In this document: one piece after another, positions 1 through 64,000 of the stretch
Position numbering within the stretch: the stretch's first letter is position 1
Layout: each line of letters starts with the position of its first letter
Assembly (NCBI RefSeq): GCF_030816965.1
Contig: NZ_JAUSYQ010000002.1
Span: forward strand, 3,939,001-4,003,000
From: Streptomyces canus
GTDB taxonomy: Bacteria > Actinomycetota > Actinomycetes > Streptomycetales > Streptomycetaceae
DNA: 64,000 nucleotides
Direction of reading: 5' to 3'
Program-made: the position numbers and the translations under genes
The notes under the pieces: generated by a model
Told to the model about the DNA's origin: nothing
The model's input: only the letters and a program-made list of their open reading frames with translations
The model's database searches: none

Positions 1-64
1 CGGGGTGGTCCTTGCGCGCGTGCGCGACGATCTGGTCGACGAGGGCCTGGGTGATGGTCAGCAT
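1..64 (-). CDS. M67 (JAMM/Mov34) family metallopeptidase, partial
   Basis: Only the first 21 codons lie in the window, reading MLTITQALVDQIVAHARKDH and leaving at base 1. From memory this is the usual N-terminus of streptomycete Mov34/JAMM-type zinc peptidases, which sit near cysM and remove a C-terminal tail from a small sulfur-carrier protein in cysteine synthesis. The metal-binding residues are outside the window, so the call rests on the N-terminus and on the expected neighbourhood. The ATG at 64-62 has no strong Shine-Dalgarno. The long hairpin at 82-122 separates this gene from the permease upstream, so it should have its own promoter. Confidence 0.55.
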   Translation of the reverse strand, partial: MLTITQALVDQIVAHARKDHP

Positions 65-81
65 GTCGGAAAGGATAAGCA

Positions 82-122
82 GTGGGCCGCTCCGTACCGA
101 GGATCGGTACGGAGCGGCCCAC
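82..122. terminator. Perfect 19-bp stem intrinsic terminator
   Basis: Two 19-bp arms (82-100 and 104-122) are perfectly complementary around a 3-nt loop. The hairpin lies 24 bases beyond the permease stop and just before the next start on the same strand. It therefore most likely ends the permease transcript. There is no long U-tract, as is usual in Streptomyces. Confidence 0.85.
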
Positions 123-145
123 ATGCCGGACGTGTGCGGGGCTTC

Positions 146-1600
146 CTAGCCCGCGGTCTTCTCGAACTCCGGCTCGCGCCGGTCCGCGATCTCCGGGTTG
201 CGGGTCTTCAGTACGGCCCAGCCGATCCCCAGCGCGGCGGCCCATCCGGCCATCACGTACAGGCAGACGCGGGAGTCGGCGTCGTACGCGATCAGGCAGG
301 TCACGAAGAGCAGGAACACGATGGCGATCCAGCTGCCGACCGAGCCGCCCGGTGCCGGGAAGGAGGAGGCGGGCAGCCGGCCGGCCACGACCTCGCGGCG
401 GTAGCGCACATGGCTGACCAGGATCATCAGCCACGTCCAGATGCCCGCCGCGGTCGCGACCGAGACGACGTATCCGAAGGCCTTCTCCGGCACGACGTAG
501 TTCAGCACCACGCCGATGCCCATGAAGAGCACGGAGACCGTGATGGCCAGGGCCGGCGTCCGCGTCGCGGAGAGCTTGTTGAAGGCCTGCGGTGCCTCGC
601 CGCTGTCGGCCAGGGTGCGCAGCATGCGGCCCGTGGAGTACATGCCGGAGTTGCAGGAGGACAGCGCCGCGGTGAGGACGACGAAGTTCACGATGCCGGC
701 GCCCGCGGGGATGCCGATCACGGCGAAGGCCTTGACGAAGGGGCTGACGCCGGCCGCGAACTCGGTCCACTTCACGACGCACAGGATGACGGTGAGGGCA
801 CCGACGTAGAAGAGACCGATGCGCCAGGGCAGGGTGTTGATCGCCTTGGGGAGGGTCTTCTCGGGGTTCTCGGACTCACCGGCGGTCACCCCGACCAGTT
901 CGACGGCGAGGTAGGCGAACATCACGCCTTGCAGGGTCATCAGGGACGAGCCGATGCCCTTGGGGAAGAAGCCGTCGAAGGCCCAGAGGTTGGAGACCGC
1001 GGCGGTGTCGCCGGCCGCGCTGAAGCCGAAGGTGAGGACACCGAGGCCGATCACGATCATGCCGATGAGGGCGGTGACCTTGATCATCGAGAACCAGAAC
1101 TCGATCTCGCCGAAAAGCTTCACCGAGATCAGGTTCGCGACGAACAGGACGACCAGGAAGACCAGGGCCGTCGTCCACTGGGGGATGGCCGGGAACCAGT
1201 AGTTGACGTAGATCGCGGCGGCGGTGAGTTCCGCCATACCGGTGACGACCCACAGCAGCCAGTAGGTCCAGCCGGTGAAGTAGCCGAAGAACGGGCCGAG
1301 GAATTCGCGGGAGTACTCGGCGAAGGAACCGGAGACCGGGCGGTAGAGCAGCAGCTCGCCGAGTGCCCGCATGATGAAGAAGATGATCACGCCGGCGACG
1401 GCGTACATCAGGATGAGGCTCGGACCGGCCTTGGCGATGTTCGCCCCGGCGTTGAGGAAGAGGCCGACGCCGATGGCGCCGCCGATCGCGATCATCTGGA
1501 CCTGACGGCTGCCGAGTCCGCGCTCGTACCCCTCTTCCGACTCCTTCGGGGCCTTTTCCGAGCCTGGGCCCGTGCCGGTGTCGACCTGAGCGGAGGTCAT
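146..1600 (-). CDS. Amino-acid permease (APC superfamily, GABA/asparagine-permease type)
   Basis: A 484-aa cytoplasmic-membrane secondary transporter. After a short acidic N-terminus comes the family motif around QMIAIGGAIGVGLFLNAG (TM1), followed by about 12 hydrophobic segments including a GELLLYRPVSGSFAEYS stretch typical of the amino-acid permease (AAT) branch. It probably imports an amino acid with protons; the exact substrate cannot be read. The start chosen is the ATG at 1600, preceded by GGAGAAAGG at good spacing. An in-frame extension to 1804 reads into poorly coding sequence and is unlikely. It is monocistronic, ended by the hairpin at 82-122. Confidence 0.88.
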   Translation of the reverse strand: MTSAQVDTGTGPGSEKAPKESEEGYERGLGSRQVQMIAIGGAIGVGLFLNAGANIAKAGPSLILMYAVAGVIIFFIMRALGELLLYRPVSGSFAEYSREFLGPFFGYFTGWTYWLLWVVTGMAELTAAAIYVNYWFPAIPQWTTALVFLVVLFVANLISVKLFGEIEFWFSMIKVTALIGMIVIGLGVLTFGFSAAGDTAAVSNLWAFDGFFPKGIGSSLMTLQGVMFAYLAVELVGVTAGESENPEKTLPKAINTLPWRIGLFYVGALTVILCVVKWTEFAAGVSPFVKAFAVIGIPAGAGIVNFVVLTAALSSCNSGMYSTGRMLRTLADSGEAPQAFNKLSATRTPALAITVSVLFMGIGVVLNYVVPEKAFGYVVSVATAAGIWTWLMILVSHVRYRREVVAGRLPASSFPAPGGSVGSWIAIVFLLFVTCLIAYDADSRVCLYVMAGWAAALGIGWAVLKTRNPEIADRREPEFEKTAG

Positions 1601-1941
1601 ATGTGGTGCGCCTTTCTCCATACCGAACCGGGCCTCTCGTCGGCCTCGGATCGGGTTTCGATCCCCCCGGATTGATGGAGTGGTGCCTGGCCGACGGTCG
1701 TCGGCTCGGTGGCGCACCCGGACGAACATACGGGTGGTGTTCGCCGGGCGGTCGTGAAGATTTATCACGGCCGCGACGTTGATCACCTGCGCGACATATG
1801 GCACAGGTCACAGGAAGAAGGGGACAAACGGCGCCCGGGACACGCGAAAGCCGTCAGCGCGGTGACGTGATCGTTATCCGGATTTGAGCGTCCTCTGAGC
1901 GAACACATCGCCCTCAAGGACGGGCACGAAACCGTCACATC
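1601..1941. other. Intergenic region upstream of the permease
   Basis: 341 bases between two minus-strand genes. The permease promoter must lie here; an AT-rich patch around 1755-1770 is a plausible but unproven -10 region. A hairpin near 1889-1922 lies just past the DUF2017 stop. I see no coding sequence with normal codon bias. Confidence 0.4.
1889..1922 (-). terminator. Candidate terminator after the DUF2017 gene
   Basis: CGTCCT at 1889-1894 pairs with AGGACG at 1917-1922, extended by GAG/CTC after a small bulge. It lies about 20 bases past the stop of the DUF2017 gene in the direction of transcription. The stem is imperfect, so the call is tentative. Confidence 0.4.
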
Positions 1942-2544
1942 TCACGGCATAAGGGTGGTCACGAGGGTCTCCTGGAGACCGCCCAGCCACAGATACGCCA
2001 TCACCATCGGCTTGCGGGGGTCCTCGTCCGGCAGCCGGTAGAGGAGGTCGGTGTCCTCCTCGTCGGTGATGTCGAGGCGGGAGCCGATCGCGAGCCGCAG
2101 GTCGTTGAGGGCGCCGAGCCACTGCTGGGACTCACCGGTCGACAGCTTGAGGACCGCCCCGCCCTCGCCCGCGGAGTTCAGCGCGTCCAGGGAGCGGACC
2201 ACCGCGAGGGCGTTCTCGCGCTTGCCGGTCCGCAGGTCGTTCTCGGTGTAGCGGCGGAACTCCGAGGAGTACGCCCGCTGCTCCTCGGCCTCCTTGGCCT
2301 GGGGGTTGCCCTCGGGGTCGCTGTAGGCGTCCGGGAACAGGCGCCTGAGCACCGGGTCGGACGGCGGCTCACTCGGGCCGTCCGCGAACAGCTCGGCGAG
2401 GGGGTCGTCGGGGGCGTCCTCGGCGGGGCCCGGGCCGATGAGTTCCAGGAGCTGGACGGCCAGCGACCGGATGATGGAGATCTCGACGTCGTCGAGGGCG
2501 ACGGCCGCGCCGCCGCCGGGGAGCGGTTCGAAGGTTCCTGGCAT
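1942..2544 (-). CDS. DUF2017 family protein
   Basis: A 200-aa soluble acidic protein of unknown function, always found next to clpS in actinobacteria as far as I recall. The N-terminus MPGTFEPLPGGGAAVALDD and the alpha-helical C-terminal half with SLDALNSAGEGG and LGALNDLRLAIG fit the family. The ATG at 2544 has an AGAGGA Shine-Dalgarno about 8 bases upstream. That Shine-Dalgarno is part of a 12-bp inverted repeat with a partner 116 bases upstream (see the regulatory entry). Context suggests a link to ClpS/ClpAP adaptor biology, but nothing in the sequence gives a reaction. Confidence 0.8.
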   Translation of the reverse strand: MPGTFEPLPGGGAAVALDDVEISIIRSLAVQLLELIGPGPAEDAPDDPLAELFADGPSEPPSDPVLRRLFPDAYSDPEGNPQAKEAEEQRAYSSEFRRYTENDLRTGKRENALAVVRSLDALNSAGEGGAVLKLSTGESQQWLGALNDLRLAIGSRLDITDEEDTDLLYRLPDEDPRKPMVMAYLWLGGLQETLVTTLMP

Positions 2545-2553
2545 GGAAGGTGT

Positions 2554-2693
2554 CCTCTGGATCAGGTTGGCAGTAGCGCCGAGTGCGTCTTGGCCTACCC
2601 GAGCGGGGTCATGGGGGAGCGACGACAACGCGGCTGGGGTCCCCCCTCTGGGGCAGTGCGTGCCGGACCCGCGACGCCGAGCTGATCCAGAGG
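2554..2693 (-). promoter_or_regulatory. Inverted repeat masking the DUF2017 ribosome-binding site
   Basis: In the minus-strand transcript CCTCTGGATCAG (2693-2682) is perfectly complementary to CTGATCCAGAGG (2565-2554), whose last bases are the Shine-Dalgarno of the DUF2017 gene. Pairing over the 116-base gap would block initiation. A 10-codon ORF (2747-2715) overlaps the clpS stop as ATGA and repeats the last ClpS codons (QDRK). Functional meaning is inferred. Confidence 0.45.
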
Positions 2694-2743
2694 AGGCCTG
2701 CCAAGGGGTTGCCGCTACTTCCGGTCCTGCGGGCGGGGGCGGG

Positions 2744-3061
2744 TCATTTCCGGTCCTGCTGGAGCGTGGCCCACAGACCGTAGCCGTGCATGGCCTGCAC
2801 ATCGCGCTCCATCTCCTCGCGGGATCCGCTGGAGACGACCGCCCGGCCCTTGTGGTGGACGTCGAGCATCAGCTTCGTGGCCTTGTCCTTCGAGTAGCCG
2901 AAGTACGTCTGGAAGACGTAGGTCACGTAGCTCATGAGGTTGACCGGGTCGTTGTGGACGATCGTGACCCAGGGGACGTCCGGCTCGGGGACGGCGAAGA
3001 CCTCTTCCGCCGACTCGGTGCGTTCGATCTCTACGGGAGCGGGTGACGTCACACGGCCCAT
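2744..3061 (-). CDS. clpS: ATP-dependent Clp protease adaptor ClpS
   Basis: A 105-aa cytosolic adaptor that binds N-degron substrates and hands them to the Clp ATPase. The core [19 protein letters not shown] and the [13 protein letters not shown] and [10 protein letters not shown] blocks are diagnostic; the Asn-Asp and the two His of the N-end-rule pocket are present. The ATG at 3061 was taken; a GTG four codons later is possible. It is divergent from pncB, with a TATGCT candidate -10 just upstream, and is followed after 199 bases by DUF2017, probably in one transcript. Confidence 0.95.
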
Positions 3062-3200
3062 GCTGCCACGCACAGCATAAATCGTCACACTGACGCGAAT
3101 GGGGGTACCATCCTCGCCATGCCGCATACACCGGGGGACAACCCCCGGACCCCCGGCCGGCCTGGGGGCGCCCTTGAAAGTCATAGCTAGGAGAACTGTC
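3062..3200. promoter_or_regulatory. Divergent clpS/pncB promoter region
   Basis: 139 bases between divergent starts. TATGCT (minus strand, near 3075-3080) fits a -10 for clpS, and TACCAT near 3107-3112 fits a -10 for pncB. No clear -35 or known NAD-regulator operator is visible. Confidence 0.4.
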
Positions 3201-4547
3201 GTGGATGTAGCGGACCTTGGGCTGCCGGTGGATGTTCCCTCGACGGCGCTCTTCACGGACCAGTACGAGCTGACGATGCTGCAGGCCGCGCTGAAGGCGG
3301 GTACCGCCGAGCGGCGCAGCGTCTTCGAGGTCTTCACCCGGCGGCTGCCGGAGGGGCGGCGCTACGGCGTCGTCGCGGGCACCGGCCGGGTGCTGGACGC
3401 GGTGGAGAACTTCCGTTTCGACGCGGACGTCCTCGGTTTTCTGCGGGAGCGGAACATCGTGGACGAGGAGACCCTGGAGTGGCTCGCCTCCTATCGCTTC
3501 GGCGGCGACATCTGGGGCTACCCGGAGGGCGAGGTGTACTTCCCGGGCTCGCCGATCATGCGGGTGGAGGGCTCCTTCGCCGAGTGCGTGCTCCTGGAGA
3601 CCGTGATCCTGTCGATCCTCAACCACGACTCCGCGATAGCCGCGGCCGCCTCCCGGATGTCCTCGGCCGCGGGCGACCGGCCGCTGATCGAGATGGGTGC
3701 CCGCCGCACCCACGAGTTGTCCGCCGTGGCCGCCTCCCGGGCCGCCTACGTCGGCGGCTTCGCGACCACCTCCGACCTCGCGGCCGGCTTCCGCTACGGC
3801 ATCCCCACGGTGGGCACCTCCGCCCACGCCTTCACGCTGCTGCACGACCACGAGCGGGACGCCTTCCAGGCCCAGGTGGACTCGCTGGGCCGGGGCACCA
3901 CCCTGCTCGTCGACACGTACGACGTCACCGAGGCCGTCCGTACGGCCGTCGAGGTCGCCGGACCAGAGCTGGGTGCCGTGCGCATCGACTCCGGCGACCT
4001 GCTCCTCGTCGCGCACCGGGTGCGGCAGCAGCTGGACGAGCTGGGCGCGACGAGCACACGGATCATCGTCACCTCCGACCTCGACGAGTACGCCATCGCC
4101 TCGCTGGCCGTGGCCCCGGTGGACGCGTACGGCGTGGGCACCCAGCTGGTGACGGGGTCGGGACATCCGACCGCCTCGATGGTCTACAAGCTGGTCGCGC
4201 GCGCCGAGTCGGACGATCCCAAGGCGCCGCTGATCCCCGTCGCGAAGAAGTCGTCCGGGGGCAAGAGCTCGGTCGGCGGCCGCAAGTGGGCGGCGCGGCG
4301 GCTGGACGCGGACGGGGTCGCGGAGGCCGAGGTCGTGGGCACGGGGGCGGTTCCGCCCGCGCTCGCGGACCGGCAGCTGCTGGTGGAGCTGGTCAAGGGC
4401 GGCGAGGTCGTCGCGCGGGAGCCGCTGGACGTCGTACGGGACCGGCATGCCGCTGCCCGGGCCAACCTGCCGCTGTCGGCGACCCAGCTGTCGCGCGGAG
4501 AACCGGTCCTTCCGACGGAGTATGTCCAGGGGCGCTCGGGTAGCTAA
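3201..4547 (+). CDS. pncB: Nicotinate phosphoribosyltransferase
   Basis: A 448-aa enzyme converting nicotinate and PRPP to nicotinate mononucleotide (ATP-stimulated) in the Preiss-Handler NAD-salvage route. It begins [20 protein letters not shown] and contains [26 protein letters not shown] (phosphate-binding His region), a substrate-contacting RIDSGDL block and GVGTQLVTG near residue 315. Length is normal for the actinobacterial type. The GTG at 3201 has CTAGGAGA 7 bases upstream. The nicotinamidase gene follows 75 bases later, so the pair turns nicotinamide into nicotinate mononucleotide. Confidence 0.95.
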
Positions 4548-4622
4548 TGCGGGTGCGCCCTCCCGCAGTGCCGCCGAAGTCTCTAGGCTCGTAAGTTCAC
4601 CCAACAGTCGAAGGACACCCAC

Positions 4623-5210
4623 ATGCGCCGCGCCTTGATCGTCGTTGACGTGCAGAACGACTTCTGCGAGGGAGGCAGCCTCGCGGTGGCCGGCGGTGCC
4701 GATGTGGCCGCCGCCGTGACCGAGCTGATCGGGCAGGCGGCGGGCTCCGGCTACCAGCATGTGGTGGCCACCCGCGATCACCACATCGCGCCCGGCGGCC
4801 ACTTCGCGGACAACCCCGACTTCGTGCACTCCTGGCCCGCGCACTGCGTCGCCGGGACCGAGGGGGTGGGGTTCCACCCGAACTTCGCGCCGGCCGTCGC
4901 CTCCGGGGCGATCGACGCGGTCTTCGACAAGGGGGCGTACGCGGCGGCGTACAGCGGGTTCGAGGGGGCCGACGAGAACGGCGTGACGCTGGCCGACTGG
5001 CTGCGGGCGCGGGAGGTCGCCGAGGTCGATGTGGTCGGGATCGCCACGGACCACTGCGTACGGGCCACCGCGCTGGACGCGGTCCGGGAGGGCTTCCGTA
5101 CGCACGTCCTCCTCGACCTCACCGCCGGGGTCACCGAGGCGACGACCGAGCGGGCGATCGAGGAGATGCGGGAGGCGGGCGTGGAGCTGTCCGGGAAGCC
5201 GGTCGTCTAG
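4623..5210 (+). CDS. pncA: Nicotinamidase / isochorismatase-family hydrolase
   Basis: A 195-aa cysteine hydrolase that deamidates nicotinamide to nicotinate. The catalytic triad is readable: Asp9 in LIVVDVQNDFC, Lys103 in VFDKGAY and Cys145 in GIATDHCVRATA. The metal site is Asp52, His54, His60 and His74, as in characterised PncA proteins. The ATG at 4623 follows GAAGGA. It lies 75 bases after pncB on the same strand, completing the salvage step that feeds it. Other isochorismatase-like amidases cannot be excluded from motifs alone, but the neighbour makes nicotinamidase by far the likeliest. Confidence 0.93.
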   Translation: MRRALIVVDVQNDFCEGGSLAVAGGADVAAAVTELIGQAAGSGYQHVVATRDHHIAPGGHFADNPDFVHSWPAHCVAGTEGVGFHPNFAPAVASGAIDAVFDKGAYAAAYSGFEGADENGVTLADWLRAREVAEVDVVGIATDHCVRATALDAVREGFRTHVLLDLTAGVTEATTERAIEEMREAGVELSGKPVV

Positions 5211-5221
5211 GAAACGGGCGT

Positions 5222-5566
5222 TCAGGCCGGTGCCGTCGGCCTCCTCAGCAGTGACCTGATCGGATGCCACAGCTCCTGGACCAGCTCGGGACCGCCCACG
5301 ACAGCGTTGTCAGGGGCGGTCCGCCATATCAGCCCGTCCGGGTGGTGGAGTACGGCCGTGATCTCGTCCGGGGTGGGGGGCGCGCCGTTGCCGCGCAGGT
5401 ACACCGCGCGCAGACCCAGGTTGCGCAGCCTGGTCAGGGCGCGCGCCCGGTTCTGGGCGTGGACGAGTACCCGCACGCTGCCGCAGCCGTCGGTGGGCGG
5501 GCGGGGCAGGTTCAGCGCCACCACCACCCTGCCGTTCGGCAGCTTGCAGAAACCTCCTGCGGCCAT
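5222..5566 (-). CDS. Conserved hypothetical protein, 114 aa
   Basis: I do not recognise a characterised family. The protein starts MAAGGFCKLPNGRVVVALNL and has a basic middle (RARALTRLRNLGLRAVYLRGNG) and a Trp-rich C-terminal part. There is no signal peptide or membrane span. Codon use has normal Streptomyces GC3 bias, and it lies between pncA (convergent, 11 bases apart) and the M6 protease terminator, so it is a monocistronic gene. From position it corresponds to a small conserved streptomycete protein; function unknown. Confidence 0.65.
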   Translation of the reverse strand: MAAGGFCKLPNGRVVVALNLPRPPTDGCGSVRVLVHAQNRARALTRLRNLGLRAVYLRGNGAPPTPDEITAVLHHPDGLIWRTAPDNAVVGGPELVQELWHPIRSLLRRPTAPA

Positions 5567-5627
5567 GCGGTCACACCCCCGTGTGCGTCGGTGTCAATAA
5601 GGGAGCCACAGGACGCACCTAAACACG

Positions 5628-5660
5628 ATCGGCGGCAACCCGCCAGGGGTTGCCGCCGAT
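5628..5660 (-). terminator. Perfect 14-bp stem terminator after the M6 protease gene
   Basis: Arms 5628-5641 and 5647-5660 are perfectly complementary around a 5-nt loop. It lies 20 bases past the protease stop in the transcribed direction. Confidence 0.85.
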
Positions 5661-5679
5661 ACGCTTCTGACCTGCGATT

Positions 5680-8034
5680 TTACTTCTTCTTGGCCGAAGG
5701 TCCGACCTGGAGCGTGATCGTCGAGCCGTCCAGGGGCTCCTTGACGATCTTGATCCGGGTGTCGGTGTCAGTGATGTTGACGCCGGCGAACGGGTTCGAC
5801 GTGTCGTAGTAGCTCGACGTGCCGTCGTCGAAGACCGGGACGCCCGGCTTGGACGTGATCTTCGTCGGGACGTCCGCCTTGTGGAGCGTGATCGAGTCCG
5901 TCGGGTACCAGCTGAAGGTGGAGTCGTAGGCCTGGATGCGGTTGCGCATCAGCGTGCCGTCGGACCACTTCAGCGCGGTCGGGTGGGAGTCGACCGGAAG
6001 GATCAGGCCCTCGCCGGGGTGCTGGCTGGTGTTGTCGTCCGCCTGGGAGGTGTCCCACTTCCAGATCAACAGGCCGTTCTGGTAGGCGTAGTGCTCCACC
6101 CAGTCCGGACGGGTCGTCGAGAAGCCGTAGTTGTACGGGCCGACCTTCAACACCTTGTCGTACGACACGTATTGGCGGTTCTCGGCGAGGTAGTACTGCG
6201 CGTAGTCGTCCGTGATCGAGGCGCCGATGCGGGAGAAGCCGTTCGCGGTCCAGGCGGTGTCCGCCGTCTCGGCGTTGTCGGAGAACAGGGTCGCGCCGTC
6301 GGCGGTCACCGTGATCTCGTCGGCCGTGAAGCCCTTCTGGGCGACTCCGCCGTCGGTCTGGTAGCGGAAGCGCAGCTGGATGTTCTTGCCCGCGTAGGCG
6401 TCCAGCGGGAAGGTCAGCTTCTGGTGGGCGTCGACCGTGCCGGTGAGGGCGGGCTTGCCGCTGCCGTCCCTCGGGATGGCGGTGCCGTCGGCCAGAGTGC
6501 CGTCGACCGGCGTCCAGTTGGCGCCGTCGGTGGAGACCTCGGTGTAGAGGTAGTCGAAGTCCTGCTCGATGTCCCACCAGCCGTCGAGGGTCAGCGCCGC
6601 CGAGGACTTGCCGGTCAGGTCGAGCGGGCGGGTCAGCGTGTTGCGCAGGTCGTCACCGCTGCCGCTCCACCACTGGGTTGCGCCCTGTGCCGGGGTGACC
6701 ACCGGGGTGGTGACCGTCTTCTCCGGCAGCTGGACCACGAGCGCCTGCGCGTTCTTGGTGTTGTACTCCGCGACGCCCAGCTTGTGGGTGGACCTCTTGC
6801 CCGCGTTGGCCACGTCGTAGTCGAGCCAGCCCAGTTGGAGCTTGTCCCAGGCGTTCATGTCGCCGGGCAGGTCGCCGATGGACTCCTTGCCGGTGCCGAG
6901 CCAGGAGCCGGAGGACATCAGGGTCCAGAAGCCGGTGGAGTTCTCGCCGCCGCCGGAGGTGTCGTACTCGTCGGGCAGGCCGAGGTCGTGGCCGTACTCG
7001 TGGGCGAAGACGCCCAGGCCGCCGTTCTCCGGCTGGATGGTGTAGTCGCCGACCCAGATGCCGGTGTCGCCGATCTGGGTGCCGCCGAGCTTGTTGTCTG
7101 CGGGGCCGGTGGCGCCGGCGTCGCTGGCGAAGGCGTACCAGCGGTGGGCCCAGATGGCGTCCGCGCCCTGGGCGCCGCCGCCGGCGGACTCGTCCTCGCC
7201 GGCGTGCACGATCTGGAAGTGGTCGATGTAGCCGTCGGGCTCGTTGAAGTTGCCGTCACCGTCGAAGTCGTAGCGGTCCCACTGGTCGAACTCGGCCAGT
7301 TCCGCGCTGATTTCGGCGGCCGAGTCACCGGCGGCCTCGCGCTCGGCGACCCAGGCGTTGACGCCGTCCTGGACCGCGTACCAGGCGCCGGTGGGGGCGT
7401 CGTTGGAGCCGTAACGGGCCTCGTTGTAGGGGACCTTGACCCAGTCGGTCACTTCGCCCTCGACCGAGTAGCGGCCCGAGGACTGCTTCTCGTAGTACTT
7501 CTTCAGCGACTCGGTCTTCTTGCCGGTGCCGAAGTAGAGGTCCTGGAAGTGCGCCTGGTTGTAGTCCGCCTGCCAGGCCGTGCTGTTGTCCTGCTTGCGG
7601 TCCGGCTGGGCGATCTGGTTGTGCAGCGGGCCGGCCGTGCCGCCGTAGCGGGGGTCGACCTGGTCGCCGAACTCCACCAGGATGGTGAAGATCTTGTCGG
7701 TCTTCTCCCGGCCGAGTTCGACGTACTTGCTGTCGCCCTTGCGGCTCTTGAGCTCGACCACCTGGGAGCCGTTGCGGTTCTTCACCGTGGCGTTCCCGGA
7801 TATGACCTGGTCGAGCGCCTCCTGGCGCTGCGCCTCCTTGGTCTTGGTCAGCGGGCCGTCGAAGTCGTGCTCCCTGGCCTTGGCCGGCTGCGGGTCGTTC
7901 CGGTCGACCGCGGAGGCCTTCGTGGACGTGGTGTCCGCGGCCTGTGCCACGGCGAACGTCGAGAACGTGGCCGAGGCGGCCGCGAGGGCGACGACTGTCG
8001 CCGCCGTCCTGAACGTCCAGGATCTGTCAGTCAC
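5680..8034 (-). CDS. Secreted immune-inhibitor-A-like M6 metalloprotease
   Basis: A 784-aa exported zinc protease. The N-terminus has an n-region with WTFRTAATVV, a hydrophobic core and an AVAQA cleavage site near residue 32, followed by a pro-region. The zinc site HEYGH (about residue 355, in GVFAHEYGHDLGLPDEYD) and a downstream LMSSGSW Met-turn mark peptidase family M6. An acidic DFDGDGNFNEPDG loop may bind calcium. The C-terminal half carries beta-sandwich modules (TLDGWWDIEQDFDY, immune-inhibitor type). The GTG at 8034 was chosen because AGGGGAGGGG lies just upstream. It probably degrades extracellular protein. It is monocistronic. Confidence 0.92.
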   Translation of the reverse strand: MTDRSWTFRTAATVVALAAASATFSTFAVAQAADTTSTKASAVDRNDPQPAKAREHDFDGPLTKTKEAQRQEALDQVISGNATVKNRNGSQVVELKSRKGDSKYVELGREKTDKIFTILVEFGDQVDPRYGGTAGPLHNQIAQPDRKQDNSTAWQADYNQAHFQDLYFGTGKKTESLKKYYEKQSSGRYSVEGEVTDWVKVPYNEARYGSNDAPTGAWYAVQDGVNAWVAEREAAGDSAAEISAELAEFDQWDRYDFDGDGNFNEPDGYIDHFQIVHAGEDESAGGGAQGADAIWAHRWYAFASDAGATGPADNKLGGTQIGDTGIWVGDYTIQPENGGLGVFAHEYGHDLGLPDEYDTSGGGENSTGFWTLMSSGSWLGTGKESIGDLPGDMNAWDKLQLGWLDYDVANAGKRSTHKLGVAEYNTKNAQALVVQLPEKTVTTPVVTPAQGATQWWSGSGDDLRNTLTRPLDLTGKSSAALTLDGWWDIEQDFDYLYTEVSTDGANWTPVDGTLADGTAIPRDGSGKPALTGTVDAHQKLTFPLDAYAGKNIQLRFRYQTDGGVAQKGFTADEITVTADGATLFSDNAETADTAWTANGFSRIGASITDDYAQYYLAENRQYVSYDKVLKVGPYNYGFSTTRPDWVEHYAYQNGLLIWKWDTSQADDNTSQHPGEGLILPVDSHPTALKWSDGTLMRNRIQAYDSTFSWYPTDSITLHKADVPTKITSKPGVPVFDDGTSSYYDTSNPFAGVNITDTDTRIKIVKEPLDGSTITLQVGPSAKKK

Positions 8035-8371
8035 TTGTGCCCCTCCCCTAACAGGCAAGTGAGCCGTATTTGACTAAAGGTTGGGGAGAAAAGACAGATC
8101 TTGACTTGGACCCGCCAATTGCATTATTGGGAGCCGGTGTTCGCATTGCGGACACACGACTGCAACACGACAGGCGCGCACAGCCGTCCACTTGATGGAC
8201 GTCATGACTCCGTGCGCCCCCTGTGCTCCGGCACTGTTGGTTAGGTCACGCTTACTGTTCGTTCCACTCGGGCACACAGGCGATTAGAGTCGATTGGCGG
8301 AACGCCCGGGTGTCGGCGGAATGCCAGGCCGACGCCCCCCGTGGACCCCCGATTCCGAGGACACGATTGAC
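8035..8371. promoter_or_regulatory. Divergent region between M6 protease and small membrane protein
   Basis: 337 bases, visibly less GC-rich than the flanks, without credible ORFs. TAGAGT near 8285 is a candidate -10 for the plus-strand gene. The protease promoter should lie in the AT-rich stretch around 8070-8130. No known operator is recognised. Confidence 0.4.
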
Positions 8372-8644
8372 ATGCCTCGTCCGACCGCCGCACAGATCGC
8401 CTACGGTTCGATCACCGTCATCTTCTCGACGCTCGCCATGTTGCTGCTGTCACAGACGAGTTCGGCCGTGGGGACCGCGGTCATCGCCGTCTCGGCGCTC
8501 GCCCTCGGTCTGCTGGTCGCCATGACGGTGCCGCAGCCCAAGCCCCGTGTCGTCGCGGTGAGCAGGCCCGCCGAGCACGCAGCCGAGCACCCGGCGGAAG
8601 AGCCCGTGCCCGCCGTGGCCACGGGCTCCAAGACCGCCGCCTGA
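8372..8644 (+). CDS. Small two-helix membrane protein
   Basis: A 90-aa protein with two hydrophobic helices (about residues 8-27 and 31-50: YGSITVIFSTLAMLLL and AVIAVSALALGLLVAMTV) and an Ala/Glu/Pro-rich tail facing one side. No family is recognised. The ATG at 8372 has CGAGGA upstream; the longer in-frame extension to 8294 lacks a good site. Its TGA stop is the first bases of the tandem repeat array, so the array sits directly in its 3' untranslated region. Confidence 0.65.
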   Translation: MPRPTAAQIAYGSITVIFSTLAMLLLSQTSSAVGTAVIAVSALALGLLVAMTVPQPKPRVVAVSRPAEHAAEHPAEEPVPAVATGSKTAA

Positions 8645-9130
8645 ACACCGCGCTCGCCAAGCCCGGCGCGCCAGGTCGTCCCCGGGTTCACCAGGGCCGA
8701 GCCAGAGCGCGCCCCTCCTGTTCGCCATCGGCCGCCGGCAGCTCGGCAGCGGCTCGGCGGGCCGCCGCCCGAACACCGCGCTCGCCAAGCCCGGCACGCC
8801 AGGTCGTCCCCGGGTTCACCAGGGGCGAGCCAGGGCGCGCCCCTCCTGTTCGCCATCGGCCGCCGGCAGCTCGGCAGCGGCTCGGCGGGCCGCCGCCCGA
8901 ACACCGCGCTCGCCAAGCCCGGCACGCCAGGTCGTCCCCGGGTTCACCAGGGCCGAGCCAGAGCGCGCCCCTCCTGTTCGCCATCGGCCGCCGGCAGCTC
9001 GGCAGCGGCTCGGCGGGCCGCCGCCCGAACACCGCGCTCGCCAAGCCCGGCGCGCCAGGTCGTCCCCGGGTTCACCAGGGGCGAGCCAGGGCGCGCCCCT
9101 CGTATTCGCCATCGGCCGCCGGCGGCTCGG
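8643..9130. repeat. 128-bp tandem repeat array (3 full copies plus a partial fourth)
   Basis: Copies begin with GAACACCGCGCTCGCC at 8643, 8771, 8899 and 9027, exactly 128 bp apart; the fourth is about 104 bp and then diverges. Variants alternate: copies 1 and 3 read GGGCCGAGCCAGAG where copies 2 and 4 read GGGGCGAGCCAGGG. Since 128 is not a multiple of 3 the array is not a peptide repeat. The minus-strand ORFs across it are by-products. Each odd copy contains an 8-bp inverted repeat (GCCGAGCC/GGCTCGGC). It lies between a small membrane gene and a convergent RDD gene. Confidence 0.95.
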
Positions 9131-9235
9131 AGGTTCAGGCCGTGCCGGTCCCGGAGACACGGCTCAGGCCCCGGCGTCACGGTCCCGGCCGCTCGGCCCA
9201 CGTGCTCCCCGGGACGAAGTCCGGGCCCGCACGGG

Positions 9236-9865
9236 TCAGGTGGTGCTGACCACCACCACCGTCTTCGCCGCCTTGTCGTGCAGGCCCTGCTTGTAGGGCT
9301 TGTCGAAGTAGCTCCAGCCGCCCGAGATGGCGGTCCAGATGCAGGCGCAGCAGAACGCGAACGGGATCCACAGCACCGCCGAGCGGATCAGCGTGGTCTG
9401 CGCGGAGGGCGTGGAGCCGTTGTCGAGGTTCGCCACCCGCATGCCGAGCCACTTCTTGCCGAGCGTCTGTCCGGACCGGGTGATCAGGATCGTGTCGTAG
9501 GCGATGTAGAGCACCGCTGCGAGCGCCGACTGGGCGAGCGACTTGCCGTACTGCATGTCGTCGCTGTCCACGTCGAACTCGCTGACCCCGAAGCCCCAGG
9601 TGATCAGCCAGACGACGACGGCCACCATGATCATGTCGATGATCCGGGCGAGCGTGCGCCGGCCGCTGGGTGCCAGTGGTGGCATGCCGGCCAGCGGGTC
9701 GGCGGGGCCACCGCCGTACGGGTCACCGCCGCCGTAGGGACTTCCGCCGTACGGCGGCGGCGTGCTGTACGGCGATCCCGAGCCCTCGGCAGGCGGGGGC
9801 TGCTTCCTGAACGGGTCGTCATCCGGCGGCTGCTGTCCGGAGCCGGGAGGCGGTTCACTGCTCAT
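9236..9865 (-). CDS. RDD family membrane protein
   Basis: A 209-aa protein. Residues 1-65 are a Pro/Gly/Tyr-rich low-complexity cytoplasmic segment (repeats of YGGG and PPP). Then comes the RDD domain: RRTLARIIDMIMVAVVV with the signature Arg and Asp in the first helix, three more membrane helices, and the GQTLGKKWLGMRV block. RDD proteins are implicated in ion exchange or membrane homeostasis in a few bacteria; function here is unknown. The ATG at 9865 has a weak ribosome site. A second, larger RDD gene lies 89 bases upstream on the same strand, suggesting a duplicated pair. Confidence 0.85.
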   Translation of the reverse strand: MSSEPPPGSGQQPPDDDPFRKQPPPAEGSGSPYSTPPPYGGSPYGGGDPYGGGPADPLAGMPPLAPSGRRTLARIIDMIMVAVVVWLITWGFGVSEFDVDSDDMQYGKSLAQSALAAVLYIAYDTILITRSGQTLGKKWLGMRVANLDNGSTPSAQTTLIRSAVLWIPFAFCCACIWTAISGGWSYFDKPYKQGLHDKAAKTVVVVSTT

Positions 9866-9954
9866 GGCCCGAGTCGACCGCGAACCCCCCGGCTCCGCAT
9901 CCGGCGAGCGGCCGTCCGGAGTACCGAATCCTGTACGCCGTTCGCGGGACCGGC

Positions 9955-11709
9955 TCAGCCCGCCACGAACGTATGCGCCGCCTTGTCGTGCCAGCACTGG
10001 CGCCACGGCCGGTCGAACAGGCACCACGCGACGCCCACGAGGCCGATACCGAGCAGGCCCGGCACGCTGTAGACCAGCCAGCGGCGCAGGGCACCGGCGA
10101 AGGACGGGGGCTCGTGGCCCTCGATGTCCCGCACCTCCAGGCCGAGCAGCTTCTTGCCGAGGGTGCGGCCCCACTTGGCGGTGGGCAGCGCCTCGTACAG
10201 GGCACCGGCGACGAGGAGCACGGCGACCACGATGCCGAGGTACACCGACGTGGTGCCGTCCAGCAGCCAGACCGTCACGGTCTCGCCGGACAGCTTGGCC
10301 GCGTCGACCTTCTCGTTGATGTGGTCGGCCGCCTTGGTGCCGAGGGGAACGGCGACGACGGCGGTCACGGCGCCGACGACGAGCGTGTCGAGGAGGCGTG
10401 CGGCCAGGCGCTTGCCGAGGCCGGCGGGCCTGGCGGATGCCTGACGGCGGGCGGCCGCCTGGAAGATGTCCTCCACCGGCGGCTTCCACGGGGCGGGCTG
10501 CTCCTCGTCGGGCCCGGCCAGGCGGTGCACCTGCTGGGCCCAGGAGGGCTGACCGCCACCGGGGCCCGCGCTCATGGGAGTGGCGGGGGGTTGGGCGCCG
10601 GCGGGCTGGACTCCGGCGGCCTGCTGAGGGCCTTGCTGCTGGGGGCCTTGCTGCTGGGGCACGCCTTGCTGGGGCACGCCTTGCTGAGGCACGCCCGGAG
10701 GGGCCGTCTGCGGGCCGGAGGCGGGGGTGGACTGCTGGGGGCCGGAGAGGGGGGCGGCAGCGGCGGAGGCGGGGCCCTGGGGCCCTGGGGCACCGGTCGC
10801 CGCGGCCCGGGCGGCCTTGCCGGCACCGAAGCCGGGGCCCTGAGGGCCGGTGGGTGCGACGGCGCTGCCTGCTGGACCGCCCTGGCCGCCCTGTGCCGTG
10901 GGGCCCGAGTACGCGGGCCCCGGCGTGCTTCCGTTCTGCGCCCCGGCACCCCCGCTCTGCTGCGCCGTGCGCGGGGAGACCGCGCGGAACTTCATGGTCC
11001 CGTCGTCGGACTGCTGGGCGGCTCCCGCTCCCCCGGACCCGGCCGTGGGCCGGCGGAAGACACGCGTGCCGCCGTCCTCGTCCGGCTCGGTGGGCGGGAT
11101 CGTCGCCGTGCCGTCGGTACGGGCGTCGTGCCCGTCCGCCTGGGCCGGGGAGGCACCGTCGGCGGGCCGGCCGGCACCGGCCACCCTCGGGTCGGCGCCC
11201 CGCGGACCACCCTGCTGCGGTACACCACCGTGCCGAGCACCCTGAGGTCCGCCTGTCCCGCCCTGCTGAGCGCCGCCGTGTGCGGCCCCCTGGGGCTCAC
11301 CTCCCTGCGGCGGTCCCTGCTGGGCGCCCTGCTGAGCCTGCGCGGGGCCCTGCGGGGACCCCCACGACACCCGGCGGTCCTGGTCGCCGCCGAAGCCGGC
11401 CTGGTGGGCCCGGTCGGCGCCCCACGCGGACGCGGGCTCGGGGCGGCTGCCGTGCTGGGTGCCGGGGTGCGGGGCTTCCTCGGCCGGGTCCTCGTCGAAG
11501 AAGTGCGGGCCCGTCTCCTCCACGGGAGCGGACGCGGGGCCGCCGCCCGCCGGTGGCCCGAGCGGTTCGCCGGCCGCGGGGGCGGGACGGCTGGTGCCCG
11601 GTACCCAGGAGGAACCGTTCCAGTAACGGACATATCCAGGAATGGACGGGTCCGGGTAATAGCCCTCGCGGGGCCTGTCGTCACCGGGTGCCGGGGTTGG
11701 GGCGCTCAT
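9955..11709 (-). CDS. RDD family protein with DUF2510 domain and long Gln/Pro/Gly-rich linker
   Basis: A 584-aa protein in three parts. Residues 1-40 are a DUF2510-like module (GYYPDPSIPGYVRYWNGSSW). Residues about 45-395 are low complexity, rich in Gln, Pro, Gly and Ala, including runs such as GVPQQGVPQQGVPQQQG. Residues about 420-584 are an RDD domain starting GLGKRLAARLLDTLVVGAV, with several membrane helices and GRTLGKKLLGLEVRD. The linker is probably disordered and cytoplasmic. The ATG at 11709 opens on the DUF2510 motif. It lies next to a shorter RDD paralogue and divergent from ssgG. Function is unknown. Confidence 0.85.
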   Translation of the reverse strand: MSAPTPAPGDDRPREGYYPDPSIPGYVRYWNGSSWVPGTSRPAPAAGEPLGPPAGGGPASAPVEETGPHFFDEDPAEEAPHPGTQHGSRPEPASAWGADRAHQAGFGGDQDRRVSWGSPQGPAQAQQGAQQGPPQGGEPQGAAHGGAQQGGTGGPQGARHGGVPQQGGPRGADPRVAGAGRPADGASPAQADGHDARTDGTATIPPTEPDEDGGTRVFRRPTAGSGGAGAAQQSDDGTMKFRAVSPRTAQQSGGAGAQNGSTPGPAYSGPTAQGGQGGPAGSAVAPTGPQGPGFGAGKAARAAATGAPGPQGPASAAAAPLSGPQQSTPASGPQTAPPGVPQQGVPQQGVPQQQGPQQQGPQQAAGVQPAGAQPPATPMSAGPGGGQPSWAQQVHRLAGPDEEQPAPWKPPVEDIFQAAARRQASARPAGLGKRLAARLLDTLVVGAVTAVVAVPLGTKAADHINEKVDAAKLSGETVTVWLLDGTTSVYLGIVVAVLLVAGALYEALPTAKWGRTLGKKLLGLEVRDIEGHEPPSFAGALRRWLVYSVPGLLGIGLVGVAWCLFDRPWRQCWHDKAAHTFVAG

Positions 11710-11984
11710 GTCCGTCGTCCCGTATCTGCTCGGGGGTCAATAGAGGGGGCTCCACATCTATCAGACCGGCGCAAGACCCACCGCCAGTCCCACCGGACCC
11801 ACCCCTTTTGAGCACGACCTGGCACCGGCCGTGATACCGGTCGCGGCACCGGCCGTGACGCCCACCGCGACACGGCCGGAAAAAAGTTCGCCGAACCCGC
11901 GTAATGATCCCGGCCCCTCCCCCCTCTCCACTCGTACGGGCCCACCGCAGGACCCGGACGAGAGTCGAGAGAGGAACGAACGCC
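11710..11984. promoter_or_regulatory. Divergent region between the RDD gene and ssgG
   Basis: 275 bases. Towards ssgG there is an A-rich patch (11880-11887) and TAATGA near 11902, which could serve as promoter elements. No recognised developmental-regulator site (for example BldD or WhiB type) could be assigned by eye. Confidence 0.35.
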
Positions 11985-12467
11985 ATGCACCGCACGGTGA
12001 TAGAGCGCGAACTGGAGCTCAAACTCATCCTGTCGCCCGAACGCAGCGTCCCGGTCCCGGCCCGGCTGGGCTACCGCAGCGACGACCCCTTCGCCGTCCA
12101 CGTCACCTTCCACATCGGTTCGGACCACCCCGTCCACTGGACCTTCGCCCGCGAACTCCTCGTGGAGGGTGTCTTCCGCCCGTGCGGGCACGGGGACGTA
12201 CGGGTGTGGCCGACGAAGGTCGCGGGCCGCGGCGTCGTCCTGATGGCGCTGAGCTCCCCCGGCGGCGACGCCCTTCTGGAGGCCCCGGCCGCGCAGGTCT
12301 CGTCCTGGCTGGAGCGCACGCTGAGGGTGGTCCCGCCCGGCTCCGAGGCGGAGCAGCTCGGTATCGACGACGGCCTCGCCGAACTGCTGGCCCCGACCCC
12401 GGGCTGTCACGACGAACTCCGGCTGCGCGACCCCTGGCCGAGCGACGAATCGGCGGACGGGGAGTGA
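11985..12467 (+). CDS. ssgG: SsgA-like sporulation/cell-division protein SsgG
   Basis: A 160-aa SALP protein, a family restricted to morphologically complex actinobacteria. Family blocks are FHIGSDHPVHWTFARELLVEG, GDVRVWPTK and LMALSSPGGDALLEAPA. In S. coelicolor SsgG is reported to help correct septum-site selection during sporulation; it has no enzymatic motif and no membrane span. The name is assigned from chromosomal position (S. coelicolor SCO2924 by recollection) together with family membership. The ATG at 11985 has GAGAGGAA upstream. It converges on the GlcD-type oxidase, leaving 19 bases. Confidence 0.85.
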   Translation: MHRTVIERELELKLILSPERSVPVPARLGYRSDDPFAVHVTFHIGSDHPVHWTFARELLVEGVFRPCGHGDVRVWPTKVAGRGVVLMALSSPGGDALLEAPAAQVSSWLERTLRVVPPGSEAEQLGIDDGLAELLAPTPGCHDELRLRDPWPSDESADGE

Positions 12468-12486
12468 TCCCGGGGCGGGAACCGGA

Positions 12487-13887
12487 TCAGAACAGCTTGC
12501 CGGGGTTCAGGATCCCCAGCGGGTCGAAGACCCCCTTCACCGCCCGCTGCATCTCCACCCCCACCGGGCCGATCTCACGCGCCAGCCACTCCTTCTTCAG
12601 TACGCCCACCCCGTGCTCCCCGGTGATCGTGCCGCCGAGCTCCAGACCGAGGGCCATGATCTCGTCGAAGGACTCGCGGGCACGCCGGGACTCGTCGGGG
12701 TCGGCCGCGTCGAAGCAGACCGTGGGGTGGGTGTTGCCGTCGCCCGCGTGGGCGACGACACCGATGGTGAGCTGGTGTTTCTCAGCGATCCGCTCGGTTC
12801 CTTCGAGCAGCTCGCCGAGCCGGGAACGGGGCACGCACACGTCGTCGATCATTGTGGTGCCCTTGACGGCCTCGAGGGCTGTGAGGGAGAGCCTGCGGGC
12901 CTGGAGCAGCAGCTCCGACTCGGCCGCGTCCTCCGCCGGGACGACCTGCGAGGCGCCCGCCGCCTCGCACAGCGCGCCGACCGCCGCGAGGTCGGCCGCC
13001 GGGTCCGTGGTGTCGAAGGCCGCGAGGAGCAGGGCCTCGGTGGTCTCCGGGAGTCCCATGTGCGCCAGTTCGTTGATGGCCCTGACCGTCGTACGGTCCA
13101 TCAGTTCGAGGAGGGACGGCACGTGCCCGTCCTCCATGATCCGGCACACCGCGTCGCAGGCGGCGGCCCCGGAGGCGAACTCGGCGGCCAGCACCAGCTG
13201 CTCGGGCGGCTTCGGCCTGAGCGCCAGGGTCGCCCGCACGACGATGCCGAGCGAGCCCTCGGAGCCGACGAAGAGGCGGGTCAGGTCGTATCCGGCGACC
13301 CCCTTGGCGGTACGGCGGCCCGTGGACATGAGCCGCCCGTCGGCGAGGACGACGTCCAGTCCGAGGACGTACTCCGCCGTCACCCCGTACTTCACACAGC
13401 ACAGCCCGCCGGACGCCGTGCCGATGTTGCCGCCGATCGTGCACATCTCCCAGCTGGAGGGGTCCGGCGGGTAGTAGAGGCCGAGTTCGTTCACCGCGCG
13501 GGAGAGGGTCGCGTTGACGACGCCGGGTTCGACGACGGCGATGCGGTCGACCGGGTTGACCTCCAGGATCCGGTCCATCTTCGTCAGGGACAGCACGATG
13601 CAGCCGTCGGTGGCGTTGGCCGCGCCCGACAGGCCCGTGCGGGCGCCCTGGGGGACGACCGGGACGCGCAGTTCGGTGGCGATGCGCATGACGTGCTGGA
13701 CCTGCTCGACCGTACGGGGCAGGACGACCACGGCGGGGGTGCCGGCCGGGCAGAAGCTCGCCATGTCGTTGGCGTAGGAGACCGTGACGTCCGGGTCGGC
13801 GAGGACGGCCTCGGCGGGCAGACCGCTCAGCAGACGGTCGACGAGGTTGCCGGTGACCTCGTCGCGGGGGGCTTCGATACGGCTCAT
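12487..13887 (-). CDS. FAD-linked oxidase, GlcD (glycolate/D-lactate oxidase) type
   Basis: A 466-aa flavoprotein with an N-terminal FAD_binding_4 domain (VVVLPRTVEQVQHVM, GARTGLSGAANA near residues 85-97, GGNIGTASGG near 150) and a C-terminal FAD-oxidase domain with the metal-site blocks HAGDGNTHP and GEHGVG. It oxidises a 2-hydroxy acid such as glycolate or D-lactate to the keto acid. No partner GlcE/GlcF genes are adjacent, so it may act alone. The ATG at 13887 was taken; ribosome sites are weak and a GTG two codons upstream is possible. Confidence 0.9.
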   Translation of the reverse strand: MSRIEAPRDEVTGNLVDRLLSGLPAEAVLADPDVTVSYANDMASFCPAGTPAVVVLPRTVEQVQHVMRIATELRVPVVPQGARTGLSGAANATDGCIVLSLTKMDRILEVNPVDRIAVVEPGVVNATLSRAVNELGLYYPPDPSSWEMCTIGGNIGTASGGLCCVKYGVTAEYVLGLDVVLADGRLMSTGRRTAKGVAGYDLTRLFVGSEGSLGIVVRATLALRPKPPEQLVLAAEFASGAAACDAVCRIMEDGHVPSLLELMDRTTVRAINELAHMGLPETTEALLLAAFDTTDPAADLAAVGALCEAAGASQVVPAEDAAESELLLQARRLSLTALEAVKGTTMIDDVCVPRSRLGELLEGTERIAEKHQLTIGVVAHAGDGNTHPTVCFDAADPDESRRARESFDEIMALGLELGGTITGEHGVGVLKKEWLAREIGPVGVEMQRAVKGVFDPLGILNPGKLF

Positions 13888-13976
13888 GATCACAGCGTCG
13901 CACCGGGGGCCATCGGTGTGAACCCCACCAGCGCCGACTGCCGAGCGCCGGGGTGTGGTCGTCGTATTGACGCACA

Positions 13977-15416
13977 GTGAGCGCCATGGAGAACCAAGCC
14001 ACGGAGAACCGCCGGGCCCGGCTGCACGGGCGTGTGGTGATGGCCGCGGTCGCGGGCTGCGCGGTGCTCGGTACGGCGCTGATGCTGCTGCCCCCGGAGC
14101 GGACGGCGACCCGCTCGCCCGCCCCGGCCCCGGGTGCCCAGGCGCTGTCGGCGGTCGCCGCCGGGGTGCCGGCCGCGCTGCCCGACCTGGCGGCGCTGAT
14201 CGATGCGCGGGAGAGCCATCTGCGCAGGCATCCCGGGGACGCCGAGTCGTGGGCGGTGCTCGGGACGGCGTACGTCGAACAGGCGCGGCGGACGGCCGAC
14301 ACGGCGTTCTACGCGAAGGCCGACGACACGCTGCGGACGTCCCTGCAGGTCCGCAGGAACGCGGCGGCCCTCGGTGGTCTGGCCGTCCTCGCGAACGCGC
14401 GCCGGGACTTCCGGACCGCGCTGACCTGGGGTGAGGCGGCGCGGAACCTGGAGCCGAAGCGGTGGACGACGTATCCGGCGCTGATCGACGCGTACACGGG
14501 GCTCGGGGACTACAAGGCGGCCCATGGGGCACTGGAGCGGCTGATGGAGCTGCGGTCGGGGCCCGCGGTGCGGGCGCGGGCGGCGGGCGTGTACCGGGAC
14601 CGGGGCTGGCGCGAGGACGCGGCCGCCCAGCTGGCCGACGCGGCGGCGGGGGCGCGGGCGCCGGCCGAGCGGGCCGAGTATCTGGAGCGGGCCGGGCAGC
14701 TCGCCTGGGAGCGCGGCGACCGCGAGGACGCGCTGCGGCACTTCCAGGAGGCGGTCCGTATCGACCCCGACCAGCGGGCCGCACAGGCCGGGCAGGGGCG
14801 GGCCCTTGCGGCGCTGGGCCGCACGACGGAGGCCCTGAACGCCTACCGGATGGCCCTGGCGAAGCAGCCGCTGCCGCAATACGCCCTGGAGCTGGGCGAG
14901 TTGTACGAGTGGCTGGGACTCGGGCAGGCGGCCCGGGTGCAGTACGACCTGCTGCTGGCGAGGGTGCGGACCGCCGCGGAGTCCGGGGCCGACGAGGAGT
15001 TGGTTCTCGGGCAGTTCGAGGCGGATCACGGTGACCCGGCTTCCGCCGTACGGCGCCTCAGGGCCGAGTGGCGACGGCAGCCGGGGATCGCGGTGGCGGA
15101 CGCGCTGGGGTGGGCCCTGCACCGGGCGGGCGAGGACCGGGAAGCCCTGCGGTACGCCCGGATCGCGACGGACAAGGCGCACGGGGGCGGGGTGCGCAGC
15201 GCGCTGTACGCGTACCACCTGGGCATGATCGAGCGGGAGCTGGAGCAGCCCGCCCCCGCGCGCCGGCATCTCCAGGAGGCCCTGCGGATCAATCCCTACT
15301 TCTCGCCCTCGCGGGTGCGGGCGGCGCGCGAGGCGTTGGCGGCACTGGGAGACGTGCCGGACCAGGACCTGCCGGTGGACGACGCGAAGGCGGTCACACC
15401 GCGCCCGTACCGATGA
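13977..15416 (+). CDS. Membrane-anchored TPR protein
   Basis: A 479-aa protein with one N-terminal membrane segment (about residues 20-40, VVMAAVAGCAVLGTALMLL) and then tetratricopeptide-like repeats over most of its length, e.g. AERAEYLERAGQLAWERGDR and REDALRHFQEAVRIDPDQ. The repeats would face outside, or the cytoplasm if the anchor is inverted. The role is probably protein scaffolding; no partner is evident. GTG at 13977 and ATG at 13986 are both possible starts, and neither has a strong Shine-Dalgarno. The 3' end overlaps the convergent hydratase alpha gene by 23 bases. Confidence 0.75.
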   Translation: MSAMENQATENRRARLHGRVVMAAVAGCAVLGTALMLLPPERTATRSPAPAPGAQALSAVAAGVPAALPDLAALIDARESHLRRHPGDAESWAVLGTAYVEQARRTADTAFYAKADDTLRTSLQVRRNAAALGGLAVLANARRDFRTALTWGEAARNLEPKRWTTYPALIDAYTGLGDYKAAHGALERLMELRSGPAVRARAAGVYRDRGWREDAAAQLADAAAGARAPAERAEYLERAGQLAWERGDREDALRHFQEAVRIDPDQRAAQAGQGRALAALGRTTEALNAYRMALAKQPLPQYALELGELYEWLGLGQAARVQYDLLLARVRTAAESGADEELVLGQFEADHGDPASAVRRLRAEWRRQPGIAVADALGWALHRAGEDREALRYARIATDKAHGGGVRSALYAYHLGMIERELEQPAPARRHLQEALRINPYFSPSRVRAAREALAALGDVPDQDLPVDDAKAVTPRPYR

Positions 15417-15978
15417 GGGCGTTCCGCGTCACCAGCGCCGCCAGCTCCTCCTCGCCCAGTCCTTCCGTGGCCTGAGGCCTGCGCGGCAGGACCATGTAGC
15501 GGGTCTCCGCGCTGGAGTCCCACACCACGATGTCCACGGAGTCGGGCAGAGTCAGGCCGAACTCCCGTAGGACGGCACGGGGTTCGCGGACCACGCGGGA
15601 GCGGTAGGCCTCGGACTTGTACCAGCTGGGAGAGGGGCCGAGGAGGCGGAGCGGGTAGCAGGAGCACAGGGTGCAGACGATGACGTTGTGGACCGACTCG
15701 GTGTTCTCCACGACCCTCAGGCGCTGGTACGAGCCCTCCATGTGGCCGAGCTCCTGGACCGCCGCCGTGCCGTCCGCGAGCAGGCGGGCACGGTAGGCGT
15801 CGTCGGTCCAGGCGCGCGCCACGACCCGTGCTCCGTTCGCCGGCGAGGACTCCGCGAGGAACGCGTCGATCGCCTCGTCCAGCCGCTCGCCGGTGATCAG
15901 CCCCTTCTCCTCCAGGAGGGTCTCCAGGCGCCGTACCCGCCGGGCGGTCGTCGCGTCGGTGTGGTGGTCACCGCTCAT
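15394..15978 (-). CDS. Nitrile hydratase alpha / thiocyanate hydrolase gamma-like subunit
   Basis: A 194-aa metal-binding catalytic subunit. The claw motif VCTLCSCY places Cys102, Cys105 and Cys107 as ligands; Thr at position 103 is typical of cobalt-type enzymes, in which two of the cysteines become sulfinic and sulfenic acids. LETLLEEKGL and WYKSEAYRSRVVREPR also match the family. It would hydrate a nitrile to an amide or hydrolyse thiocyanate in the cytosol. The ATG at 15978 has AAAGGAGC at ideal spacing and overlaps the upstream subunit gene by 11 bases. No dedicated activator or metallochaperone gene is adjacent. Confidence 0.88.
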   Translation of the reverse strand: MSGDHHTDATTARRVRRLETLLEEKGLITGERLDEAIDAFLAESSPANGARVVARAWTDDAYRARLLADGTAAVQELGHMEGSYQRLRVVENTESVHNVIVCTLCSCYPLRLLGPSPSWYKSEAYRSRVVREPRAVLREFGLTLPDSVDIVVWDSSAETRYMVLPRRPQATEGLGEEELAALVTRNALIGTGAV

Positions 15979-16276
15979 CGGCCCCGCTCCTTTCGTCCGC
16001 CTCCAAGTAGCTCTCCCACAGATCCAGTACGACGTGGTGGTCGCCCTCGCCCCAGAGGTCACGGGCCGCGAAGCGGACGGCGTAGATCTGCTCGACGGGT
16101 GCGTCGCCGCGGCCCTGCGCGCTGATGTCGGGCAGCTCGTCGGGGCCCTCCGGTTCGACGACCACGCCCCGCTTGCCGCGCGCGTAGCGAGGCAGGCGGG
16201 TGTGGTGCGGCGGGTCGTGGCGGAAGGTGCGGACCCGGGTGCCGGGCGGGAAGCGGTCGGGGGGCGCGTCAGTCAT
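15968..16276 (-). CDS. Split nitrile hydratase beta, C-terminal half (SH3-like)
   Basis: A 102-aa protein matching only the C-terminal barrel of nitrile hydratase beta: RFPPGTRVRTFRHDPPHHTR, ARGKRGVVVEPEG and YAVRFAARDLWGEG. In ordinary enzymes this domain is fused to the half encoded by the preceding gene. The ATG at 16276 lies inside the end of the upstream gene (8-base overlap), which argues for translational coupling. A GTG at 16285 is an alternative start. It corresponds to the alpha subunit of thiocyanate hydrolase or one of the split subunits of toyocamycin nitrile hydratase. Confidence 0.85.
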   Translation of the reverse strand: MTDAPPDRFPPGTRVRTFRHDPPHHTRLPRYARGKRGVVVEPEGPDELPDISAQGRGDAPVEQIYAVRFAARDLWGEGDHHVVLDLWESYLEADERSGADER

Positions 16277-16550
16277 CGAGCTCACCCGGCTCGATCACGC
16301 CCTTGCGCTCCAGCAGCGAACAGATCGCCAGGAACCAGCGTTCGTAGTACGAGGTCGCCAGATAGTCCGCCGGTGGCATGGACTCGATCGCGTCCCGGAA
16401 CTCGTTCGTGTTGAAGATCCCTTGTGCGCGCAGGGTGTTGTAGAGCCCGACCACCCGCGCCTCCCAGTCCGCGTGGAAGGGCTCGGTGTCGTCGGTGGTG
16501 TCGATCGCGCCGAAGCCCTGGGTGCCGCCCACGTCATTGATCCTGGCCAT
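16269..16550 (-). CDS. Split nitrile hydratase beta, N-terminal half
   Basis: A 93-aa helical protein matching the N-terminal part of nitrile hydratase beta: MARINDVGGTQGFGAIDTTD followed by FHADWEARVVGLYNTL and YYERWFLAICSLL. It is first in the three-subunit order N-half, C-half, alpha, which is the order of scnB-scnA-scnC in thiocyanate hydrolase operons as I recall them. TAGGCT sits six bases before the ATG at 16550, so a leaderless transcript from an internal promoter is possible. Only 18 bases separate it from the upstream propeller gene. Confidence 0.85.
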   Translation of the reverse strand: MARINDVGGTQGFGAIDTTDDTEPFHADWEARVVGLYNTLRAQGIFNTNEFRDAIESMPPADYLATSYYERWFLAICSLLERKGVIEPGELDD

Positions 16551-16568
16551 GGGGCCAGCCTACGAGCG

Positions 16569-17444
16569 TCACGCGGAAAGCGGCTTGTAGTAGAGGGAGA
16601 AAAGGCGTGCGCCCGCCGAGCCCGAGGCGAGTCCCAGGTAGAGCTGCGGTGTGCCGGCGTGGCGTACGGCGACACCCTCGGGTTCCCGGTGGTCGAGCGA
16701 GTGGCCGGCCTCGGTGCGCTGTCGCTGGACCAGCTTGCCGGTGCGGATGTCGAGGCAGGACAGGTACGCGTTGCCGTGCATTTCGGGCGGGTTGGTGGCG
16801 GTGTCGTAGGCGGTCCCGGCCAGTTGGTAGAGGTGGTCGCCGTAGAGGGCGTACCCCTGGAAGGGGACCGAGGAGTCGGGGTGCAGGCCCGTCTGGGCCA
16901 GGTCGGCGATCGGGTCGGCGTAGTCGCGGGCGACGAAGGCGTCGAGGTCCCAGACCCGGTAGCGGGGCTTGTTGTCGAGGCGATAGCGGATCGCGACGCG
17001 CTGGGACGTCATGCACACCGACGGCTGGTTGTTGGTGGACCGGGCGATCGGCTCGCGGATGGCGACGTCGTCACCGGTGCGGGTGGCGCCGTCGAAGAAG
17101 CGGAAACGGGTGACGCCCTGGCCGTAGCCGTTCCGCGCGGCGGCCTCGGTCCAGATCCAGACGTTGCCGTCGGCGGCGTTCTGCACACCCATGCTGACGC
17201 CGTGCCCGAAGCCCTTCAGGTACATGTGGCCGAGCAACGTGCCGTCGTAGTCGAGCCGGTTCAGGCACAGGTCGCCGGACTCGGCGCCACCCGCGGCGAG
17301 TTGGAGGGCGTAGAGGTGCTTGTGCGCTTCGTCGAAGGCGAAGGACTGGAGGACCGTGCCCTCGTGGAGCGTCTTCTTCCAGAGCCGGCGGACGGCCGGC
17401 ACGGCCAGGTCGAAGCGCTCGGTCACGGTCCCCCCATGGATCAT
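16569..17444 (-). CDS. P68-RBP/TagC-like beta-propeller protein
   Basis: A 291-aa protein with repeated aromatic beta-strand blocks (LQSFAFDEAHKHLYALQL, GDLCLNRLDYDGTLLGHMYL, MGVQNAADGNVWIWTEA, FQGYALYGDHLYQLAGTAYD). This pattern is that of the five-bladed propeller of phage receptor-binding proteins and of proteins labelled teichoic-acid biosynthesis protein C. There is no signal peptide. Start is uncertain: ATG at 17444 or a GTG at 17426. It begins 6 bases after the hppD stop and ends 18 bases before the hydratase genes, so it is probably co-transcribed with both. Its role in this company is unknown. Confidence 0.7.
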   Translation of the reverse strand: MIHGGTVTERFDLAVPAVRRLWKKTLHEGTVLQSFAFDEAHKHLYALQLAAGGAESGDLCLNRLDYDGTLLGHMYLKGFGHGVSMGVQNAADGNVWIWTEAAARNGYGQGVTRFRFFDGATRTGDDVAIREPIARSTNNQPSVCMTSQRVAIRYRLDNKPRYRVWDLDAFVARDYADPIADLAQTGLHPDSSVPFQGYALYGDHLYQLAGTAYDTATNPPEMHGNAYLSCLDIRTGKLVQRQRTEAGHSLDHREPEGVAVRHAGTPQLYLGLASGSAGARLFSLYYKPLSA

Positions 17445-17450
17445 CGGGGA

Positions 17451-18662
<1,212 letters not shown>

Positions 18663-18722
18663 GCGATACGGTCGTGTCGGCGGCCTTTCTGTACAGGATG
18701 ACCACTGGTCCGGGAGGCCTGC

Positions 18723-19202
18723 GTGGGGATCGACGAGCTGGACGGGCGGATCATCGTGCTCCTCGCGCGCGAGCCGCGGATCGGCGTGCTGGAGATGTCC
18801 CGGCGGCTGGGGGTGGCCCGGGGGACCGTGCAGGCGCGGCTCGACCGGCTTCAGTCGAACGGAGTCATCCGGGGATTCGGTCCGCAGGTCGATCCGGCGG
18901 CGCTGGGCTACCCGGTGACCGCGTTCGCCACGCTGCAGATCAGGCAGGGGCAAGGGGCCGACGTACGGGCGCACTTGGCTACCGTGCCGGAGGTCCTGGA
19001 GCTGCACACCACCACCGGCAGCGGGGACATGCTGTGCCGCCTCGTGGCCCGGTCCAACGCCGATCTCCAACGTGTGATCGACCGGGTTGTCGGTTTCGAT
19101 GGGATCGTCCGGGCCGCCACCGCGATCGTCATGGAGAACCCCGTTCCGCTGCGGATCATCCCGCTGGTGGAGCAGGCGGCGGAGGACTCGGCGAGGACCT
19201 GA
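18723..19202 (+). CDS. Lrp/AsnC family transcriptional regulator
   Basis: A 159-aa DNA-binding protein: N-terminal winged helix (IDELDGRIIVLLAREPRIGV then MSRRLGVARGTVQARLDRL) and a C-terminal RAM/AsnC ligand domain (VTAFATLQI, VPEVLELHTTTGSGDMLCRL). These proteins form octamers that sense amino acids. The GTG at 18723 has GGAGGCCT upstream. It is divergent from hppD, so the likely target is the tyrosine catabolism gene and itself; the effector may be an aromatic amino acid or its keto acid. The osmoprotectant operon begins 20 bases after its stop. Confidence 0.92.
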   Translation: MGIDELDGRIIVLLAREPRIGVLEMSRRLGVARGTVQARLDRLQSNGVIRGFGPQVDPAALGYPVTAFATLQIRQGQGADVRAHLATVPEVLELHTTTGSGDMLCRLVARSNADLQRVIDRVVGFDGIVRAATAIVMENPVPLRIIPLVEQAAEDSART

Positions 19203-19222
19203 CCGCGACCGTGGGGTGAGCC

Positions 19223-19870
19223 GTGAGCTTCTGGGAGTACCTCGGCAATCGCCACCAGCAGCTGCTCGCGGACGCCTACCAGCACGCGAGCGTCGTCTTC
19301 CAGTGCATGGTCGTGGCGACGGTGATCGGGGTGCTGATCGGGGTCGCGACCTATCGGAGCGAGTGGGGCGGCAACCTCGCCACCACGGCCACCTCGACGA
19401 TTCTGACCGTTCCCTCGCTCGCCATGATCGGTCTGCTCATCCCGGCCGTGGGCCTGGGCGTACCTCCCACGGTGATCGCCCTGACGCTGTACGGGCTGCT
19501 GCCGGTCGTGCGCAACGCGATCGTCGGGCTGCGCGGGGTCGATCCCTCGCTGGTGGACGCGGCCAAGGGCATCGGGATGTCCCGGGTGATGCGGCTGGCA
19601 CGGGTCGAGCTGCCGCTCGCCTGGCCGCCCGTCCTGACCGGGATCCGGGTCTCGACCCAGATGCTGATGGGCATCGCCGCGATCGCCGCCTATGCCTCCG
19701 GACCCGGCCTCGGCAACGAGATCTTCCGCGGCATCGCCTCTCTGGGCAGCAAGAACGCGCTCAACCAGGTGCTCGCCGGCACGCTCGGGATCATCGTCCT
19801 CGCCCTGCTGTTCGATGCCGCGTACGTCCTCATCGGACGGCTGACCATTCCGAGGGGGATCCGTGGCTGA
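19223..19870 (+). CDS. Glycine-betaine/osmoprotectant ABC transporter permease (OpuCB type)
   Basis: A 215-aa integral membrane protein with about five helices and the BPD permease coupling loop GIGMSRVMRLARVELPLAWP. The pattern LTVPSLAMIGLLIPAVGLG is typical of ProW/OpuCB permeases. GTG at 19223 follows GGGGTGAG. It overlaps the ATPase gene by 8 bases. It pairs with the second permease at 21104 to form the translocation pore for quaternary-amine compatible solutes. Confidence 0.9.
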   Translation: MSFWEYLGNRHQQLLADAYQHASVVFQCMVVATVIGVLIGVATYRSEWGGNLATTATSTILTVPSLAMIGLLIPAVGLGVPPTVIALTLYGLLPVVRNAIVGLRGVDPSLVDAAKGIGMSRVMRLARVELPLAWPPVLTGIRVSTQMLMGIAAIAAYASGPGLGNEIFRGIASLGSKNALNQVLAGTLGIIVLALLFDAAYVLIGRLTIPRGIRG

Positions 19871-21107
19871 GACGTCCGGCACCTCGGGTGCGTCCATCGA
19901 GCTGGAGAACCTGACCAAGAGGTACCCCGGCAATCCGCGGCCCGCCGTCGACAACGTCACCATGGAGATCAAGGCCGGCGAGCTCGTCGTCTTCGTCGGG
20001 CCGTCCGGATGCGGTAAGTCGACGACACTCAAGATGATCAACAGGTTGATCGAGCCGACCGGTGGGCGCATCCGGATCAACGGTGAGGACGTGACCGGCA
20101 TCGATCCGGTCGAGCTGCGCCGCAGGGTGGGCTACGCGATCCAGTCGGCCGGTCTCTTCCCGCACATGACGGTCGCGCAGAACATCGCCCTCGTGCCGAA
20201 GATGATCGGCTGGGGAAAGGGGCGGATCAAGGACCGCGTGGAGGAGCTGCTCGACCTCGTCGGGCTCGACCCCGGGGAGTTCCTCGGCCGCTATCCACGC
20301 GGGCTCTCCGGCGGCCAGCAGCAGCGGGTGGGGGTGGCGAGGGCGTTGGCGGCCGATCCCCCCGTCCTGCTGATGGACGAGCCGTTCGGTGCGGTCGACC
20401 CGATCACCCGCGACCATCTCCAGGACGAGCTGATCCGGCTCCAGCACGAGCTGCACAAGACGATCGTCTTCGTCACCCATGACTTCGACGAGGCGATCAA
20501 GCTCGGTGACCGGATCGCCGTCCTGCGCGAACGGTCCCACATCGCCCAGTTCGACACCCCCGAGGCCATCCTGACCAACCCGGCGGACGACTTCGTGTCC
20601 GGTTTCGTCGGAGCCGGGGCGGCGCTGAAACGGCTGAACCTCACCCGCGTACGGGATGTGGAGATCACCGATTATCCGACGGTGACCGTCGACGACCCCG
20701 TCCAGGAGATCTTCAACAAGCTCCGGGGCAGCGGCACGAACGAGATCCTGCTGCTCGACAGGCGCGGACGGCCGTACAAGTGGCTCAGGCGCGGCGACAT
20801 GATGCGCGCCAAGGGATCGTCGGCCCGGGCCGGGACGCTGGTGAGCGACACGGTGACCACGGACGCGACGCTGCGGGACGCGCTGGAGGCCGTGCTGACC
20901 GACAACGCGGGGCGGGTCGCGGTGACCGGGCGGCGCGGTGAGTACGCGGGGGTCGTCGACATGGAGACGCTCTTGAACTCCGTGCACACGCTTCTGGACG
21001 CCGACCGGCTGGAGGCCAGGGAGCACCAGCACGCGCTGGAGGAGATCCGGGCCGCCCAGACGCACGCCGAGCAGGAAGGCGCGGGCGGAGGGGAGAGGAA
21101 GGCGTGA
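19863..21107 (+). CDS. Osmoprotectant ABC transporter ATP-binding protein with CBS domains
   Basis: A 414-aa ATPase. Walker A GPSGCGKSTT (about residues 45-54), Q-loop, signature LSGGQQQR, Walker B VLLMDEPFGAVD and switch His (VTHD) are all intact. Residues about 265-380 hold two CBS-like modules (ITDYPTVTVDDPVQEIFNKL; GTLVSDTVTTDATLRDALE) like OpuCA/OpuA, where they sense ionic strength. GTG at 19863 follows GGGGGATCC. It is the energising subunit of the four-gene operon 19223-22985 and overlaps both neighbours, implying coupled translation. Confidence 0.93.
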   Translation: MAETSGTSGASIELENLTKRYPGNPRPAVDNVTMEIKAGELVVFVGPSGCGKSTTLKMINRLIEPTGGRIRINGEDVTGIDPVELRRRVGYAIQSAGLFPHMTVAQNIALVPKMIGWGKGRIKDRVEELLDLVGLDPGEFLGRYPRGLSGGQQQRVGVARALAADPPVLLMDEPFGAVDPITRDHLQDELIRLQHELHKTIVFVTHDFDEAIKLGDRIAVLRERSHIAQFDTPEAILTNPADDFVSGFVGAGAALKRLNLTRVRDVEITDYPTVTVDDPVQEIFNKLRGSGTNEILLLDRRGRPYKWLRRGDMMRAKGSSARAGTLVSDTVTTDATLRDALEAVLTDNAGRVAVTGRRGEYAGVVDMETLLNSVHTLLDADRLEAREHQHALEEIRAAQTHAEQEGAGGGERKA

Positions 21108-21940
21108 CGACGCCCGAGCTGGAGATGCCGGAGACCGTCGCACCGGAGGAGACGGTGGAACCGGAGGAGACCGAGGGCCCTCTCCCGCCGGACCCGCCCG
21201 GCAAGCGGGTGACCTGGCAGAAGCTGACCTTTCTGCCCGCGTTCCTCATCGCCGTCCTGCTCGCGACCTGGCTGTGGTTCGAGCGGGCCGACCTGGACCC
21301 GATCTCCGAGAACGCGCTGTCGAACGGGCAGGTGTCCAGGGCCCTGTGGCAGCAGGTGGAGCTGACGGCGATCTCGACGTTCTTCGTGCTGATCATCGCG
21401 ATCCCGCTGGGGATCGTGCTGACCCGCAGGGCCTTCCGGAAGGCGAGCCCGGTGGCGATGGCGGTCGCCAACATGGGCCAGGCGACCCCGGCGATCGGCC
21501 TGCTGGCCCTGCTGGTGATCTGGCTGGGCACGGGCATGAGGGCGGCCCTGATCGGCATGGTCGCCTACGCCGTCCTGCCGGTCCTGTCGAACACGATCGC
21601 GGGCCTGAAGGCGAACGACCCGACCCTGCTGGAGGCGGCACGGGGCATCGGGATGTCGTCCATGGGGGTGCTGTCACGCGTCGAACTCCCGCTGGCCGTC
21701 CCGCTGATCCTCGCGGGCGTCCGCACGGCCCTGGTCCTCAACGTCGGTACGGCGACCCTCGCGACCTTCGGCGGGGGCGGCGGACTGGGCGTCCTGATCA
21801 CGACCGGCATCACCAACCAGCGGATGCCGGTGCTGATGCTCGGTTCGATCCTCACGGTGACGCTGGCCCTGCTGGTCGACTGGCTGGCCTCCTTGGCCGA
21901 ACTGCTGCTCAGGCCACGCGGGTTGGAGGCAGGAACGTGA
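21104..21940 (+). CDS. Osmoprotectant ABC transporter permease, second subunit
   Basis: A 278-aa permease with an unusual 40-residue Glu/Pro/Thr-rich N-terminal tail (PETVAPEETVEPEETEGPLP) before the first helix, then about six membrane spans and the coupling loop ARGIGMSSMGVLSRVELPLA. The final part LGVLITTGITNQRMPVLMLG is characteristic of OpuCD/OsmY-type permeases. GTG at 21104 overlaps the ATPase stop by 4 bases (GTGA). The acidic tail is not part of the family core and may be cytoplasmic. Confidence 0.9.
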   Translation: MTTPELEMPETVAPEETVEPEETEGPLPPDPPGKRVTWQKLTFLPAFLIAVLLATWLWFERADLDPISENALSNGQVSRALWQQVELTAISTFFVLIIAIPLGIVLTRRAFRKASPVAMAVANMGQATPAIGLLALLVIWLGTGMRAALIGMVAYAVLPVLSNTIAGLKANDPTLLEAARGIGMSSMGVLSRVELPLAVPLILAGVRTALVLNVGTATLATFGGGGGLGVLITTGITNQRMPVLMLGSILTVTLALLVDWLASLAELLLRPRGLEAGT

Positions 21941-22028
21941 GGCGGACCTGCCGGCCGACAGCCGGGACCCCGTGTCCCACTCCACCAACCGAACCGCCGC
22001 CCACACCCCAGCGGCCGAAGGTGGACAC

Positions 22029-22985
22029 ATGAGACGGACACCTCTGACGCTGGCCGGGGTCCTGGTCCTGCTGTCCGGCTGCGGGCTGACCAGTGGCTCC
22101 CCCATGGTCGACGAGGTGAAGCCGGGTTCGATCGGGCGGGGTGAGCCGCTCGAGGGCGCGGATCTGACGGTCACGTCGAAGGAGTTCACCGAGCAGCTGA
22201 TCCTCGGCGCGATCATGGGGATCGCGTTCCAGGCGGCCGGGGCGGATGTGCTCGACCGCACGGGGATCCAGGGGTCGGTCGGGGCGCGGGAGGCGGTCAA
22301 GTCCGGTGACGCGGACGGGATGTACGAGTACACAGGCACCGCGTGGATCACGTACCAGGGCAACGGTGAGCCGATCGCCGATCCGCAGGAGCAGTGGGCG
22401 GCAGTACGGAAGGCCGACCTGGGGAACGGACTGACATGGCTGCCCAAGGCGTCCCTGAACAACACCTACGCCCTCGCCATGAACCAGGCCGGCTTCAGGA
22501 AGTACCGCACGAAGACGCTCTCCGACGTGGCCGCGCTGGCGAAGAAGGACTCCGGTGCGGTGACGCTGTGCGTGGAGGGCGAGTTCGCCAACCGCGCCGA
22601 CGGACTGCCGGGCATGGAGAAGGCGTACGGGATGAGCATCCCGGCGAGGAACATCACCCAGATGGACACCGGGATCATCTACACCCAGGTGGCGAAGGGC
22701 AGTTGCCGGTACGGGGAGGTCTTCACGACCGACGGGCGCATCACGTCCATGAACCTGGTGGTGATGCGGGACGACCGGAAGTTCTTCCCCAACTACAACG
22801 CGGCTCCCGTGATCAACTCCAAGGCCCTGAAGAGGTGGCCTGCCATCGCGGAGGTCCTGAACCCGGTCACGAAGGAGCTGGACAACACGGTGGCGCGGGA
22901 GTTGAACGCGAAGGTGGATGTCGCCGGGGAGGATCCGCATCAGGTGGCGCTGGACTGGATGAAGGCGCAGGGGTTCGTGAAGTAG
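22029..22985 (+). CDS. Osmoprotectant ABC transporter substrate-binding lipoprotein
   Basis: A 318-aa lipoprotein with signal MRRTPLTLAGVLVLLSGCG; the lipobox LSGC puts the acylated Cys at residue 18. The OpuAC/ProX-like body includes LTVTSKEFTEQLILGAIMG, MYEYTGTAWITY (ligand-cage aromatic residues) and MDTGIIYTQVAKGSCRYGEVF. It captures betaine-like solutes outside the membrane for the two permeases. The ATG at 22029 follows GAAGGTGGACAC. It is the last gene of the operon, 88 bases after the permease. Confidence 0.92.
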   Translation: MRRTPLTLAGVLVLLSGCGLTSGSPMVDEVKPGSIGRGEPLEGADLTVTSKEFTEQLILGAIMGIAFQAAGADVLDRTGIQGSVGAREAVKSGDADGMYEYTGTAWITYQGNGEPIADPQEQWAAVRKADLGNGLTWLPKASLNNTYALAMNQAGFRKYRTKTLSDVAALAKKDSGAVTLCVEGEFANRADGLPGMEKAYGMSIPARNITQMDTGIIYTQVAKGSCRYGEVFTTDGRITSMNLVVMRDDRKFFPNYNAAPVINSKALKRWPAIAEVLNPVTKELDNTVARELNAKVDVAGEDPHQVALDWMKAQGFVK

Positions 22986-23009
22986 GCCTGGTCGCCAGGA
23001 CAGGGTTAC

Positions 23010-23055
23010 AAAGAACCCGTTGCAAAGAACTCTTTGCAACGCTATCTTTGTACGC
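23010..23055 (+). promoter_or_regulatory. Promoter and palindromic operator of the HTH regulator gene
   Basis: A perfect palindrome GTTGCAAAGA-AC-TCTTTGCAAC spans 23019-23040. It contains TTGCAA (23020-23025), which with TATCTT (23043-23048) gives a promoter with a 17-bp spacer. The start of transcription would fall on or beside the ATG at 23056, with no Shine-Dalgarno between, so the mRNA is probably leaderless. A second half-site TTACAAAGAA lies 14 bases upstream (from 23006). Confidence 0.7.
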
Positions 23056-23628
23056 ATGCCGGAAGAGCCCAACGTACGGAAACTCGACGCCCGTTCACTG
23101 CGCGGGCTGGCCCATCCCCTGCGGATGCAGCTGCTGGACGCCCTGCGCCACGGCGGTCCCGCCACCGCGTCCCAACTCGCCGAGAAACTGGGCGAGTCGA
23201 GCGGCGCCACCAGCTACCACCTGCGTCAGCTGGCCGCGCACGGCTTCGTGGAGGACGCCCCGGAGCGCGGCAAGGGTCGGGAGCGCTGGTGGAAGTCGGT
23301 CCACAAGGGGCTGAGCTTCGACGACTCCCTGCTCACGGACAGCGATCCGGCCGTCCGCGGAGCCGCCGACATGTACCTCCACGAGGTCGCCACCACCCAG
23401 ATCCAGAACCTCTCCAACTGGCTGGGCGACCGTGCCACCTGGCCCGAGGAGTGGAACCGCGTCTGGGACATGAGCAGCGCAACGCTACGGCTGACCCCCG
23501 AGCTGACCAAAGAACTCATCGAGAAGATGCACGCCCTGATCGACACCTACCGCGACCGGTCCACCACCGGAGACAACGCGGCCCAGGTACGCATCCACAC
23601 GCACGCCTTCCCCGTAGCCACGGACTGA
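23056..23628 (+). CDS. ArsR-like winged-helix transcriptional regulator
   Basis: A 190-aa regulator. Residues about 8-90 form an ArsR/GntR-like winged helix (LRGLAHPLRMQLLDALRHGG; TASQLAEKLGESSGATSYHL recognition helix; GFVEDAPERGKGRERWW wing). The C-terminal half (MYLHEVATTQIQNLSNWLG, LTPELTKELIEKMHALID) is helical and probably dimerises or binds a ligand. The palindrome overlapping its own promoter strongly suggests autoregulation. The ATG at 23056 is preferred to the upstream codon at 23020, which lies inside the operator. A 60-aa gene follows 12 bases downstream. Confidence 0.88.
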   Translation: MPEEPNVRKLDARSLRGLAHPLRMQLLDALRHGGPATASQLAEKLGESSGATSYHLRQLAAHGFVEDAPERGKGRERWWKSVHKGLSFDDSLLTDSDPAVRGAADMYLHEVATTQIQNLSNWLGDRATWPEEWNRVWDMSSATLRLTPELTKELIEKMHALIDTYRDRSTTGDNAAQVRIHTHAFPVATD

Positions 23629-23640
23629 AAGGGCCCCGCC

Positions 23641-23823
23641 ATGCACCCCGAGACCCACCTCGCCCTGCACCACCTCCGCGCCGCCGACCTCCGTGCCGAG
23701 GCCGACGCCCACCGCCTCGCCGTCCAGGCCAAGCGGCCGTACGCCATCAGGACCCGGCTCGGCTGGACCCTGGTGGAGGTCGGCCTCCGGCTGGCCTCTC
23801 CCAGGCCGGCCCTCGCGCACTAG
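23641..23823 (+). CDS. Small basic protein, 60 aa
   Basis: No family recognised with certainty. The peptide is His- and Arg-rich at the N-terminus (MHPETHLALHHLRAADLRAE) and ends in an amphipathic helix. AAAGGG precedes the ATG. It lies 12 bases after the HTH gene in the same direction, so the two are probably co-transcribed and share the palindromic operator. Its stop overlaps the convergent Lon-like gene by 4 bases. Similar short tail genes after ArsR-type regulators occur in streptomycetes; function unknown. Confidence 0.55.
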   Translation: MHPETHLALHHLRAADLRAEADAHRLAVQAKRPYAIRTRLGWTLVEVGLRLASPRPALAH

Positions 23824-24611
23824 CAGGCGGGGACGGACCCCTTACCCGACTCCAGTGCGGTCAGCGCACTCATCGCCCCCTTCAGGGACGTCACCGGGAT
23901 CAGCCGCAGCCCCTTCGGCAGCTCCGCCTTCGCGTCGGAGCACTCCTCCTCGGGGACCAGGAACACCGTCGCCCCGTCCCGCTTCGCGGCCTGCGTCTTC
24001 AGTGCCACGCCGCCCACCGCGCCGACCGTCCCGTCCGCGTCGATCGTCCCCGTCCCGGCGATGGTGCGGCCGCCCGTGAGGTCGCCCCCGGCGCCGTCAC
24101 CGTCGAGCTTGTCGATGATCCCCAGAGTGAACAGCAGCCCCGCGCTGGGCCCGCCCACGTCCGCGAGCTTCAGCGTGACCTCGACCTTGTCGTTCCCGAG
24201 CTTCAGGTAGTTCAGCGCCGCCTCGGTCGCCGCGTCCTGGGACTCCTTCATCTGCGCGGTGTTGTGCTTCTCGATCTCCTTGACGCTCTGCCCGCTCGGG
24301 TAGACCGCGTCATGGGGCATGACCGCCCGGTCGGTGCGGAACCAGCTGTCGAAGACGTCACCGAGCGAGACATGGGTGTCGGGCCCGGTCGCCTCGATGG
24401 TCGTCATCCGCAGCTGCCCGCTCGTCGCACGCGTCTTCGCCCCGGAGATCGTGATCACCTCCGCGCCCTTGTTCGCGCCGAGCACGTTCGCCGTCATCCC
24501 GGGCTGCGCCAGTGCGAAGGGCAGCGGCGCGAAGAGGGCCGTGGCGACCAGTGCCACGACGGGCAGGGCGCAGACGGCGAGGGCCTGGGGGCGCGTGAGG
24601 CGAGAGAGCAC
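23820..24611 (-). CDS. Lon-type (S16) serine protease domain protein, membrane-anchored
   Basis: A 263-aa protein with one N-terminal membrane helix (LAVCALPVVALVATALFAPL) and a Lon proteolytic domain: catalytic Ser156 in GGPSAGLL and Lys205 in GVALKTQAA. It resembles actinobacterial YlbL-family proteins, but a PDZ domain is not evident in the short segment before the protease domain. It would cleave peptides outside the membrane. The GTG start at 24611 has no Shine-Dalgarno, and TAGATT lies a few bases upstream, so a leaderless message is likely. Confidence 0.85.
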   Translation of the reverse strand: MLSRLTRPQALAVCALPVVALVATALFAPLPFALAQPGMTANVLGANKGAEVITISGAKTRATSGQLRMTTIEATGPDTHVSLGDVFDSWFRTDRAVMPHDAVYPSGQSVKEIEKHNTAQMKESQDAATEAALNYLKLGNDKVEVTLKLADVGGPSAGLLFTLGIIDKLDGDGAGGDLTGGRTIAGTGTIDADGTVGAVGGVALKTQAAKRDGATVFLVPEEECSDAKAELPKGLRLIPVTSLKGAMSALTALESGKGSVPAC

Positions 24612-24653
24612 GGGATCAATCTAACGCGGCGGTCACTTCCGGCCACGAGCCGG

Positions 24654-25763
24654 TCAGCCCCCGTACAGGTCCCGCCTCGCGCGCGTGAAGCGCCGTAGGA
24701 CGTCCGGCAGCGGTTCGACGCCGATGCCGGGCGTCCGCGGCACCGGCAGGTGGCCGTCCACCAGGACGAACGGCTCGGTGATGTCCTCGGCGAAGTAGCG
24801 GGCGGAGGCCGAGGTGTCGCCGGGGAGCGTGAAGCCGGGCAGGGCGGCCAGGGCGAGGTTCGGGGCGCGGCCGATTCCCGTCTCCAGCATGCCGCCGCAC
24901 CACACCGGCACGCCGTGCGCGCGAGCCACGTCGTGGATGCGGCGGGCCTCCAGATAGCCGCCCACGCGCGCGGGCTTGATGTTCACGACCCGGCACGCGT
25001 CCATCGCGATCGCGGAGGCGGTGTCCCGGGCATTGTGCAGGGACTCGTCGAGGCAGACGGGGGTGGCGATACGGCTCTGGAGGCGCGCGTGGCCGTACAG
25101 GTTGTTCTCGTCCAGCGGCTCCTCGATCAGCAGCAGCCCGAACTCGTCGAGCCGCCGCAGGTGTTCGGCGTCCGCGAGGGTGTACGCCGTGTTGGCGTCG
25201 ACCTGGAGGGGCAGTGCGGCGCCGAAGCGCTCGCGCACGGCCCGTACCGGCTCGACGTCCCAGCCGGGTTCGATCTTCAGCTTGATCCGGACGTACCCCT
25301 CGGCGAGATACCGCTCGACGTCGTCCAGCAGCTCCGGCACGGAGTCCTTGATCCCCACCGACACCCCCGCGGGCACCCGCTCGCGCACCGCGCCGAGATA
25401 CACCGCCAGCGGCATGCCGTACGACCGCAGCTCCGCGTCCAGGATCGCCGTCTCCAGGGCCGCCTTCGCCAGCTCATGCCCCTTGATCCCGCTGACCGCG
25501 GGCCCGACCAGCGCTGCCGTGAGCGTGGGCAGTGCCGCCACCCTCGGCACCAGGAAGTCCCGCAGCACGAGCTCCGCGCCCGCCGTGAACTCCGAGCAGT
25601 ACCGCGGCTGGGGGTCGGCGGCGAACTCCGACCAGCCCTCCGCGGTGTCCGTGACGACGTGCAGCAGGAAGGTGTCCTTCGTCGTCATCGTGCCGAAGGA
25701 GGTGCGGAAGGGGCTGACGAGCGGGATCGCCACATGGACGACCTCGACGCGTTCGATTTTCAT
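24654..25763 (-). CDS. N-acylamino-acid racemase / o-succinylbenzoate synthase family enzyme
   Basis: A 369-aa enolase-superfamily enzyme. Catalytic Lys161 and Lys163 lie in RIKLKIEPG, metal ligands are Asp189 (QVDANTAY), Glu214 (LLIEEP) and Asp239 (CLDES), and the second base is Lys263 (VNIKPARVGG). From memory these are the same positions as in the Amycolatopsis N-succinylamino-acid racemase/OSBS. No menaquinone genes are adjacent, and it is translationally coupled (ATGA) to a GNAT acyltransferase, so racemisation of an N-acyl (probably N-succinyl) amino acid is likelier than a role in menaquinone synthesis. Confidence 0.88.
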   Translation of the reverse strand: MKIERVEVVHVAIPLVSPFRTSFGTMTTKDTFLLHVVTDTAEGWSEFAADPQPRYCSEFTAGAELVLRDFLVPRVAALPTLTAALVGPAVSGIKGHELAKAALETAILDAELRSYGMPLAVYLGAVRERVPAGVSVGIKDSVPELLDDVERYLAEGYVRIKLKIEPGWDVEPVRAVRERFGAALPLQVDANTAYTLADAEHLRRLDEFGLLLIEEPLDENNLYGHARLQSRIATPVCLDESLHNARDTASAIAMDACRVVNIKPARVGGYLEARRIHDVARAHGVPVWCGGMLETGIGRAPNLALAALPGFTLPGDTSASARYFAEDITEPFVLVDGHLPVPRTPGIGVEPLPDVLRRFTRARRDLYGG

Positions 25764-26533
25764 ACGGTGCCTTCCTCGTCGTTCTCGCGGGTGAGCGTGT
25801 ACCAGCCGTCGTGGGACATCCCGGTCGCCCGGAACCCCTGCCCGAAGGCCTCCGTGAACACCTCGCGCACGGCCCGCCGCCAGCGCAGTGCGAGCGCCGG
25901 GTCGGCGGACCGCAGCTTGACGACGTCGTCCGGGGCCCGGCACCAGACGTGCAGGTCGGCGAGGTCGCGGCGGGCGAGGGTCGCTCCGTCGGGGGCACGG
26001 TGGGTGGCGGGTGCGGCCTCGCGCTCCCCCGGGTCGTACGGCTGCCCCGGCGCCACCAGGTCCCAGGTCACCGTCAGCCGGTCGCTCTCGTCGCCGTCGT
26101 TCACGCCGTCCCTCATGGGGCCGTAGAAGTCGACGACGTACTCGGTGCCCACCGCGCCCAGCTTGGCCAGGTTGAAGCGGGCGTTGCGGGCGACCAGCGG
26201 GTCGAAGGTCCAGCGCATCGTGCGGGCCCCGAGGCCGAGCGCCCAGTCCCGTTGCGCCCGCTTCACCGGCTGCCCGAGCCCGGGCTCCGCGGCGGCGACC
26301 AGGGAGTACACCTCCTGCGAGCCCGGCGGCCCGAACACGGCGACACAGGCCCCGGCGAGGCGCTCACCGTCGTACGCGGCGTGCACCGCGCCGCCCGCGT
26401 GGACCAGGCTGTGCAGCACCTCGGCCGGGTAGGGCGGGGCCGTGCGCGGGGTCCGCCACACCTCGCCGAAGTACGCGCTGACGGCGTGGAGGCCGGCGAC
26501 GTCGTGGACGGTACGGATACTCACTCCGGTCAT
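25760..26533 (-). CDS. GNAT family N-acyltransferase paired with the racemase
   Basis: A 257-aa protein with a GNAT fold: AGACVAVFGPPGSQEVYSLV and the acyl-CoA-binding region GLGQPVKRAQRDWALGLGA. The C-terminal half is longer than a minimal GNAT domain (WTFDPLVARNARFNLAKLGA, then about 100 residues). Its stop overlaps the racemase start (ATGA). In Geobacillus and others a similar GNAT enzyme succinylates D-amino acids before racemisation and deacylation; that pathway is the best guess. A deacylase is not seen nearby. The ATG at 26533 was chosen because upstream sequence has poor codon bias. Confidence 0.82.
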   Translation of the reverse strand: MTGVSIRTVHDVAGLHAVSAYFGEVWRTPRTAPPYPAEVLHSLVHAGGAVHAAYDGERLAGACVAVFGPPGSQEVYSLVAAAEPGLGQPVKRAQRDWALGLGARTMRWTFDPLVARNARFNLAKLGAVGTEYVVDFYGPMRDGVNDGDESDRLTVTWDLVAPGQPYDPGEREAAPATHRAPDGATLARRDLADLHVWCRAPDDVVKLRSADPALALRWRRAVREVFTEAFGQGFRATGMSHDGWYTLTRENDEEGTV

Positions 26534-26632
26534 GTGCCGAGTCTCCGACCCGGGCGGCCGCCCCGGGTTGTGCGGTCCCACCATGTGTACGTACGTTTCT
26601 TTGCGGATCGGCCAAGCCATCTGGGGGCACCC
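26534..26632. promoter_or_regulatory. Divergent region GNAT/pucR
   Basis: 99 bases between divergent starts. It contains an ACGTACGT self-complementary core at about 26589-26596, flanked by AT-rich bases, which is a plausible operator for the adjacent PucR-type regulator. This is unproven. Confidence 0.35.
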
Positions 26633-28181
26633 ATGGACGCCTGCACTCTCGGAGACCTCCTGGACGCCGTCGGCGGCACGTCCGTACGCCTGCACACCGC
26701 ACCCGCCGGGCTCGCCGTCCCGGTCACGGAGGCGCTCCTGCACGACGCCCACGCCCCGCTTCCCCGGGTGCCGGGCGCGCTGCTGCTGGCGGTCGGAGTG
26801 CGGGCGGCGGCGGCCGGACCGCTGGTGAGGGCGGTCGCGGAGGCCGGGATGACCGGCCTGGTGGTGCGCGGTCCGGACGGGCCGGCGGCCGAGGCGGAGA
26901 CGTACGGCGTGGCGCTGCTGTCCGTCGCCGAGGACACGGCCTGGCACCAGGCGCACCTGCTGCTGGCCTCGGCGATCGGCGCCCGGCCGGTCCCGGCCAC
27001 GGGCGGCCACGGCGACCTCTTCGCGCTCGCCGACGCCATCGCGGCGGCGACCGGCGGGGCGACGGCCGTGGAGGATCCCCGGCAGCGGATCCTCGCCTAC
27101 TCCACGGTCCCCGGCCAGCCGGTCGACGAGGACCGCCGCCAGGGCATCCTGGGCCTCCAGGTACCGGCAGATGTGGAGAACACCGAGCAGTACCGGATGC
27201 TGTTCGCGGCCGACGGCCCGCTGCGGCTGCCCGCGCTGGGGGACGGCGCCCTGCCCCGCCTCGCGGTCGCCGTCCGGGCCGGCGGGGAGACCCTCGGCTC
27301 GGTGTGGGTCGTCGACGACGGCACGCTCGCGGCGGACGCGGAGGAGACGCTCGTCCAGGGGGCGACGACGGCAGCGCTGCTGCTCCTGCGGGCGCGGGCG
27401 GCACAGGAGCTGGCCCGGCACCAGAACAGTGATCTGCTGCGGCGGGTGCTGGAGGGGACGGCGGACGCGGCGACGTCCGCCGTGGGGCTGGGAGTCGAGG
27501 GCCCGGTACGGGTGGCCGCCTTCGTCCTGGACGCGGCCGGCCTTCCGGACGCCGAGCAGACCGGACTGCGGCTGCTGGACGTCGTACGGCTGCAGTGCGC
27601 GGCGCGGTACGGGCGGCATGCGTGTGTGCTGGTCGACGGGGTGGTGTACGCGCTGTTGCCGGCACCCGGGGCTCGCCACCGGCGGCTGGCGGAGGACATC
27701 GTCGCGCGGGCGGGGCAGTCGCTGAGGGTGCCGGTGCGGGCGGGGCTGGGTGAGGTGGTGGCGGGGGTCGGGGAGGTGGCCGGGTCGCGGGCGGACGCCG
27801 ATCTTGTGCTGCGGGTGCTCGGGCCCTCGCTGCCGGTGGCGACGATCGACGAGGTGCGGCCGCGGGTGACTCTGCTGCGGCTTGCCGAAGTACTCGGTGC
27901 CAAGCCGGAGTTGACCGCGGGACCCTGGCGTTCGGTGCTGGCGTACGACGCCGAGCACCGGACGGACTACGCCCGCACGCTGGTCTGTTGGTTCGATTCG
28001 GGGTGCGACATGGGCGGAGGCGGCGAGGCTGCTGGCCGTGCATCCGAACACGTGCCGCTACCGGCTGAAGCAAGTACGGAAGCAGGTCGGGATCGACCTG
28101 GACGACCCCGACGAACGCCTGGTGCTGTGGCTGCAGTTGAGGGTGCTGGCGGGACTCGGGCCTGGGGCGGCTACCGGTTGA
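26633..28181 (+). pseudogene. PucR family regulator with +1 frameshift before the HTH
   Basis: The reading frame from ATG 26633 encodes a PucR-like protein: an N-terminal PucR domain (CTLGDLLDAVGGTSVRL), a GGDEF-like middle, and reaches TLVCWFDSGCDM at about 28010. There ATGGGCGGAGGCGG carries one extra G: the expected MAEAARLLAVHPNTCRYRL helix-turn-helix and its tail are intact in the next frame and end at TGA 28179-28181. The uninterrupted frame instead runs on as junk to 28507 through repeats. The regulator is thus broken, or the extra G is a sequencing error. It is divergent from the racemase-GNAT pair, its probable target. Confidence 0.85.
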
Positions 28182-28510
28182 GCACGCGGGCGTGCCGACC
28201 GGCGGCGGCTGCCGGTTCCGGGCGCGGGCGTGTTGGCCGGCGCGGCTGCCGGTTCAGCACGCGGGCATACGGGCCGGCGCGGCGGCCGGTTCAGCACGTG
28301 GGCGTGCCGACCGACGGCAGCTACCGGATCAGCACAGGCATACCGACCGACAGCGACTGCCGGATCAACACACGGGCATACCGACCGACGGCGACTGCCG
28401 GATCAGCACGCAGGCATACCGACCAACGGCGGCTGCCGGATCAACACGCAGGCATACCGGCCGGCGCGGCTGCCGGTTCAGGGCGCGGGCCGGTCGGCCG
28501 GCGGTGACCG
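28165..28510. repeat. Degenerate 36-38-bp minisatellite
   Basis: About eight head-to-tail units share GGCATACCGACCGACGGC and CTGCCGGATCAGCACGC. Unit boundaries follow each CAGCAC or CAACAC. The first unit overlaps the last codons of the pucR gene, including its TGA. Variation is mostly transitions, and unit length changes by one or two bases. Each unit can form a short CCGGC/GCCGG hairpin. It fills the space between convergent pucR and iclR genes. It is not CRISPR: there are no unique spacers. Confidence 0.85.
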
Positions 28511-28628
28511 CACCCGCCCAGGGGCGCGGGGCTGTATCGACGATGTGCGGCTACCGCCGCGCGGGCGCGACCAGCCCCCACCGGACCCGCGGTCGAAGAT
28601 GTTCCCGGGGATACATGAACCGCACCGC

Positions 28629-29270
28629 TCAGCGCAGCGCCTCCGCGACCTCCCGTGCCGCGTCCACCACCCGCGGCCCCACCCGCTCCGGCACCGCGTC
28701 GGCCAGCATCACGACCCCCACGCTGCCCTCGACCCCGGTGACCCCGAGCAAAGGAGCGGCCGCCCCACTGGCCCCGGCCTCCAGCTCGCCGTGCGTCAGC
28801 ATGTACCCCGGCTCCCCGAACCCCTGCTGCCGAGCCGCGAGAATCGCCCGCCCCGCGGCGCCACGGTCCAGCGGATGCCGGAACCCCGCCCGGTACGCCA
28901 CGTGATAGTCCGTCCACGTGGGCTCCACGACGGCCACGGCCAGCGCGTCGGCTCCGTCCACCAAGGTGAGGTGCGCCGTCGCCCCGATGTCCTCCGCGAG
29001 CGAGCGCAGCGCGGGCAGCGCGGCCTCCCGTACCAGCGGATGCACCTGCCGCCCGAGTCGCAGTACGCCCAGCCCCACCCGGGCACGCCCGCCCAGATCA
29101 CGCCGGACGAGGGCGTGCTGCTCCAGCGTGGCCAGCAACCGGTACACCACGGTCCGGTTCACACCCAGCTTGTTGGAAAGCTCGGTGACGGTGAGCCCGT
29201 GGTCCGTGTCGGCCAGGAGCTTGAGGACACGCAGTCCCCGGTCAAGCGTCTGAGAGGTCTCCGCGGTCAC
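28629..29270 (-). CDS. IclR family transcriptional regulator
   Basis: A 213-aa regulator. The N-terminal winged helix reads TLDRGLRVLKLLADTDHGLT then VTELSNKLGVNRTVVYRLL; the C-terminal IclR effector domain includes GATAHLTLVDGADALAVAVV and FRHPLDRGAAGRAILAARQ. The start is the GTG at 29270, with GGAGGAG eight bases upstream; the longer frame to 29312 lacks support. It is somewhat short for the family (usually 240-260 aa). No obvious target gene adjoins it; the helicase upstream is separated by two strong hairpins. Confidence 0.9.
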   Translation of the reverse strand: MTAETSQTLDRGLRVLKLLADTDHGLTVTELSNKLGVNRTVVYRLLATLEQHALVRRDLGGRARVGLGVLRLGRQVHPLVREAALPALRSLAEDIGATAHLTLVDGADALAVAVVEPTWTDYHVAYRAGFRHPLDRGAAGRAILAARQQGFGEPGYMLTHGELEAGASGAAAPLLGVTGVEGSVGVVMLADAVPERVGPRVVDAAREVAEALR

Positions 29271-29319
29271 GACGCCCACTCCTCCAAGTGGTGAGGTCGG
29301 CGGGCCCCTCACGGCGGTG

Positions 29320-29374
29320 CGTCACCGAGTCCCGTCGGTGACGCGCTTCAGAGGCCGCCGATCGGACGGCGGCC
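29320..29374 (-). terminator. Two consecutive hairpins downstream of the helicase
   Basis: GCGTCACCGA and TCGGTGACGC (about 29320-29345) form a perfect 10-bp stem; GGCCGCCG and CGGCGGCC (about 29353-29374) form an 8-bp stem. Both lie between the helicase stop at 29573 and the iclR start at 29270 on the same strand. They probably insulate iclR from the helicase transcript. The rest of the 302-base gap holds no credible gene. Confidence 0.65.
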
Positions 29375-29572
29375 CGGTCTGTTTCCGGACCGCGTCGCTT
29401 CACGGCTGCGCTCCGCGGCGGCGCTGCCACGGGGCGTGTGCGTAGCGGGACAGTAGCGAAGCGGGTTCGCTCAGCGGAAGCCTCCGTCCAGAATCCGGGC
29501 AGCAACCGGCACGGACCACTCCGTTTGTCCGGATACGTACGGTCCCGTGCCGCGGGCGACAGGCGCCCCGCG

Positions 29573-31363
29573 TCACCTCATCCGGGTGGCCCACTCCTGC
29601 ACCTTGGCGATCCGCTGCCGCAGCTGCCCGGCCGTGGCCTCGGCACTCGGCGGCCCCCCGCACACCCGGCGCAGCTCGGTGTGGATCACCCCGTGCGGCT
29701 TGCCGCTCTGGTGGACGTAGGCACTGACCATCGTGTTGAGCTGCTTGCGCAGCTCCATCATCTCCTTGTGCGAGACGACGGGCCGCCGCTCGGCGGGCAG
29801 CTCGAGGAGGTCCGCCTCGGCGTCCGGCTTCTTACGGCTGTGCGCGATCTGCCGGGCCTGCCGCTTCTGGAGCAGCAGCTGCACCTGATCCGGCTCCAGG
29901 AGCCCGGGAATCCCGAGGTAGTCCTGCTCCTCCTCGCTCCCCGGGTGCGCCTGCATACCGAACTCGGCACCGTCGTAGAGGACGCGGTCGAAGACGGCCT
30001 CGGACTCCAGCGCCTCGAAGGCGAACTGCTCCTGCTCGCCGGTGTCCTCGTCCTCCTCCTTGTTCGCCTCCTCCATCTCCTTCTCGGACTCGGCGTAGGG
30101 GTCCTCCTCGCCCTCCTTCTTCGGCTTGTCGAGGGCGTGGTCCCGTTCCACCTCCATCTCGTTGGCGAAGGTCAGGAGGTCCGGGACGGTCGGGAGGAAG
30201 ACGGAGGCGGTCTCACCGCGCCGCCGGGACCGTACGAAACGGCCGACGGCCTGGGCGAAGAAGAGCGGCGTGGAGATGGTGGTGGCGTAGACGCCCACGG
30301 CCAGCCGGGGCACGTCGACGCCCTCGGACACCATGCGGACGGCGACCATCCACCGGTCGTTGCTCGCACTGAAGTCGTCGATCCGCTTGGACGCGCCGGC
30401 GTCGTCGGACAGCACGAGGGTCGCCTTGTTGCCCGTGATCTCGCGGATCAGCTTGGCGTACGCGCGCGCGGAGTCCTGGTCGGAGGCGATGACGAGGGCA
30501 CCGGCGTCCGGGATGGCCTTCCTGACCTCGGTCAGCCGCTGGTCGGCGGCGCGCAGGACGCTCGGCATCCACTCACCGCGCGGATCCAGGGCCGTACGCC
30601 AGGCCTGGCTGATCGCGTCCTTGGTCATGGGTTCGCCGAGCCGGGCGGCGATCTCGTCGCCCGCCTTGGTCCGCCAGCGCATGTTGCCGCTGTAGGAGAG
30701 GAAGATGACGGGCCGCACGACATGGTCGGCCAGCGCGTTCCCGTACCCGTAGGTGTAGTCGGCGGCCGACCGCCGGATGCCGTCGTTGCCCTCCTCGTAC
30801 GCCACGAAGGGGATGGGGTTGGTGTCGGACCGGAAGGGCGTACCGGTGAGCGCGAGTCGGCGGGTGGCGGGCTCGAAGGCCTCCAGGCACGCCTCGCCCC
30901 AGGACTTGGAGTCACCGGCGTGGTGGATCTCGTCGAGGATGACGAGGGTCTTGCGCTGCTCGACCCGGTTGCGATGGAGCATGGGCCGTACGCCCACACC
31001 CGCATAGGTGACGGCGACGCCGTGGTAGTCCTTGCCGAGCGGCCCGGCGCTGTACTCGGGATCGAGCTTGATCCCTATCCGCGCCGCCGCCTCGGCCCAC
31101 TGCTTCTTCAGATGCTCGGTCGGCGCGACGACCGTCACCTGCTGCACGACATGGTGGTGCAGCAGCCAGGAGGCGAGGGTGAGGGCGAAGGTCGTCTTGC
31201 CCGCGCCGGGGGTCGCGACGGCCAGGAAGTCACGCGGCTGCTCCTGGACGTACTTGTCCAACGCACCCTGCTGCCAGGCACGCAGCCTGCTGGCGGTACC
31301 CCAGGGGGCCCGGCCGGGGAAGGCGGGGGAAAGGTGGTGGGAGGAGGCGGCGGTGGTAGTCAC
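29573..31363 (-). CDS. DEAD/DEAH-box superfamily 2 helicase
   Basis: A 596-aa SF2 ATPase. Motif I ATPGAGKTTFA (about residues 50-60), motif II LDEIHH (a DExH variant), motif III ALTGTPFRSD, and the C-terminal motifs VRMVSEGVDVPRLAVG and QAVGRFVRSRR are intact. The middle carries an acidic linker (KEGEEDPYAESEKEMEEANK). It resembles XPB/UvrB-like restriction-type helicases common in actinobacteria; a role in DNA repair or processing is likely but unproven. The GTG at 31363 has GGAGACC upstream. It is monocistronic. Confidence 0.9.
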   Translation of the reverse strand: MTTTAASSHHLSPAFPGRAPWGTASRLRAWQQGALDKYVQEQPRDFLAVATPGAGKTTFALTLASWLLHHHVVQQVTVVAPTEHLKKQWAEAAARIGIKLDPEYSAGPLGKDYHGVAVTYAGVGVRPMLHRNRVEQRKTLVILDEIHHAGDSKSWGEACLEAFEPATRRLALTGTPFRSDTNPIPFVAYEEGNDGIRRSAADYTYGYGNALADHVVRPVIFLSYSGNMRWRTKAGDEIAARLGEPMTKDAISQAWRTALDPRGEWMPSVLRAADQRLTEVRKAIPDAGALVIASDQDSARAYAKLIREITGNKATLVLSDDAGASKRIDDFSASNDRWMVAVRMVSEGVDVPRLAVGVYATTISTPLFFAQAVGRFVRSRRRGETASVFLPTVPDLLTFANEMEVERDHALDKPKKEGEEDPYAESEKEMEEANKEEDEDTGEQEQFAFEALESEAVFDRVLYDGAEFGMQAHPGSEEEQDYLGIPGLLEPDQVQLLLQKRQARQIAHSRKKPDAEADLLELPAERRPVVSHKEMMELRKQLNTMVSAYVHQSGKPHGVIHTELRRVCGGPPSAEATAGQLRQRIAKVQEWATRMR

Positions 31364-31483
31364 GGTCTCCGTCGGGGTCGAGCGGCTTGGCTGTGTATGA
31401 CGACCGGGTCACCTTACCGGCGGGCCGACGTCGTCAACGCGGGGACGGGGCCGGGTCACCCTTGGGTGGGACCGAGGTCACAG
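31364..31483. promoter_or_regulatory. Helicase upstream region
   Basis: 120 bases between the helicase start and the 41-aa ORF. It should hold the helicase promoter. Nothing specific is recognised. Confidence 0.3.
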
Positions 31484-31609
31484 TCAGCGTGCGAAGCGCG
31501 GCACGTGGGCAGCGATCCTGGGTACGTCCAGGCGGCCCTGACAGACGTCCAGGACGAACTGCTCGGCCACGTCGACGTCGAAGTCCGCGTCCAGCGGGTG
31601 GCCGCTCAC
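31484..31609 (-). CDS. Small ORF, 41 aa, unknown function
   Basis: GTG at 31609 to TGA at 31484 encodes an acidic N-terminal and basic C-terminal peptide containing DADFDVDVAEQFVLDVCQGR. The third codon position is G or C in nearly every codon, far above chance for a short frame, which supports real coding. There is no strong Shine-Dalgarno; an upstream in-frame GTG at about 31639 is an alternative. It fills an otherwise empty 295-base gap between the MFS gene and the helicase, all on the same strand. Confidence 0.45.
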   Translation of the reverse strand: MSGHPLDADFDVDVAEQFVLDVCQGRLDVPRIAAHVPRFAR

Positions 31610-31658
31610 GTGTTCAGTCCAGCTACAACTCGACGGCACTAGGCGGTACCACTCGGTG

Positions 31659-33113
31659 TCAAGGCGTTGCGGCGTGCAACCGGGTCGTCACCCACGCCCC
31701 CACCAACGCCACCCCCGCCATCGGCAGGAACACCACGGCGAACGCTGCCGGATGGGAGGCGGACACCTCCGTCGCCGTATGACTCACCGTTCCCCCGCCC
31801 AGCGCCGCGAACGCCGCCCCGCCCGCCGCCAGCAGGACGGCGTTGGAGAGGCCGTCGGAGATCTGGAGGGAGGCGGAGTTGGTGCCGGCCTCCTCGGGGG
31901 CGGAGAGCTGCAGCAGAAGCACACTGGTCGAGGAGATCACCAGCCCCATCCCGAAGCAGCCGAAGCCCCAGGCGACGGCGACGGTCCAGACGGGCACGGA
32001 GTCGATCAGCACACTCGGCGCGGCGGCGATCGCGGCCGCGACCAGCACCATCCCCCCGGTCATCAGCCGTTCCCGGTAGGGCTCCACCCGCGCCCGCGAC
32101 TGCACCCACGACCCCAGCGCCCACGTACCGCCGCCCGCCGCGAGCGAGAACCCGGCCAGCGTCGGCGACAGCCCCCGCTGGGTGACCAGCATCAACGGCA
32201 CGAAGGACTCGGCGGCGACGAAGGACCCCGCGGCGACCCCGCGCAACAGCACGACGGAGGGCAGCCCGCGCGCCGCCCGGTACGTCCCGCGCGGGAGCAG
32301 CCCGAGCACGGCCGGCACGAGCAGCGCGACGCCCGCGAGGCCGGGGAGCAGGGAGAGAGGACGCAGATCCTGGGCGGCGTACTGGAGGAGTCCGGCACCG
32401 AGGGAGATCCCGAGGGCGAGCCGGATGCGGCGCCGGTCGAAGGCGGCCTGTCCTTTGTCGTCGTCGACCGGCCCGGACGCCCGCCGCCGTATCTGCGGAA
32501 GGGCGAGCACCAGCGGAAAGACCACCAGCACCGGAATCCCGACGAACACCCACCGCCACCCGAGGTGCTCGGTCACGGCCCCGGCCGCGAGCGGCCCCAC
32601 GATCGAGGGCACGACCCAGCCCGCCGCGAACGCCGCCATGATCGCGGGACGCAGCCGCTCCGGGTAGGCCCGCCCGACGACGACATACAGCGCCACGATG
32701 ACCAGCCCGCCCCCGAACCCCTGCACGGCCCGCCCGAGAATGAACTGCCACATCGCACCGGCCGTCCCGGACAACAGCAGCCCGGCACCGAAGGCGGCGA
32801 TCCCGGCGGCCAACGCCCCGAGCGGCCCCCGCCGATCCGCCCACTGCCCGGCCAGCACCATCCCGAACAGGCTGGTGGTGAAGTACCCGGAGAACGCGAA
32901 CGCGTAGAGCGCGACCCCGTCCAACTCCCGCGCGGCAACCGGCATCGCGGTCCCGACAGCGGTGGCCTCGAACGCGATGAGCAGCACGACGGACACGATG
33001 CCGATACTCAGCGCCCGGTACGAACGCCCCAGCACCCCCTCCTCCACCTCGTTGACGGACAGGACCTCAGGGTCGTCGGTGACACCGGCGTCACGCGGTT
33101 CCAGGACTGCCAT
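31659..33113 (-). CDS. MFS transporter (DHA2-like drug exporter)
   Basis: A 484-aa polytopic protein with 14 predicted membrane segments. Motif A is GQWADRRGPLGALAAG after TM2, and motif C-like glycine-rich sequences (GWVVPSIVGPLAAGAV) in TM5 suggest a drug/H+ antiporter. The N-terminal 35 residues are cytosolic. The ATG at 33113 precedes VLEPRDAG; a GTG seven codons upstream is possible. No regulator is adjacent. Substrate unknown. Confidence 0.88.
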   Translation of the reverse strand: MAVLEPRDAGVTDDPEVLSVNEVEEGVLGRSYRALSIGIVSVVLLIAFEATAVGTAMPVAARELDGVALYAFAFSGYFTTSLFGMVLAGQWADRRGPLGALAAGIAAFGAGLLLSGTAGAMWQFILGRAVQGFGGGLVIVALYVVVGRAYPERLRPAIMAAFAAGWVVPSIVGPLAAGAVTEHLGWRWVFVGIPVLVVFPLVLALPQIRRRASGPVDDDKGQAAFDRRRIRLALGISLGAGLLQYAAQDLRPLSLLPGLAGVALLVPAVLGLLPRGTYRAARGLPSVVLLRGVAAGSFVAAESFVPLMLVTQRGLSPTLAGFSLAAGGGTWALGSWVQSRARVEPYRERLMTGGMVLVAAAIAAAPSVLIDSVPVWTVAVAWGFGCFGMGLVISSTSVLLLQLSAPEEAGTNSASLQISDGLSNAVLLAAGGAAFAALGGGTVSHTATEVSASHPAAFAVVFLPMAGVALVGAWVTTRLHAATP

Positions 33114-33329
33114 GCTCGCCAGAGTAAGGGCCACAGCCCCCGTTGACCCCTGTCAAAAGCCCACCCGGACCTGAGACCTTGGTCGTACGACCACCGCCGG
33201 CCGGGTCCGCCCGTTCATGAACGGCGTATGGCAGTCCCGTTGCAGGCCCCACGATCCCCTTGAGCCCTCCCCCACCCCGCCATACGGTCATTCCACGAGC
33301 TCGGCAGGAGCACCTCGCTCCACCGACCC

Positions 33330-33401
33330 GGCCGTGTGCCCGAGTGGTTCAGGGACTCGCCTGCAAAGCGAGTTACGCGGGTTCGATTCCCGCCACGGCC
33401 T
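33330..33401 (+). tRNA. tRNA-Cys (GCA)
   Basis: Cloverleaf reads cleanly: acceptor GGCCGTG (33330-33336) with CACGGCC (33394-33400), D-arm CCC/GGG, anticodon stem CTCGC/GCGAG around loop CTGCAAA with anticodon GCA, four-base variable loop, and T-arm GCGGG-TTCGATT-CCCGC. Discriminator base is T (U), as required for cysteine. CCA is not encoded. No integrase or attachment-site duplication is seen beside it. Confidence 0.97.
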
Positions 33402-33411
33402 CTGGTGTGGA

Positions 33412-33447
33412 GAAGGGGCGGCATCCCGTTGAGGGTGTCGCCCCTTC
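33412..33447 (+). terminator. Terminator after tRNA-Cys
   Basis: GAAGGGGCG (33412-33420) pairs perfectly with CGCCCCTTC (33439-33447), 11 bases after the tRNA end. Confidence 0.75.
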
Positions 33448-33504
33448 GGCTGTGCCGCGTTCTAGGCTTGCGGTCAACAGTGGTCGTGAGTGAGGAGTGC
33501 GGGC

Positions 33505-34098
33505 GTGGCCGAGAGTGTGGCGGATCCTCCCTTTCCCGATGCCCTTCGGGCCGATGAGGCGCCTGGTCCGCATGCGCTGCTCGAGCCCGTACTCGGGTTT
33601 CTGGGTGTGTGGCGCGGTCGGGGCCGAGGTGGGTATCCGACGCTCGACGGCGATTTCGCGTACGCGCAGGAGGTCAGCCTTCTGCACGACGGGCGTCCCT
33701 TCCTCCGGTACGAGGCCCGGGCCTGGCTGCTCGACGGTGACGGGGCGCCGTTGCGGCCCGCGGCCCGGGAGAGCGGGTGGTGGCGGCTTCAGCCGGACGG
33801 CCGGGTGGAGGCACTGGTCACCCAGCCCACCGGCATCACCGAGATCCTGGTCGGGCATGCAGGCGAGGGCGCGGTCGATCTCTCCACGCACTCCGTGGCC
33901 CTGACCCCCACCGCCAAGGACGTGACCGCCACCCGTCGCCGCTACACCCTGGCCGACAGCGACACCTTCACGTTCGTCCACGACCTCGCGGCTGTCGGGC
34001 AGCCCCTGCAGCACCACCTCTCGGCAACCCTGCGCCGCACCACGCCGGCCGGTCAGAGCACCCCGCCCACCTCGTCCTGGAACAACTCCGTCCAGTAG
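33505..34098 (+). CDS. Nitrobindin-like heme-binding beta-barrel (FABP family)
   Basis: A 197-aa protein of the THAP4/nitrobindin family. The family motif appears as [18 protein letters not shown], then strands [18 protein letters not shown] and [21 protein letters not shown] His-rich end ([14 protein letters not shown]) supplies the heme-ligand region. Homologues bind ferric heme b and isomerise peroxynitrite. GTG at 33505 follows GAGGAG at ideal spacing. Its last 46 bases overlap the convergent SUKH-4 gene, so the tail beyond LRRT may be a recent extension. Confidence 0.85.
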
Positions 34099-35210
34099 TG
34101 CCAGTCGGCGTCCGTCGTCGTGCCCGTCGGGTCGATGGTGGACAGGGCCCGGACCATCGTCTTGGCGACCTGGACGTACAGCGTGTTCGTCAGCTCGTGG
34201 GCGAGCGACTCGTCTATCTGGCGCTCCCGGTGCAGGAGCCAGAGGGTGAAGGCGAGGGTGGAGATGTCGCTGTTGAGGGGGTGGAGAGTCCCTTCCCGCT
34301 CACTCCAGTTCAGGACCGCGCCCGTCTCGCCGTCGACCACGAGGGTGTTGTCCTCGATCAGGTGACCGAGCACGATCAGGTGTTCGGCGCGGGACGGGAG
34401 GGCGACCAGCCGGTCGGCCCGGTGCTCCGCGAGGGTCGGCAGCGGGGCGTCCGGGTCGGTGTGGAAGAGGACACCGTCCTCGGGCAGGCCCGTCTCCGCC
34501 AGGAACCGGCGGGTCGGGGCATGCGTGAGCGTGGACGGGAAGTCGATGTCCTCGAAGCGGACGACGTGGCTGCGGCCGAACTCCTGGTCCAAAAGGCGCG
34601 GCGGGAGGTCCAGGGCCAGGCCGGACGCCGTGCCCGGGCCCGCCACCAGGGCCAGGGGGCGGATCAGGGCCGCGATCTTCCAGAACGTCGGTACCTCGCC
34701 GCCCGTGCCCTCCTCGAACACCGTCAGCAGCTGACGCGTCGCCTCCTCCACGGCCGTGGGACCGAAGCGGCCGGCGTACGCCGCGAACTGGCCGCGCACC
34801 TCCGTCAGTTCGTCCGTCGCCGTCGCGAAGCGGACCAGGGTGGGGAGCGAAGGGGCCAGCGGGGTGCGGTCCATCAGGTCCGGGCGGCCGGGGAAGAACG
34901 CCGTCGTCGAGACCTCGCCCGTGACGCCGTCGAGCAGGACCGACTCCCGCTCCCTGCCGTGCAGATCCGTCAGCCCGCCTATCACCAGCTGGTCGCACAC
35001 CTCCTGGCTGAGCTGTCCGCCCGGGCCGGCCGTCGCGTCCGCCACCGTCCGCAGGCCTTCCCGGCGCAGCTCCTCGAAGGTGAACAGGTCGCTGTCGCCT
35101 GGCAGTCCGGGGCCGCTGAGCCAGCGGCGGGTCGACACATGCGAGATGTACGGATGCAGTTCGTCCTCGGTCAGTCTGATCGCCGCTACGGCGGCATCGG
35201 TCGTGCTCAT
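34053..35210 (-). CDS. Tandem SUKH-4 domain protein
   Basis: A 385-aa protein with two copies of a SUKH-4-like fold. Copy 1 includes [18 protein letters not shown] and [17 protein letters not shown]; copy 2 includes [39 protein letters not shown] and [24 protein letters not shown] proteins are typically immunity proteins against polymorphic toxins, although solitary ones may have other roles. No toxin gene is adjacent. The ATG at 35210 has GGGGGAG upstream. The 3' end overlaps the nitrobindin gene. Confidence 0.7.
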
Positions 35211-35342
35211 GGCTCCCCCGTGTGCTTCGTACGCAGTCCCCTGGCCGGGCACGGCACGGCGAACCCGTCGGGCCTGCGCTCGTCCCCCACTGCTCGAAAC
35301 ACTACGCGCCACCACTGACAACGCCCCCGTACCTGGGAGACG

Positions 35343-35875
35343 TCAGAGCACCCTCGCGCGTTCCCGCCCCGCGAGAATCGCCTCCACCGTCTGGGCCGGG
35401 GTCAGTGCGGAGGTGTCCAGCCACAGGCCGATCCGCGGAGTCGACGCCCGCAGCGCCTCGTCCAGCGCGGGGATCGTCCAGACCTCGTCGTCGTAGCCCG
35501 TCTTCGCCCGGCCCGCCTCCCGGGCGGCCACCGTCGCGGCGTCCGGGGCCAGGACGACGACGTACAGCGGCCGGGTCCGGACCAGCCCGGCGTACGCCGT
35601 CAGGTCCTCGCCCAGCACCACGTCCTGCACGACGGCCGTGAACCCGGCCTCGGCGTACGCGTCCGCCGTCGCGGCCGACAACCGGTAACGCAGACGGAGT
35701 TGAGCCGAAGCCTCTCCGGAGGCGCCGGGCACTACTCCGCACGCCCGGACACGATCATCCGCCGGAACACGTCCCCCCGGACATGCGCCGCCCTCGGCAA
35801 CCGCTCGGCCAGCGCCTGCGCCACCGTGGACTTCCCGGCCGCCATCACGCCGGTGACCAGCACGACCCCGCGCAT
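35343..35875 (-). pseudogene. P-loop kinase (shikimate/gluconate-kinase like), frameshifted
   Basis: ATG 35875 begins MRGVVLVTGVMAAGKSTVAQ, with Walker A GVMAAGKST, and continues to VRGDVFRRMIVSGRAE before TAG at 35732-35734. The remainder (GEASAQLRLRYRLSAATADA, VVQDVVLGEDL, PLYVVVLAPDAATVAARE) is intact in another frame to 35343. Joining them needs one added base near 35731, giving a normal 177-residue nucleotide or small-molecule kinase. Either the gene is inactivated or the assembly lost a base. Its start overlaps the stop of a 42-aa membrane peptide gene. Confidence 0.8.
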
Positions 35876-36003
35876 CACGCGAAGTACACGCCGCCCACCA
35901 CGACCACGATCGCCGCCACCACGAACAGCAGGATCCACAGCGCCAGCTTGCCCAGTCCGGGCGGCGGTTCGTACTCGCGGGGCTCCTGACCGGGAGCACT
36001 CAT
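35875..36003 (-). CDS. 42-aa single-span membrane peptide in the Mo-hydroxylase operon
   Basis: ATG at 36003 overlaps the molybdenum-subunit stop (ATGA); the TGA at 35877-35875 overlaps the kinase ATG. The peptide has a 22-residue polar N-terminus (MSAPGQEPREYEPPPGLGKL) and one helix of about 18 hydrophobic residues ending VVVGGVYFA. It is too short for standard gene finders but sits exactly between two coupled genes. It may anchor or assist the hydroxylase at the membrane; this is inference. Confidence 0.7.
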   Translation of the reverse strand: MSAPGQEPREYEPPPGLGKLALWILLFVVAAIVVVVGGVYFA

Positions 36004-38309
36004 CGGTCCGTCACCACCGCGGCCTGCGGACGGATCGGGAGCCGGTTCACGGGACGGCCCGTCGCGGCCCGTACGGCCGACGCGACGGCCGCCGGGGACG
36101 TGACCACCGGCACCGCGCTGGCCGCCTTGGCACCGAACGGGGCGACCACGTCCCGCTCCTCGACGAGCTTGACGATCCGGATCTCCGGCGCGTCCAGGGC
36201 CGTCGGCAGCGCGTACCCCGTGAGGTCCGGGTGGCGGATCAGCCCGCGCGCGCTGCGCAGGTTCTCGGTGAGCGCTATCCCGACGCCCTGGGTGACGCCC
36301 GCTTCGATACGGGCCTCCAGCTGGGCGGGGTTGAGGATCCGGCCGACGTCCTGGGCGAGCGCCAGCTCGACCACACGGACCGAGCCGAGCTCGATGTCGA
36401 CGTCGACCACCGCGCGGATCGCGCAGAACGCCATCCCGACGAAGGCGTCGCCCTGGCCGATCTCGTTGAGGGGTTCCGTCGGGTGCGGACGGCACTGGGC
36501 CGTCGCCCACAGTTCCTTGCCGTCCATGGCCTCGGTGACGGTCGTCGACAGGACTCCGTCGTACGAGGTGATCTTGCCGTCGGTGATCTGGAGCAGTTCG
36601 GTGGACATGCCGAACTTGTGCGCCAGGGGCTGGAGCAGCTGGGTGCGGACCATCTTGGCCGCGCGCTCCACCGCGCCGCCCGAGACCCAGGTGTGACGAC
36701 CGCGGCAGCCCGGGCCGGCCGGTGGCTGGTCGGTGTCGACGGGGGCCACATGGACCTCGTCGATGCCGAGGGTCTCCTGGACGATCTGGCGGGCCAGGGT
36801 GGTGAAGCCCTGGCCGGTCTCCACGGCCGCGCAGAGCACCGTGGCGACGCCGTCCTGGACCCGTACGGTCGCCGTGGAGACCTCGTCCGCGCCCTCCGCG
36901 CCGAGCATGTGCACCATGCCGAGGCCGTAGCCGACGCCCCTGCGGATCGCGCCCGGCTCGCCCGCGCCCTCCGGGCCGCCGGGCAGCAGCCACTCGTTCT
37001 CGGGGGTGTCCTTGGGGAGGGCAGGCAGCGGGAAGTCCCGTACGGCCTGGAGCAGTTCGGCGACCGGAGCGGGGCAGGTGACCGTCTGGCCGGTCGGGAG
37101 TATGTCGCCGGTGGCGAGGGCATTGCGCAGGCGCAGTTCGGCCGGGTCGACGCCCAGCTTCTTGGCCAGCTTGTCCATCTGTGCCTCGTAGGCGGCGCAC
37201 ACCTGCATCGCGCCCTCACCCCGGACATGGCCGGAGGGCGGGTTGTTGGTGCGGACGGCCCAGCCCTCGATGAAGGCGTTCGGGACGACGTACGGTCCGC
37301 AGGCGAATCCCACGGCGGCGGCCAGGGCCTCGGAGGAGGTGTCGGCGTAGGCGCCCGCGTCGAGCAGGATCTGTGCCTCGACCTTGACCAGCTTGCCCTC
37401 GGCGTCGGCGTGGTGACGGTATCTCAGCAGGGTGGGATGACGGTGCACGTGGCCGAGGAAGGACTCCTCGCGCGTGGCCGTCAGCTTGACCGGGCAGCCG
37501 GTCTTGAGCGCGAGCAGGCCGAGCGGGAGCTGGAAGCCCTGGTCCTCGCGGTCGGCGGTGGCACCGGGGACGCCGGTGACGACGACCTTGACGCGCTCGG
37601 GCTCGAGTCCGTAACAGGCGGCGGCCGTGTCGCGGTCGGCGTGCGGGTCGGTGGAGGCCAGGTAGAGCTCGACACCGCCGTCGGGGCGGGGCACGGCGAG
37701 ACCGGCCTCGGCGCCGATGGGGGCGGGGTCCTGGCGGCCGATGCGGTACTGGCCCTCGACGACGATCTCACCGGTCGCGGAGGGGTCGCCGTGCTGCAGC
37801 GGGATGTGCCGGACCAGGTTGCCGTCGGGGTGCAGGGGCTCGGCTTCGAAGGCCTGCTCCGGGTCGGTGACCGGGTCGAGGACCTCGTACTCGACGATGA
37901 CGGCCGCCGCGGCCATGCGCGCGGTGTCGGGGTGGTCGGCGGCGACGGCCGCGATGGGCTCGCCGTGATGGCGTACGACCTCGGAGGCGAAGACCGGACG
38001 ATCGGCCTTGCCGCGGCCGTGCACCGGGCTGCCGGGCACGTCCTCGTGGGTGACGACCGCGCGGACTCCGGGCATCTCACGCGCGTGGGAGGTGTCGATG
38101 GACACGATGCGCGCGTGCGCGTGCGGGGAGCGCAGGACGGCCGCCCACAGCAGGCCCTCGGCCCACAGGTCGGCCGCGTACGGGAAGGTGCCCTCGGTCT
38201 TCGCGCGGGCGTCGGCGGGCGGCAGAGAGACGCCGATGCCGTGCGGAATCGGCTCGGGGGCAGGTGCTGCCTCCGCGGCGGTGGTCGCGGTGGCGGCTTC
38301 GTTGCTCAC
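36000..38309 (-). CDS. Xanthine dehydrogenase family, molybdopterin-binding subunit
   Basis: A 769-aa large subunit. N-terminal aldehyde-oxidase a/b hammerhead (ADARAKTEGTFPYAADL), then Mo-cofactor domains with GQGFTTLARQIVQETLG and PLNEIGQGDAFVGMAFC. The C-terminal catalytic stretch, normally GxGE with the base glutamate, reads PFGAKAASAVPVVTSP (residues about 724-739) with no glutamate. So it may act on an unusual substrate or be inactive. GTG at 38309 has GGAGG upstream and overlaps the 2Fe-2S gene stop (GTGA). It would hydroxylate a purine, aldehyde or N-heterocycle. Confidence 0.88.
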   Translation of the reverse strand: MSNEAATATTAAEAAPAPEPIPHGIGVSLPPADARAKTEGTFPYAADLWAEGLLWAAVLRSPHAHARIVSIDTSHAREMPGVRAVVTHEDVPGSPVHGRGKADRPVFASEVVRHHGEPIAAVAADHPDTARMAAAAVIVEYEVLDPVTDPEQAFEAEPLHPDGNLVRHIPLQHGDPSATGEIVVEGQYRIGRQDPAPIGAEAGLAVPRPDGGVELYLASTDPHADRDTAAACYGLEPERVKVVVTGVPGATADREDQGFQLPLGLLALKTGCPVKLTATREESFLGHVHRHPTLLRYRHHADAEGKLVKVEAQILLDAGAYADTSSEALAAAVGFACGPYVVPNAFIEGWAVRTNNPPSGHVRGEGAMQVCAAYEAQMDKLAKKLGVDPAELRLRNALATGDILPTGQTVTCPAPVAELLQAVRDFPLPALPKDTPENEWLLPGGPEGAGEPGAIRRGVGYGLGMVHMLGAEGADEVSTATVRVQDGVATVLCAAVETGQGFTTLARQIVQETLGIDEVHVAPVDTDQPPAGPGCRGRHTWVSGGAVERAAKMVRTQLLQPLAHKFGMSTELLQITDGKITSYDGVLSTTVTEAMDGKELWATAQCRPHPTEPLNEIGQGDAFVGMAFCAIRAVVDVDIELGSVRVVELALAQDVGRILNPAQLEARIEAGVTQGVGIALTENLRSARGLIRHPDLTGYALPTALDAPEIRIVKLVEERDVVAPFGAKAASAVPVVTSPAAVASAVRAATGRPVNRLPIRPQAAVVTDR

Positions 38310-40081
38310 GCCTGGCCTCCGTCCTGTCCCTGTCCGTATGCCTGCTCATGCGGTCCGGCGGTGCCCGGGAACCCCGGAGAGTCGAACGCCGACGGGTGGA
38401 CGCTTCCGCCCCCGGGGCCCGCCTGATGCGGGATACGTGCCTCGTCGCCGTCCGTCTCACCGTCGCCCGTCGCGTGTGCCTCGCGCTCGGCGACGACCTC
38501 CTTGACGGCGTCGACGACGCCCCGGTAGCCGGAGCAGCGGCAGAGGTTGCCGCACAGCGCCTGGCGGGTCTCCAGCTCGGTGGGTGCGGGGTTGCCCTCG
38601 AGCAGGTCGTGCACGGTCATCGCCATGCCGGGCACGCAGAACCCGCACTGCACGGCGCCACACCGGGCGAGCGCCCGCTGCACGTCGGAGGGCCGGCCGT
38701 CCTCGGCGAGACCCTCGACGGTACGGACCTCACTGCCGGCGGCGGTCACCGCGGGCACCAGGCAGGAGGCGACGAGCCGCCCGTCGACCTGGACGTTGCA
38801 CGCCCCGCACTCGCCCTGCGAGCAGCCGTCCTTGGCGCCGGCGAGCCCGAGCCGCTCGCGCAGCACGTAGAGCAGCGACTCGCCGATCCAGGCGTCGGTG
38901 ACGGGGCGGTCGACGCCGTTGACGCGCAGGACGTAGGAGGCGAGGGGGTGTTCCTCGCCGGGGAGCGCGGGGGCCTGGTCGTCGGGGTTCTCGTCGGAGT
39001 CGCTCGCGCGCTCCTCCGCGGCCTCCGGCCCCCGTTCGTCGCCGCCGTCGGCCAGGGCGTGCTCCGCACCGGGCTCGGCGGGGCCGTCAGCGGCTCCCAC
39101 GGCCTCTTCGGGATCCTCGGAGCCCCTTGGGGGCGCCGATGCCTCACCGAGGCCGGGAGAGGGCTGTGAGGCGGTTGCGGAGGGGCTGTTCCCAAGGGAC
39201 TCGGCGAGACCGATGCCGTGGCCGTTGCTGTCGGCGTGGGGCTGTGCGGAGTCCTGGGCCGGCTCGGGCCGCAGCGGCGCGTCGGCGACGGCGTGACTTC
39301 CGGGGTGCGCGGCGGACGGCAGGTGCGTGTCGTCCGCCGTCACGGCGTGCGCGTCACCGGCCGGTCCGTCACCGGCGGGCTCATGCGCGTGGCCGTCGCC
39401 CGCCGGCCCGGTGTGGCCGTCGCCCACCGCCCCACCGTGACCGTTGTCGAAGCCGCCACCGTGCGGCACGTGCGTGTGCCGTTCCCCGGCCGGTTCGTCG
39501 TGCTCGGGTCCCGCTCCCGGGCCGTCCTGGGGCTGGTCCCCCCACGGCTGTGCCGGCTGCGTCGCCCAGGGTGCGGCCGCGCCGCCCGGCAGGGTCGCCG
39601 GAGGGGTGCCGCCCCACTGCTCGACCAGGGACGACGTGGTGAACTCGCCCGATTCGTCCGGGAGGTCGCCGCCGGCGACGGGGATCGACCACTGTCCGGT
39701 GACGTCGTGGCCCGGCGCGGGCGCGGCCGCGGTGTCCTCGACGTTCCACTGCTGAGTGGTCGCGGGATTGTACGGGAACTGCCCGGTCTGGCCCTGCGGC
39801 AGGTTGCTCGGGTCGGGCCACTGCGCGCCCTCAACCGGCACGGCCCAGCTGCCCGGCGCCGCCGGGTCGGTCCCGTCACCCGGCGCGGCCGTTATCTGCG
39901 GCGGCACGTAGCCGTGACCGGGCGCGGCCAGCGGGCTGTCGGCGGAGGCCAGGAGGGCGTCAATGCCCCCTTCGGGGAGCTTCACGAAGGCGGTCGCGCC
40001 GTCGTCGTAGTCACCCTGGGGCAGCGGGTCCCAGCGGCCGGCTGCCCGGGGCGTGCCCTCTCCGTGCTGGTCGTCGGTCAC
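38306..40081 (-). CDS. 2Fe-2S subunit with long disordered N-terminus
   Basis: A 591-aa protein. The last 205 residues are a standard xanthine-dehydrogenase 2Fe-2S subunit: plant-type cluster (CSQGECGACNV plus a later Cys) and the alpha-helical domain cluster (CGFCVPGMAMTVHDLLEG; LCGNLCRCSGYRG). The first 385 residues are low complexity, rich in Gly, Asp, Pro, Ala and Gln, with a His-rich part (residues about 200-260, many HxH and GDGH). Ordinary subunits are about 160-180 aa. The GTG at 40081 overlaps the FAD gene stop. Codon use is normal throughout, so the extension looks translated. Confidence 0.88.
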   Translation of the reverse strand: MTDDQHGEGTPRAAGRWDPLPQGDYDDGATAFVKLPEGGIDALLASADSPLAAPGHGYVPPQITAAPGDGTDPAAPGSWAVPVEGAQWPDPSNLPQGQTGQFPYNPATTQQWNVEDTAAAPAPGHDVTGQWSIPVAGGDLPDESGEFTTSSLVEQWGGTPPATLPGGAAAPWATQPAQPWGDQPQDGPGAGPEHDEPAGERHTHVPHGGGFDNGHGGAVGDGHTGPAGDGHAHEPAGDGPAGDAHAVTADDTHLPSAAHPGSHAVADAPLRPEPAQDSAQPHADSNGHGIGLAESLGNSPSATASQPSPGLGEASAPPRGSEDPEEAVGAADGPAEPGAEHALADGGDERGPEAAEERASDSDENPDDQAPALPGEEHPLASYVLRVNGVDRPVTDAWIGESLLYVLRERLGLAGAKDGCSQGECGACNVQVDGRLVASCLVPAVTAAGSEVRTVEGLAEDGRPSDVQRALARCGAVQCGFCVPGMAMTVHDLLEGNPAPTELETRQALCGNLCRCSGYRGVVDAVKEVVAEREAHATGDGETDGDEARIPHQAGPGGGSVHPSAFDSPGFPGTAGPHEQAYGQGQDGGQA

Positions 40082-40971
40082 GAAAGTGCCCTCCCCAGTG
40101 CTCGTCGGGCCAGCGCGGCGACAGTGCGCCGCAGATGCAGTACTGCGGGCGGATGCTGCGGCACGGTGCCGTCCGCGGCCGGTGCCGGGTCGGGGATGCA
40201 GGCCGCGGACACGTACTCGCCGAAGGCCTCCAGGGCCTCCGGGACGATCGCGCGGTTGTTGTCCCAGTCGATGAGCCGGGCGACCCACTGCTCGGCGTCC
40301 AGGGGGCGCAGCGGCATCGGCGCTATGGCACCGACGGCCAACCTGACCCCGCGCCTGGCCGGGTCGAGGACCAGCGCGACGGAGGCCATCGCGCGGCCCG
40401 GGCCGGTACGGCCGGTGACCTTGAGGAAGACCTGCGGGGCGTGCAGCAGCGGCACGCGCACGTAGCCGATGAGTTCGCCCGCGCGCAGCATCTCCATGCC
40501 GGCCAGCAGGTGCGAGACCGGCATCTCCCGGCGGGCTCCGTCCGGGCCCGCGATGATCAGCGTGGCTTCGAGGGCGGCGAGGACGGGCAGCGCGTCGCCC
40601 GTCGGCGCCGCCGAGGCGATGTTGCCGCCCAGGGTGCCCGCGTTGCGGATCTGCGGCGGACCGGCGGCGCGGGCGGCGGCCGCCAGCGCGGGGATGAGAG
40701 CGGCGAAGTCGGGGCGGCCCATGCGCGCGTGCGTGAGTCCGGCGCCGAGGAGCGCGTGGCCGTCCTGGTACTGCCAGCCGCGGATCTCGCTGATGCGGCC
40801 GAGGCCGACGAGAGCGGCCGGCCTGAGCTGCCCGGAGTTGACGGCGGCCATCAGGTCGGTGCCGCCGGCGACGGGCACGGCGGCGGGCATGGCGGTGAGG
40901 GCCGCCACGGCCTCGTCCAGCGTCGTGGGCAGCGTGACGGCCTGCGCCGCCTGCGGTGTGTGCGTGGTCAA
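40078..40971 (-). CDS. Molybdenum-hydroxylase FAD-binding subunit
   Basis: A 297-aa medium subunit (CoxM/XdhB type): FAD pyrophosphate motifs PVAGGTDLMAAVNSG (about residues 35-49) and RNAGTLGGNIASAAPTGDALP (about 102-122). It passes electrons from the 2Fe-2S subunit to the acceptor. The TTG at 40971 was chosen because GGGAAGGGG lies just upstream and the sequence from there matches the family; the frame remains open to 41070. It is the first gene of the operon FAD, 2Fe-2S, Mo, 42-aa peptide, kinase. Confidence 0.88.
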   Translation of the reverse strand: MTTHTPQAAQAVTLPTTLDEAVAALTAMPAAVPVAGGTDLMAAVNSGQLRPAALVGLGRISEIRGWQYQDGHALLGAGLTHARMGRPDFAALIPALAAAARAAGPPQIRNAGTLGGNIASAAPTGDALPVLAALEATLIIAGPDGARREMPVSHLLAGMEMLRAGELIGYVRVPLLHAPQVFLKVTGRTGPGRAMASVALVLDPARRGVRLAVGAIAPMPLRPLDAEQWVARLIDWDNNRAIVPEALEAFGEYVSAACIPDPAPAADGTVPQHPPAVLHLRRTVAALARRALGRALS

Positions 40972-41215
40972 ACCGGCTGCCCCTTCCCGCTGCCCCACCT
41001 GGTCCTGCTGGTCCTGCCTGTTGCTGCCGTACGGTACGTGCTGACAGGGCGGACGTGGCAACTCTGGCACATCTTCGCAACACTCGAAGACAGGGGTCCG
41101 CTAGGAGACGTTCGGTGGCATTCGCCCGCCCCATCAGGGAGAGGTCCGTTTTCACACGGGATCACCTACACATACCGATTGACACTCTTCGGTGACCCTT
41201 AGGGTTCTTTTTCCC
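40972..41215. promoter_or_regulatory. Promoter region of the molybdenum-hydroxylase operon
   Basis: 244 bases upstream of the FAD-subunit gene and downstream of the hexosaminidase. The part around 41150-41215 is AT-rich and includes ACCCT-T-AGGGT at about 41196-41206. No recognised regulator site was found. It holds no convincing gene. Confidence 0.35.
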
Positions 41216-42847
41216 TTACCTGTTCGGAGGCGCTCCCTCGATGGGCCGGCCGAGCACACCGGGCCGCTTCTGCCACGGCAGCGGCCCCGTGGGCTGCCGG
41301 TAGCCGACGCCCAGGGCGTCGAGCAGCTCGTAGTGGGCGGCCATCCGCCGCTCGAAGTCGGCGAAGTCCCGTTCCGCGGGGGCTGGCAGAGCGCTCCAGG
41401 CCACCTCGGCGAAGGCCACGAGGCGCGGGAACGCCTGGTAGTCCACGCGCCCGTGATCCTCCATCACCTCCGTCCACAGGTTGGCCTGCGTGCCCAGGAC
41501 GTGCGCGGCCTCCTCCGAAGTCAGCTGCGGCGGAACGGGTTCGAAGCGATACACGTCCTCCAGGGTGCGGACGTAGCCGATCGGCACCGGCTCGTCCGTT
41601 CCGCCGTCCTGGCGGTGGTCCAGGTACACATACTGCTCGGGGCACATCACGACGTCATGGCCGGAGCGTGCGGCGGCGATCCCGCCCTCGTAGCCGCGCC
41701 ACGAGGAGACGGCGGCCCCTTCGGCGAGTCCGCCCTCCAGGATCTCGTCCCAGCCGATGAGCCTGCGCCCGCGCGCGGTCAGCCACGTGTCGAAGTGACC
41801 GATGAACCACGACTGCAGTCCGTCCTCGTCGTCGAGCCCGAGTTCCTCGATACGGGCCTGGACGAGGGGCGACTCCCGCCACTGCTCCTTGGCGCATTCG
41901 TCGCCGCCGATGTGAATGAACTCGGAAGGGAACAGCTCCAGCAGTTCCTCGAACACGCCCTCGTAGAAGCGCAGGGTGTTGTCAGTGGGGGCGAGTACGT
42001 TCAGAGAGACGCCCCAGCTGTCCCAGACCGTGAGGGAGGTCGTGTCGATGACGTCGGTGTTGCCGAGTTCCGGGTACGCGGTGATGGCGGCCTGCGAGTG
42101 TCCGGGTACGTCGATTTCGGGGACGACGGTGATATGCCGCTCGGCGGCGTAGGCGACGATCTCCCGGATGTCGTCCTGGGTGTAGAAGCCACCGTGCGGC
42201 TTCTCCTCCCACAGCGGTGAGGCCCCGTGGCCGAATTTGGTACGCGCCCGCCATGAGCCCACCTCGGTGAGCCGGGGGTACCTCTTGATCTCGATCCGCC
42301 AGCCCTGGTCGTCCGTCAAGTGGAAGTGGAAGACGTTGAGTTTGTGCGCGGCCATCAGGTCGAGGTAGCGCAGGACTCCGTCCTTGGGCGTGAAGTGCCG
42401 TGCCACGTCGAGCATGAGGCCGCGCCAACGGAATCGGGGAGCGTCGCTGATGGTGACCGGGGGCACCTCCCAGGCGCGCTCGGAGGTGACGGGGGCGCGA
42501 CGGAAGGCGGCGGGGCCGATCAGCTGACGGAAGGTCTGGGCGCCGTAGAACAGGCCCTCGCGGCCGGCCCCGTCGATGACGACGGCGTGTTCGTCCACGG
42601 TGAGGCGGTACGCCTCGGGGCTGCCGAGTTCGTCCGCGAGGGACGGCGCGATCCGCAGCTGGATGCGGCTCCCGCCGGAGGCGTACGGCTCCAGCGGCAG
42701 GCCCGTCGCCGCGCCGACCGTGGTGCGCAGCCAGCGGGCCACCCCTCCGGCGCCCCGGCCGGCTTCGATCTCGGTGTCCTCGTCGAGGACGAACGGCCGC
42801 CCGCCGGGGGCGCCGACGCTCGACGGCGCGGGAATCAGTGAAGTCAC
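41216..42847 (-). CDS. Cytoplasmic beta-N-acetylhexosaminidase (GH20)
   Basis: A 543-aa enzyme removing terminal N-acetylhexosamine by substrate-assisted catalysis. The catalytic pair is Asp316-Glu317 in HIGGDECAKEQW; LDVARHFTPKDGVLRYLD and HFHLTDDQGWRIEI are classic GH20 blocks. There is no signal peptide, so it works inside the cell on imported sugars. GTG at 42847 starts one base after the permease stop, making it the last gene of the sugar ABC operon. In S. coelicolor this corresponds to SCO2943 by recollection; chitobiose or another GlcNAc oligosaccharide is a plausible substrate. Confidence 0.93.
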   Translation of the reverse strand: MTSLIPAPSSVGAPGGRPFVLDEDTEIEAGRGAGGVARWLRTTVGAATGLPLEPYASGGSRIQLRIAPSLADELGSPEAYRLTVDEHAVVIDGAGREGLFYGAQTFRQLIGPAAFRRAPVTSERAWEVPPVTISDAPRFRWRGLMLDVARHFTPKDGVLRYLDLMAAHKLNVFHFHLTDDQGWRIEIKRYPRLTEVGSWRARTKFGHGASPLWEEKPHGGFYTQDDIREIVAYAAERHITVVPEIDVPGHSQAAITAYPELGNTDVIDTTSLTVWDSWGVSLNVLAPTDNTLRFYEGVFEELLELFPSEFIHIGGDECAKEQWRESPLVQARIEELGLDDEDGLQSWFIGHFDTWLTARGRRLIGWDEILEGGLAEGAAVSSWRGYEGGIAAARSGHDVVMCPEQYVYLDHRQDGGTDEPVPIGYVRTLEDVYRFEPVPPQLTSEEAAHVLGTQANLWTEVMEDHGRVDYQAFPRLVAFAEVAWSALPAPAERDFADFERRMAAHYELLDALGVGYRQPTGPLPWQKRPGVLGRPIEGAPPNR

Positions 42848-42848
42848 G

Positions 42849-43682
42849 TCAGTCCTTAACCGCTCCGCCCAGCCCCGAGACCAGACGTCGCTGTACGAGT
42901 ACGAAGAACACCAGCACCGGAATCGTCATCACCGTCGACGCGGCCATGACCCCGCCCCAGTCCGGCTCGTCCGGCTTGTAGAAGACCAGCAGGGCCATCG
43001 GCAGGGTCGACTGCGAAGTGTCGCTGATGATGAACGACTTGGCGAAGAGGAAATCGTTCCAGGCCGAGATGAAGGAGAACACGCTCGTGGCCACCAGGCC
43101 GGGGAGGACGAGGGGGAACAGAATCTGCCACAGGAATCGCGCGCGGCTCGCCCCGTCGATGTACGCGGCCTCCTCCAAAGCCTCCGGTACGGCCTTCACG
43201 AACCCCCTCAGCATCCAGATCGCGAAGGGCAGCGAGAAGGCGATGTGGGGCAGGATCAGCGAGCCCAGCGTGTTCAGCAGACCGAAGTTCCGCATCTGGA
43301 AGAACAAGGGGATGGTGAGGGCCTCCACGGGCACCATCTGGGCCACCAGAAACATGATCAGCAAGGTGGTCCGGAAGCGGAAGCGGAATCGTGTCACGGC
43401 GGTCGCCGCGAGAAACGCGATCAACGCCGAGACGATCACGACACTGCACGCGACAACAAGGCTGTTGACGAAATACCGACCGAAATCCTGCTGCCCGAAC
43501 ACGCGCCGGAAGGAATCCAGCGAGGGCGCGAGCGTCCAGGGCCGGGGCTCGGTCGACTCGATCTCTCCGGCCGGTTTGAAGGCGCTGAGCACCATCCAGT
43601 AGAGGGGAAAGGCGACCACGAGGGCAATGAGCAACGCCGAGGCCTCCGCGGCCAGCCGCCAAGGACGTCGTAGAAGGTTCAC
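42849..43682 (-). CDS. Sugar ABC transporter permease (MalG type)
   Basis: A 277-aa permease with six membrane helices and the EAA coupling loop EALEEAAYIDGASRARFLWQ. NSLVVACSVVIVSALIAFLA and WGGVMAASTVMTIPVLVFFV are typical carbohydrate-uptake-1 segments. GTG at 43682 overlaps the MalF-type gene by 4 bases. With the partner permease it imports oligosaccharide, driven by an ATPase encoded elsewhere (probably the shared MsiK), since no ATPase gene is in the operon. Confidence 0.92.
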   Translation of the reverse strand: MNLLRRPWRLAAEASALLIALVVAFPLYWMVLSAFKPAGEIESTEPRPWTLAPSLDSFRRVFGQQDFGRYFVNSLVVACSVVIVSALIAFLAATAVTRFRFRFRTTLLIMFLVAQMVPVEALTIPLFFQMRNFGLLNTLGSLILPHIAFSLPFAIWMLRGFVKAVPEALEEAAYIDGASRARFLWQILFPLVLPGLVATSVFSFISAWNDFLFAKSFIISDTSQSTLPMALLVFYKPDEPDWGGVMAASTVMTIPVLVFFVLVQRRLVSGLGGAVKD

Positions 43683-44569
43683 AGTTCCTCCCCCTGGCGG
43701 TGGAGCAGCCGCAGGTACCCGAGCGTCACGGCGAGCAGGATCAGCAGCATCACGACTCCGATCGCCGAGCCGAGGCTGTACTGCGAGGAGGCGAACGCCT
43801 GCTGGTAGGCGTAGACGTTCAGGACCAGGTTCTGGCCCGCGATGCCGCCGCCGTTCGTCATGACGTAGATCTGGGTGAAGACCTTGAAGTCCCAGATGAC
43901 CGACTGGATGGTGACGACGGTCAGGATCGGCCGCAGCATCGGCGCGAGCACCGACCGCCAGATCCGCCACTGCGAGGCACCGTCCAGCGCGGCGGCCTCC
44001 AGCACCTCGGCCGGTACGGCGCGGATCCCGGCGTAGACCGTGACCATCACGAACGGGAAGGAGCACCAGACGACTTCGAGCAGGACGAGGAAGAAGGCGC
44101 TGAGCCGCCCGTACGTCCAGGAGTGGTCACCGAGCCCCAGGATCCGGTTCACCGGGCCGAAGTCGGGGTCGAAGAGGAACAGCCAGACCGTCGACCCGGT
44201 CACGGCCGGTGTCGCCCACGCCCCGAGCGCGGCCAGCATCAAGGCCAGCCGCGGCACGGCACGCACGCGCGTGAGCAGCACCGCCAGCGCACACCCGACG
44301 GCGAGCGTCGACAGGACACAGCCCGCCGCGAACAGCACGGTGGCCAGCAGCACCCGCCAGAACTCCGGGTCGGAGAACAGCGCCGAGTAGTTCCCGAACC
44401 CTTCGAAGGTGGTCGGCTCACCGCCGCTGACCTGGGCCTGGGTGTACTGGAAGAGGGAGATCAGGCCGAGCTGGTAGATGGGGTAGACGAGCAGTCCGCC
44501 GAGGACGACCAGGGCGGGGGCGAGATAGAGCCAGGGCGCCCGAGTGGCGCGGTGGGGCGCCGAGGTCAC
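43679..44569 (-). CDS. Sugar ABC transporter permease (MalF type)
   Basis: A 296-aa permease. TM1 is WLYLAPALVVLGGLLVYPIY, a common MalF-type opening, and the EAA loop is VPAEVLEAAALDGASQWRIW. GTG at 44569 was chosen; it overlaps the binding-protein stop as GTGA, while the longer frame to 44698 reads through the binding-protein 3' end. Second gene of the operon. Confidence 0.92.
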   Translation of the reverse strand: MTSAPHRATRAPWLYLAPALVVLGGLLVYPIYQLGLISLFQYTQAQVSGGEPTTFEGFGNYSALFSDPEFWRVLLATVLFAAGCVLSTLAVGCALAVLLTRVRAVPRLALMLAALGAWATPAVTGSTVWLFLFDPDFGPVNRILGLGDHSWTYGRLSAFFLVLLEVVWCSFPFVMVTVYAGIRAVPAEVLEAAALDGASQWRIWRSVLAPMLRPILTVVTIQSVIWDFKVFTQIYVMTNGGGIAGQNLVLNVYAYQQAFASSQYSLGSAIGVVMLLILLAVTLGYLRLLHRQGEEL

Positions 44570-45861
44570 CCGACGGTTCCGAACGCGTCGTTCATCTTCT
44601 TCGCCGCTTCCCCGGAGGCCGCCGCCACACTCTTCTTGCCGCTGATGACCTCCTGGAACATCGTCGGCAGCACCAGCGAGGAGTCGATCTGCGACCACGC
44701 GGGGGACGCGGGCACGAACTTCGTCCCGGCCGCGAGGGTCTGCGCGAACGGCTTCACATACGGCTGCTCGGCCGCGACCCGCGTCCGGACGTCCGCGAAC
44801 GTCGGCAGGAACCCCATCGCGTCGAACATCGACGCCTGCGTCTTCTTCGACGTGAGCTGTTCCATCAGCTCGACCGCCAGTGTCCGGTGGGACGTGCTCT
44901 TCAGCACCCCGATGTTGTTGCCACCGGCGAACGCGGGAGCGATCGACCCCGCGGAGACCCCCGGCAGCGGCACCACCGCGTACTTGCCCTTGACCTTCCC
45001 GGCCTCCACCGCCGTATGACTGAAGTCACCCCCGATCGCCATTCCGGCCTTGCCCGCCGCGAACGCGGTGATCGTGTCGTTGCCGCCCATGCCGGCACAC
45101 TTCGCGGCGGGGCAGTTGTCGTCGGTGAAGAGCGAGGTGTACTCCTTGATGCCCTTCTGGGCGGCCGCGCCGGAGATCGCGGAGGCGTACGAGCCGCCCT
45201 TGCCGGTGGCGAGTTCACCGCCGTTGGCCCAGATGAAGGGCATCGCGCCGTACGTGTAGGCGCCGCCGACGACCAGGCCGTACAACTCGGGCTCGGCGGC
45301 GCGGATCCTGCGGGCGGTCTCGGCCAACTCGGCCATGGTCCTGGGCGCTTGCAGACCGAGTTCCTTGAAGACGTCGGTCCGGTAGTACAGCGCGCGGACG
45401 CCGACGTAGAAGGGCGAGCCGTACACCTTCCCGTCCACGGTGACCGATGTCTTCGCGGTGGGGTCGGTGTCCTTGGCCTCGTTCCAGGCGCCGAACTCCT
45501 TGGTGACGTCGAGGAGTCCGCCGTCCTTCACATAGCCGGCGGTGTCGGTGTTGCCGTACTCCATCACGTCGGGCGCGGAGGACGGGTCGTTGAAGGCGGC
45601 CTTGACGCGCTGGGCGCGGGTCTCGATCGGGATGTACTCGACGTCGACCTTGGTGCCCTCGTGAGCCTTCTCGAAGGCGGCGACGGCGGCGTCGACGACC
45701 TTCTCCTTGGGCTGGTTGCCGACTTCCTGGAAGAGCCAGACGCGCAGGGTGCCGGTCTTCTCGTCCTTGTCGGAGGAGGAGTTGGAGGAGGTCTGGGGGG
45801 CACAGGCCGTGACGACCAGGGCCGTCAGAAGCAGGGCGGGCAGGCGGGGGGAGAGCTTCAT
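44566..45861 (-). CDS. Sugar ABC transporter substrate-binding lipoprotein
   Basis: A 431-aa extracellular solute-binding protein (family 1). The signal MKLSPRLPALLLTALVVTAC ends in a lipobox with Cys20. The mature part has TLRVWLFQEVGNQPKEKVVD, VEYIPIETRAQRVKAAFND and YGSPFYVGVRALYYRTDVF. It delivers an oligosaccharide, probably aminosugar-containing given the GH20 enzyme in the operon. The ATG at 45861 follows GGAGGATCAC. An operator palindrome lies 23-37 bases upstream. Confidence 0.93.
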   Translation of the reverse strand: MKLSPRLPALLLTALVVTACAPQTSSNSSSDKDEKTGTLRVWLFQEVGNQPKEKVVDAAVAAFEKAHEGTKVDVEYIPIETRAQRVKAAFNDPSSAPDVMEYGNTDTAGYVKDGGLLDVTKEFGAWNEAKDTDPTAKTSVTVDGKVYGSPFYVGVRALYYRTDVFKELGLQAPRTMAELAETARRIRAAEPELYGLVVGGAYTYGAMPFIWANGGELATGKGGSYASAISGAAAQKGIKEYTSLFTDDNCPAAKCAGMGGNDTITAFAAGKAGMAIGGDFSHTAVEAGKVKGKYAVVPLPGVSAGSIAPAFAGGNNIGVLKSTSHRTLAVELMEQLTSKKTQASMFDAMGFLPTFADVRTRVAAEQPYVKPFAQTLAAGTKFVPASPAWSQIDSSLVLPTMFQEVISGKKSVAAASGEAAKKMNDAFGTVG

Positions 45862-45883
45862 GGAGTGATCCTCCGGACGTGCG

Positions 45884-45898
45884 TTGCAACATATGCAA
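45884..45898 (-). promoter_or_regulatory. Palindromic operator TTGCA-N5-TGCAA of the sugar operon
   Basis: TTGCA (45884-45888) and TGCAA (45894-45898) form a perfect inverted repeat just upstream of the binding-protein Shine-Dalgarno. It resembles LacI/ROK-type sites and does not resemble the DasR site consensus. No regulator gene is adjacent, so the regulator acts in trans. Confidence 0.6.
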
Positions 45899-45980
45899 TG
45901 ACGGTTTCGCTCAACGCAACGGAGGCTATGGCTTGCATGAACACGCCCACAAGAGGTCTCAACCAATTCGTGACACGCAA

Positions 45981-46019
45981 AAGGCCCCTGCGGCGCGCGG
46001 AACGCGCCTCAGGGGCCTT
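45981..46019 (-). terminator. Strong terminator after DUF3039 gene
   Basis: AAGGCCCCTG (45981-45990) pairs perfectly with CAGGGGCCTT (46010-46019); the loop itself contains GGCGCG/CGCGCC, extending the stem. It lies 25 bases past the DUF3039 stop and also shields the sugar operon promoter. Confidence 0.9.
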
Positions 46020-46043
46020 GTGAAGCTCAGCCGGGCAGCGGGA

Positions 46044-46322
46044 CTACTTGTCGCCGCCCTTGTCGTCGTCCCCGGAGCCCATGGACTCGTAGATCTCCTT
46101 GCACATGGGGCACACGGGGTACTTCTTGGGATCGCGGCCGGGCACCCACACCTTGCCGCACAGCGCCACGACGGGGGTCCCGTCGAGGGCGCTCGCCATG
46201 ATCTTGTCCTTCTGGACGTAGTGGGCGAAGCGCTCGTGGTCGCCGTCGCCGTGGGACACCTGCGGCGTCGGCTCTACGAGGGTCCCCGTACCAGTCCCGC
46301 GCTCGGGCTCGAGAGTGCTCAT
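46044..46322 (-). CDS. DUF3039 family protein
   Basis: A 92-aa actinobacterial protein of unknown function. The family core is FAHYVQKDKIMASALDGTPV followed by ALCGKVWVPGRDPKKYPVCP and MCKEIYESM; three cysteines (CGK...CPMC) look like a zinc knuckle. The ATG at 46322 begins STLEPERGTG; the longer frame has poor codon bias. The upstream site is weak, so a leaderless start is possible. Confidence 0.88.
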   Translation of the reverse strand: MSTLEPERGTGTGTLVEPTPQVSHGDGDHERFAHYVQKDKIMASALDGTPVVALCGKVWVPGRDPKKYPVCPMCKEIYESMGSGDDDKGGDK

Positions 46323-46685
46323 ACGGCCAAGAGTAATCAACCGCCGGGCACTATGGATCCCTGGCTCGTACAACCAGCGCCACGGGCGGTGATGCCGCGT
46401 TTGCGCCCGGCCCCAGCCCGCCCGCGCGGCGATGAGGCAGCGGCCGCTGGTGGCGCCCCGCTCGCCGCAACTCCCCCGCATGGGCGCGAATGTTGCGAGC
46501 AGCCGGAGCGGGTGGCCCGTCGGGGCGTTGAGGCCGCACCCGCTCGCGGACGCCCGTCAGACCCTCCAGGGCAGTCCCGCGACTGCGGCGTCGCCACAGC
46601 TTCCGCTCCCGGACGGAAGACGACCGATCTCCCCGTCCGGCCACGAGCTCCGTTCGAGCCCCGTTCCCGGCACTCGAACGCGCGA
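46323..46685. other. 363-base intergenic region DUF3039/algH
   Basis: Holds the DUF3039 promoter and, near 46609-46640, an 8-bp inverted repeat CCGGACGG/CCGTCCGG that may end the AlgH transcript. Long frames across it have atypical codon use for this genome. I see no gene. Confidence 0.5.
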
Positions 46686-47267
46686 TCAGTTGAGCGAAGG
46701 GTCGTCCGCGTACGTGGCCACCATCGCCAGCTCGCTGCGCTGGCGGCGCAGGACCTCGCGCCAGAGTCTCTCGGGAAACGGGGAGGAGACGTCGCCCGGT
46801 TCCGACTCGACGACGTACCAGGCGCCCTCCACCAGCTCGTCCTCCAGCTGGCCCGGGCCCCAGCCGGCGTAACCGGCGAAGATGCGCAGGCTGCCGAGGG
46901 CCGAGGCGAGCAGTTCCGGCGGGGCCTCCAGATCGACCAGTCCGATCGCACCGTGCACTCTGCGCCAGCCCAGCGGGGCCCCGTCGACGGCCCCGCCGCC
47001 GGGGATGACGGCGACCCCCAGAGCCGAGTCCAGGGAGACCGGGCCGCCCTGGAAGACGACACCGGGTTCGCCGGCGAGGTCGGCCCAGCCCTCCAGGATG
47101 TCGCCGACGTCCACCGGGGTGGGCCGGTTGAGGACGACACCGAGGGAGCCCTCCTCGTCGTGGTCGAGAAGGAGCACCACCGCACGGTCGAAGTTCGGGT
47201 CCGCCAGGGCGGGCGTTGCCACGAGCAACCGCCCTGTGAGCGAGGACACCTCGGTCATGCCAGACAT
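46686..47267 (-). CDS. YqgE/AlgH family protein (UPF0301)
   Basis: A 193-aa cytosolic protein of unknown biochemical function. The family blocks are LTGRLLVATPALADPNFDRA, VVLLLDHDEEGSLGVVLNRP, VFQGGPVSLDSALGV and FAGYAGWGPGQLEDEL. ATG at 47267 (GCGGGA upstream) and ATG at 47258 are both possible; the former was taken. It is divergent from murA and lies before DUF3039. Confidence 0.9.
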   Translation of the reverse strand: MSGMTEVSSLTGRLLVATPALADPNFDRAVVLLLDHDEEGSLGVVLNRPTPVDVGDILEGWADLAGEPGVVFQGGPVSLDSALGVAVIPGGGAVDGAPLGWRRVHGAIGLVDLEAPPELLASALGSLRIFAGYAGWGPGQLEDELVEGAWYVVESEPGDVSSPFPERLWREVLRRQRSELAMVATYADDPSLN

Positions 47268-47511
47268 GATCCCGCATCTTCCCTCCGCGTGGGGAGGCAA
47301 TGCCTCTACGGCAGTGGATGCAGCTCAGAGCGCAACGATGCGCCCCACGCGCACAACGTGAACCCGTGACCGCATGTGCCCGGCAGGGAACCCTTCGTGT
47401 TGTGACACAGCTATGACGTGTCCGGGCGGCACTTGGGCTTACGGGAGGGGGGTGGGCGGCGATTACCCTTTCCCTTCTGCCCCCTGCCCGACTCATCGGA
47501 ACGCGAGATAC

Positions 47512-48858
47512 ATGACCGTCAACGGCTCTGACGACGTACTGATTGTCCACGGCGGAACCCCGCTGGAGGGCGAGATCCGGGTCCGCGGTGCGAAGAACCT
47601 CGTACCGAAGGCCATGGTCGCCGCCCTGCTGGGCAGCGGGCCGAGTCGACTGCGCAACGTTCCGGACATCCGTGACGTGCGGGTCGTACGCGGACTGCTG
47701 CAACTGCACGGGGTGACGGTCCGTCCGGGTGAGGAACCGGGCGAGCTGGTGATGGACCCCACGCACGTCGAGAGCGCGAACGTCGCTGACATCGATGCCC
47801 ACGCGGGTTCCAGCCGCATCCCGATCCTGCTGTGCGGTCCGCTGCTGCACCGCCTCGGTCACGCCTTCATCCCGGGCCTCGGCGGCTGCGACATCGGCGG
47901 CCGGCCCATCGACTTCCACTTCGAGGTGCTGCGGCAGTTCGGCGCGACGATCGAGAAGCGCGCGGACGGGCAGTTCCTGGAGGCGCCGCGGCGGCTTCGG
48001 GGTACGAAGATCACGCTGCCGTACCCGTCCGTCGGCGCGACCGAGCAGGTCCTGCTGACGGCCGTCCTCGCCGAAGGTGTCACCGAGCTCTCGAACGCCG
48101 CGGTGGAACCGGAGATCGAGGACCTGATCTGCGTCCTGCAGAAGATGGGCGCCATCATCGCGATGGACACCGACCGGACCATCCGCGTCACGGGTGTGGA
48201 CCGGCTCGGCGGCTACAACCACCGCGCCCTGCCGGACCGCCTGGAGGCCGCCTCCTGGGCGTCCGCCGCGCTGGCGACCGAGGGCAACATCTACGTCCGC
48301 GGCGCCCAGCAGCGCTCGATGATGACGTTCCTGAACACCTACCGGAAGGTGGGCGGTGCGTTCGAGATCGACGACGAGGGCATCCGCTTCTGGCACCCCG
48401 GCGGCCAGTTGAAGTCCATCGCGCTCGAGACCGACGTGCACCCGGGCTTCCAGACGGACTGGCAGCAGCCTCTGGTGGTCGCGCTCACGCAGGCCACCGG
48501 CCTGTCGATCATTCACGAGACGGTCTACGAGTCCCGCCTGGGCTTCACCTCCGCGCTGAACCAGATGGGTGCTCACATCCAGCTGTACCGCGAGTGCCTG
48601 GGCGGCTCGAACTGCCGCTTCGGCCAGCGCAACTTCCTGCACTCGGCGGTCGTCTCCGGCCCCACCAGGCTCCAGGGCGCCGATCTGGTCATCCCCGACC
48701 TCCGCGGCGGCTTCTCGTACCTGATCGCGGCGCTGGCGGCCCAGGGCACATCCCGGGTCCACGGCATCGACCTCATCAACCGCGGCTACGAGAACTTCAT
48801 GGAGAAGCTCGTGGAACTGGGCGCGAAGGTGGAGCTGCCGGGCAAGGCGCTCGGCTGA
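47512..48858 (+). CDS. murA: UDP-N-acetylglucosamine 1-carboxyvinyltransferase
   Basis: A 448-aa EPSP-like enzyme that adds enolpyruvate from PEP to UDP-GlcNAc, the first committed step of peptidoglycan synthesis. RVRGAKNLVPKAMVAALLGS is the substrate-binding start; the catalytic Cys126 lies in PGLGGCDIGGRP, so the enzyme should be fosfomycin-sensitive. GGFSYLIAALAAQGTSRVHG matches the C-terminal domain. The ATG at 47512 begins TVNGSDDVLIVHGG. Streptomycetes usually carry a second murA elsewhere. A strong terminator follows. Confidence 0.95.
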   Translation: MTVNGSDDVLIVHGGTPLEGEIRVRGAKNLVPKAMVAALLGSGPSRLRNVPDIRDVRVVRGLLQLHGVTVRPGEEPGELVMDPTHVESANVADIDAHAGSSRIPILLCGPLLHRLGHAFIPGLGGCDIGGRPIDFHFEVLRQFGATIEKRADGQFLEAPRRLRGTKITLPYPSVGATEQVLLTAVLAEGVTELSNAAVEPEIEDLICVLQKMGAIIAMDTDRTIRVTGVDRLGGYNHRALPDRLEAASWASAALATEGNIYVRGAQQRSMMTFLNTYRKVGGAFEIDDEGIRFWHPGGQLKSIALETDVHPGFQTDWQQPLVVALTQATGLSIIHETVYESRLGFTSALNQMGAHIQLYRECLGGSNCRFGQRNFLHSAVVSGPTRLQGADLVIPDLRGGFSYLIAALAAQGTSRVHGIDLINRGYENFMEKLVELGAKVELPGKALG

Positions 48859-48878
48859 CGCCCTCTTCCGGTACGACG

Positions 48879-48914
48879 ATGGGGCGGCCGCCCGGTTCCG
48901 GGTGGCCGCCCCAT
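48879..48914 (+). terminator. Terminator after murA
   Basis: ATGGGGCGGC (from 48879) pairs with GCCGCCCCAT (to 48914), and the stem continues inward as CCCGG/CCGGG with one mismatch. Confidence 0.85.
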
Positions 48915-48960
48915 TGGCGTTACTGAGACGTGTACGTCGTCCCGAGACGCACCGTCGGAC

Positions 48961-49242
48961 CTACTTGCCCTTGGCGGCTTCCTTGAGCTTGGAGCCCGCC
49001 GAAACCTTGACGCTGTAGCCGGCCGGGATCTGGATCGGGTCACCGGTCTGCGGGTTGCGCGCGGTACGAGCGGCACGGTGGGTGCGCTCGAAGGTCAGGA
49101 AGCCGGGGATGGTGACCTTCTCGTCACCCTTGGCGACGATCTCGCCGACGGTCTCGGCGAACGCGGCCAGAACGGCGTCGGCGTCCTTGCGGGTCACCTC
49201 GGCGCGGTCGGCCAGCGCGGCCACCAGCTCACTGCGGTTCAT
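48961..49242 (-). CDS. hup: DNA-binding protein HU
   Basis: A 93-aa nucleoid protein that bends DNA. It starts MNRSELVAALADRAEVTRKD and has the beta-arm motif ARTARNPQTGDPIQIPAGYS plus the family PGFLTFERTHRAARTARN. It lacks the Lys-rich tail of the second streptomycete HU (HupS), so it is the HupA type. The ATG at 49242 follows GGGAG. It converges on murA with the terminator between them. Confidence 0.96.
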   Translation of the reverse strand: MNRSELVAALADRAEVTRKDADAVLAAFAETVGEIVAKGDEKVTIPGFLTFERTHRAARTARNPQTGDPIQIPAGYSVKVSAGSKLKEAAKGK

Positions 49243-49537
49243 GTTGTTACTCCCGTGTTCTTCTTGCCGTTGGGGTGTGCCACGCGGCGGGGCCGCACAC
49301 GAGGCACAGCGAAGCCGATGCGCTCGCGCCCAGGGACGCATCCTGCCCCTACCTGCTGCGGGAAAGCCAATCCGGCACCCGTAGGACTCGTATGAACACC
49401 CTAGGGGGTCACACGAACAGAGGCCTGGGCGTGGCGCCACCCTAGAGGGTGCCCTGAAACGCCCGGTTCCGCGACGCGCCGGGCCGGAGGACCGCCGTGG
49501 CAATCCTCACAGCCGACGCTCACTGTAGACGCGGGCC
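49243..49537. promoter_or_regulatory. hup upstream region
   Basis: 295 bases between the HU start and the malic enzyme stop. Apart from the paired palindromes the region holds no credible ORF. The HU promoter is presumably around 49330-49400. Confidence 0.4.
49396..49451 (-). promoter_or_regulatory. Paired CACCCTAG palindromes upstream of hup
   Basis: CACCCT-AG-AGGGTG (49438-49451) is a perfect palindrome and ACACCCTAGGGGGT (from 49396) is a related imperfect one, 42 bases away. Both sit about 155-210 bases upstream of the HU start. Regulator unknown. Confidence 0.5.
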
Positions 49538-50953
49538 CTACGCCGTCGCCCCGGCGGCCTTCGCCGCGTCCCGCACCGCACCCGCGACCGCACCCGCGAC
49601 CTTGTCGTTGAAGACGCTCGGGATGATGTAGTTCGGGTTCAGCTCGTCCTCGGTCACGACGTCCGCGAGGGCCTTCGCGGCCGCGAGCATCATCTCCGTG
49701 TTGACCGTGCGGGACTGGGCGTCCAGCAGACCGCGGAAGACACCCGGGAAGACCAGCACGTTGTTGATCTGGTTCGGGAAGTCGGAGCGTCCGGTGGCCA
49801 CGACGGCCGCCGTCTGACGGGCGACCGCCGGGTCGACCTCGGGGTCGGGGTTCGCGAGCGCGAACACAATCGCACCCTCGGCCATGGCGGCGACGTCGGC
49901 GCCGTCCAGGACGTTCGGGGCGGAGACGCCGATGAAGACGTCAGCGCCGCGCACGGCCTCCTTCAACGTCCCGGTCAGGGCCTCGGGGTTGGTGTTGTCG
50001 GCGATCCAGCGCAGCGCCGAGCCCGGAGCGGCGTCGACGAGGTCCTCACGGCCGGCGTGCACCACGCCGTGGATGTCGGCGACGACGGCGTTCTTCACGC
50101 CCGCCGCGATCAGCAGCTTGAGGATGGCGGTACCGGCCGCGCCGGCACCGGACATGACCACCCGGATGTTCTCAATTGCCTTGCCGGTGACGCGAAGTGC
50201 GTTCGTCAGGGCGGCGAGGACCACGATCGCGGTGCCGTGCTGGTCGTCGTGGAAGACGGGGATGTCGAGGGCCTCACGCAGCCGGGCCTCGATCTCGAAG
50301 CAGCGCGGCGCGGAGATGTCCTCGAGGTTGATGCCGGCGAACCCGGGGGCGATCGCCTTGACGATCTCGACGATCGCGTCGGTGTCCTGGGTGTCCAGGC
50401 ACAGCGGCCAGGCGTCGATGCCGGCGAACCGCTTGAAGAGGGCCGCCTTGCCCTCCATGACCGGGAGGGCGGCCTTGGGACCGATGTTGCCCAGACCCAG
50501 CACGGCCGAGCCGTCCGTCACGACCGCAACGGAGTTGCGCTTGATGGTGAGCCGGCGGGCGTCCTCGGGGTTCTCGGCGATCGCCATGCAGACGCGCGCC
50601 ACACCCGGCGTGTAGATCATCGAGAGGTCGTCACGGTTGCGGATGGGGTGCTTGGACTGCATCTCGATCTTGCCGCCGAGGTGCATGAGGAACGTACGGT
50701 CGGAGACCTTGCCGAGGGTGACGCCCTCGATGCCGCGCAGCTGCTGGACGATCTCGTCGGCGTGCGCCGTGGAGCTCGCGGCGATGGTGACGTCCATCCG
50801 GAGCTTCTCGTGGCCTGAGGCGGTCACGTCGAGGCCGGTCACCGAGCCTCCGTGGGACTCTACGGCCGTGGTGATCTGGGAGACCGCGGTGCCGCCCGCC
50901 GGCACCTCCAGCCGGACCGTAATCGAGTAGGAGACGCTGGGCGCCGTTGCCAT
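49538..50953 (-). CDS. NAD-dependent malic enzyme with N-terminal ACT-like domain
   Basis: A 471-aa enzyme decarboxylating malate to pyruvate. Residues 1-85 form an ACT-like regulatory domain (YSITVRLEVPAGGTAVSQIT). The malic core includes MIYTPGVARVCMAIAENPED, VVTDGSAVLGLGNIGPKAAL, ISAPRCFEIEARLREALDIP and metal site VFHDDQHGTAIV; the Rossmann motif is VMSGAGAAGTAILKLL. In S. coelicolor the homologue (SCO2951 by recollection) is NAD-dependent and supports growth on gluconeogenic carbon and lipid synthesis. A structured RNA with terminator lies 107 bases upstream of its ATG. Confidence 0.94.
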   Translation of the reverse strand: MATAPSVSYSITVRLEVPAGGTAVSQITTAVESHGGSVTGLDVTASGHEKLRMDVTIAASSTAHADEIVQQLRGIEGVTLGKVSDRTFLMHLGGKIEMQSKHPIRNRDDLSMIYTPGVARVCMAIAENPEDARRLTIKRNSVAVVTDGSAVLGLGNIGPKAALPVMEGKAALFKRFAGIDAWPLCLDTQDTDAIVEIVKAIAPGFAGINLEDISAPRCFEIEARLREALDIPVFHDDQHGTAIVVLAALTNALRVTGKAIENIRVVMSGAGAAGTAILKLLIAAGVKNAVVADIHGVVHAGREDLVDAAPGSALRWIADNTNPEALTGTLKEAVRGADVFIGVSAPNVLDGADVAAMAEGAIVFALANPDPEVDPAVARQTAAVVATGRSDFPNQINNVLVFPGVFRGLLDAQSRTVNTEMMLAAAKALADVVTEDELNPNYIIPSVFNDKVAGAVAGAVRDAAKAAGATA

Positions 50954-51059
50954 GGCCGACTTCCTCTGCTTTCACCTGTGACGCTGATGCCGTCCGATGG
51001 TCGCACCTACTGATGAGTAGGCGTTAGCCACACCGGATTGCGGACTTTTTGTTCATGAC

Positions 51060-51096
51060 GAGAGAGGCCCACGTCACATGGACGTGGGCCTCTCTC
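51060..51096 (-). terminator. Perfect 16-bp terminator of the structured RNA
   Basis: Arms 51060-51075 and 51081-51096 are fully complementary around a 5-nt loop. Read on the minus strand the terminator lies 107 bases before the malic enzyme start and right after the multi-hairpin RNA. Confidence 0.9.
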
Positions 51097-51192
51097 AGGT
51101 CAATGACACCGACCCGCCATGCTCGCCTCGCGGCAAGTGGTCGCTCGTAGCGACGAAGGTTGGGCCCGGGGGCTTGGATCGGGCCGGTGTCA
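51060..51192 (-). ncRNA. Highly structured small RNA or riboswitch-like leader upstream of the malic enzyme
   Basis: On the minus strand TAGCCT (51203-51198) is a plausible -10, placing the 5' end near 51192. From there an 8-bp closing helix TGACACCG (5' arm 51192-51185) pairs with 51111-51104. Inside are a GGCCCG/CGGGCC hairpin (51185-51163), a TCGCT-ACG-AGCGA hairpin (51153-51141) and a 6-bp stem capped by a GCGA tetraloop (51137-51122). After it comes a perfect 16-bp terminator stem (51096-51081 with 51075-51060). I recall a small RNA reported in the SCO2951-SCO2952 interval of S. coelicolor, to be verified. It could be a free sRNA or an attenuator. Confidence 0.65.
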
Positions 51193-51255
51193 CGTCCAGG
51201 CTAACAAACGGATCCCGAAACTCCCTCCCGTCGCCCGACCACCGCCCCTCAACGA

Positions 51256-51270
51256 CGGCGCTTCGCGCCG
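51256..51270 (-). terminator. Short hairpin after the HelD-like gene
   Basis: CGGCGC-TTC-GCGCCG just downstream of the HelD-like stop. It may contribute to 3'-end formation and separates that gene from the RNA promoter. Confidence 0.45.
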
Positions 51271-51295
51271 ACACCTCCCGATTCGTACCGAGAGT

Positions 51296-53686
51296 TCAAT
51301 CTCTCAGCAGATCGGGCACCCCGTCCCGGTCCGGCTGGTCGCGCTCCGCCGAGACGACCGTCAGCTGCTGGGTGGCCCGGGTGAGGGCGACGTAGAGCAC
51401 CCGCAGTCCGGCCGGGGACTCGTCGGCGATCTCGGCCGGGGAGACGACGACCGTCGCGTCGTACTCCAGGCCCTTGGCCTCCAGACTGCCGAGCGCCACC
51501 ACCCGGTCGCCGAGCCCGGTGAGCCAGCGGGCGGCTTCTTCCCGGCGGTTCATGGCGACGACGACGCCCACCGTCCCGTCGACGAGGTCGAGGAGGCGGG
51601 CCGCCTCCTCTCGGACGCTCTCTCCCAGCGACCTCCGTGCGACCGTGCCGCGTCCGTGGTTCGTTGTCACGAAACGCGGTTGGACGCCGGTGGACCGTAC
51701 GGCCGAGGGTGCCGTGGAGCCGGGCATGGCGAGGGCCAGCACCTTGGCCGCGAGGTCGGCGATCTCGGAGGGGTTGCGGTAGTTCACGGTGAGCTGGAAG
51801 CGGCGGCGGGGACGCGTACCGAGGGCCTCGTCGCGGGCCTCGGCGGCCTCGTCGGGGTCGGACCAGGAGGACTGCGCCGGGTCTCCCACGACCGTCCAGG
51901 TGGCGTGCCGGCCGCGGCGGCCGACCATGCGCCACTGCATCGGCGTGAGGTCCTGGGCCTCGTCGACGATGACGTGGGCGTACTCGACGCGTTCCTGGGC
52001 GAGCCGCTCGGCCCGCTCGCGCTGCGACTCCTCGCGGACCGGCATCAGCTCCTCGAGCCCGGTGAGGTGGTCGAGCGGGTCCAGTTCGCGCCTCTTCTTC
52101 GGGCGGGCCGGGGTGCCGAGGACCGCCTGGAGCTCGTCGAGCATGGCGATGTCGTGCACGGAGAGGCCGTCACGTCTGAGTGAGCGGGCGACCCTGCGGA
52201 CCTCGCCGGGATTGAGGATGCGGCGGGCCCAGCGGCCGAGGCGCCGCTCGTCGGCCATGGCGGCGAGGACGGCCTTCGGGGTGAGCTCCGGCCACCAGGC
52301 GTCGAGGAACTCGATGAAGCTGTCCTCGGAGGTGATGTCCTCGTCGAACGACGACCGGAGCTCGGCCGCCAGTTCGGGATCGGTGTGCCGGGGGCCCGCC
52401 CCGGACCGCGCCCACAGGGCGTCCAGGAGCAGCTTGCGGGCCCGGGGCCGCAGCAGGTTGACGGGCGCGGTACCGCTGAGGGCGTTCCGGCGGATGTTTT
52501 CCAGCTCGTCCGCCTCCAGTTCGAGCCGGCGCCCGAAGGCGACGACGCGGAGACGGGTGGAGGGTGCGGTGGAGGATGTGGTGGACGGCTCCTCCTCGCC
52601 GAAGGCGAGCTGCCCGGAACCGCTCCCCCCGCTGTGGCTCCCCAGCTCCAGCGCCCCCCGCGCCGCCTTCCGCAGCACCTTCAGCATCCGGTACGACCCC
52701 TTGGCGCGGGCCACCGCCGGGGAGTCGTACAGGGTGGCCTCGACGCCGTCGACCAGGGAGCCGATCGCGCGGATGGCGACCTGGCCCTCCTCACCGAGCG
52801 ACGGCAGGACACCCTCGGTGTACGCCACGAGCAGCGGGGTGGGCGAGACGATGAGGATGCCGCCGGCGTAGCGGCGCCGGTCCTGGTAGAGCAGATACGC
52901 GGCCCGGTGCAGGGCCACGGCTGTCTTGCCGGTGCCGGGGCCGCCCTCGACGTAGGTCACGGACGCGGCGGGGGCGCGGATGACCAGGTCCTGCTCGGCC
53001 TGGATGGAGGCGACGATGTCCCGCATGGTGTGACTGCGGGCCTGTCCCAGCGCGGCCATCAGGGCGCCGTCGCCGATGACGGCCAGCTCGTGGCCGCCGA
53101 GGAACGCCTTGAGCTCGGGGCGCATCAGGTCGTCCTCGACACCGAGGACCTTGCGGCCCTTGGAGCGGATCACCCGGCGTCGTACGACACGCCCGGGATC
53201 CACTGGAGTGGACCTGTAGAAGGGGGCGGCGGCCGGCGCCCGCCAGTCGATGACCAGCGGCGCGTACTCGGAGTCCAGGACTCCGATCCGGCCGATGTGC
53301 AGGGTCTCCGCGATGTCCGCGGTGCCGTCCTCCCGGACAGCGCCTTCGGCGGGCTCCACGGCGGTGTAGGCGCCGTCGGGCCCCTTCTTGCCGTCCTTGC
53401 CGAGGAGCAGGTCGATCCGGCCGAACAGGAAGTCCTCGAACTCGTTGTTGAGCCGGTTGAGGTGCACACCGGCCCGGAAAACCTGGGCGTCCCGCTCGGC
53501 GAGAGCGCCCGGTGTGCCGACCTGGCCGCGCTTGGCCGCGTCGTGCATGAGGAACTCCGCCTCGTGGATCTTCTCCTCGAGGCGCCGGTAGACCCGGTCC
53601 AGATGTTCCTGTTCGACGCCGATCTCGTGGTCCCGAACCGAGTCCTGAACCGAGCCGACCGCGGATTGTTGAGCCTGAGCGGCCAC
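51296..53686 (-). CDS. HelD-like UvrD-superfamily ATPase (RNA polymerase recycling factor type)
   Basis: A 796-aa superfamily 1 ATPase. The N-terminus has a helical hairpin (VEQEHLDRVYRRLEEKIHEA), the kind that enters the RNA polymerase secondary channel in HelD. Walker A is GGPGTGKTAVALHRAAYLLY, Walker B VIVDEAQDLTPMQWRMVGRR, with motifs TVVGDPAQSSW, LTVNYRNPSEIADLA and YVALTRATQQLTVVSAERDQ. HelD proteins release stalled RNA polymerase, and relatives (HelR) protect it from rifamycins. The GTG at 53686 follows GAAGGGGG. I could not find a convincing rifamycin-associated element upstream. It ends 200 bases before the structured RNA terminator. Confidence 0.88.
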   Translation of the reverse strand: MAAQAQQSAVGSVQDSVRDHEIGVEQEHLDRVYRRLEEKIHEAEFLMHDAAKRGQVGTPGALAERDAQVFRAGVHLNRLNNEFEDFLFGRIDLLLGKDGKKGPDGAYTAVEPAEGAVREDGTADIAETLHIGRIGVLDSEYAPLVIDWRAPAAAPFYRSTPVDPGRVVRRRVIRSKGRKVLGVEDDLMRPELKAFLGGHELAVIGDGALMAALGQARSHTMRDIVASIQAEQDLVIRAPAASVTYVEGGPGTGKTAVALHRAAYLLYQDRRRYAGGILIVSPTPLLVAYTEGVLPSLGEEGQVAIRAIGSLVDGVEATLYDSPAVARAKGSYRMLKVLRKAARGALELGSHSGGSGSGQLAFGEEEPSTTSSTAPSTRLRVVAFGRRLELEADELENIRRNALSGTAPVNLLRPRARKLLLDALWARSGAGPRHTDPELAAELRSSFDEDITSEDSFIEFLDAWWPELTPKAVLAAMADERRLGRWARRILNPGEVRRVARSLRRDGLSVHDIAMLDELQAVLGTPARPKKRRELDPLDHLTGLEELMPVREESQRERAERLAQERVEYAHVIVDEAQDLTPMQWRMVGRRGRHATWTVVGDPAQSSWSDPDEAAEARDEALGTRPRRRFQLTVNYRNPSEIADLAAKVLALAMPGSTAPSAVRSTGVQPRFVTTNHGRGTVARRSLGESVREEAARLLDLVDGTVGVVVAMNRREEAARWLTGLGDRVVALGSLEAKGLEYDATVVVSPAEIADESPAGLRVLYVALTRATQQLTVVSAERDQPDRDGVPDLLRD

Positions 53687-53749
53687 CGGGCCCCCTTCTG
53701 ACGTGCTGGGCAGCCGTCAACCGTACGCGAAGGGGGGCCCGGCGGGAAG

Positions 53750-54577
53750 TTACGCGTCGACCTCGACGAGCTTCTTGCCGTCGGAGGTGACGACCTCGAA
53801 GTGGTCGATCGTGTTCTGAGCCGGTGCGACCGCGCCGCCGATGTAGAGAGGCTGCTTGGACTCCGGAGTCTTGCCGTCCGGGATGCCGTAGCCCCACTTG
53901 CCGACGGACCAGGTGGAGGCCGTCCAGCGCTCGCCGTTGTCGGTGACGGCGATGAGGGAGCACTTGAGCTCTCCCTTGACGCCCTTGAGCTCCAGACCGA
54001 GCGAGGTGCCCCAGTCCTTCGTCTGCATGGCGACGGTCGCGCTGACGCCGGTCGAGGAGTCGGTCGCCGACACCTTGTCGTTCATGGACTCGAAGAGTTC
54101 CTTCGCGGTGCTCGCGAGGACTCTCGGCTGCTCACTGTCGCCGCCGGAGTCGCCGCCGCCCGCCGCCATCGCGGCGAACGGACCGCCGATGATCAGCGCG
54201 GCCGCGGCCGCGACCATGTAGAAGCTGCGGCGCCGCTTCTGGGCACGGCGCTCGGCGACCTCGTCCACCAGCTTGTTCACGATCCGCGGACTGGGCTTGG
54301 CGGAGAGCGACTCACCGATCGCGGGGGTGCCGGAGCCCGGCAGGTCCGCGAGGGCGGCGAGCATCGGCTCCATGCCGGCGAGCTCGTCGAGCTGCTGGGC
54401 GCACCATTCGCAGGTGGCGAGATGAGCCTCGAAAGCGGTTGCCTCGGCGTCGTCGAGGATCCCGAGGGCGTAGGCGCCGACGGTCTCATGCTCGTTCGGC
54501 ACCGGAGATCCCATCATGGAACCTGACATACCCGAACCACCTGTGCCGAATCCCTGGTTACCCCCATACACACTCAT
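53750..54577 (-). CDS. rsuA: Anti-sigma factor of SigU (zinc-binding, membrane)
   Basis: A 275-aa single-span membrane protein that holds SigU inactive. The ZAS-type motif HLATCEWC (H-x3-C-x2-C) lies near residues 57-64 in an N-terminal domain (HETVGAYALGILDDAEATAF). A membrane helix follows (about residues 125-147, YMVAAAAALIIGGPFAAMAA) and an extracytoplasmic beta domain (TKDWGTSLGLELKGVKGELK) that may sense cell-envelope stress. ATG at 54577 overlaps the sigU stop (TGATG). Names are given from family plus chromosomal position (SCO2953). Confidence 0.88.
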   Translation of the reverse strand: MSVYGGNQGFGTGGSGMSGSMMGSPVPNEHETVGAYALGILDDAEATAFEAHLATCEWCAQQLDELAGMEPMLAALADLPGSGTPAIGESLSAKPSPRIVNKLVDEVAERRAQKRRRSFYMVAAAAALIIGGPFAAMAAGGGDSGGDSEQPRVLASTAKELFESMNDKVSATDSSTGVSATVAMQTKDWGTSLGLELKGVKGELKCSLIAVTDNGERWTASTWSVGKWGYGIPDGKTPESKQPLYIGGAVAPAQNTIDHFEVVTSDGKKLVEVDA

Positions 54578-55152
54578 CACGCCGTCACCCCCCGCTCCTC
54601 CAGTGCGAGCTTCATCGACCGCAGGGCGTAGAAGACCCGCGAGCGGACGGTTCCGCTGGGAATGCCCAGGGTCTCGGCCGCCTCGTTGACGGTACGCCCC
54701 TTGAAATACGTCTCGACGAGTACCTCCCGGTGGGCGGGGGTCAGGTCGTCCAACGCATCCGACAGCGTCATCAACCACAGCGCCTTGTCGATCTCGTCCT
54801 CCGCGGGGATGACCTCCAGCGGCGACGGATCGACCTCCTGCGGCCGGGCCTGCCGGCTGCGGTGGCCGTCGATGACGATGCGCCGGGCGACCGTCACCAG
54901 CCAGGGGCGTACCGATCCGGTCGCTCGATTGAGCTGTCCGGCGTTCTTCCAGGCACGGATGAGCGTCTCCTGCACCACGTCCTCGGCTCTCTGGCGGTCA
55001 CCCGCAACCAACCGGAGGACATACGCAAGGAGAGGCCCGGCGTGCTCTCTGTACAGGGCACGCATCAGCTCCTCATCAGGTTCCGAGGGCTGGGACATGC
55101 GATGTCGGGCCCTCGATCCACGTTCATTGGCCACGACGGAATCCTTGCGCAC
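54577..55152 (-). CDS. sigU: RNA polymerase ECF sigma factor SigU
   Basis: A 191-aa ECF sigma factor. Region 2 is MRALYREHAGPLLAYVLRLV and AEDVVQETLIRAWKN; region 4 is ALDDLTPAHREVLVETYFKG and NEAAETLGIPSGTVRSRVFY. In S. coelicolor loss of RsuA frees SigU, which changes secretion and blocks aerial growth (known work, recalled). The GTG at 55152 sits 5 bases after GGAGG; GTG 55158 overlaps that site, and an ATG at 55098 (SQPSEPDEEL) is a shorter alternative. It is co-transcribed with rsuA. Confidence 0.9.
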   Translation of the reverse strand: MRKDSVVANERGSRARHRMSQPSEPDEELMRALYREHAGPLLAYVLRLVAGDRQRAEDVVQETLIRAWKNAGQLNRATGSVRPWLVTVARRIVIDGHRSRQARPQEVDPSPLEVIPAEDEIDKALWLMTLSDALDDLTPAHREVLVETYFKGRTVNEAAETLGIPSGTVRSRVFYALRSMKLALEERGVTA

Positions 55153-55416
55153 GCCCACCTCCGATGTCCCGGGTTCCCCCAGTCGGTCGCTCGACTACGG
55201 GTACGGACGTGAGGTGTTGGGTGTTCAAAGTGCGACGACAGTTTTCTCCTGAGTGACGTGACGAGACAGGACATGCGCGCACATTCCCGCCGCGCGATCT
55301 TTACATTTCCACCACACAGGCAAGATCACCACTACGGCCCGTGAGGTTGAGCGAGTAAACGACATGTAATCGAAATCACTTCGACAGGCCCTCCGCAGAA
55401 GGGACATAACGACCAG
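55153..55416. promoter_or_regulatory. sigU upstream region, unusually AT-rich
   Basis: 264 bases with clearly higher A+T than the rest of the window, upstream of sigU and past the CGNR gene. It should hold the sigU promoter(s), probably including an autoregulated one. The 60-codon minus-strand frame across it has poor codon bias and is not called. Confidence 0.5.
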
Positions 55417-56037
55417 TCAGGTGCGCGAGAGAGCCGCCCGCCTCCGATGCCGGGCCACTCTTTCGCGGTTCCCACAGACCTCACTGGAGCACCAGCGCCT
55501 CCTGCGCCCCCGTGACGTATCCAGATAGACGATGGGGCAGTTGTCCCCTTCGCACTCTCTGATCGCCGCCCGTGCGACCGGATCCGTCAGCAGCCCCACG
55601 GCGTCCCTGGCGATGGCCCCGAGCAGTGCCGCACAGCCGGGCGGACCGTCCAACTCGCGCACCAGTGAGCCGTCCTCGTCCCGTACCGCGCGCGGGGCCG
55701 GAGGTGCGGCACGGGCGACGTCGTTGACGTGGGCGAGCGCGAGGTCGTAGCCGTGGGAGTTACCGGCATAATTCACACGGCCCGGCTGACCCCCTGGCGC
55801 TCCTCGCACCAACTGCCCGATCCATCCGCGCAGTTCCCGGAAGCCCACGAGCCAGGACGGGTCCGCGTGCGTCAGGTCGGTCCCGTCCGGCACCAGCCCC
55901 GAACCGACGATCCAGGCGCACAACACCTCCGTCGAGTCGAGGCGTTCCTCGGGGTGGGTGGTCGCGAGGAGGTCGAGGCTGATCCGTCCGGCGTCGAACC
56001 GCAGCTCGTACGCGACCGTGGCCATACCCAGTGCCAT
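55417..56037 (-). CDS. CGNR zinc-finger / ABATE-domain protein
   Basis: A 206-aa protein with an N-terminal ABATE domain (YELRFDAGRISLDLLATTHP; WLVGFRELRGWIGQLVRG) and a C-terminal CGNR zinc finger (RECEGDNCPIVYLDTSRGRR then WCSSEVCGNRERVARHRRR). Such proteins are presumed stress-linked DNA-binding regulators. The ATG at 56037 is used; ATG 56025 (ATVAYEL) is an alternative. Its promoter region abuts a divergent DUF1772 gene. Confidence 0.9.
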   Translation of the reverse strand: MALGMATVAYELRFDAGRISLDLLATTHPEERLDSTEVLCAWIVGSGLVPDGTDLTHADPSWLVGFRELRGWIGQLVRGAPGGQPGRVNYAGNSHGYDLALAHVNDVARAAPPAPRAVRDEDGSLVRELDGPPGCAALLGAIARDAVGLLTDPVARAAIRECEGDNCPIVYLDTSRGRRRRWCSSEVCGNRERVARHRRRAALSRT

Positions 56038-56236
56038 GTGCCAGTCACCGCCTAGGGTGCCCCGGCCGTAAGGGGTCGGTGAGGTGCTTCGCGGCTGCTC
56101 CGGGGCTCCCTCTTACAGTGCCCTCCCGCTCTCGCCGCCGGAACCCCTCGTACCGGGAGCGGTGCCTGGACGCGCACGTATGCGGCGGCGCGTCTCGGCC
56201 ATGTCGGCGCGCTGGGCGGGGCCCTTGACTGGAGAC

Positions 56237-56734
56237 ATGACACAGAGCAGCGGGAGGAGCCGATTCGTCCTCAGCCGGTTCGTCCTGGGCGCGGCCACGG
56301 TCGCCACGGGCCTGATCGCCGGGGCCTTCTACGCCTTCGCGTGCGCCGTCATGCCGGGCCTGGCGCACAGCGACGACCGCGTCTACGTCACCGTGATGCG
56401 CGACATCAACCAGGTCATCCAGAACCCGGTGTTCTTCCTGAGCTTGCTGGGCGCACCGGCCCTCACGGCGGTGGCGGCCTGGCAGGCCCGGGGCAGCCGC
56501 CACCGGTGGTGGGTGTGGGCGGCCCTGGCGGCCTCCGCCCTGGCGTTCCTGGTCACCGTCGTCTTCAACATCCCCCTCAACGACGGCCTCGCGCGGGGCG
56601 GCGACCCCGGCGCGCTCCGCGAGGAGTTCGAAGATCCCTGGGTGGCGTGGAACGTGGTGCGGGCGGTGCTGCTGACGGTGGCGCTGGGCCTTCTGGTGAA
56701 GGCCACGGGCAGCCGTGCCGCGAGGGTCGACTAG
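56237..56734 (+). CDS. DUF1772 (anthrone-oxygenase-like) membrane protein
   Basis: A 165-aa protein with four predicted membrane helices (FVLGAATVATGLIAGAFYAF; FFLSLLGAPALTAVAAWQ; WVWAALAASALAFLVTVVFN; VRAVLLTVALGLLV). The FNIPLNDGLA motif after helix 3 is the DUF1772 hallmark, with an Asn and Asp seen in anthrone oxygenases. Most bacterial members are of unknown role. ATG at 56237 follows GGAGAC closely. It converges on nnaR, leaving 22 bases. Confidence 0.85.
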   Translation: MTQSSGRSRFVLSRFVLGAATVATGLIAGAFYAFACAVMPGLAHSDDRVYVTVMRDINQVIQNPVFFLSLLGAPALTAVAAWQARGSRHRWWVWAALAASALAFLVTVVFNIPLNDGLARGGDPGALREEFEDPWVAWNVVRAVLLTVALGLLVKATGSRAARVD

Positions 56735-56756
56735 CCAGCCAGTCCCTCGGCAGGCG

Positions 56757-57911
56757 CTAGACGTCCGCGTACTTGGTGTCGGCGGCCGGGTCCAGTGCCA
56801 ACCGGTACCCCCGCTTCACCACCGTCTGGATCAGCTTCGGCGCCCCCAGGGCCGTACGGAGACGGGCCATCGCCGTCTCCACCGCGTGCTCATCCCGGCC
56901 GGCGCCCGGCAGCGCCCGCAGCAGTTCCGCCCGCGACACCACCCAGCCCGGCCGCCGGGACAGCGCCCGCAGCAAGGACATCCCCGCCGGCGGCACCGGC
57001 CGCAGCGCCCCGTCGACCAGCACCGCGTGCCCCCGGATCTCCACCCGGTGGCCGGCGATGGGCAACGACCGGGCCCGCCCGGGAAGCTCCTGGCACAGCA
57101 ACTGCACGAGCGGCCCGAGCCGGAAGCGCTCGGGCGACACGGTGTCCACCCCTCGCGCCTGCAACGGCAACGCCGTCACCGGCCCGACACACGCCGGCAG
57201 CACATCGTGGTGGAGAGCGGCGAGCAGCTCCGGAAGCAGACTCCGGTCCTCGGCCCGGGAGAGAAGGGAAGCCGCGGCGGGCGCGCTCGTGAAGGTCACC
57301 GCGTCCAGCCCCCGCGAGACAGCCGCGTCCAGCAGCCGGTCCATCGGCCCGAGGTCCTCCGGCGGCATCCACCGGTACACCGGCACCCCCACGACCTCCG
57401 CTCCCGCGGCCCGCAACGCCTCCACGAACCCGGGCAACGGCTCCCCGTGCAGCTGAATGGCGACCCGACGCCCCTCGACCCCCTCCTCCAGCAGCCGGTC
57501 CAGTACCTCGGCCATGGACTCGGACGACGGCGACCAGTCCTCCGTCAGCCCGGCGGCCCTTATGGATCCCTTGACCTTCGGGCCGCGCGCGAGCAGTTCC
57601 ACCTCGCGCAGCCGGTCGAGGAGCGCCTCACCGAGCCCCCACCCGTCGGCAGCCTCGACCCACCCCCGGAAGCCGATGGCGGTCGTGGCGATCACGACAT
57701 CGGGCGCCTGGTCGATCAGATCCTTCGTCGCCGCCAGCAGTTCACTGTCGTCGGAGAGAGGAACGATCCGCAGGGCCGGCGCGTGCAGTACGGCGGCCCC
57801 ACGGCGCTGGAGCAGCGCACCGAGTTCGTCTGCTCGGCGCGCGGCCGTGACTCCCACGGTGAACCCCGCGAGGGGGCCGTGTTGCTCTGCTGCCTGCTGT
57901 TCGTCGTACAT
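56757..57911 (-). CDS. nnaR: Nitrate-assimilation regulator NnaR (uroporphyrinogen-III synthase-like with winged helix)
   Basis: A 384-aa fusion: residues about 15-265 are a HemD (uroporphyrinogen-III synthase) fold (GFTVGVTAARRADELGALLQ; DAVTFTSAPAAASLLSRAED), and residues about 290-384 an OmpR-type winged helix (GHAVLVDGALRPVPPAGMSL; ELLRALPGAGRDEHAVETAM; KLIQTVVKRGYRLALDP). In S. coelicolor the homologue SCO2958 (recalled) is a GlnR-controlled activator of nitrate/nitrite genes. It lies downstream of narK on the same strand, separated by a terminator, so it may also have its own promoter. Confidence 0.88.
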   Translation of the reverse strand: MYDEQQAAEQHGPLAGFTVGVTAARRADELGALLQRRGAAVLHAPALRIVPLSDDSELLAATKDLIDQAPDVVIATTAIGFRGWVEAADGWGLGEALLDRLREVELLARGPKVKGSIRAAGLTEDWSPSSESMAEVLDRLLEEGVEGRRVAIQLHGEPLPGFVEALRAAGAEVVGVPVYRWMPPEDLGPMDRLLDAAVSRGLDAVTFTSAPAAASLLSRAEDRSLLPELLAALHHDVLPACVGPVTALPLQARGVDTVSPERFRLGPLVQLLCQELPGRARSLPIAGHRVEIRGHAVLVDGALRPVPPAGMSLLRALSRRPGWVVSRAELLRALPGAGRDEHAVETAMARLRTALGAPKLIQTVVKRGYRLALDPAADTKYADV

Positions 57912-57950
57912 GGCTGTCGTCCCACAGTCTGTCGTCTGACCTACATGCCG

Positions 57951-57984
57951 ACCGAGCCTGTCAACGGCTCGTGACAGGCTCGGT
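57951..57984 (-). terminator. Terminator between narK and nnaR
   Basis: ACCGAGCCTGTCA pairs perfectly over 13 bp with TGACAGGCTCGGT around an 8-nt loop. It lies 26 bases after the narK stop and 40 before the nnaR start, so it could attenuate read-through into nnaR. Confidence 0.85.
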
Positions 57985-58009
57985 TCCGCTATATGTCGCC
58001 AGTGTTACG

Positions 58010-59392
58010 TCACACCTCGGCGTAGCTGAGCTGCGGCTTCGCCTCGGAGGCGGTCGTGGCCTGGCCCTGGGCGGCCGAGCGGCGAAGGTATACGGCCCAG
58101 GTGACCAGGAAGCAGGCCGCGTAGAAGGCGAGGAAGGCGACGAACGCGCCGGTTCCGGAGCCGTAGGAGAGGAAGGACTGCCGGAAGGCGAGGTTGATGC
58201 CGACGCCGCCGAGTGCGCCGACCGCGCCGATCAGGCCCATGGAGGCTCCGGAGAGTCGGCGTCCGTAGGCGGCGGCCGCTTCGCCCTCGAGCCCCTTGCC
58301 CAAGGCCTTCGTGTGGAAGATGCCGGGGATCATCTTGAAGGTCGAGCCGTTGCCGAGGCCGCTGAGGACGAACAGGACCACGAACGCGACCGTGAACAGT
58401 CCGAGCGACTTCTGCATGCTGGCGGCGATCAGGACCGCGGTCGCCACGCCCATGCCGACGTAGTTGTACAGGGTGATCTTCGCGCCGCCGTACTTGTCGG
58501 CCAGCGCGCCGCCGACGGGACGGATCAGCGAGCCGAGCAGCGGGCCGATGAAGGTGACGTACGCGGCCTCCAGCGGGGTGCGCCCGAACTGGTTCGTCAG
58601 CACCTGCCCGAAGGCGAAGCTGTAGCCGATGAACGAGCCGAACGTGCCGATGTAGAGGAAGGACATGATCCAGGTGTGGCCGTCCTTCGCGGCGTCCTTG
58701 GCGGCGCCGGTGTCGTTCTTCACGTTCTCGATGTTGTCCATGAAGACCGCGGCGAGGACGGCGGCGACGAGGATCAGCGGGATGTAGATCCCGAGCAGTA
58801 CCCGGGGTCCGCCGCTGGCGCCGATGATCGCGAGGGCGGCCAGCTGGATGACCGGGACGCCGATGTTGCCGCCGCCGGCGTTGAGCCCGAGGGCCCACCC
58901 CTTCTTACGGAGGGGGAAGAACGCGTTGATGTTGGTCATCGAGGAGGCGAAGTTGCCGCCGCCGATACCGGCCAGCAGGCCGACCAGCAGGAAGGTGTTG
59001 AACGAGGTGCCCGGCTTCATCACGGTGAAGGCGGCGACGGTGGGGACGAGGAGCAGGCTGGCCGAGATGATCGTCCAGTTCCGCCCGCCGAAGATCGCCA
59101 CGGCGAAGGTGTAGGGCACCCGGACGACGGCTCCGACCAGGGTGACCATCGAGGTCAGCATGAACTTGTCGGCCGGGGTGAGGCCGTACTCCGGGCCCAT
59201 GAAGAGCACGAGCACCGACCACAGGGTCCAGATCGAGAACCCGATGTGCTCGGAGAGAACGGAGAAGAGCAGGTTGCGCTTGGCGACCTTCTCTCCGGTC
59301 TCCTTCCAGAAGGTCTCGTCCTCCGGATCCCACTGCTGGATCCAGCGGCCGCCCCTGCTCGGGGGTGCGGGGGCTGTACTAGGGGCTGTCAT
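58010..59392 (-). CDS. narK: Nitrate/nitrite transporter NarK
   Basis: A 460-aa MFS protein of the nitrate-nitrite porter family with 12 membrane segments. The nitrate signatures are GIGGGNFASSMTNINAFFPL and GLNAGGGNIGVPVIQLAALA (TM5 and neighbouring). It takes up nitrate for assimilation. The start ATG at 59392 precedes APSTAPAPPSRGGRW. The following gene is nnaR; an upstream region with GlnR-like elements suggests nitrogen control. Confidence 0.95.
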   Translation of the reverse strand: MTAPSTAPAPPSRGGRWIQQWDPEDETFWKETGEKVAKRNLLFSVLSEHIGFSIWTLWSVLVLFMGPEYGLTPADKFMLTSMVTLVGAVVRVPYTFAVAIFGGRNWTIISASLLLVPTVAAFTVMKPGTSFNTFLLVGLLAGIGGGNFASSMTNINAFFPLRKKGWALGLNAGGGNIGVPVIQLAALAIIGASGGPRVLLGIYIPLILVAAVLAAVFMDNIENVKNDTGAAKDAAKDGHTWIMSFLYIGTFGSFIGYSFAFGQVLTNQFGRTPLEAAYVTFIGPLLGSLIRPVGGALADKYGGAKITLYNYVGMGVATAVLIAASMQKSLGLFTVAFVVLFVLSGLGNGSTFKMIPGIFHTKALGKGLEGEAAAAYGRRLSGASMGLIGAVGALGGVGINLAFRQSFLSYGSGTGAFVAFLAFYAACFLVTWAVYLRRSAAQGQATTASEAKPQLSYAEV

Positions 59393-59473
59393 GACGCCTC
59401 CACGGTGCTCCGGGACTCGGTGGTTCTTTGCGGGGATGCTGAGCGGTGATAGGTCCCGAAGGTAGGGATGGCG

Positions 59474-59500
59474 CGTTTCCTGCCTGTGGCACAGGGTGAC
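59474..59500 (-). promoter_or_regulatory. Possible GlnR site upstream of narK
   Basis: On the minus strand GTCAC (59500-59496), GCCAC (59490-59486) and GAAAC (59478-59474) follow roughly the 10-12-base spacing of GlnR a/b boxes. Spacing is not exact, so confidence is low. It is about 82-108 bases upstream of the narK ATG. Confidence 0.35.
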
Positions 59501-59626
59501 CGGAAAGGAACGTTGCTCTCACCCCGGCGGGGGGCGGGATGAGAGGTCGTGGGGTCTTTGTGTTACGAACAGCTCCGCGCCGGGGAACCGCGGTGTGAGA
59601 GCCGGTCCACGCCGCAGGCTACCGCT

Positions 59627-59974
59627 TCAGTCGTCGGCATCCTCGGGCTCGTCGTAGTCCTCGAGGATCCGCAGCCCGAGGTCGGACTCCCAGTCCAGGG
59701 CCCATCGGCGCAGGTCGGTGATGTCCTCGAGGGCGAGTCCGTGGGCGGCGAACTCCTCGTCGCCGACCCATACGATGCTTTCGAGGCGGTCGCGCAGCTC
59801 AACGAGGTCAAAGTCTCCCAGCTGCTCGAGCTCGATCACGGAGTAGTACAGGCAGGCCGCGTGGACGTCGATCACATCCTGAGGCAGGCCGCGGCCGACG
59901 AGGGCACGCATCGCCATGGAGAGCGTGCTCTGCCTTCCGTCCGTAAGGAGCGGGGCGACATCCATCGCCGGCAT
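59627..59974 (-). CDS. Conserved hypothetical acidic protein, 115 aa
   Basis: An acidic helical protein (LVELRDRLESIVWVGDEEFA; DLRRWALDWESDLGLRILED) without membrane span or recognisable motif. Codon bias is normal. ATG at 59974 follows GAGGGA; a TTG at 59986 is an alternative. It stands alone between narK and the degenerate region. Function unknown. Confidence 0.65.
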   Translation of the reverse strand: MPAMDVAPLLTDGRQSTLSMAMRALVGRGLPQDVIDVHAACLYYSVIELEQLGDFDLVELRDRLESIVWVGDEEFAAHGLALEDITDLRRWALDWESDLGLRILEDYDEPEDADD

Positions 59975-60184
59975 CGGATCCCTCAAGCTCGCCTCCTGCC
60001 CTCGGTGAATTGTCCGCGCCGCATGCCATGATCCGATGCCATGAGGCGCGCCGGCGCGAACGGGGCCGGGTTCGCGGTCAACGGTGGCTGGGGCGCCCGT
60101 GTAGGCGCGGCGCGTTCCTGACCGCCTTCTCTGTGCACCACCGCCGTAGGCCTGATTGCGTTACGGCGACCCGGTCGCCCGTGA

Positions 60185-60350
60185 TCACACCGCGGCGCCC
60201 CCACCCACCTCGAACCACACCAACTTCCCCGCACCCCGGTCGAGAAGCCCGTCCCCGAGTGACCAGCCGCCCCACGCATCGGCGAACTCCTGCACAAGGA
60301 ACAGCCCACGCCCACCGACCCCGTCCACCGAGGCAGGCGGAACGCGATTG
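60185..60350 (-). pseudogene. C-terminal remnant of an ATP-binding (HATPase, RsbW-like) protein
   Basis: The minus strand from about 60350 to the TGA at 60185 encodes SVDGVGGRGLFLVQEFADAW followed by the matching end of a streptomycete serine-kinase-type ATPase (GxGRGL is the nucleotide lid). The N-terminal half and start are missing, so it is a truncated relic. The longer frames crossing it are by-products. Confidence 0.7.
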
Positions 60351-60500
60351 CCACGAGGTCGGGCGAAGGGAGCGGGGATGTAGGGGTGGCTGTCCCAGAC
60401 CCCGCCCCGAAGCCGCCTCGCCGAGGGCCGTCAGCCTCACCAAGGCGGGCCCCTTGGCATTTCGCGGGGCTACGAAGGCGGTGAAGTCTCGTTCAATGGC

Positions 60501-60686
60501 TCAGGCCTGGGTTGCAACTCCGGATTCCCAGCCACGCGGACCAGTGAGCGTGGCGGGCATGAGTCGGGCCAGTTCCGCTCCGTTCTCCCGGGTCACGCGG
60601 AACCATCGGCACCCGTATGCCCAGCGCTCGCCAAACAAGATGAAACGCTCAGAGGCGCTTGTGTCGTGCAGAGGTGTCCTCTGCAC
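60501..60686 (-). CDS. Orphan ORF or gene fragment, 61 aa
   Basis: A GTG-started frame with content SERFILFGERWAYGCRWFRV and normal composition but no recognised family and no good ribosome site. It lies between the ATPase relic and the MerR gene, so it may be another fragment. Confidence 0.3.
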   Translation of the reverse strand: MQRTPLHDTSASERFILFGERWAYGCRWFRVTRENGAELARLMPATLTGPRGWESGVATQA

Positions 60687-60819
60687 CGTTGTAAATGCGT
60701 AGGTGGCTATCGGGGAGGGGTCCCCTCACCACTAGCCCGGCCCGCGTTCTTGCTGTCCCCCCGCCGCCAAGTAGCTTCTTGACCCTCACACCGTGTCAGG
60801 CGGTCAGCTCGGAGACATC

Positions 60820-61641
60820 ATGTTCACCATCGGAGACTTCGCCCGGCACGGCCGCGTCTCAGTCCGGATGCTGCGGCACTACGACGCGACTGGCCTGCTG
60901 CGTCCGGTCCACGTCGACCCCGCCAGCGGCTACCGCTACTACACCGCCGCCCAACTCGCCCGCCTCAACCGGATCATCGCGCTCAAGGATCTCGGATTCA
61001 CCCTCCAGCAGGTCCAGGACATCGTCGACGAAAGGGTCAGCGCCGAGGAGCTGCGCGGCATGCTGCGGCTGCGGCGGGCCGAACTGGAGACCGCTATGGC
61101 TACCGCAGGGGCGCGGCTGATCCAGGTCGAGGCGAGGCTCCGAGCGATCGAGAGCGAGGGGCGCATGCCCACGAACGACGTTGTGCTCAAGAGTGTCCCC
61201 ACCGTCCGGGTGGCGGAGCTGACCGCAACCGCCGCGAGTTTCGAGCCCGAGGACATCGGCCCGGTCATCGGGCCGCTCTACGACGAGCTGTTCCGGCGCC
61301 TGGGCTCGGCGGGCGTCACCCCCACGGGCCCCGGAGTGGCCTACTACGAGGACGCCCCGGAGGGCGGTGGCAGGATCAGCGTCCACGCCGCCGTCCAGGT
61401 CTCCGCCCCTCTCCAGGACGGCGCCTTCCGCATCCTCGACCTGCCGTCTCTCGACCAGGCGGCGACCATCGTGCACCGCGGCTCGATGGACACCGTGCTC
61501 CCCACCGCCCAGGCCCTGGCCCGTTGGATCGACGCCAACGGCTACCAGTCGACCGGATACCCCCGCGAGATCAACCTGGAGTGCCCCGAGAACCGCGACG
61601 ACTGGGTGACGGAACTACAGGCACCGGTGACCCGGATCTGA
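60820..61641 (+). CDS. MerR family regulator with GyrI-like effector domain
   Basis: A 273-aa regulator. The MerR winged helix is TIGDFARHGRVSVRMLRHYD and GLLRPVHVDPASGYRYYTAA, then a coiled coil (about residues 75-120) and a GyrI-like ligand domain (PTVRVAELTATAASFEPEDI; GRISVHAAVQVSAPLQDGAF). Such BmrR/TipA-like proteins sense lipophilic drugs. ATG at 60820 follows GGAGACATC. TTGACC at 60779-60784 with an apparently long spacer is compatible with a MerR-type promoter, so it may control itself. Confidence 0.9.
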   Translation: MFTIGDFARHGRVSVRMLRHYDATGLLRPVHVDPASGYRYYTAAQLARLNRIIALKDLGFTLQQVQDIVDERVSAEELRGMLRLRRAELETAMATAGARLIQVEARLRAIESEGRMPTNDVVLKSVPTVRVAELTATAASFEPEDIGPVIGPLYDELFRRLGSAGVTPTGPGVAYYEDAPEGGGRISVHAAVQVSAPLQDGAFRILDLPSLDQAATIVHRGSMDTVLPTAQALARWIDANGYQSTGYPREINLECPENRDDWVTELQAPVTRI

Positions 61642-61654
61642 CCTCAGTCTTGAG

Positions 61655-61749
61655 AGTGCCCTCCAGCTGGCAGGGTCAGAGCGGCAGCCGAACAGCCGGA
61701 TGATCGACTGCTCGATCTTCCAGCGCTGCCGGCCGAAAGGGCTCTCCAT
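61655..61749 (-). mobile_element. Relic of an IS5-like DDE transposase
   Basis: The minus strand reads FGRQRWKIEQSIIRLFGCR, close to the C-terminal (R)xRWxIERTxxWL block of IS5/IS4-type transposases, then diverges. No terminal repeats or the catalytic DDE residues remain. Confidence 0.35.
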
Positions 61750-61762
61750 CGGACGACATCGC

Positions 61763-61795
61763 CGGGCTCCGCCTCCCACAGGGGGACGGAGCCCG
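61763..61795. terminator. Bidirectional terminator between MerR and acyltransferase genes
   Basis: CGGGCTCCG (61763-61771) pairs with CGGAGCCCG (61787-61795); an inner CCTCCC/GGGGGA extends it. It lies between convergent genes. Confidence 0.75.
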
Positions 61796-61801
61796 AAGTC
61801 G

Positions 61802-63022
61802 TCAGGACCCCTGTCCCCCGGTCGCCGCAGCCCTCACTCGACCCCGTCGTGAACCGTTCGGCCACAGCCTCGGCCTGCGCTTCGCCGCCAGGTCCTCGAT
61901 CCACCCGAACGCCAGGATCGCGAGTCCGATCAGTGGCCAGACCAGGAAGAACATCCAGAGCATGTCCGTCGCGTCGAGTGCGGCGACCGCGCGGTCGCTC
62001 TGCATGAAGGGGAGGCGGTAGGCCAGGTCGATGATGGGGACCGTGGCCATGATCAGCAGGTTGTGCCAGAGGTAGATGGTGACGGCCCGGTTGTTGGAGA
62101 GGGTCACCAGCTTGTCCCAGCGGGCCAGGCGGCCCGGCAACTCCTGCCAGGAGGGCGAGTACTGGAGCAGGATCACCACGAAACCGAAGGACCAGGTCGC
62201 CTGGGCCAGCGGGATGTCGTTCAGGTCCCAGCCCTCGGGGCCCGGATGTCCGGACACCCACCACAGGGCGAAGGCCATCACCATGACCGAACCGGAGACG
62301 GCGAGATAGCGCGGGACCTTCGCCAGCACCCCCTCGTGGTGCGCGAAACCGAGGACCCAGCAGCTGCCGTAGACCGCGAAGTCGGTGACCGCGTTGCCCA
62401 GTTCGCCGGGGATCGTCACCAGTCCCGTGCCCACCACGGCCGTCAGGGCCAGCGGTGCCAGCAATGTCGCCCACGGCACCCTGCGGAACGCCCACAGCAG
62501 CAGCGGGGAGGCCAGCACGAACCACAGATACGCGCGGAGGTACCACAGCGGTCCCACCGCCTGATCCGCCCACGTGCTCTCCAGCAGGTCCTTCGGGAAG
62601 CCGACCTCCCAGGGGTACGGCGGCGCCCCGATCGGGATGACGTAGTTGACCAGCTCCAGCAGGCCCCAGGTGCCGCTGTGGTCCGGGTCCTCCGAGAGCT
62701 TCCAGCCGCCGACGAACATCAGCGGCAGCACCACCGCGCTGAACGCCCAGAGGGGAGGCAGGAGTCGACGGATCCTGCCCCTGATCACACTCAGCGTGGG
62801 CCTGTTCAGCGAGCGCGCCATCAGCGATCCCGCCAGCGCGAACATCACGCCCATCGACGGGAAGAGCACGGTCAGCCATGCCCACCCGAAGAGGTGGTAC
62901 AGGACCACTCGGACCAGTGCCAGGGAGCGGAGAAGGTCCAGATAGCGGTCCCGGCCTGGCGCCTTGGGTGGAGGAACCACCCCGGCCTGTTCCCGCTGGC
63001 CCGCCGTGTACTCCTGCGTCAT
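61802..63022 (-). CDS. Acyltransferase 3 family membrane protein
   Basis: A 406-aa O-acyltransferase with about ten membrane helices. It starts with the family motif RYLDLLRSLALVRVVLYHLF (catalytic His/Arg region) and has SMGVMFALAGSLMARSL. It probably acetylates an envelope polysaccharide. ATG at 63022 overlaps the glycosyltransferase stop (ATGA), so the two enzymes act on the same product: the transferase makes a polymer, this enzyme modifies it. Confidence 0.88.
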   Translation of the reverse strand: MTQEYTAGQREQAGVVPPPKAPGRDRYLDLLRSLALVRVVLYHLFGWAWLTVLFPSMGVMFALAGSLMARSLNRPTLSVIRGRIRRLLPPLWAFSAVVLPLMFVGGWKLSEDPDHSGTWGLLELVNYVIPIGAPPYPWEVGFPKDLLESTWADQAVGPLWYLRAYLWFVLASPLLLWAFRRVPWATLLAPLALTAVVGTGLVTIPGELGNAVTDFAVYGSCWVLGFAHHEGVLAKVPRYLAVSGSVMVMAFALWWVSGHPGPEGWDLNDIPLAQATWSFGFVVILLQYSPSWQELPGRLARWDKLVTLSNNRAVTIYLWHNLLIMATVPIIDLAYRLPFMQSDRAVAALDATDMLWMFFLVWPLIGLAILAFGWIEDLAAKRRPRLWPNGSRRGRVRAAATGGQGS

Positions 63023-64000
63023 CCGACCGGCCTCCGCTCGTCACTCTCACTGCGCGTCCGCTGCCGCGGCACCGGTCCGCCCGGTGCCTCGACGACTCCC
63101 GTGCGGCGCAGCTTCTGCCAGCGCAGGCGGCCTCCGGTGAGGGCCGTGATCCAGGACTGGAGCAGCACGACGTACATGAGCTGGCGGTAGAGAATCTGCT
63201 GCAACGGCAGCGAGATCAGGTGTGTCATGCGTTCCCGGTCCAGCCGGAACGCGTAGGCGGCGCAGACCAGTTGGATCCCGAGGACGCCCAGCCAGGCCAC
63301 GATCGTCTTCTCGGTCGGGCCGAACACGACGCCGTAGAGAAGGAATACGTCGATCAGGGGGGCCAGCAGGGGCGCCACCACCATGAACAGGGAGACCAGC
63401 GGGAGGCCCACGCGGCCGAAGCGGCCCGACGGGCCCCGTTCCACCAGTGCCTTCCGGTGCTTCCAGATCGCCTGCATGGTGCCGTACGACCACCGGTAGC
63501 GCTGGGACCACAGCTGTTGCACGGATTCCGGTGCCTCTGTCCAAGCGCGCGCTTTCTCCGCGTACACCACACGCCAGCCGTCCCGGTGCATGGCCATCGT
63601 GATGTCGGTATCCTCGGCGAGCGTGTCGTCGCTCATGCCGCCGACGCGTTCCAGGGCGGAGCGGCGGAAGGCCCCGACCGCGCCGGGAATCGTCGGCATG
63701 CAGCGCAGGACGTCGTACATCCGGCGGTCGAGGTTGAAGCCCATCACGTACTCGATGTGCTGCCAGGCGCCGATCAGGGAGTCCCGGTTGCCGACCTTGG
63801 CGTTGCCGGCCACGGCTCCCACGCGCGGGTCGCCGAAGGGCTGCACGAGCTCGCGGACCGTGGACGGTTCGAAGACGGTGTCGCCGTCCATCATCACGAT
63901 GATGTCGTGACGGGCGTTCGCCAGACCGCGGTTCAGCGCCGCGGGCTTGCCCGCGTTCAGCTGGCGTACGACCCGCACGTTCGGCAGGCCCATCGCCTCC
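63019..64000 (-). CDS. Membrane glycosyltransferase family 2 (chitin/hyaluronan-synthase like), partial
   Basis: The C-terminal 327 codons of a longer gene; it enters the window at base 64000. Conserved GT2 blocks are LNAGKPAALNRGLANARHDI, MMDGDTVF (metal-binding DxD), GAVGAFRRSALERVGG, EDTD and the QRYRW product-binding motif, followed by membrane helices. In streptomycetes this type is often fused to an upstream polysaccharide-deacetylase domain, which would be outside the window. It makes an extracellular beta-linked polysaccharide. Confidence 0.9.
   Translation of the reverse strand, partial: EAMGLPNVRVVRQLNAGKPAALNRGLANARHDIIVMMDGDTVFEPSTVRELVQPFGDPRVGAVAGNAKVGNRDSLIGAWQHIEYVMGFNLDRRMYDVLRCMPTIPGAVGAFRRSALERVGGMSDDTLAEDTDITMAMHRDGWRVVYAEKARAWTEAPESVQQLWSQRYRWSYGTMQAIWKHRKALVERGPSGRFGRVGLPLVSLFMVVAPLLAPLIDVFLLYGVVFGPTEKTIVAWLGVLGIQLVCAAYAFRLDRERMTHLISLPLQQILYRQLMYVVLLQSWITALTGGRLRWQKLRRTGVVEAPGGPVPRQRTRSESDERRPVG

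Follow-up and report, generated by a model that had tools for sequence, protein, structure and literature searches.

The window analysed here, i.e., the whole stretch of 64,000 nucleotides from Streptomyces canus (assembly GCF_030816965.1, contig NZ_JAUSYQ010000002.1, positions 3,939,001 to 4,003,000), holds a structured RNA element between a malic enzyme gene (mae) and a gene for a HelD/HelR-like protein (helD), all three on the minus strand. The features of this interval, in positions of the window, are:

49538–50953, minus strand: malic enzyme gene mae (PF00390, PF03949), which we take to correspond to the position of SCO2951
50990–51054, minus strand: conserved block just 5′ of mae (70 loci)
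51060–51096, minus strand: terminator-like stem-loop of 16 bp, without a U-run
51102–51194, minus strand: RNA core of 93 nt, closed by helix P1; the window copy belongs to class I
51103–51116, minus strand: 3′ arm of P1
51122–51137, minus strand: hairpin P4, with a GNRA-type GCGA tetraloop at 51131–51128
51140–51154, minus strand: hairpin P3 (GUCGCU-ACG-AGCGAC), with two-sided changes at two pairs
51158–51173, minus strand: C-rich conserved segment GCCCCCGGGCCCAACC, which includes the poorly supported hairpin P2
51180–51193, minus strand: 5′ arm of P1, 14 nt, pairing with 51103–51116
51198–51205, minus strand: promoter −10 region GTTAGCCT, comprising the sigma-A-type TAGCCT (TANNNT) and the GTT half of an ECF-type promoter
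51221–51283, minus strand: 63 nt that correspond to 9 nt with GGAAT in the near relative L003
51296–53686, minus strand: gene for a HelD/HelR-like RNA polymerase recycling ATPase, position of SCO2952 (NCBIfam matches below cut-offs)

The original prediction described a multi-helix RNA with a perfect terminator upstream of the malic enzyme gene, and considered it to be either a small RNA (sRNA) or a new riboswitch class. Its 8-bp closing helix, in which TGACACCG (51192–51185) pairs with CGGTGTCA (51111–51104), is found when the minus strand is read back, and in fact extends to 14 bp (51193–51180 with 51116–51103) plus an inner CCA/TGG. The GCGA tetraloop, the −10-like TAGCCT at the right distance (51203–51198), the 16-bp terminator stem and the 107 nt between the end of this stem and the ATG of mae (50953) were read back in the same way. 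RNA folding of positions 51200–51050 gave −85.9 kcal/mol compared to a mean of −55.66 (sd 4.26) for shuffled sequences (z −7.1), with none of 200 shuffles equally good, and the folded RNA upstream of mae is confirmed to be real. The terminator stem has its arms at 51096–51081 and 51075–51060 around the loop CATGT. A U-run is missing, and with a simple scan of 50900–51320 no terminator and no sigma-70-type promoter were reported. Of 117 Streptomycetaceae loci (counted unmerged, six of them repeating a place), 114 have a terminator-like stem 3′ of the core that reaches 10 bp or more, compared to a shuffled mean of 6.7 bp; the sequence of this stem varies, with 93 distinct arms among the 117 loci.

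A DNA search detected the element in 245 of the 246 genomes of the genus, the window's own genome counted. The 70 genus loci that were studied closely contain 56 distinct cores, which align without gaps over 93 columns at a mean column identity of 96%; 74 of these columns are invariant, in helices and loops alike. The covariance search across Streptomyces relatives that had been suggested as a check was performed with a model (R1) built from these 56 cores, so from Streptomyces only, which provides an independent count: it matched 199 of the 200 genomes from the family and, at the class level, 190 of 394, including 40 from the window's genus. A second model (R2), from a class-wide alignment of 30 sequences, matched 244 of the 394 class genomes (again 40 from the genus), some of them by construction because 26 of the sequences in the model were taken from class genomes other than those of the genus, and at the phylum level it matched 22 of 296 genomes, all 22 in the window's class. 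Both the genus and the class genomes are evenly drawn samples of those in existence. Among the matches listed are Brevibacterium, Cellulomonas, Arthrobacter, Nocardia, Mycobacterium, Microbacterium, Rothia, Kocuria, Gordonia, Rhodococcus, Nocardioides, and Geodermatophilus, and two loci (L147 and L231) carry tandem copies of the RNA. At least 80 named loci were collected by means of a search pattern in which P3 and P4 are largely fixed and Streptomyces is left out; the conservation of these two hairpins, not that of P1, is therefore partly by construction in these 80 loci. Over 124 sequences the CCCC..GG of the C-rich segment is nearly invariant and the loop of P4 reads GNGA, P3 and P4 having been part of the search pattern for 80 of them.

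At gathering cut-offs, no family of Rfam 15 matches the RNA in the window or in 20 distant loci. The best sub-threshold match in the window region was Thr_leader (29.4 bits vs. a cut-off of 55), and the distant locus L134 gave nothing at E values up to 5. The scan of the 20 distant loci (out of the 39 then fetched) returned one tRNA and one ASdes match, both outside the RNA, and on this basis tRNA false positives were rejected as the source of the class-wide matches. An RNA family spread across much of the actinomycetes, with no match in Rfam 15 at gathering, is newly found here.

Compensatory changes across the class support the fold. In a MAFFT alignment of the 30 class-wide sequences, RNAalifold predicted P1, P3, and P4 unaided, and 15 of its 21 pairs show two-sided changes. 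On the larger alignment A5 (124 sequences; none of the covariation alignments was fitted to a structure), two-sided changes occur at 22 of 32 pairs, compared to a shuffled mean of 17.5 and with 1 of 500 shuffles as high; they involve 438 cells, compared to 157 for shuffles and no more than 98 for slid controls, and 86.8% of the cells are paired vs. 77.2% in shuffles. All 14 pairs of P1 show such changes on A5, the four outer ones being unpaired in 42–49 sequences each, of which misalignment is perhaps part of the cause. A comparison of 118 RNAs without any alignment gave a P1 run that averages 12.3 bp with the RNAs' own arms and 7.3 bp with swapped arms. Within the genus alone, two-sided changes were observed at 2 pairs, a number reached by 236 of 500 shuffles, and the case for covariation stands, therefore, on the class-wide sets. 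Covarying pairs, the lack of which in homologues was to count against the proposed structure, were found on both of these (15 of 21 and 22 of 32), and the RNA thus has the conserved and covarying folded core that is typical of riboswitches. Three internal hairpins had been described; P3 and P4 have compensatory changes class-wide and stand, but P2, of 3 bp, is unsupported by A5 (62.8% of its cells paired) and was rejected.

The changes in P3 also bear on a quite different reading of the core, namely as a leaderless small coding gene of 32 codons that starts at the GTG at 51193 and is conserved as a protein. Its frame is open to a TGA in the window, and the GTG, which adjoins the expected start, is kept in 43 of the 56 distinct cores. 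It is, however, missing in the other 13, three cores (L037, L058, and L065) have an in-frame stop, and the two-sided changes in P3 preserve the pairing but change codons. Neither start nor frame is, therefore, kept in all relatives, and the reading frame was rejected on its in-frame stops and the pair-keeping changes; the chance that a conserved protein is encoded here is very small.

The position of the RNA relative to mae is more variable than the window suggests. After merging, the 117 Streptomycetaceae loci represent 111 places, 110 of which have mae in reach (L082 is the one without). The RNA shares the strand of mae in 97 of these 110 places and has the reverse orientation in the remaining 13. 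Without exception, the inverted copies sit between mae and helD, are directed away from mae and towards helD, and retain GGAAT-N18/19-GTT in front of them. The core is 96–97% identical to that of the window in L040 and L053, the first inverted cases found. In L061 a cold-shock-domain gene (1237–1446 of that locus, plus strand; PF00313, E 2.2e-29) sits between RNA and mae, on the strand opposite to both. Outside the family, tblastn with mae and HelD of the window found nothing in 119 RNA-bearing loci. The distant set comprises 120 copies, after removal of two weak reverse-strand echoes (L183 and L201) and one copy at a contig end (L177) from an initial 123; with genes called by a GC3 heuristic, 50 of them have a downstream neighbour in the same orientation, 65 have one in the opposite orientation and 5 have none in reach, and the upstream neighbour is on the same strand in 79 of the 118 that have one in reach.

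These data allow the riboswitch idea to be judged. A metabolite-binding riboswitch that controls mae in cis through its terminator would account for the window itself, where a closed junction and a terminator are followed after 107 nt by mae in the same orientation, and for the same-strand order in 97 of 110 places. An element in the 5′ leader of mae should, however, keep its order and strand, and this one does not: its orientation is reversed in 13 of 110 places, the cold-shock gene intervenes in L061, and 119 loci outside the family have no mae beside it. The RNA is, therefore, not a switch of mae. The distant copies, with a same-strand downstream neighbour in only 50 of 115, argue in the same direction, and the control of malic enzyme by a metabolite-binding RNA, as put forward in the original prediction, has to be considered highly improbable. 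As judged from gene order, the RNA is a separate gene and not the leader of mae. It is the sRNA half of the earlier alternative that endures, since promoter and terminator-like elements of its own move along with the RNA, and its place and name fit a known sRNA (see below).

The block upstream of mae (51054–50990) is conserved on its own in 70 loci, the inverted and separated cases included, and is a probable control region of mae itself, i.e., a promoter or operator. An upstream region that serves mae independently of the RNA, which was named beforehand as evidence against a riboswitch, is suggested but not proved by the retention of this block where the RNA is inverted or separated. The block contains an inverted-repeat-like CTAC...GTAG.

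The genes that adjoin the distant copies are diverse. L134 has a PhoU_div/PHO4 pair (Pfam) as neighbours, with similar genes in 5 of 39 distant loci by clustering; other neighbours are, by sequence reading alone, presumably alpha-ketoglutarate dehydrogenase, carboxyltransferase, and WhiB-like genes. In 15 of the 39 distant loci (L122, L123, L124, L125, L128, L129, L134, L135, L136, L142, L144, L152, L153, L155, and L157), the RNA is accompanied by a gene for a protein of ca. 200 amino acids, which in 13 cases lies immediately upstream in the same orientation; five members were scanned, with no match in Pfam and, for three of them, none in NCBIfam.

The ECF-type promoter motif GGAAT-N18/19-GTT precedes the RNA in 102 of the 111 distinct Streptomycetaceae places. 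In Streptomyces, GGAAT occurs upstream of a GTT that adjoins the core in 62 of 70 loci (as GGGAAT in 58 of the 62), with a spacer of 18 in 16 loci and 19 in 46. With a looser motif, 0.25 loci would be expected from shuffles. Two whole genomes contain GGGAAT-N18/19-GTT at 43 and 41 sites (7 each for the reversed control); one of the 41, in a relative with 10.7 Mb (G140), is directly before the RNA. The consensus of SigR reads GGAAT-N18-19-GTT (PMC9205884), and it is also written GGAATN18GTT (PMC2375139). Of the distant copies, 47 of 120 have GGAA[TC]-N16-19-GTT (0.19 expected from shuffles, which overstate the odds because related sequences are not independent events), including Microbacterium (7/7), Nocardia (8/13), Mycolicibacterium (2/3), Rhodococcus (2/2), Mycobacterium (2/2), and Nocardioides (2/2). 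The motif is absent from the copies in Rothia (0/4), Arthrobacter (0/3), Curtobacterium (0/3), and Cellulomonas (0/2). Since 73 of the 120 distant copies are without the motif and 67 of the 120 have a sigma-A-like TANNNT, control by an ECF sigma factor is not universal.

In Streptomyces, the sigma-A-like and ECF-type −10 elements overlap (GTTAGCCT). The upstream GGAAT-N18/19-GTT by which members of the SigR/SigH (ECF) regulon are recognized, present in 102 of 111 places, is not found for the copy in the window, where the place of the −35 box reads GGGAGG (51229–51224); the GGAAT box is also missing in 8 other places of the 111. As 63 nt (51283–51221) occupy the place of the 9 nt with GGAAT in L003, the window copy retains only the sigma-A-like half. 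The promoter motifs are relevant to another explanation, i.e., that the core is derived from a 3′-UTR and represents the processed 3′ end or terminator of helD mRNA, without a promoter of its own. The same-strand helD upstream in the window and the same-strand upstream neighbours of 79 of 118 distant copies would agree with this, but the promoter motifs are located directly before the core, and in the 13 places where the RNA is inverted relative to helD it runs towards this gene with the motif kept. We consider a helD-derived RNA, therefore, to be very unlikely.

The interval has a known sRNA. According to PMC8388888, Vockenhuber et al. (2011) confirmed that scr2952 is expressed in S. coelicolor, and over half of the Streptomyces tested have it conserved. 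By the convention stated in PMC3765725, scr names follow the right-flanking gene. If this rule, which is assumed to be valid for the names of 2011, is applied, and since the gap on the other side of helD is 63 nt only (helD taken at its longest), scr2952 is placed in the interval of the RNA, between the homologues of SCO2951 and SCO2952. By name and gene order, the element in the window is very probably the homologue of scr2952; an sRNA from this interval of S. coelicolor is also mentioned in the original prediction. scr2952 has been reported as a Streptomyces sRNA; the class-wide spread, the covariation, the ECF-type promoter, the inversions and the longer relatives come from the present work. 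It is stated to be in Rfam (PMC8388888), yet no family of Rfam 15 matches the RNA at gathering, and it is not among the S. ambofaciens homologues, based on Rfam, listed in the examined passages of that paper. Likewise, the examined part of the Rfam-based table for S. lividans in PMC8079986 has no 2952 entry, scr2952 is unnamed in the main text of the RNA-seq paper on three species of 2013 (PMC3765725), and the available text of the RNA polymerase RIP-seq paper (PMC11077062) contains no word starting with scr29. SCO2951 is absent from the main texts of PMC10771440, PMC2375139, PMC9205884, PMC4921905, and PMC4895711. Among the titles and abstract openings listed in our searches, there was no description of the function of this RNA or of a wider family.

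R2 also finds two relatives of 115 nt in the genome of the window, which represent a longer form (class II):

C2:9506420–9506534 of the window's own genome, minus strand: class II copy (L280:1501–1615, minus strand)
C2:267922–268036 of the window's own genome, plus strand: class II copy (L281)

Class II shares the CCCCGGGCCTCACC strand and the CGCCGAGAGGCG hairpin with class I and has a longer middle hairpin. A DNA search found it in 75 of 121 genus genomes, with at least seven scored matches in some; as at most seven candidates per genome were scored, these copy numbers are lower bounds. It occurs on chromosome arms, and 51 plasmid records contain it, too. Neither class gave a match among 50,697 phage records, and an origin from phages was rejected. 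All 21 distinct class II places examined (22 rows with one place twice, consisting of best-scoring matches and one further copy, L281) have GGAAC-N18-GTT; most sigma-E sites have a GGAAC-like −35 and an 18-bp spacer, according to PMC10771440. At one plasmid copy, a sigma factor gene and a hypothetical gene are located 0.9–2.2 kb upstream (L304:1822–3107). Four Rhodococcus plasmids have partial class I matches that cover 43–62% of the query; the two examined (L305:4001–4060 and L306:4001–4043) lie in an unannotated gap.

Our preferred reading, held with moderate confidence, is that the element is an independent, stress-inducible, trans-acting structured sRNA gene and not a leader of mae, the stress induction and the action in trans being the parts that we infer. 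Its transcript would probably be ca. 130 nt long, starting near 51193–51190 and ending at its own stem-loop at 51060, with a core in which a long closing helix surrounds a junction with the C-rich strand and two hairpins, one of them GNRA-capped. Because an ECF-type (SigR/SigH-like) promoter is present in most Streptomycetaceae and in many other actinomycetes, with a sigma-A-like −10 elsewhere, the RNA is most likely made, or made in larger amounts, under thiol-oxidative, heat or envelope stress. It would then act in trans as a stable structured RNA. In its architecture, it can be likened to the ECF-sigma-dependent sRNAs of other bacteria, which are likewise small structured RNAs with an ECF-type promoter and their own terminator; these are of the RybB/MicA type and require Hfq. 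The 6C RNA and Ms1/scr3559 are conserved actinobacterial sRNAs too, and the 6C RNA also has C-rich loops (PMC8388888), but neither 6C nor Ms1 matches the RNA at gathering in Rfam 15; in a lax search of 50900–51320, Ms1 scored 12.7 bits vs. a cut-off of 162 and 6C was not listed at E values up to 10.

Our best guess for the acting part would be the conserved C-rich strand together with the GNRA hairpin. Since both are kept class-wide, they point to one conserved partner, either an RNA or a protein, and the candidates are translation starts that are rich in G, or a protein of the machinery for translation or transcription. A long antisense target of the C-rich segment was rejected: complementary sites are not in excess over the reversed control in four genomes (28 vs. 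31 in G000, 23 vs. 27 in G140, 21 vs. 23 in G118, and 25 vs. 29 in G024, the RNA gene itself contributing one site per genome), and any antisense seed would, therefore, have to be short. The SigR regulon includes tmRNA and ribosome-associated proteins (PMC4921905), which would make a role in translation stress a reasonable guess.

A possible but less probable explanation is an RNA that binds or sequesters a protein such as RNA polymerase, the ribosome or an RNA chaperone, with the core as a docking platform and without a base-paired mRNA target. The invariance of 74 of 93 columns in helices as well as loops (56 genus sequences), the retention of the GNRA loop and the C-rich strand across the class, the lack of an excess of long complementary sites and the HelD-like neighbour in Streptomycetaceae, an RNA polymerase protein, are all in line with it. 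However, the examined passages of PMC11077062 name Ms1/scr3559 and scr0792, and not the present RNA, as bound to the transcription machinery in S. coelicolor, and helD is not the neighbour in 119 loci outside the family.

Beyond the preferred reading of an independent sRNA gene, a broader picture can be offered as speculation. The RNA may belong to an ancient, actinomycete-wide family that forms the RNA arm of the SigR/SigH/SigE stress regulons, in which class I would be the single, nearly invariant chromosomal copy (in Streptomyces) and class II the longer, multi-copy form of plasmids and chromosome arms, transcribed from GGAAC-N18-GTT, and both would use the C-rich strand and the GNRA hairpin on one common target in the translation or transcription machinery. 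We put this forward tentatively, as it is rather doubtful that all of it will hold.

The locus illustrates that a closed junction and a terminator before a metabolic gene can mislead, and that relatives with an inverted order decide such a case. For an RNA without a function in the papers searched, our results suggest thiol or envelope stress as a trigger that can be tested, and scr2952 of S. coelicolor as a model. One RNA can now be traced from Streptomyces through Nocardia, Rhodococcus, Mycobacterium, Microbacterium, Arthrobacter, and Nocardioides, with a core that has changed little and the same kind of stress promoter in many of these lineages, if not in all.
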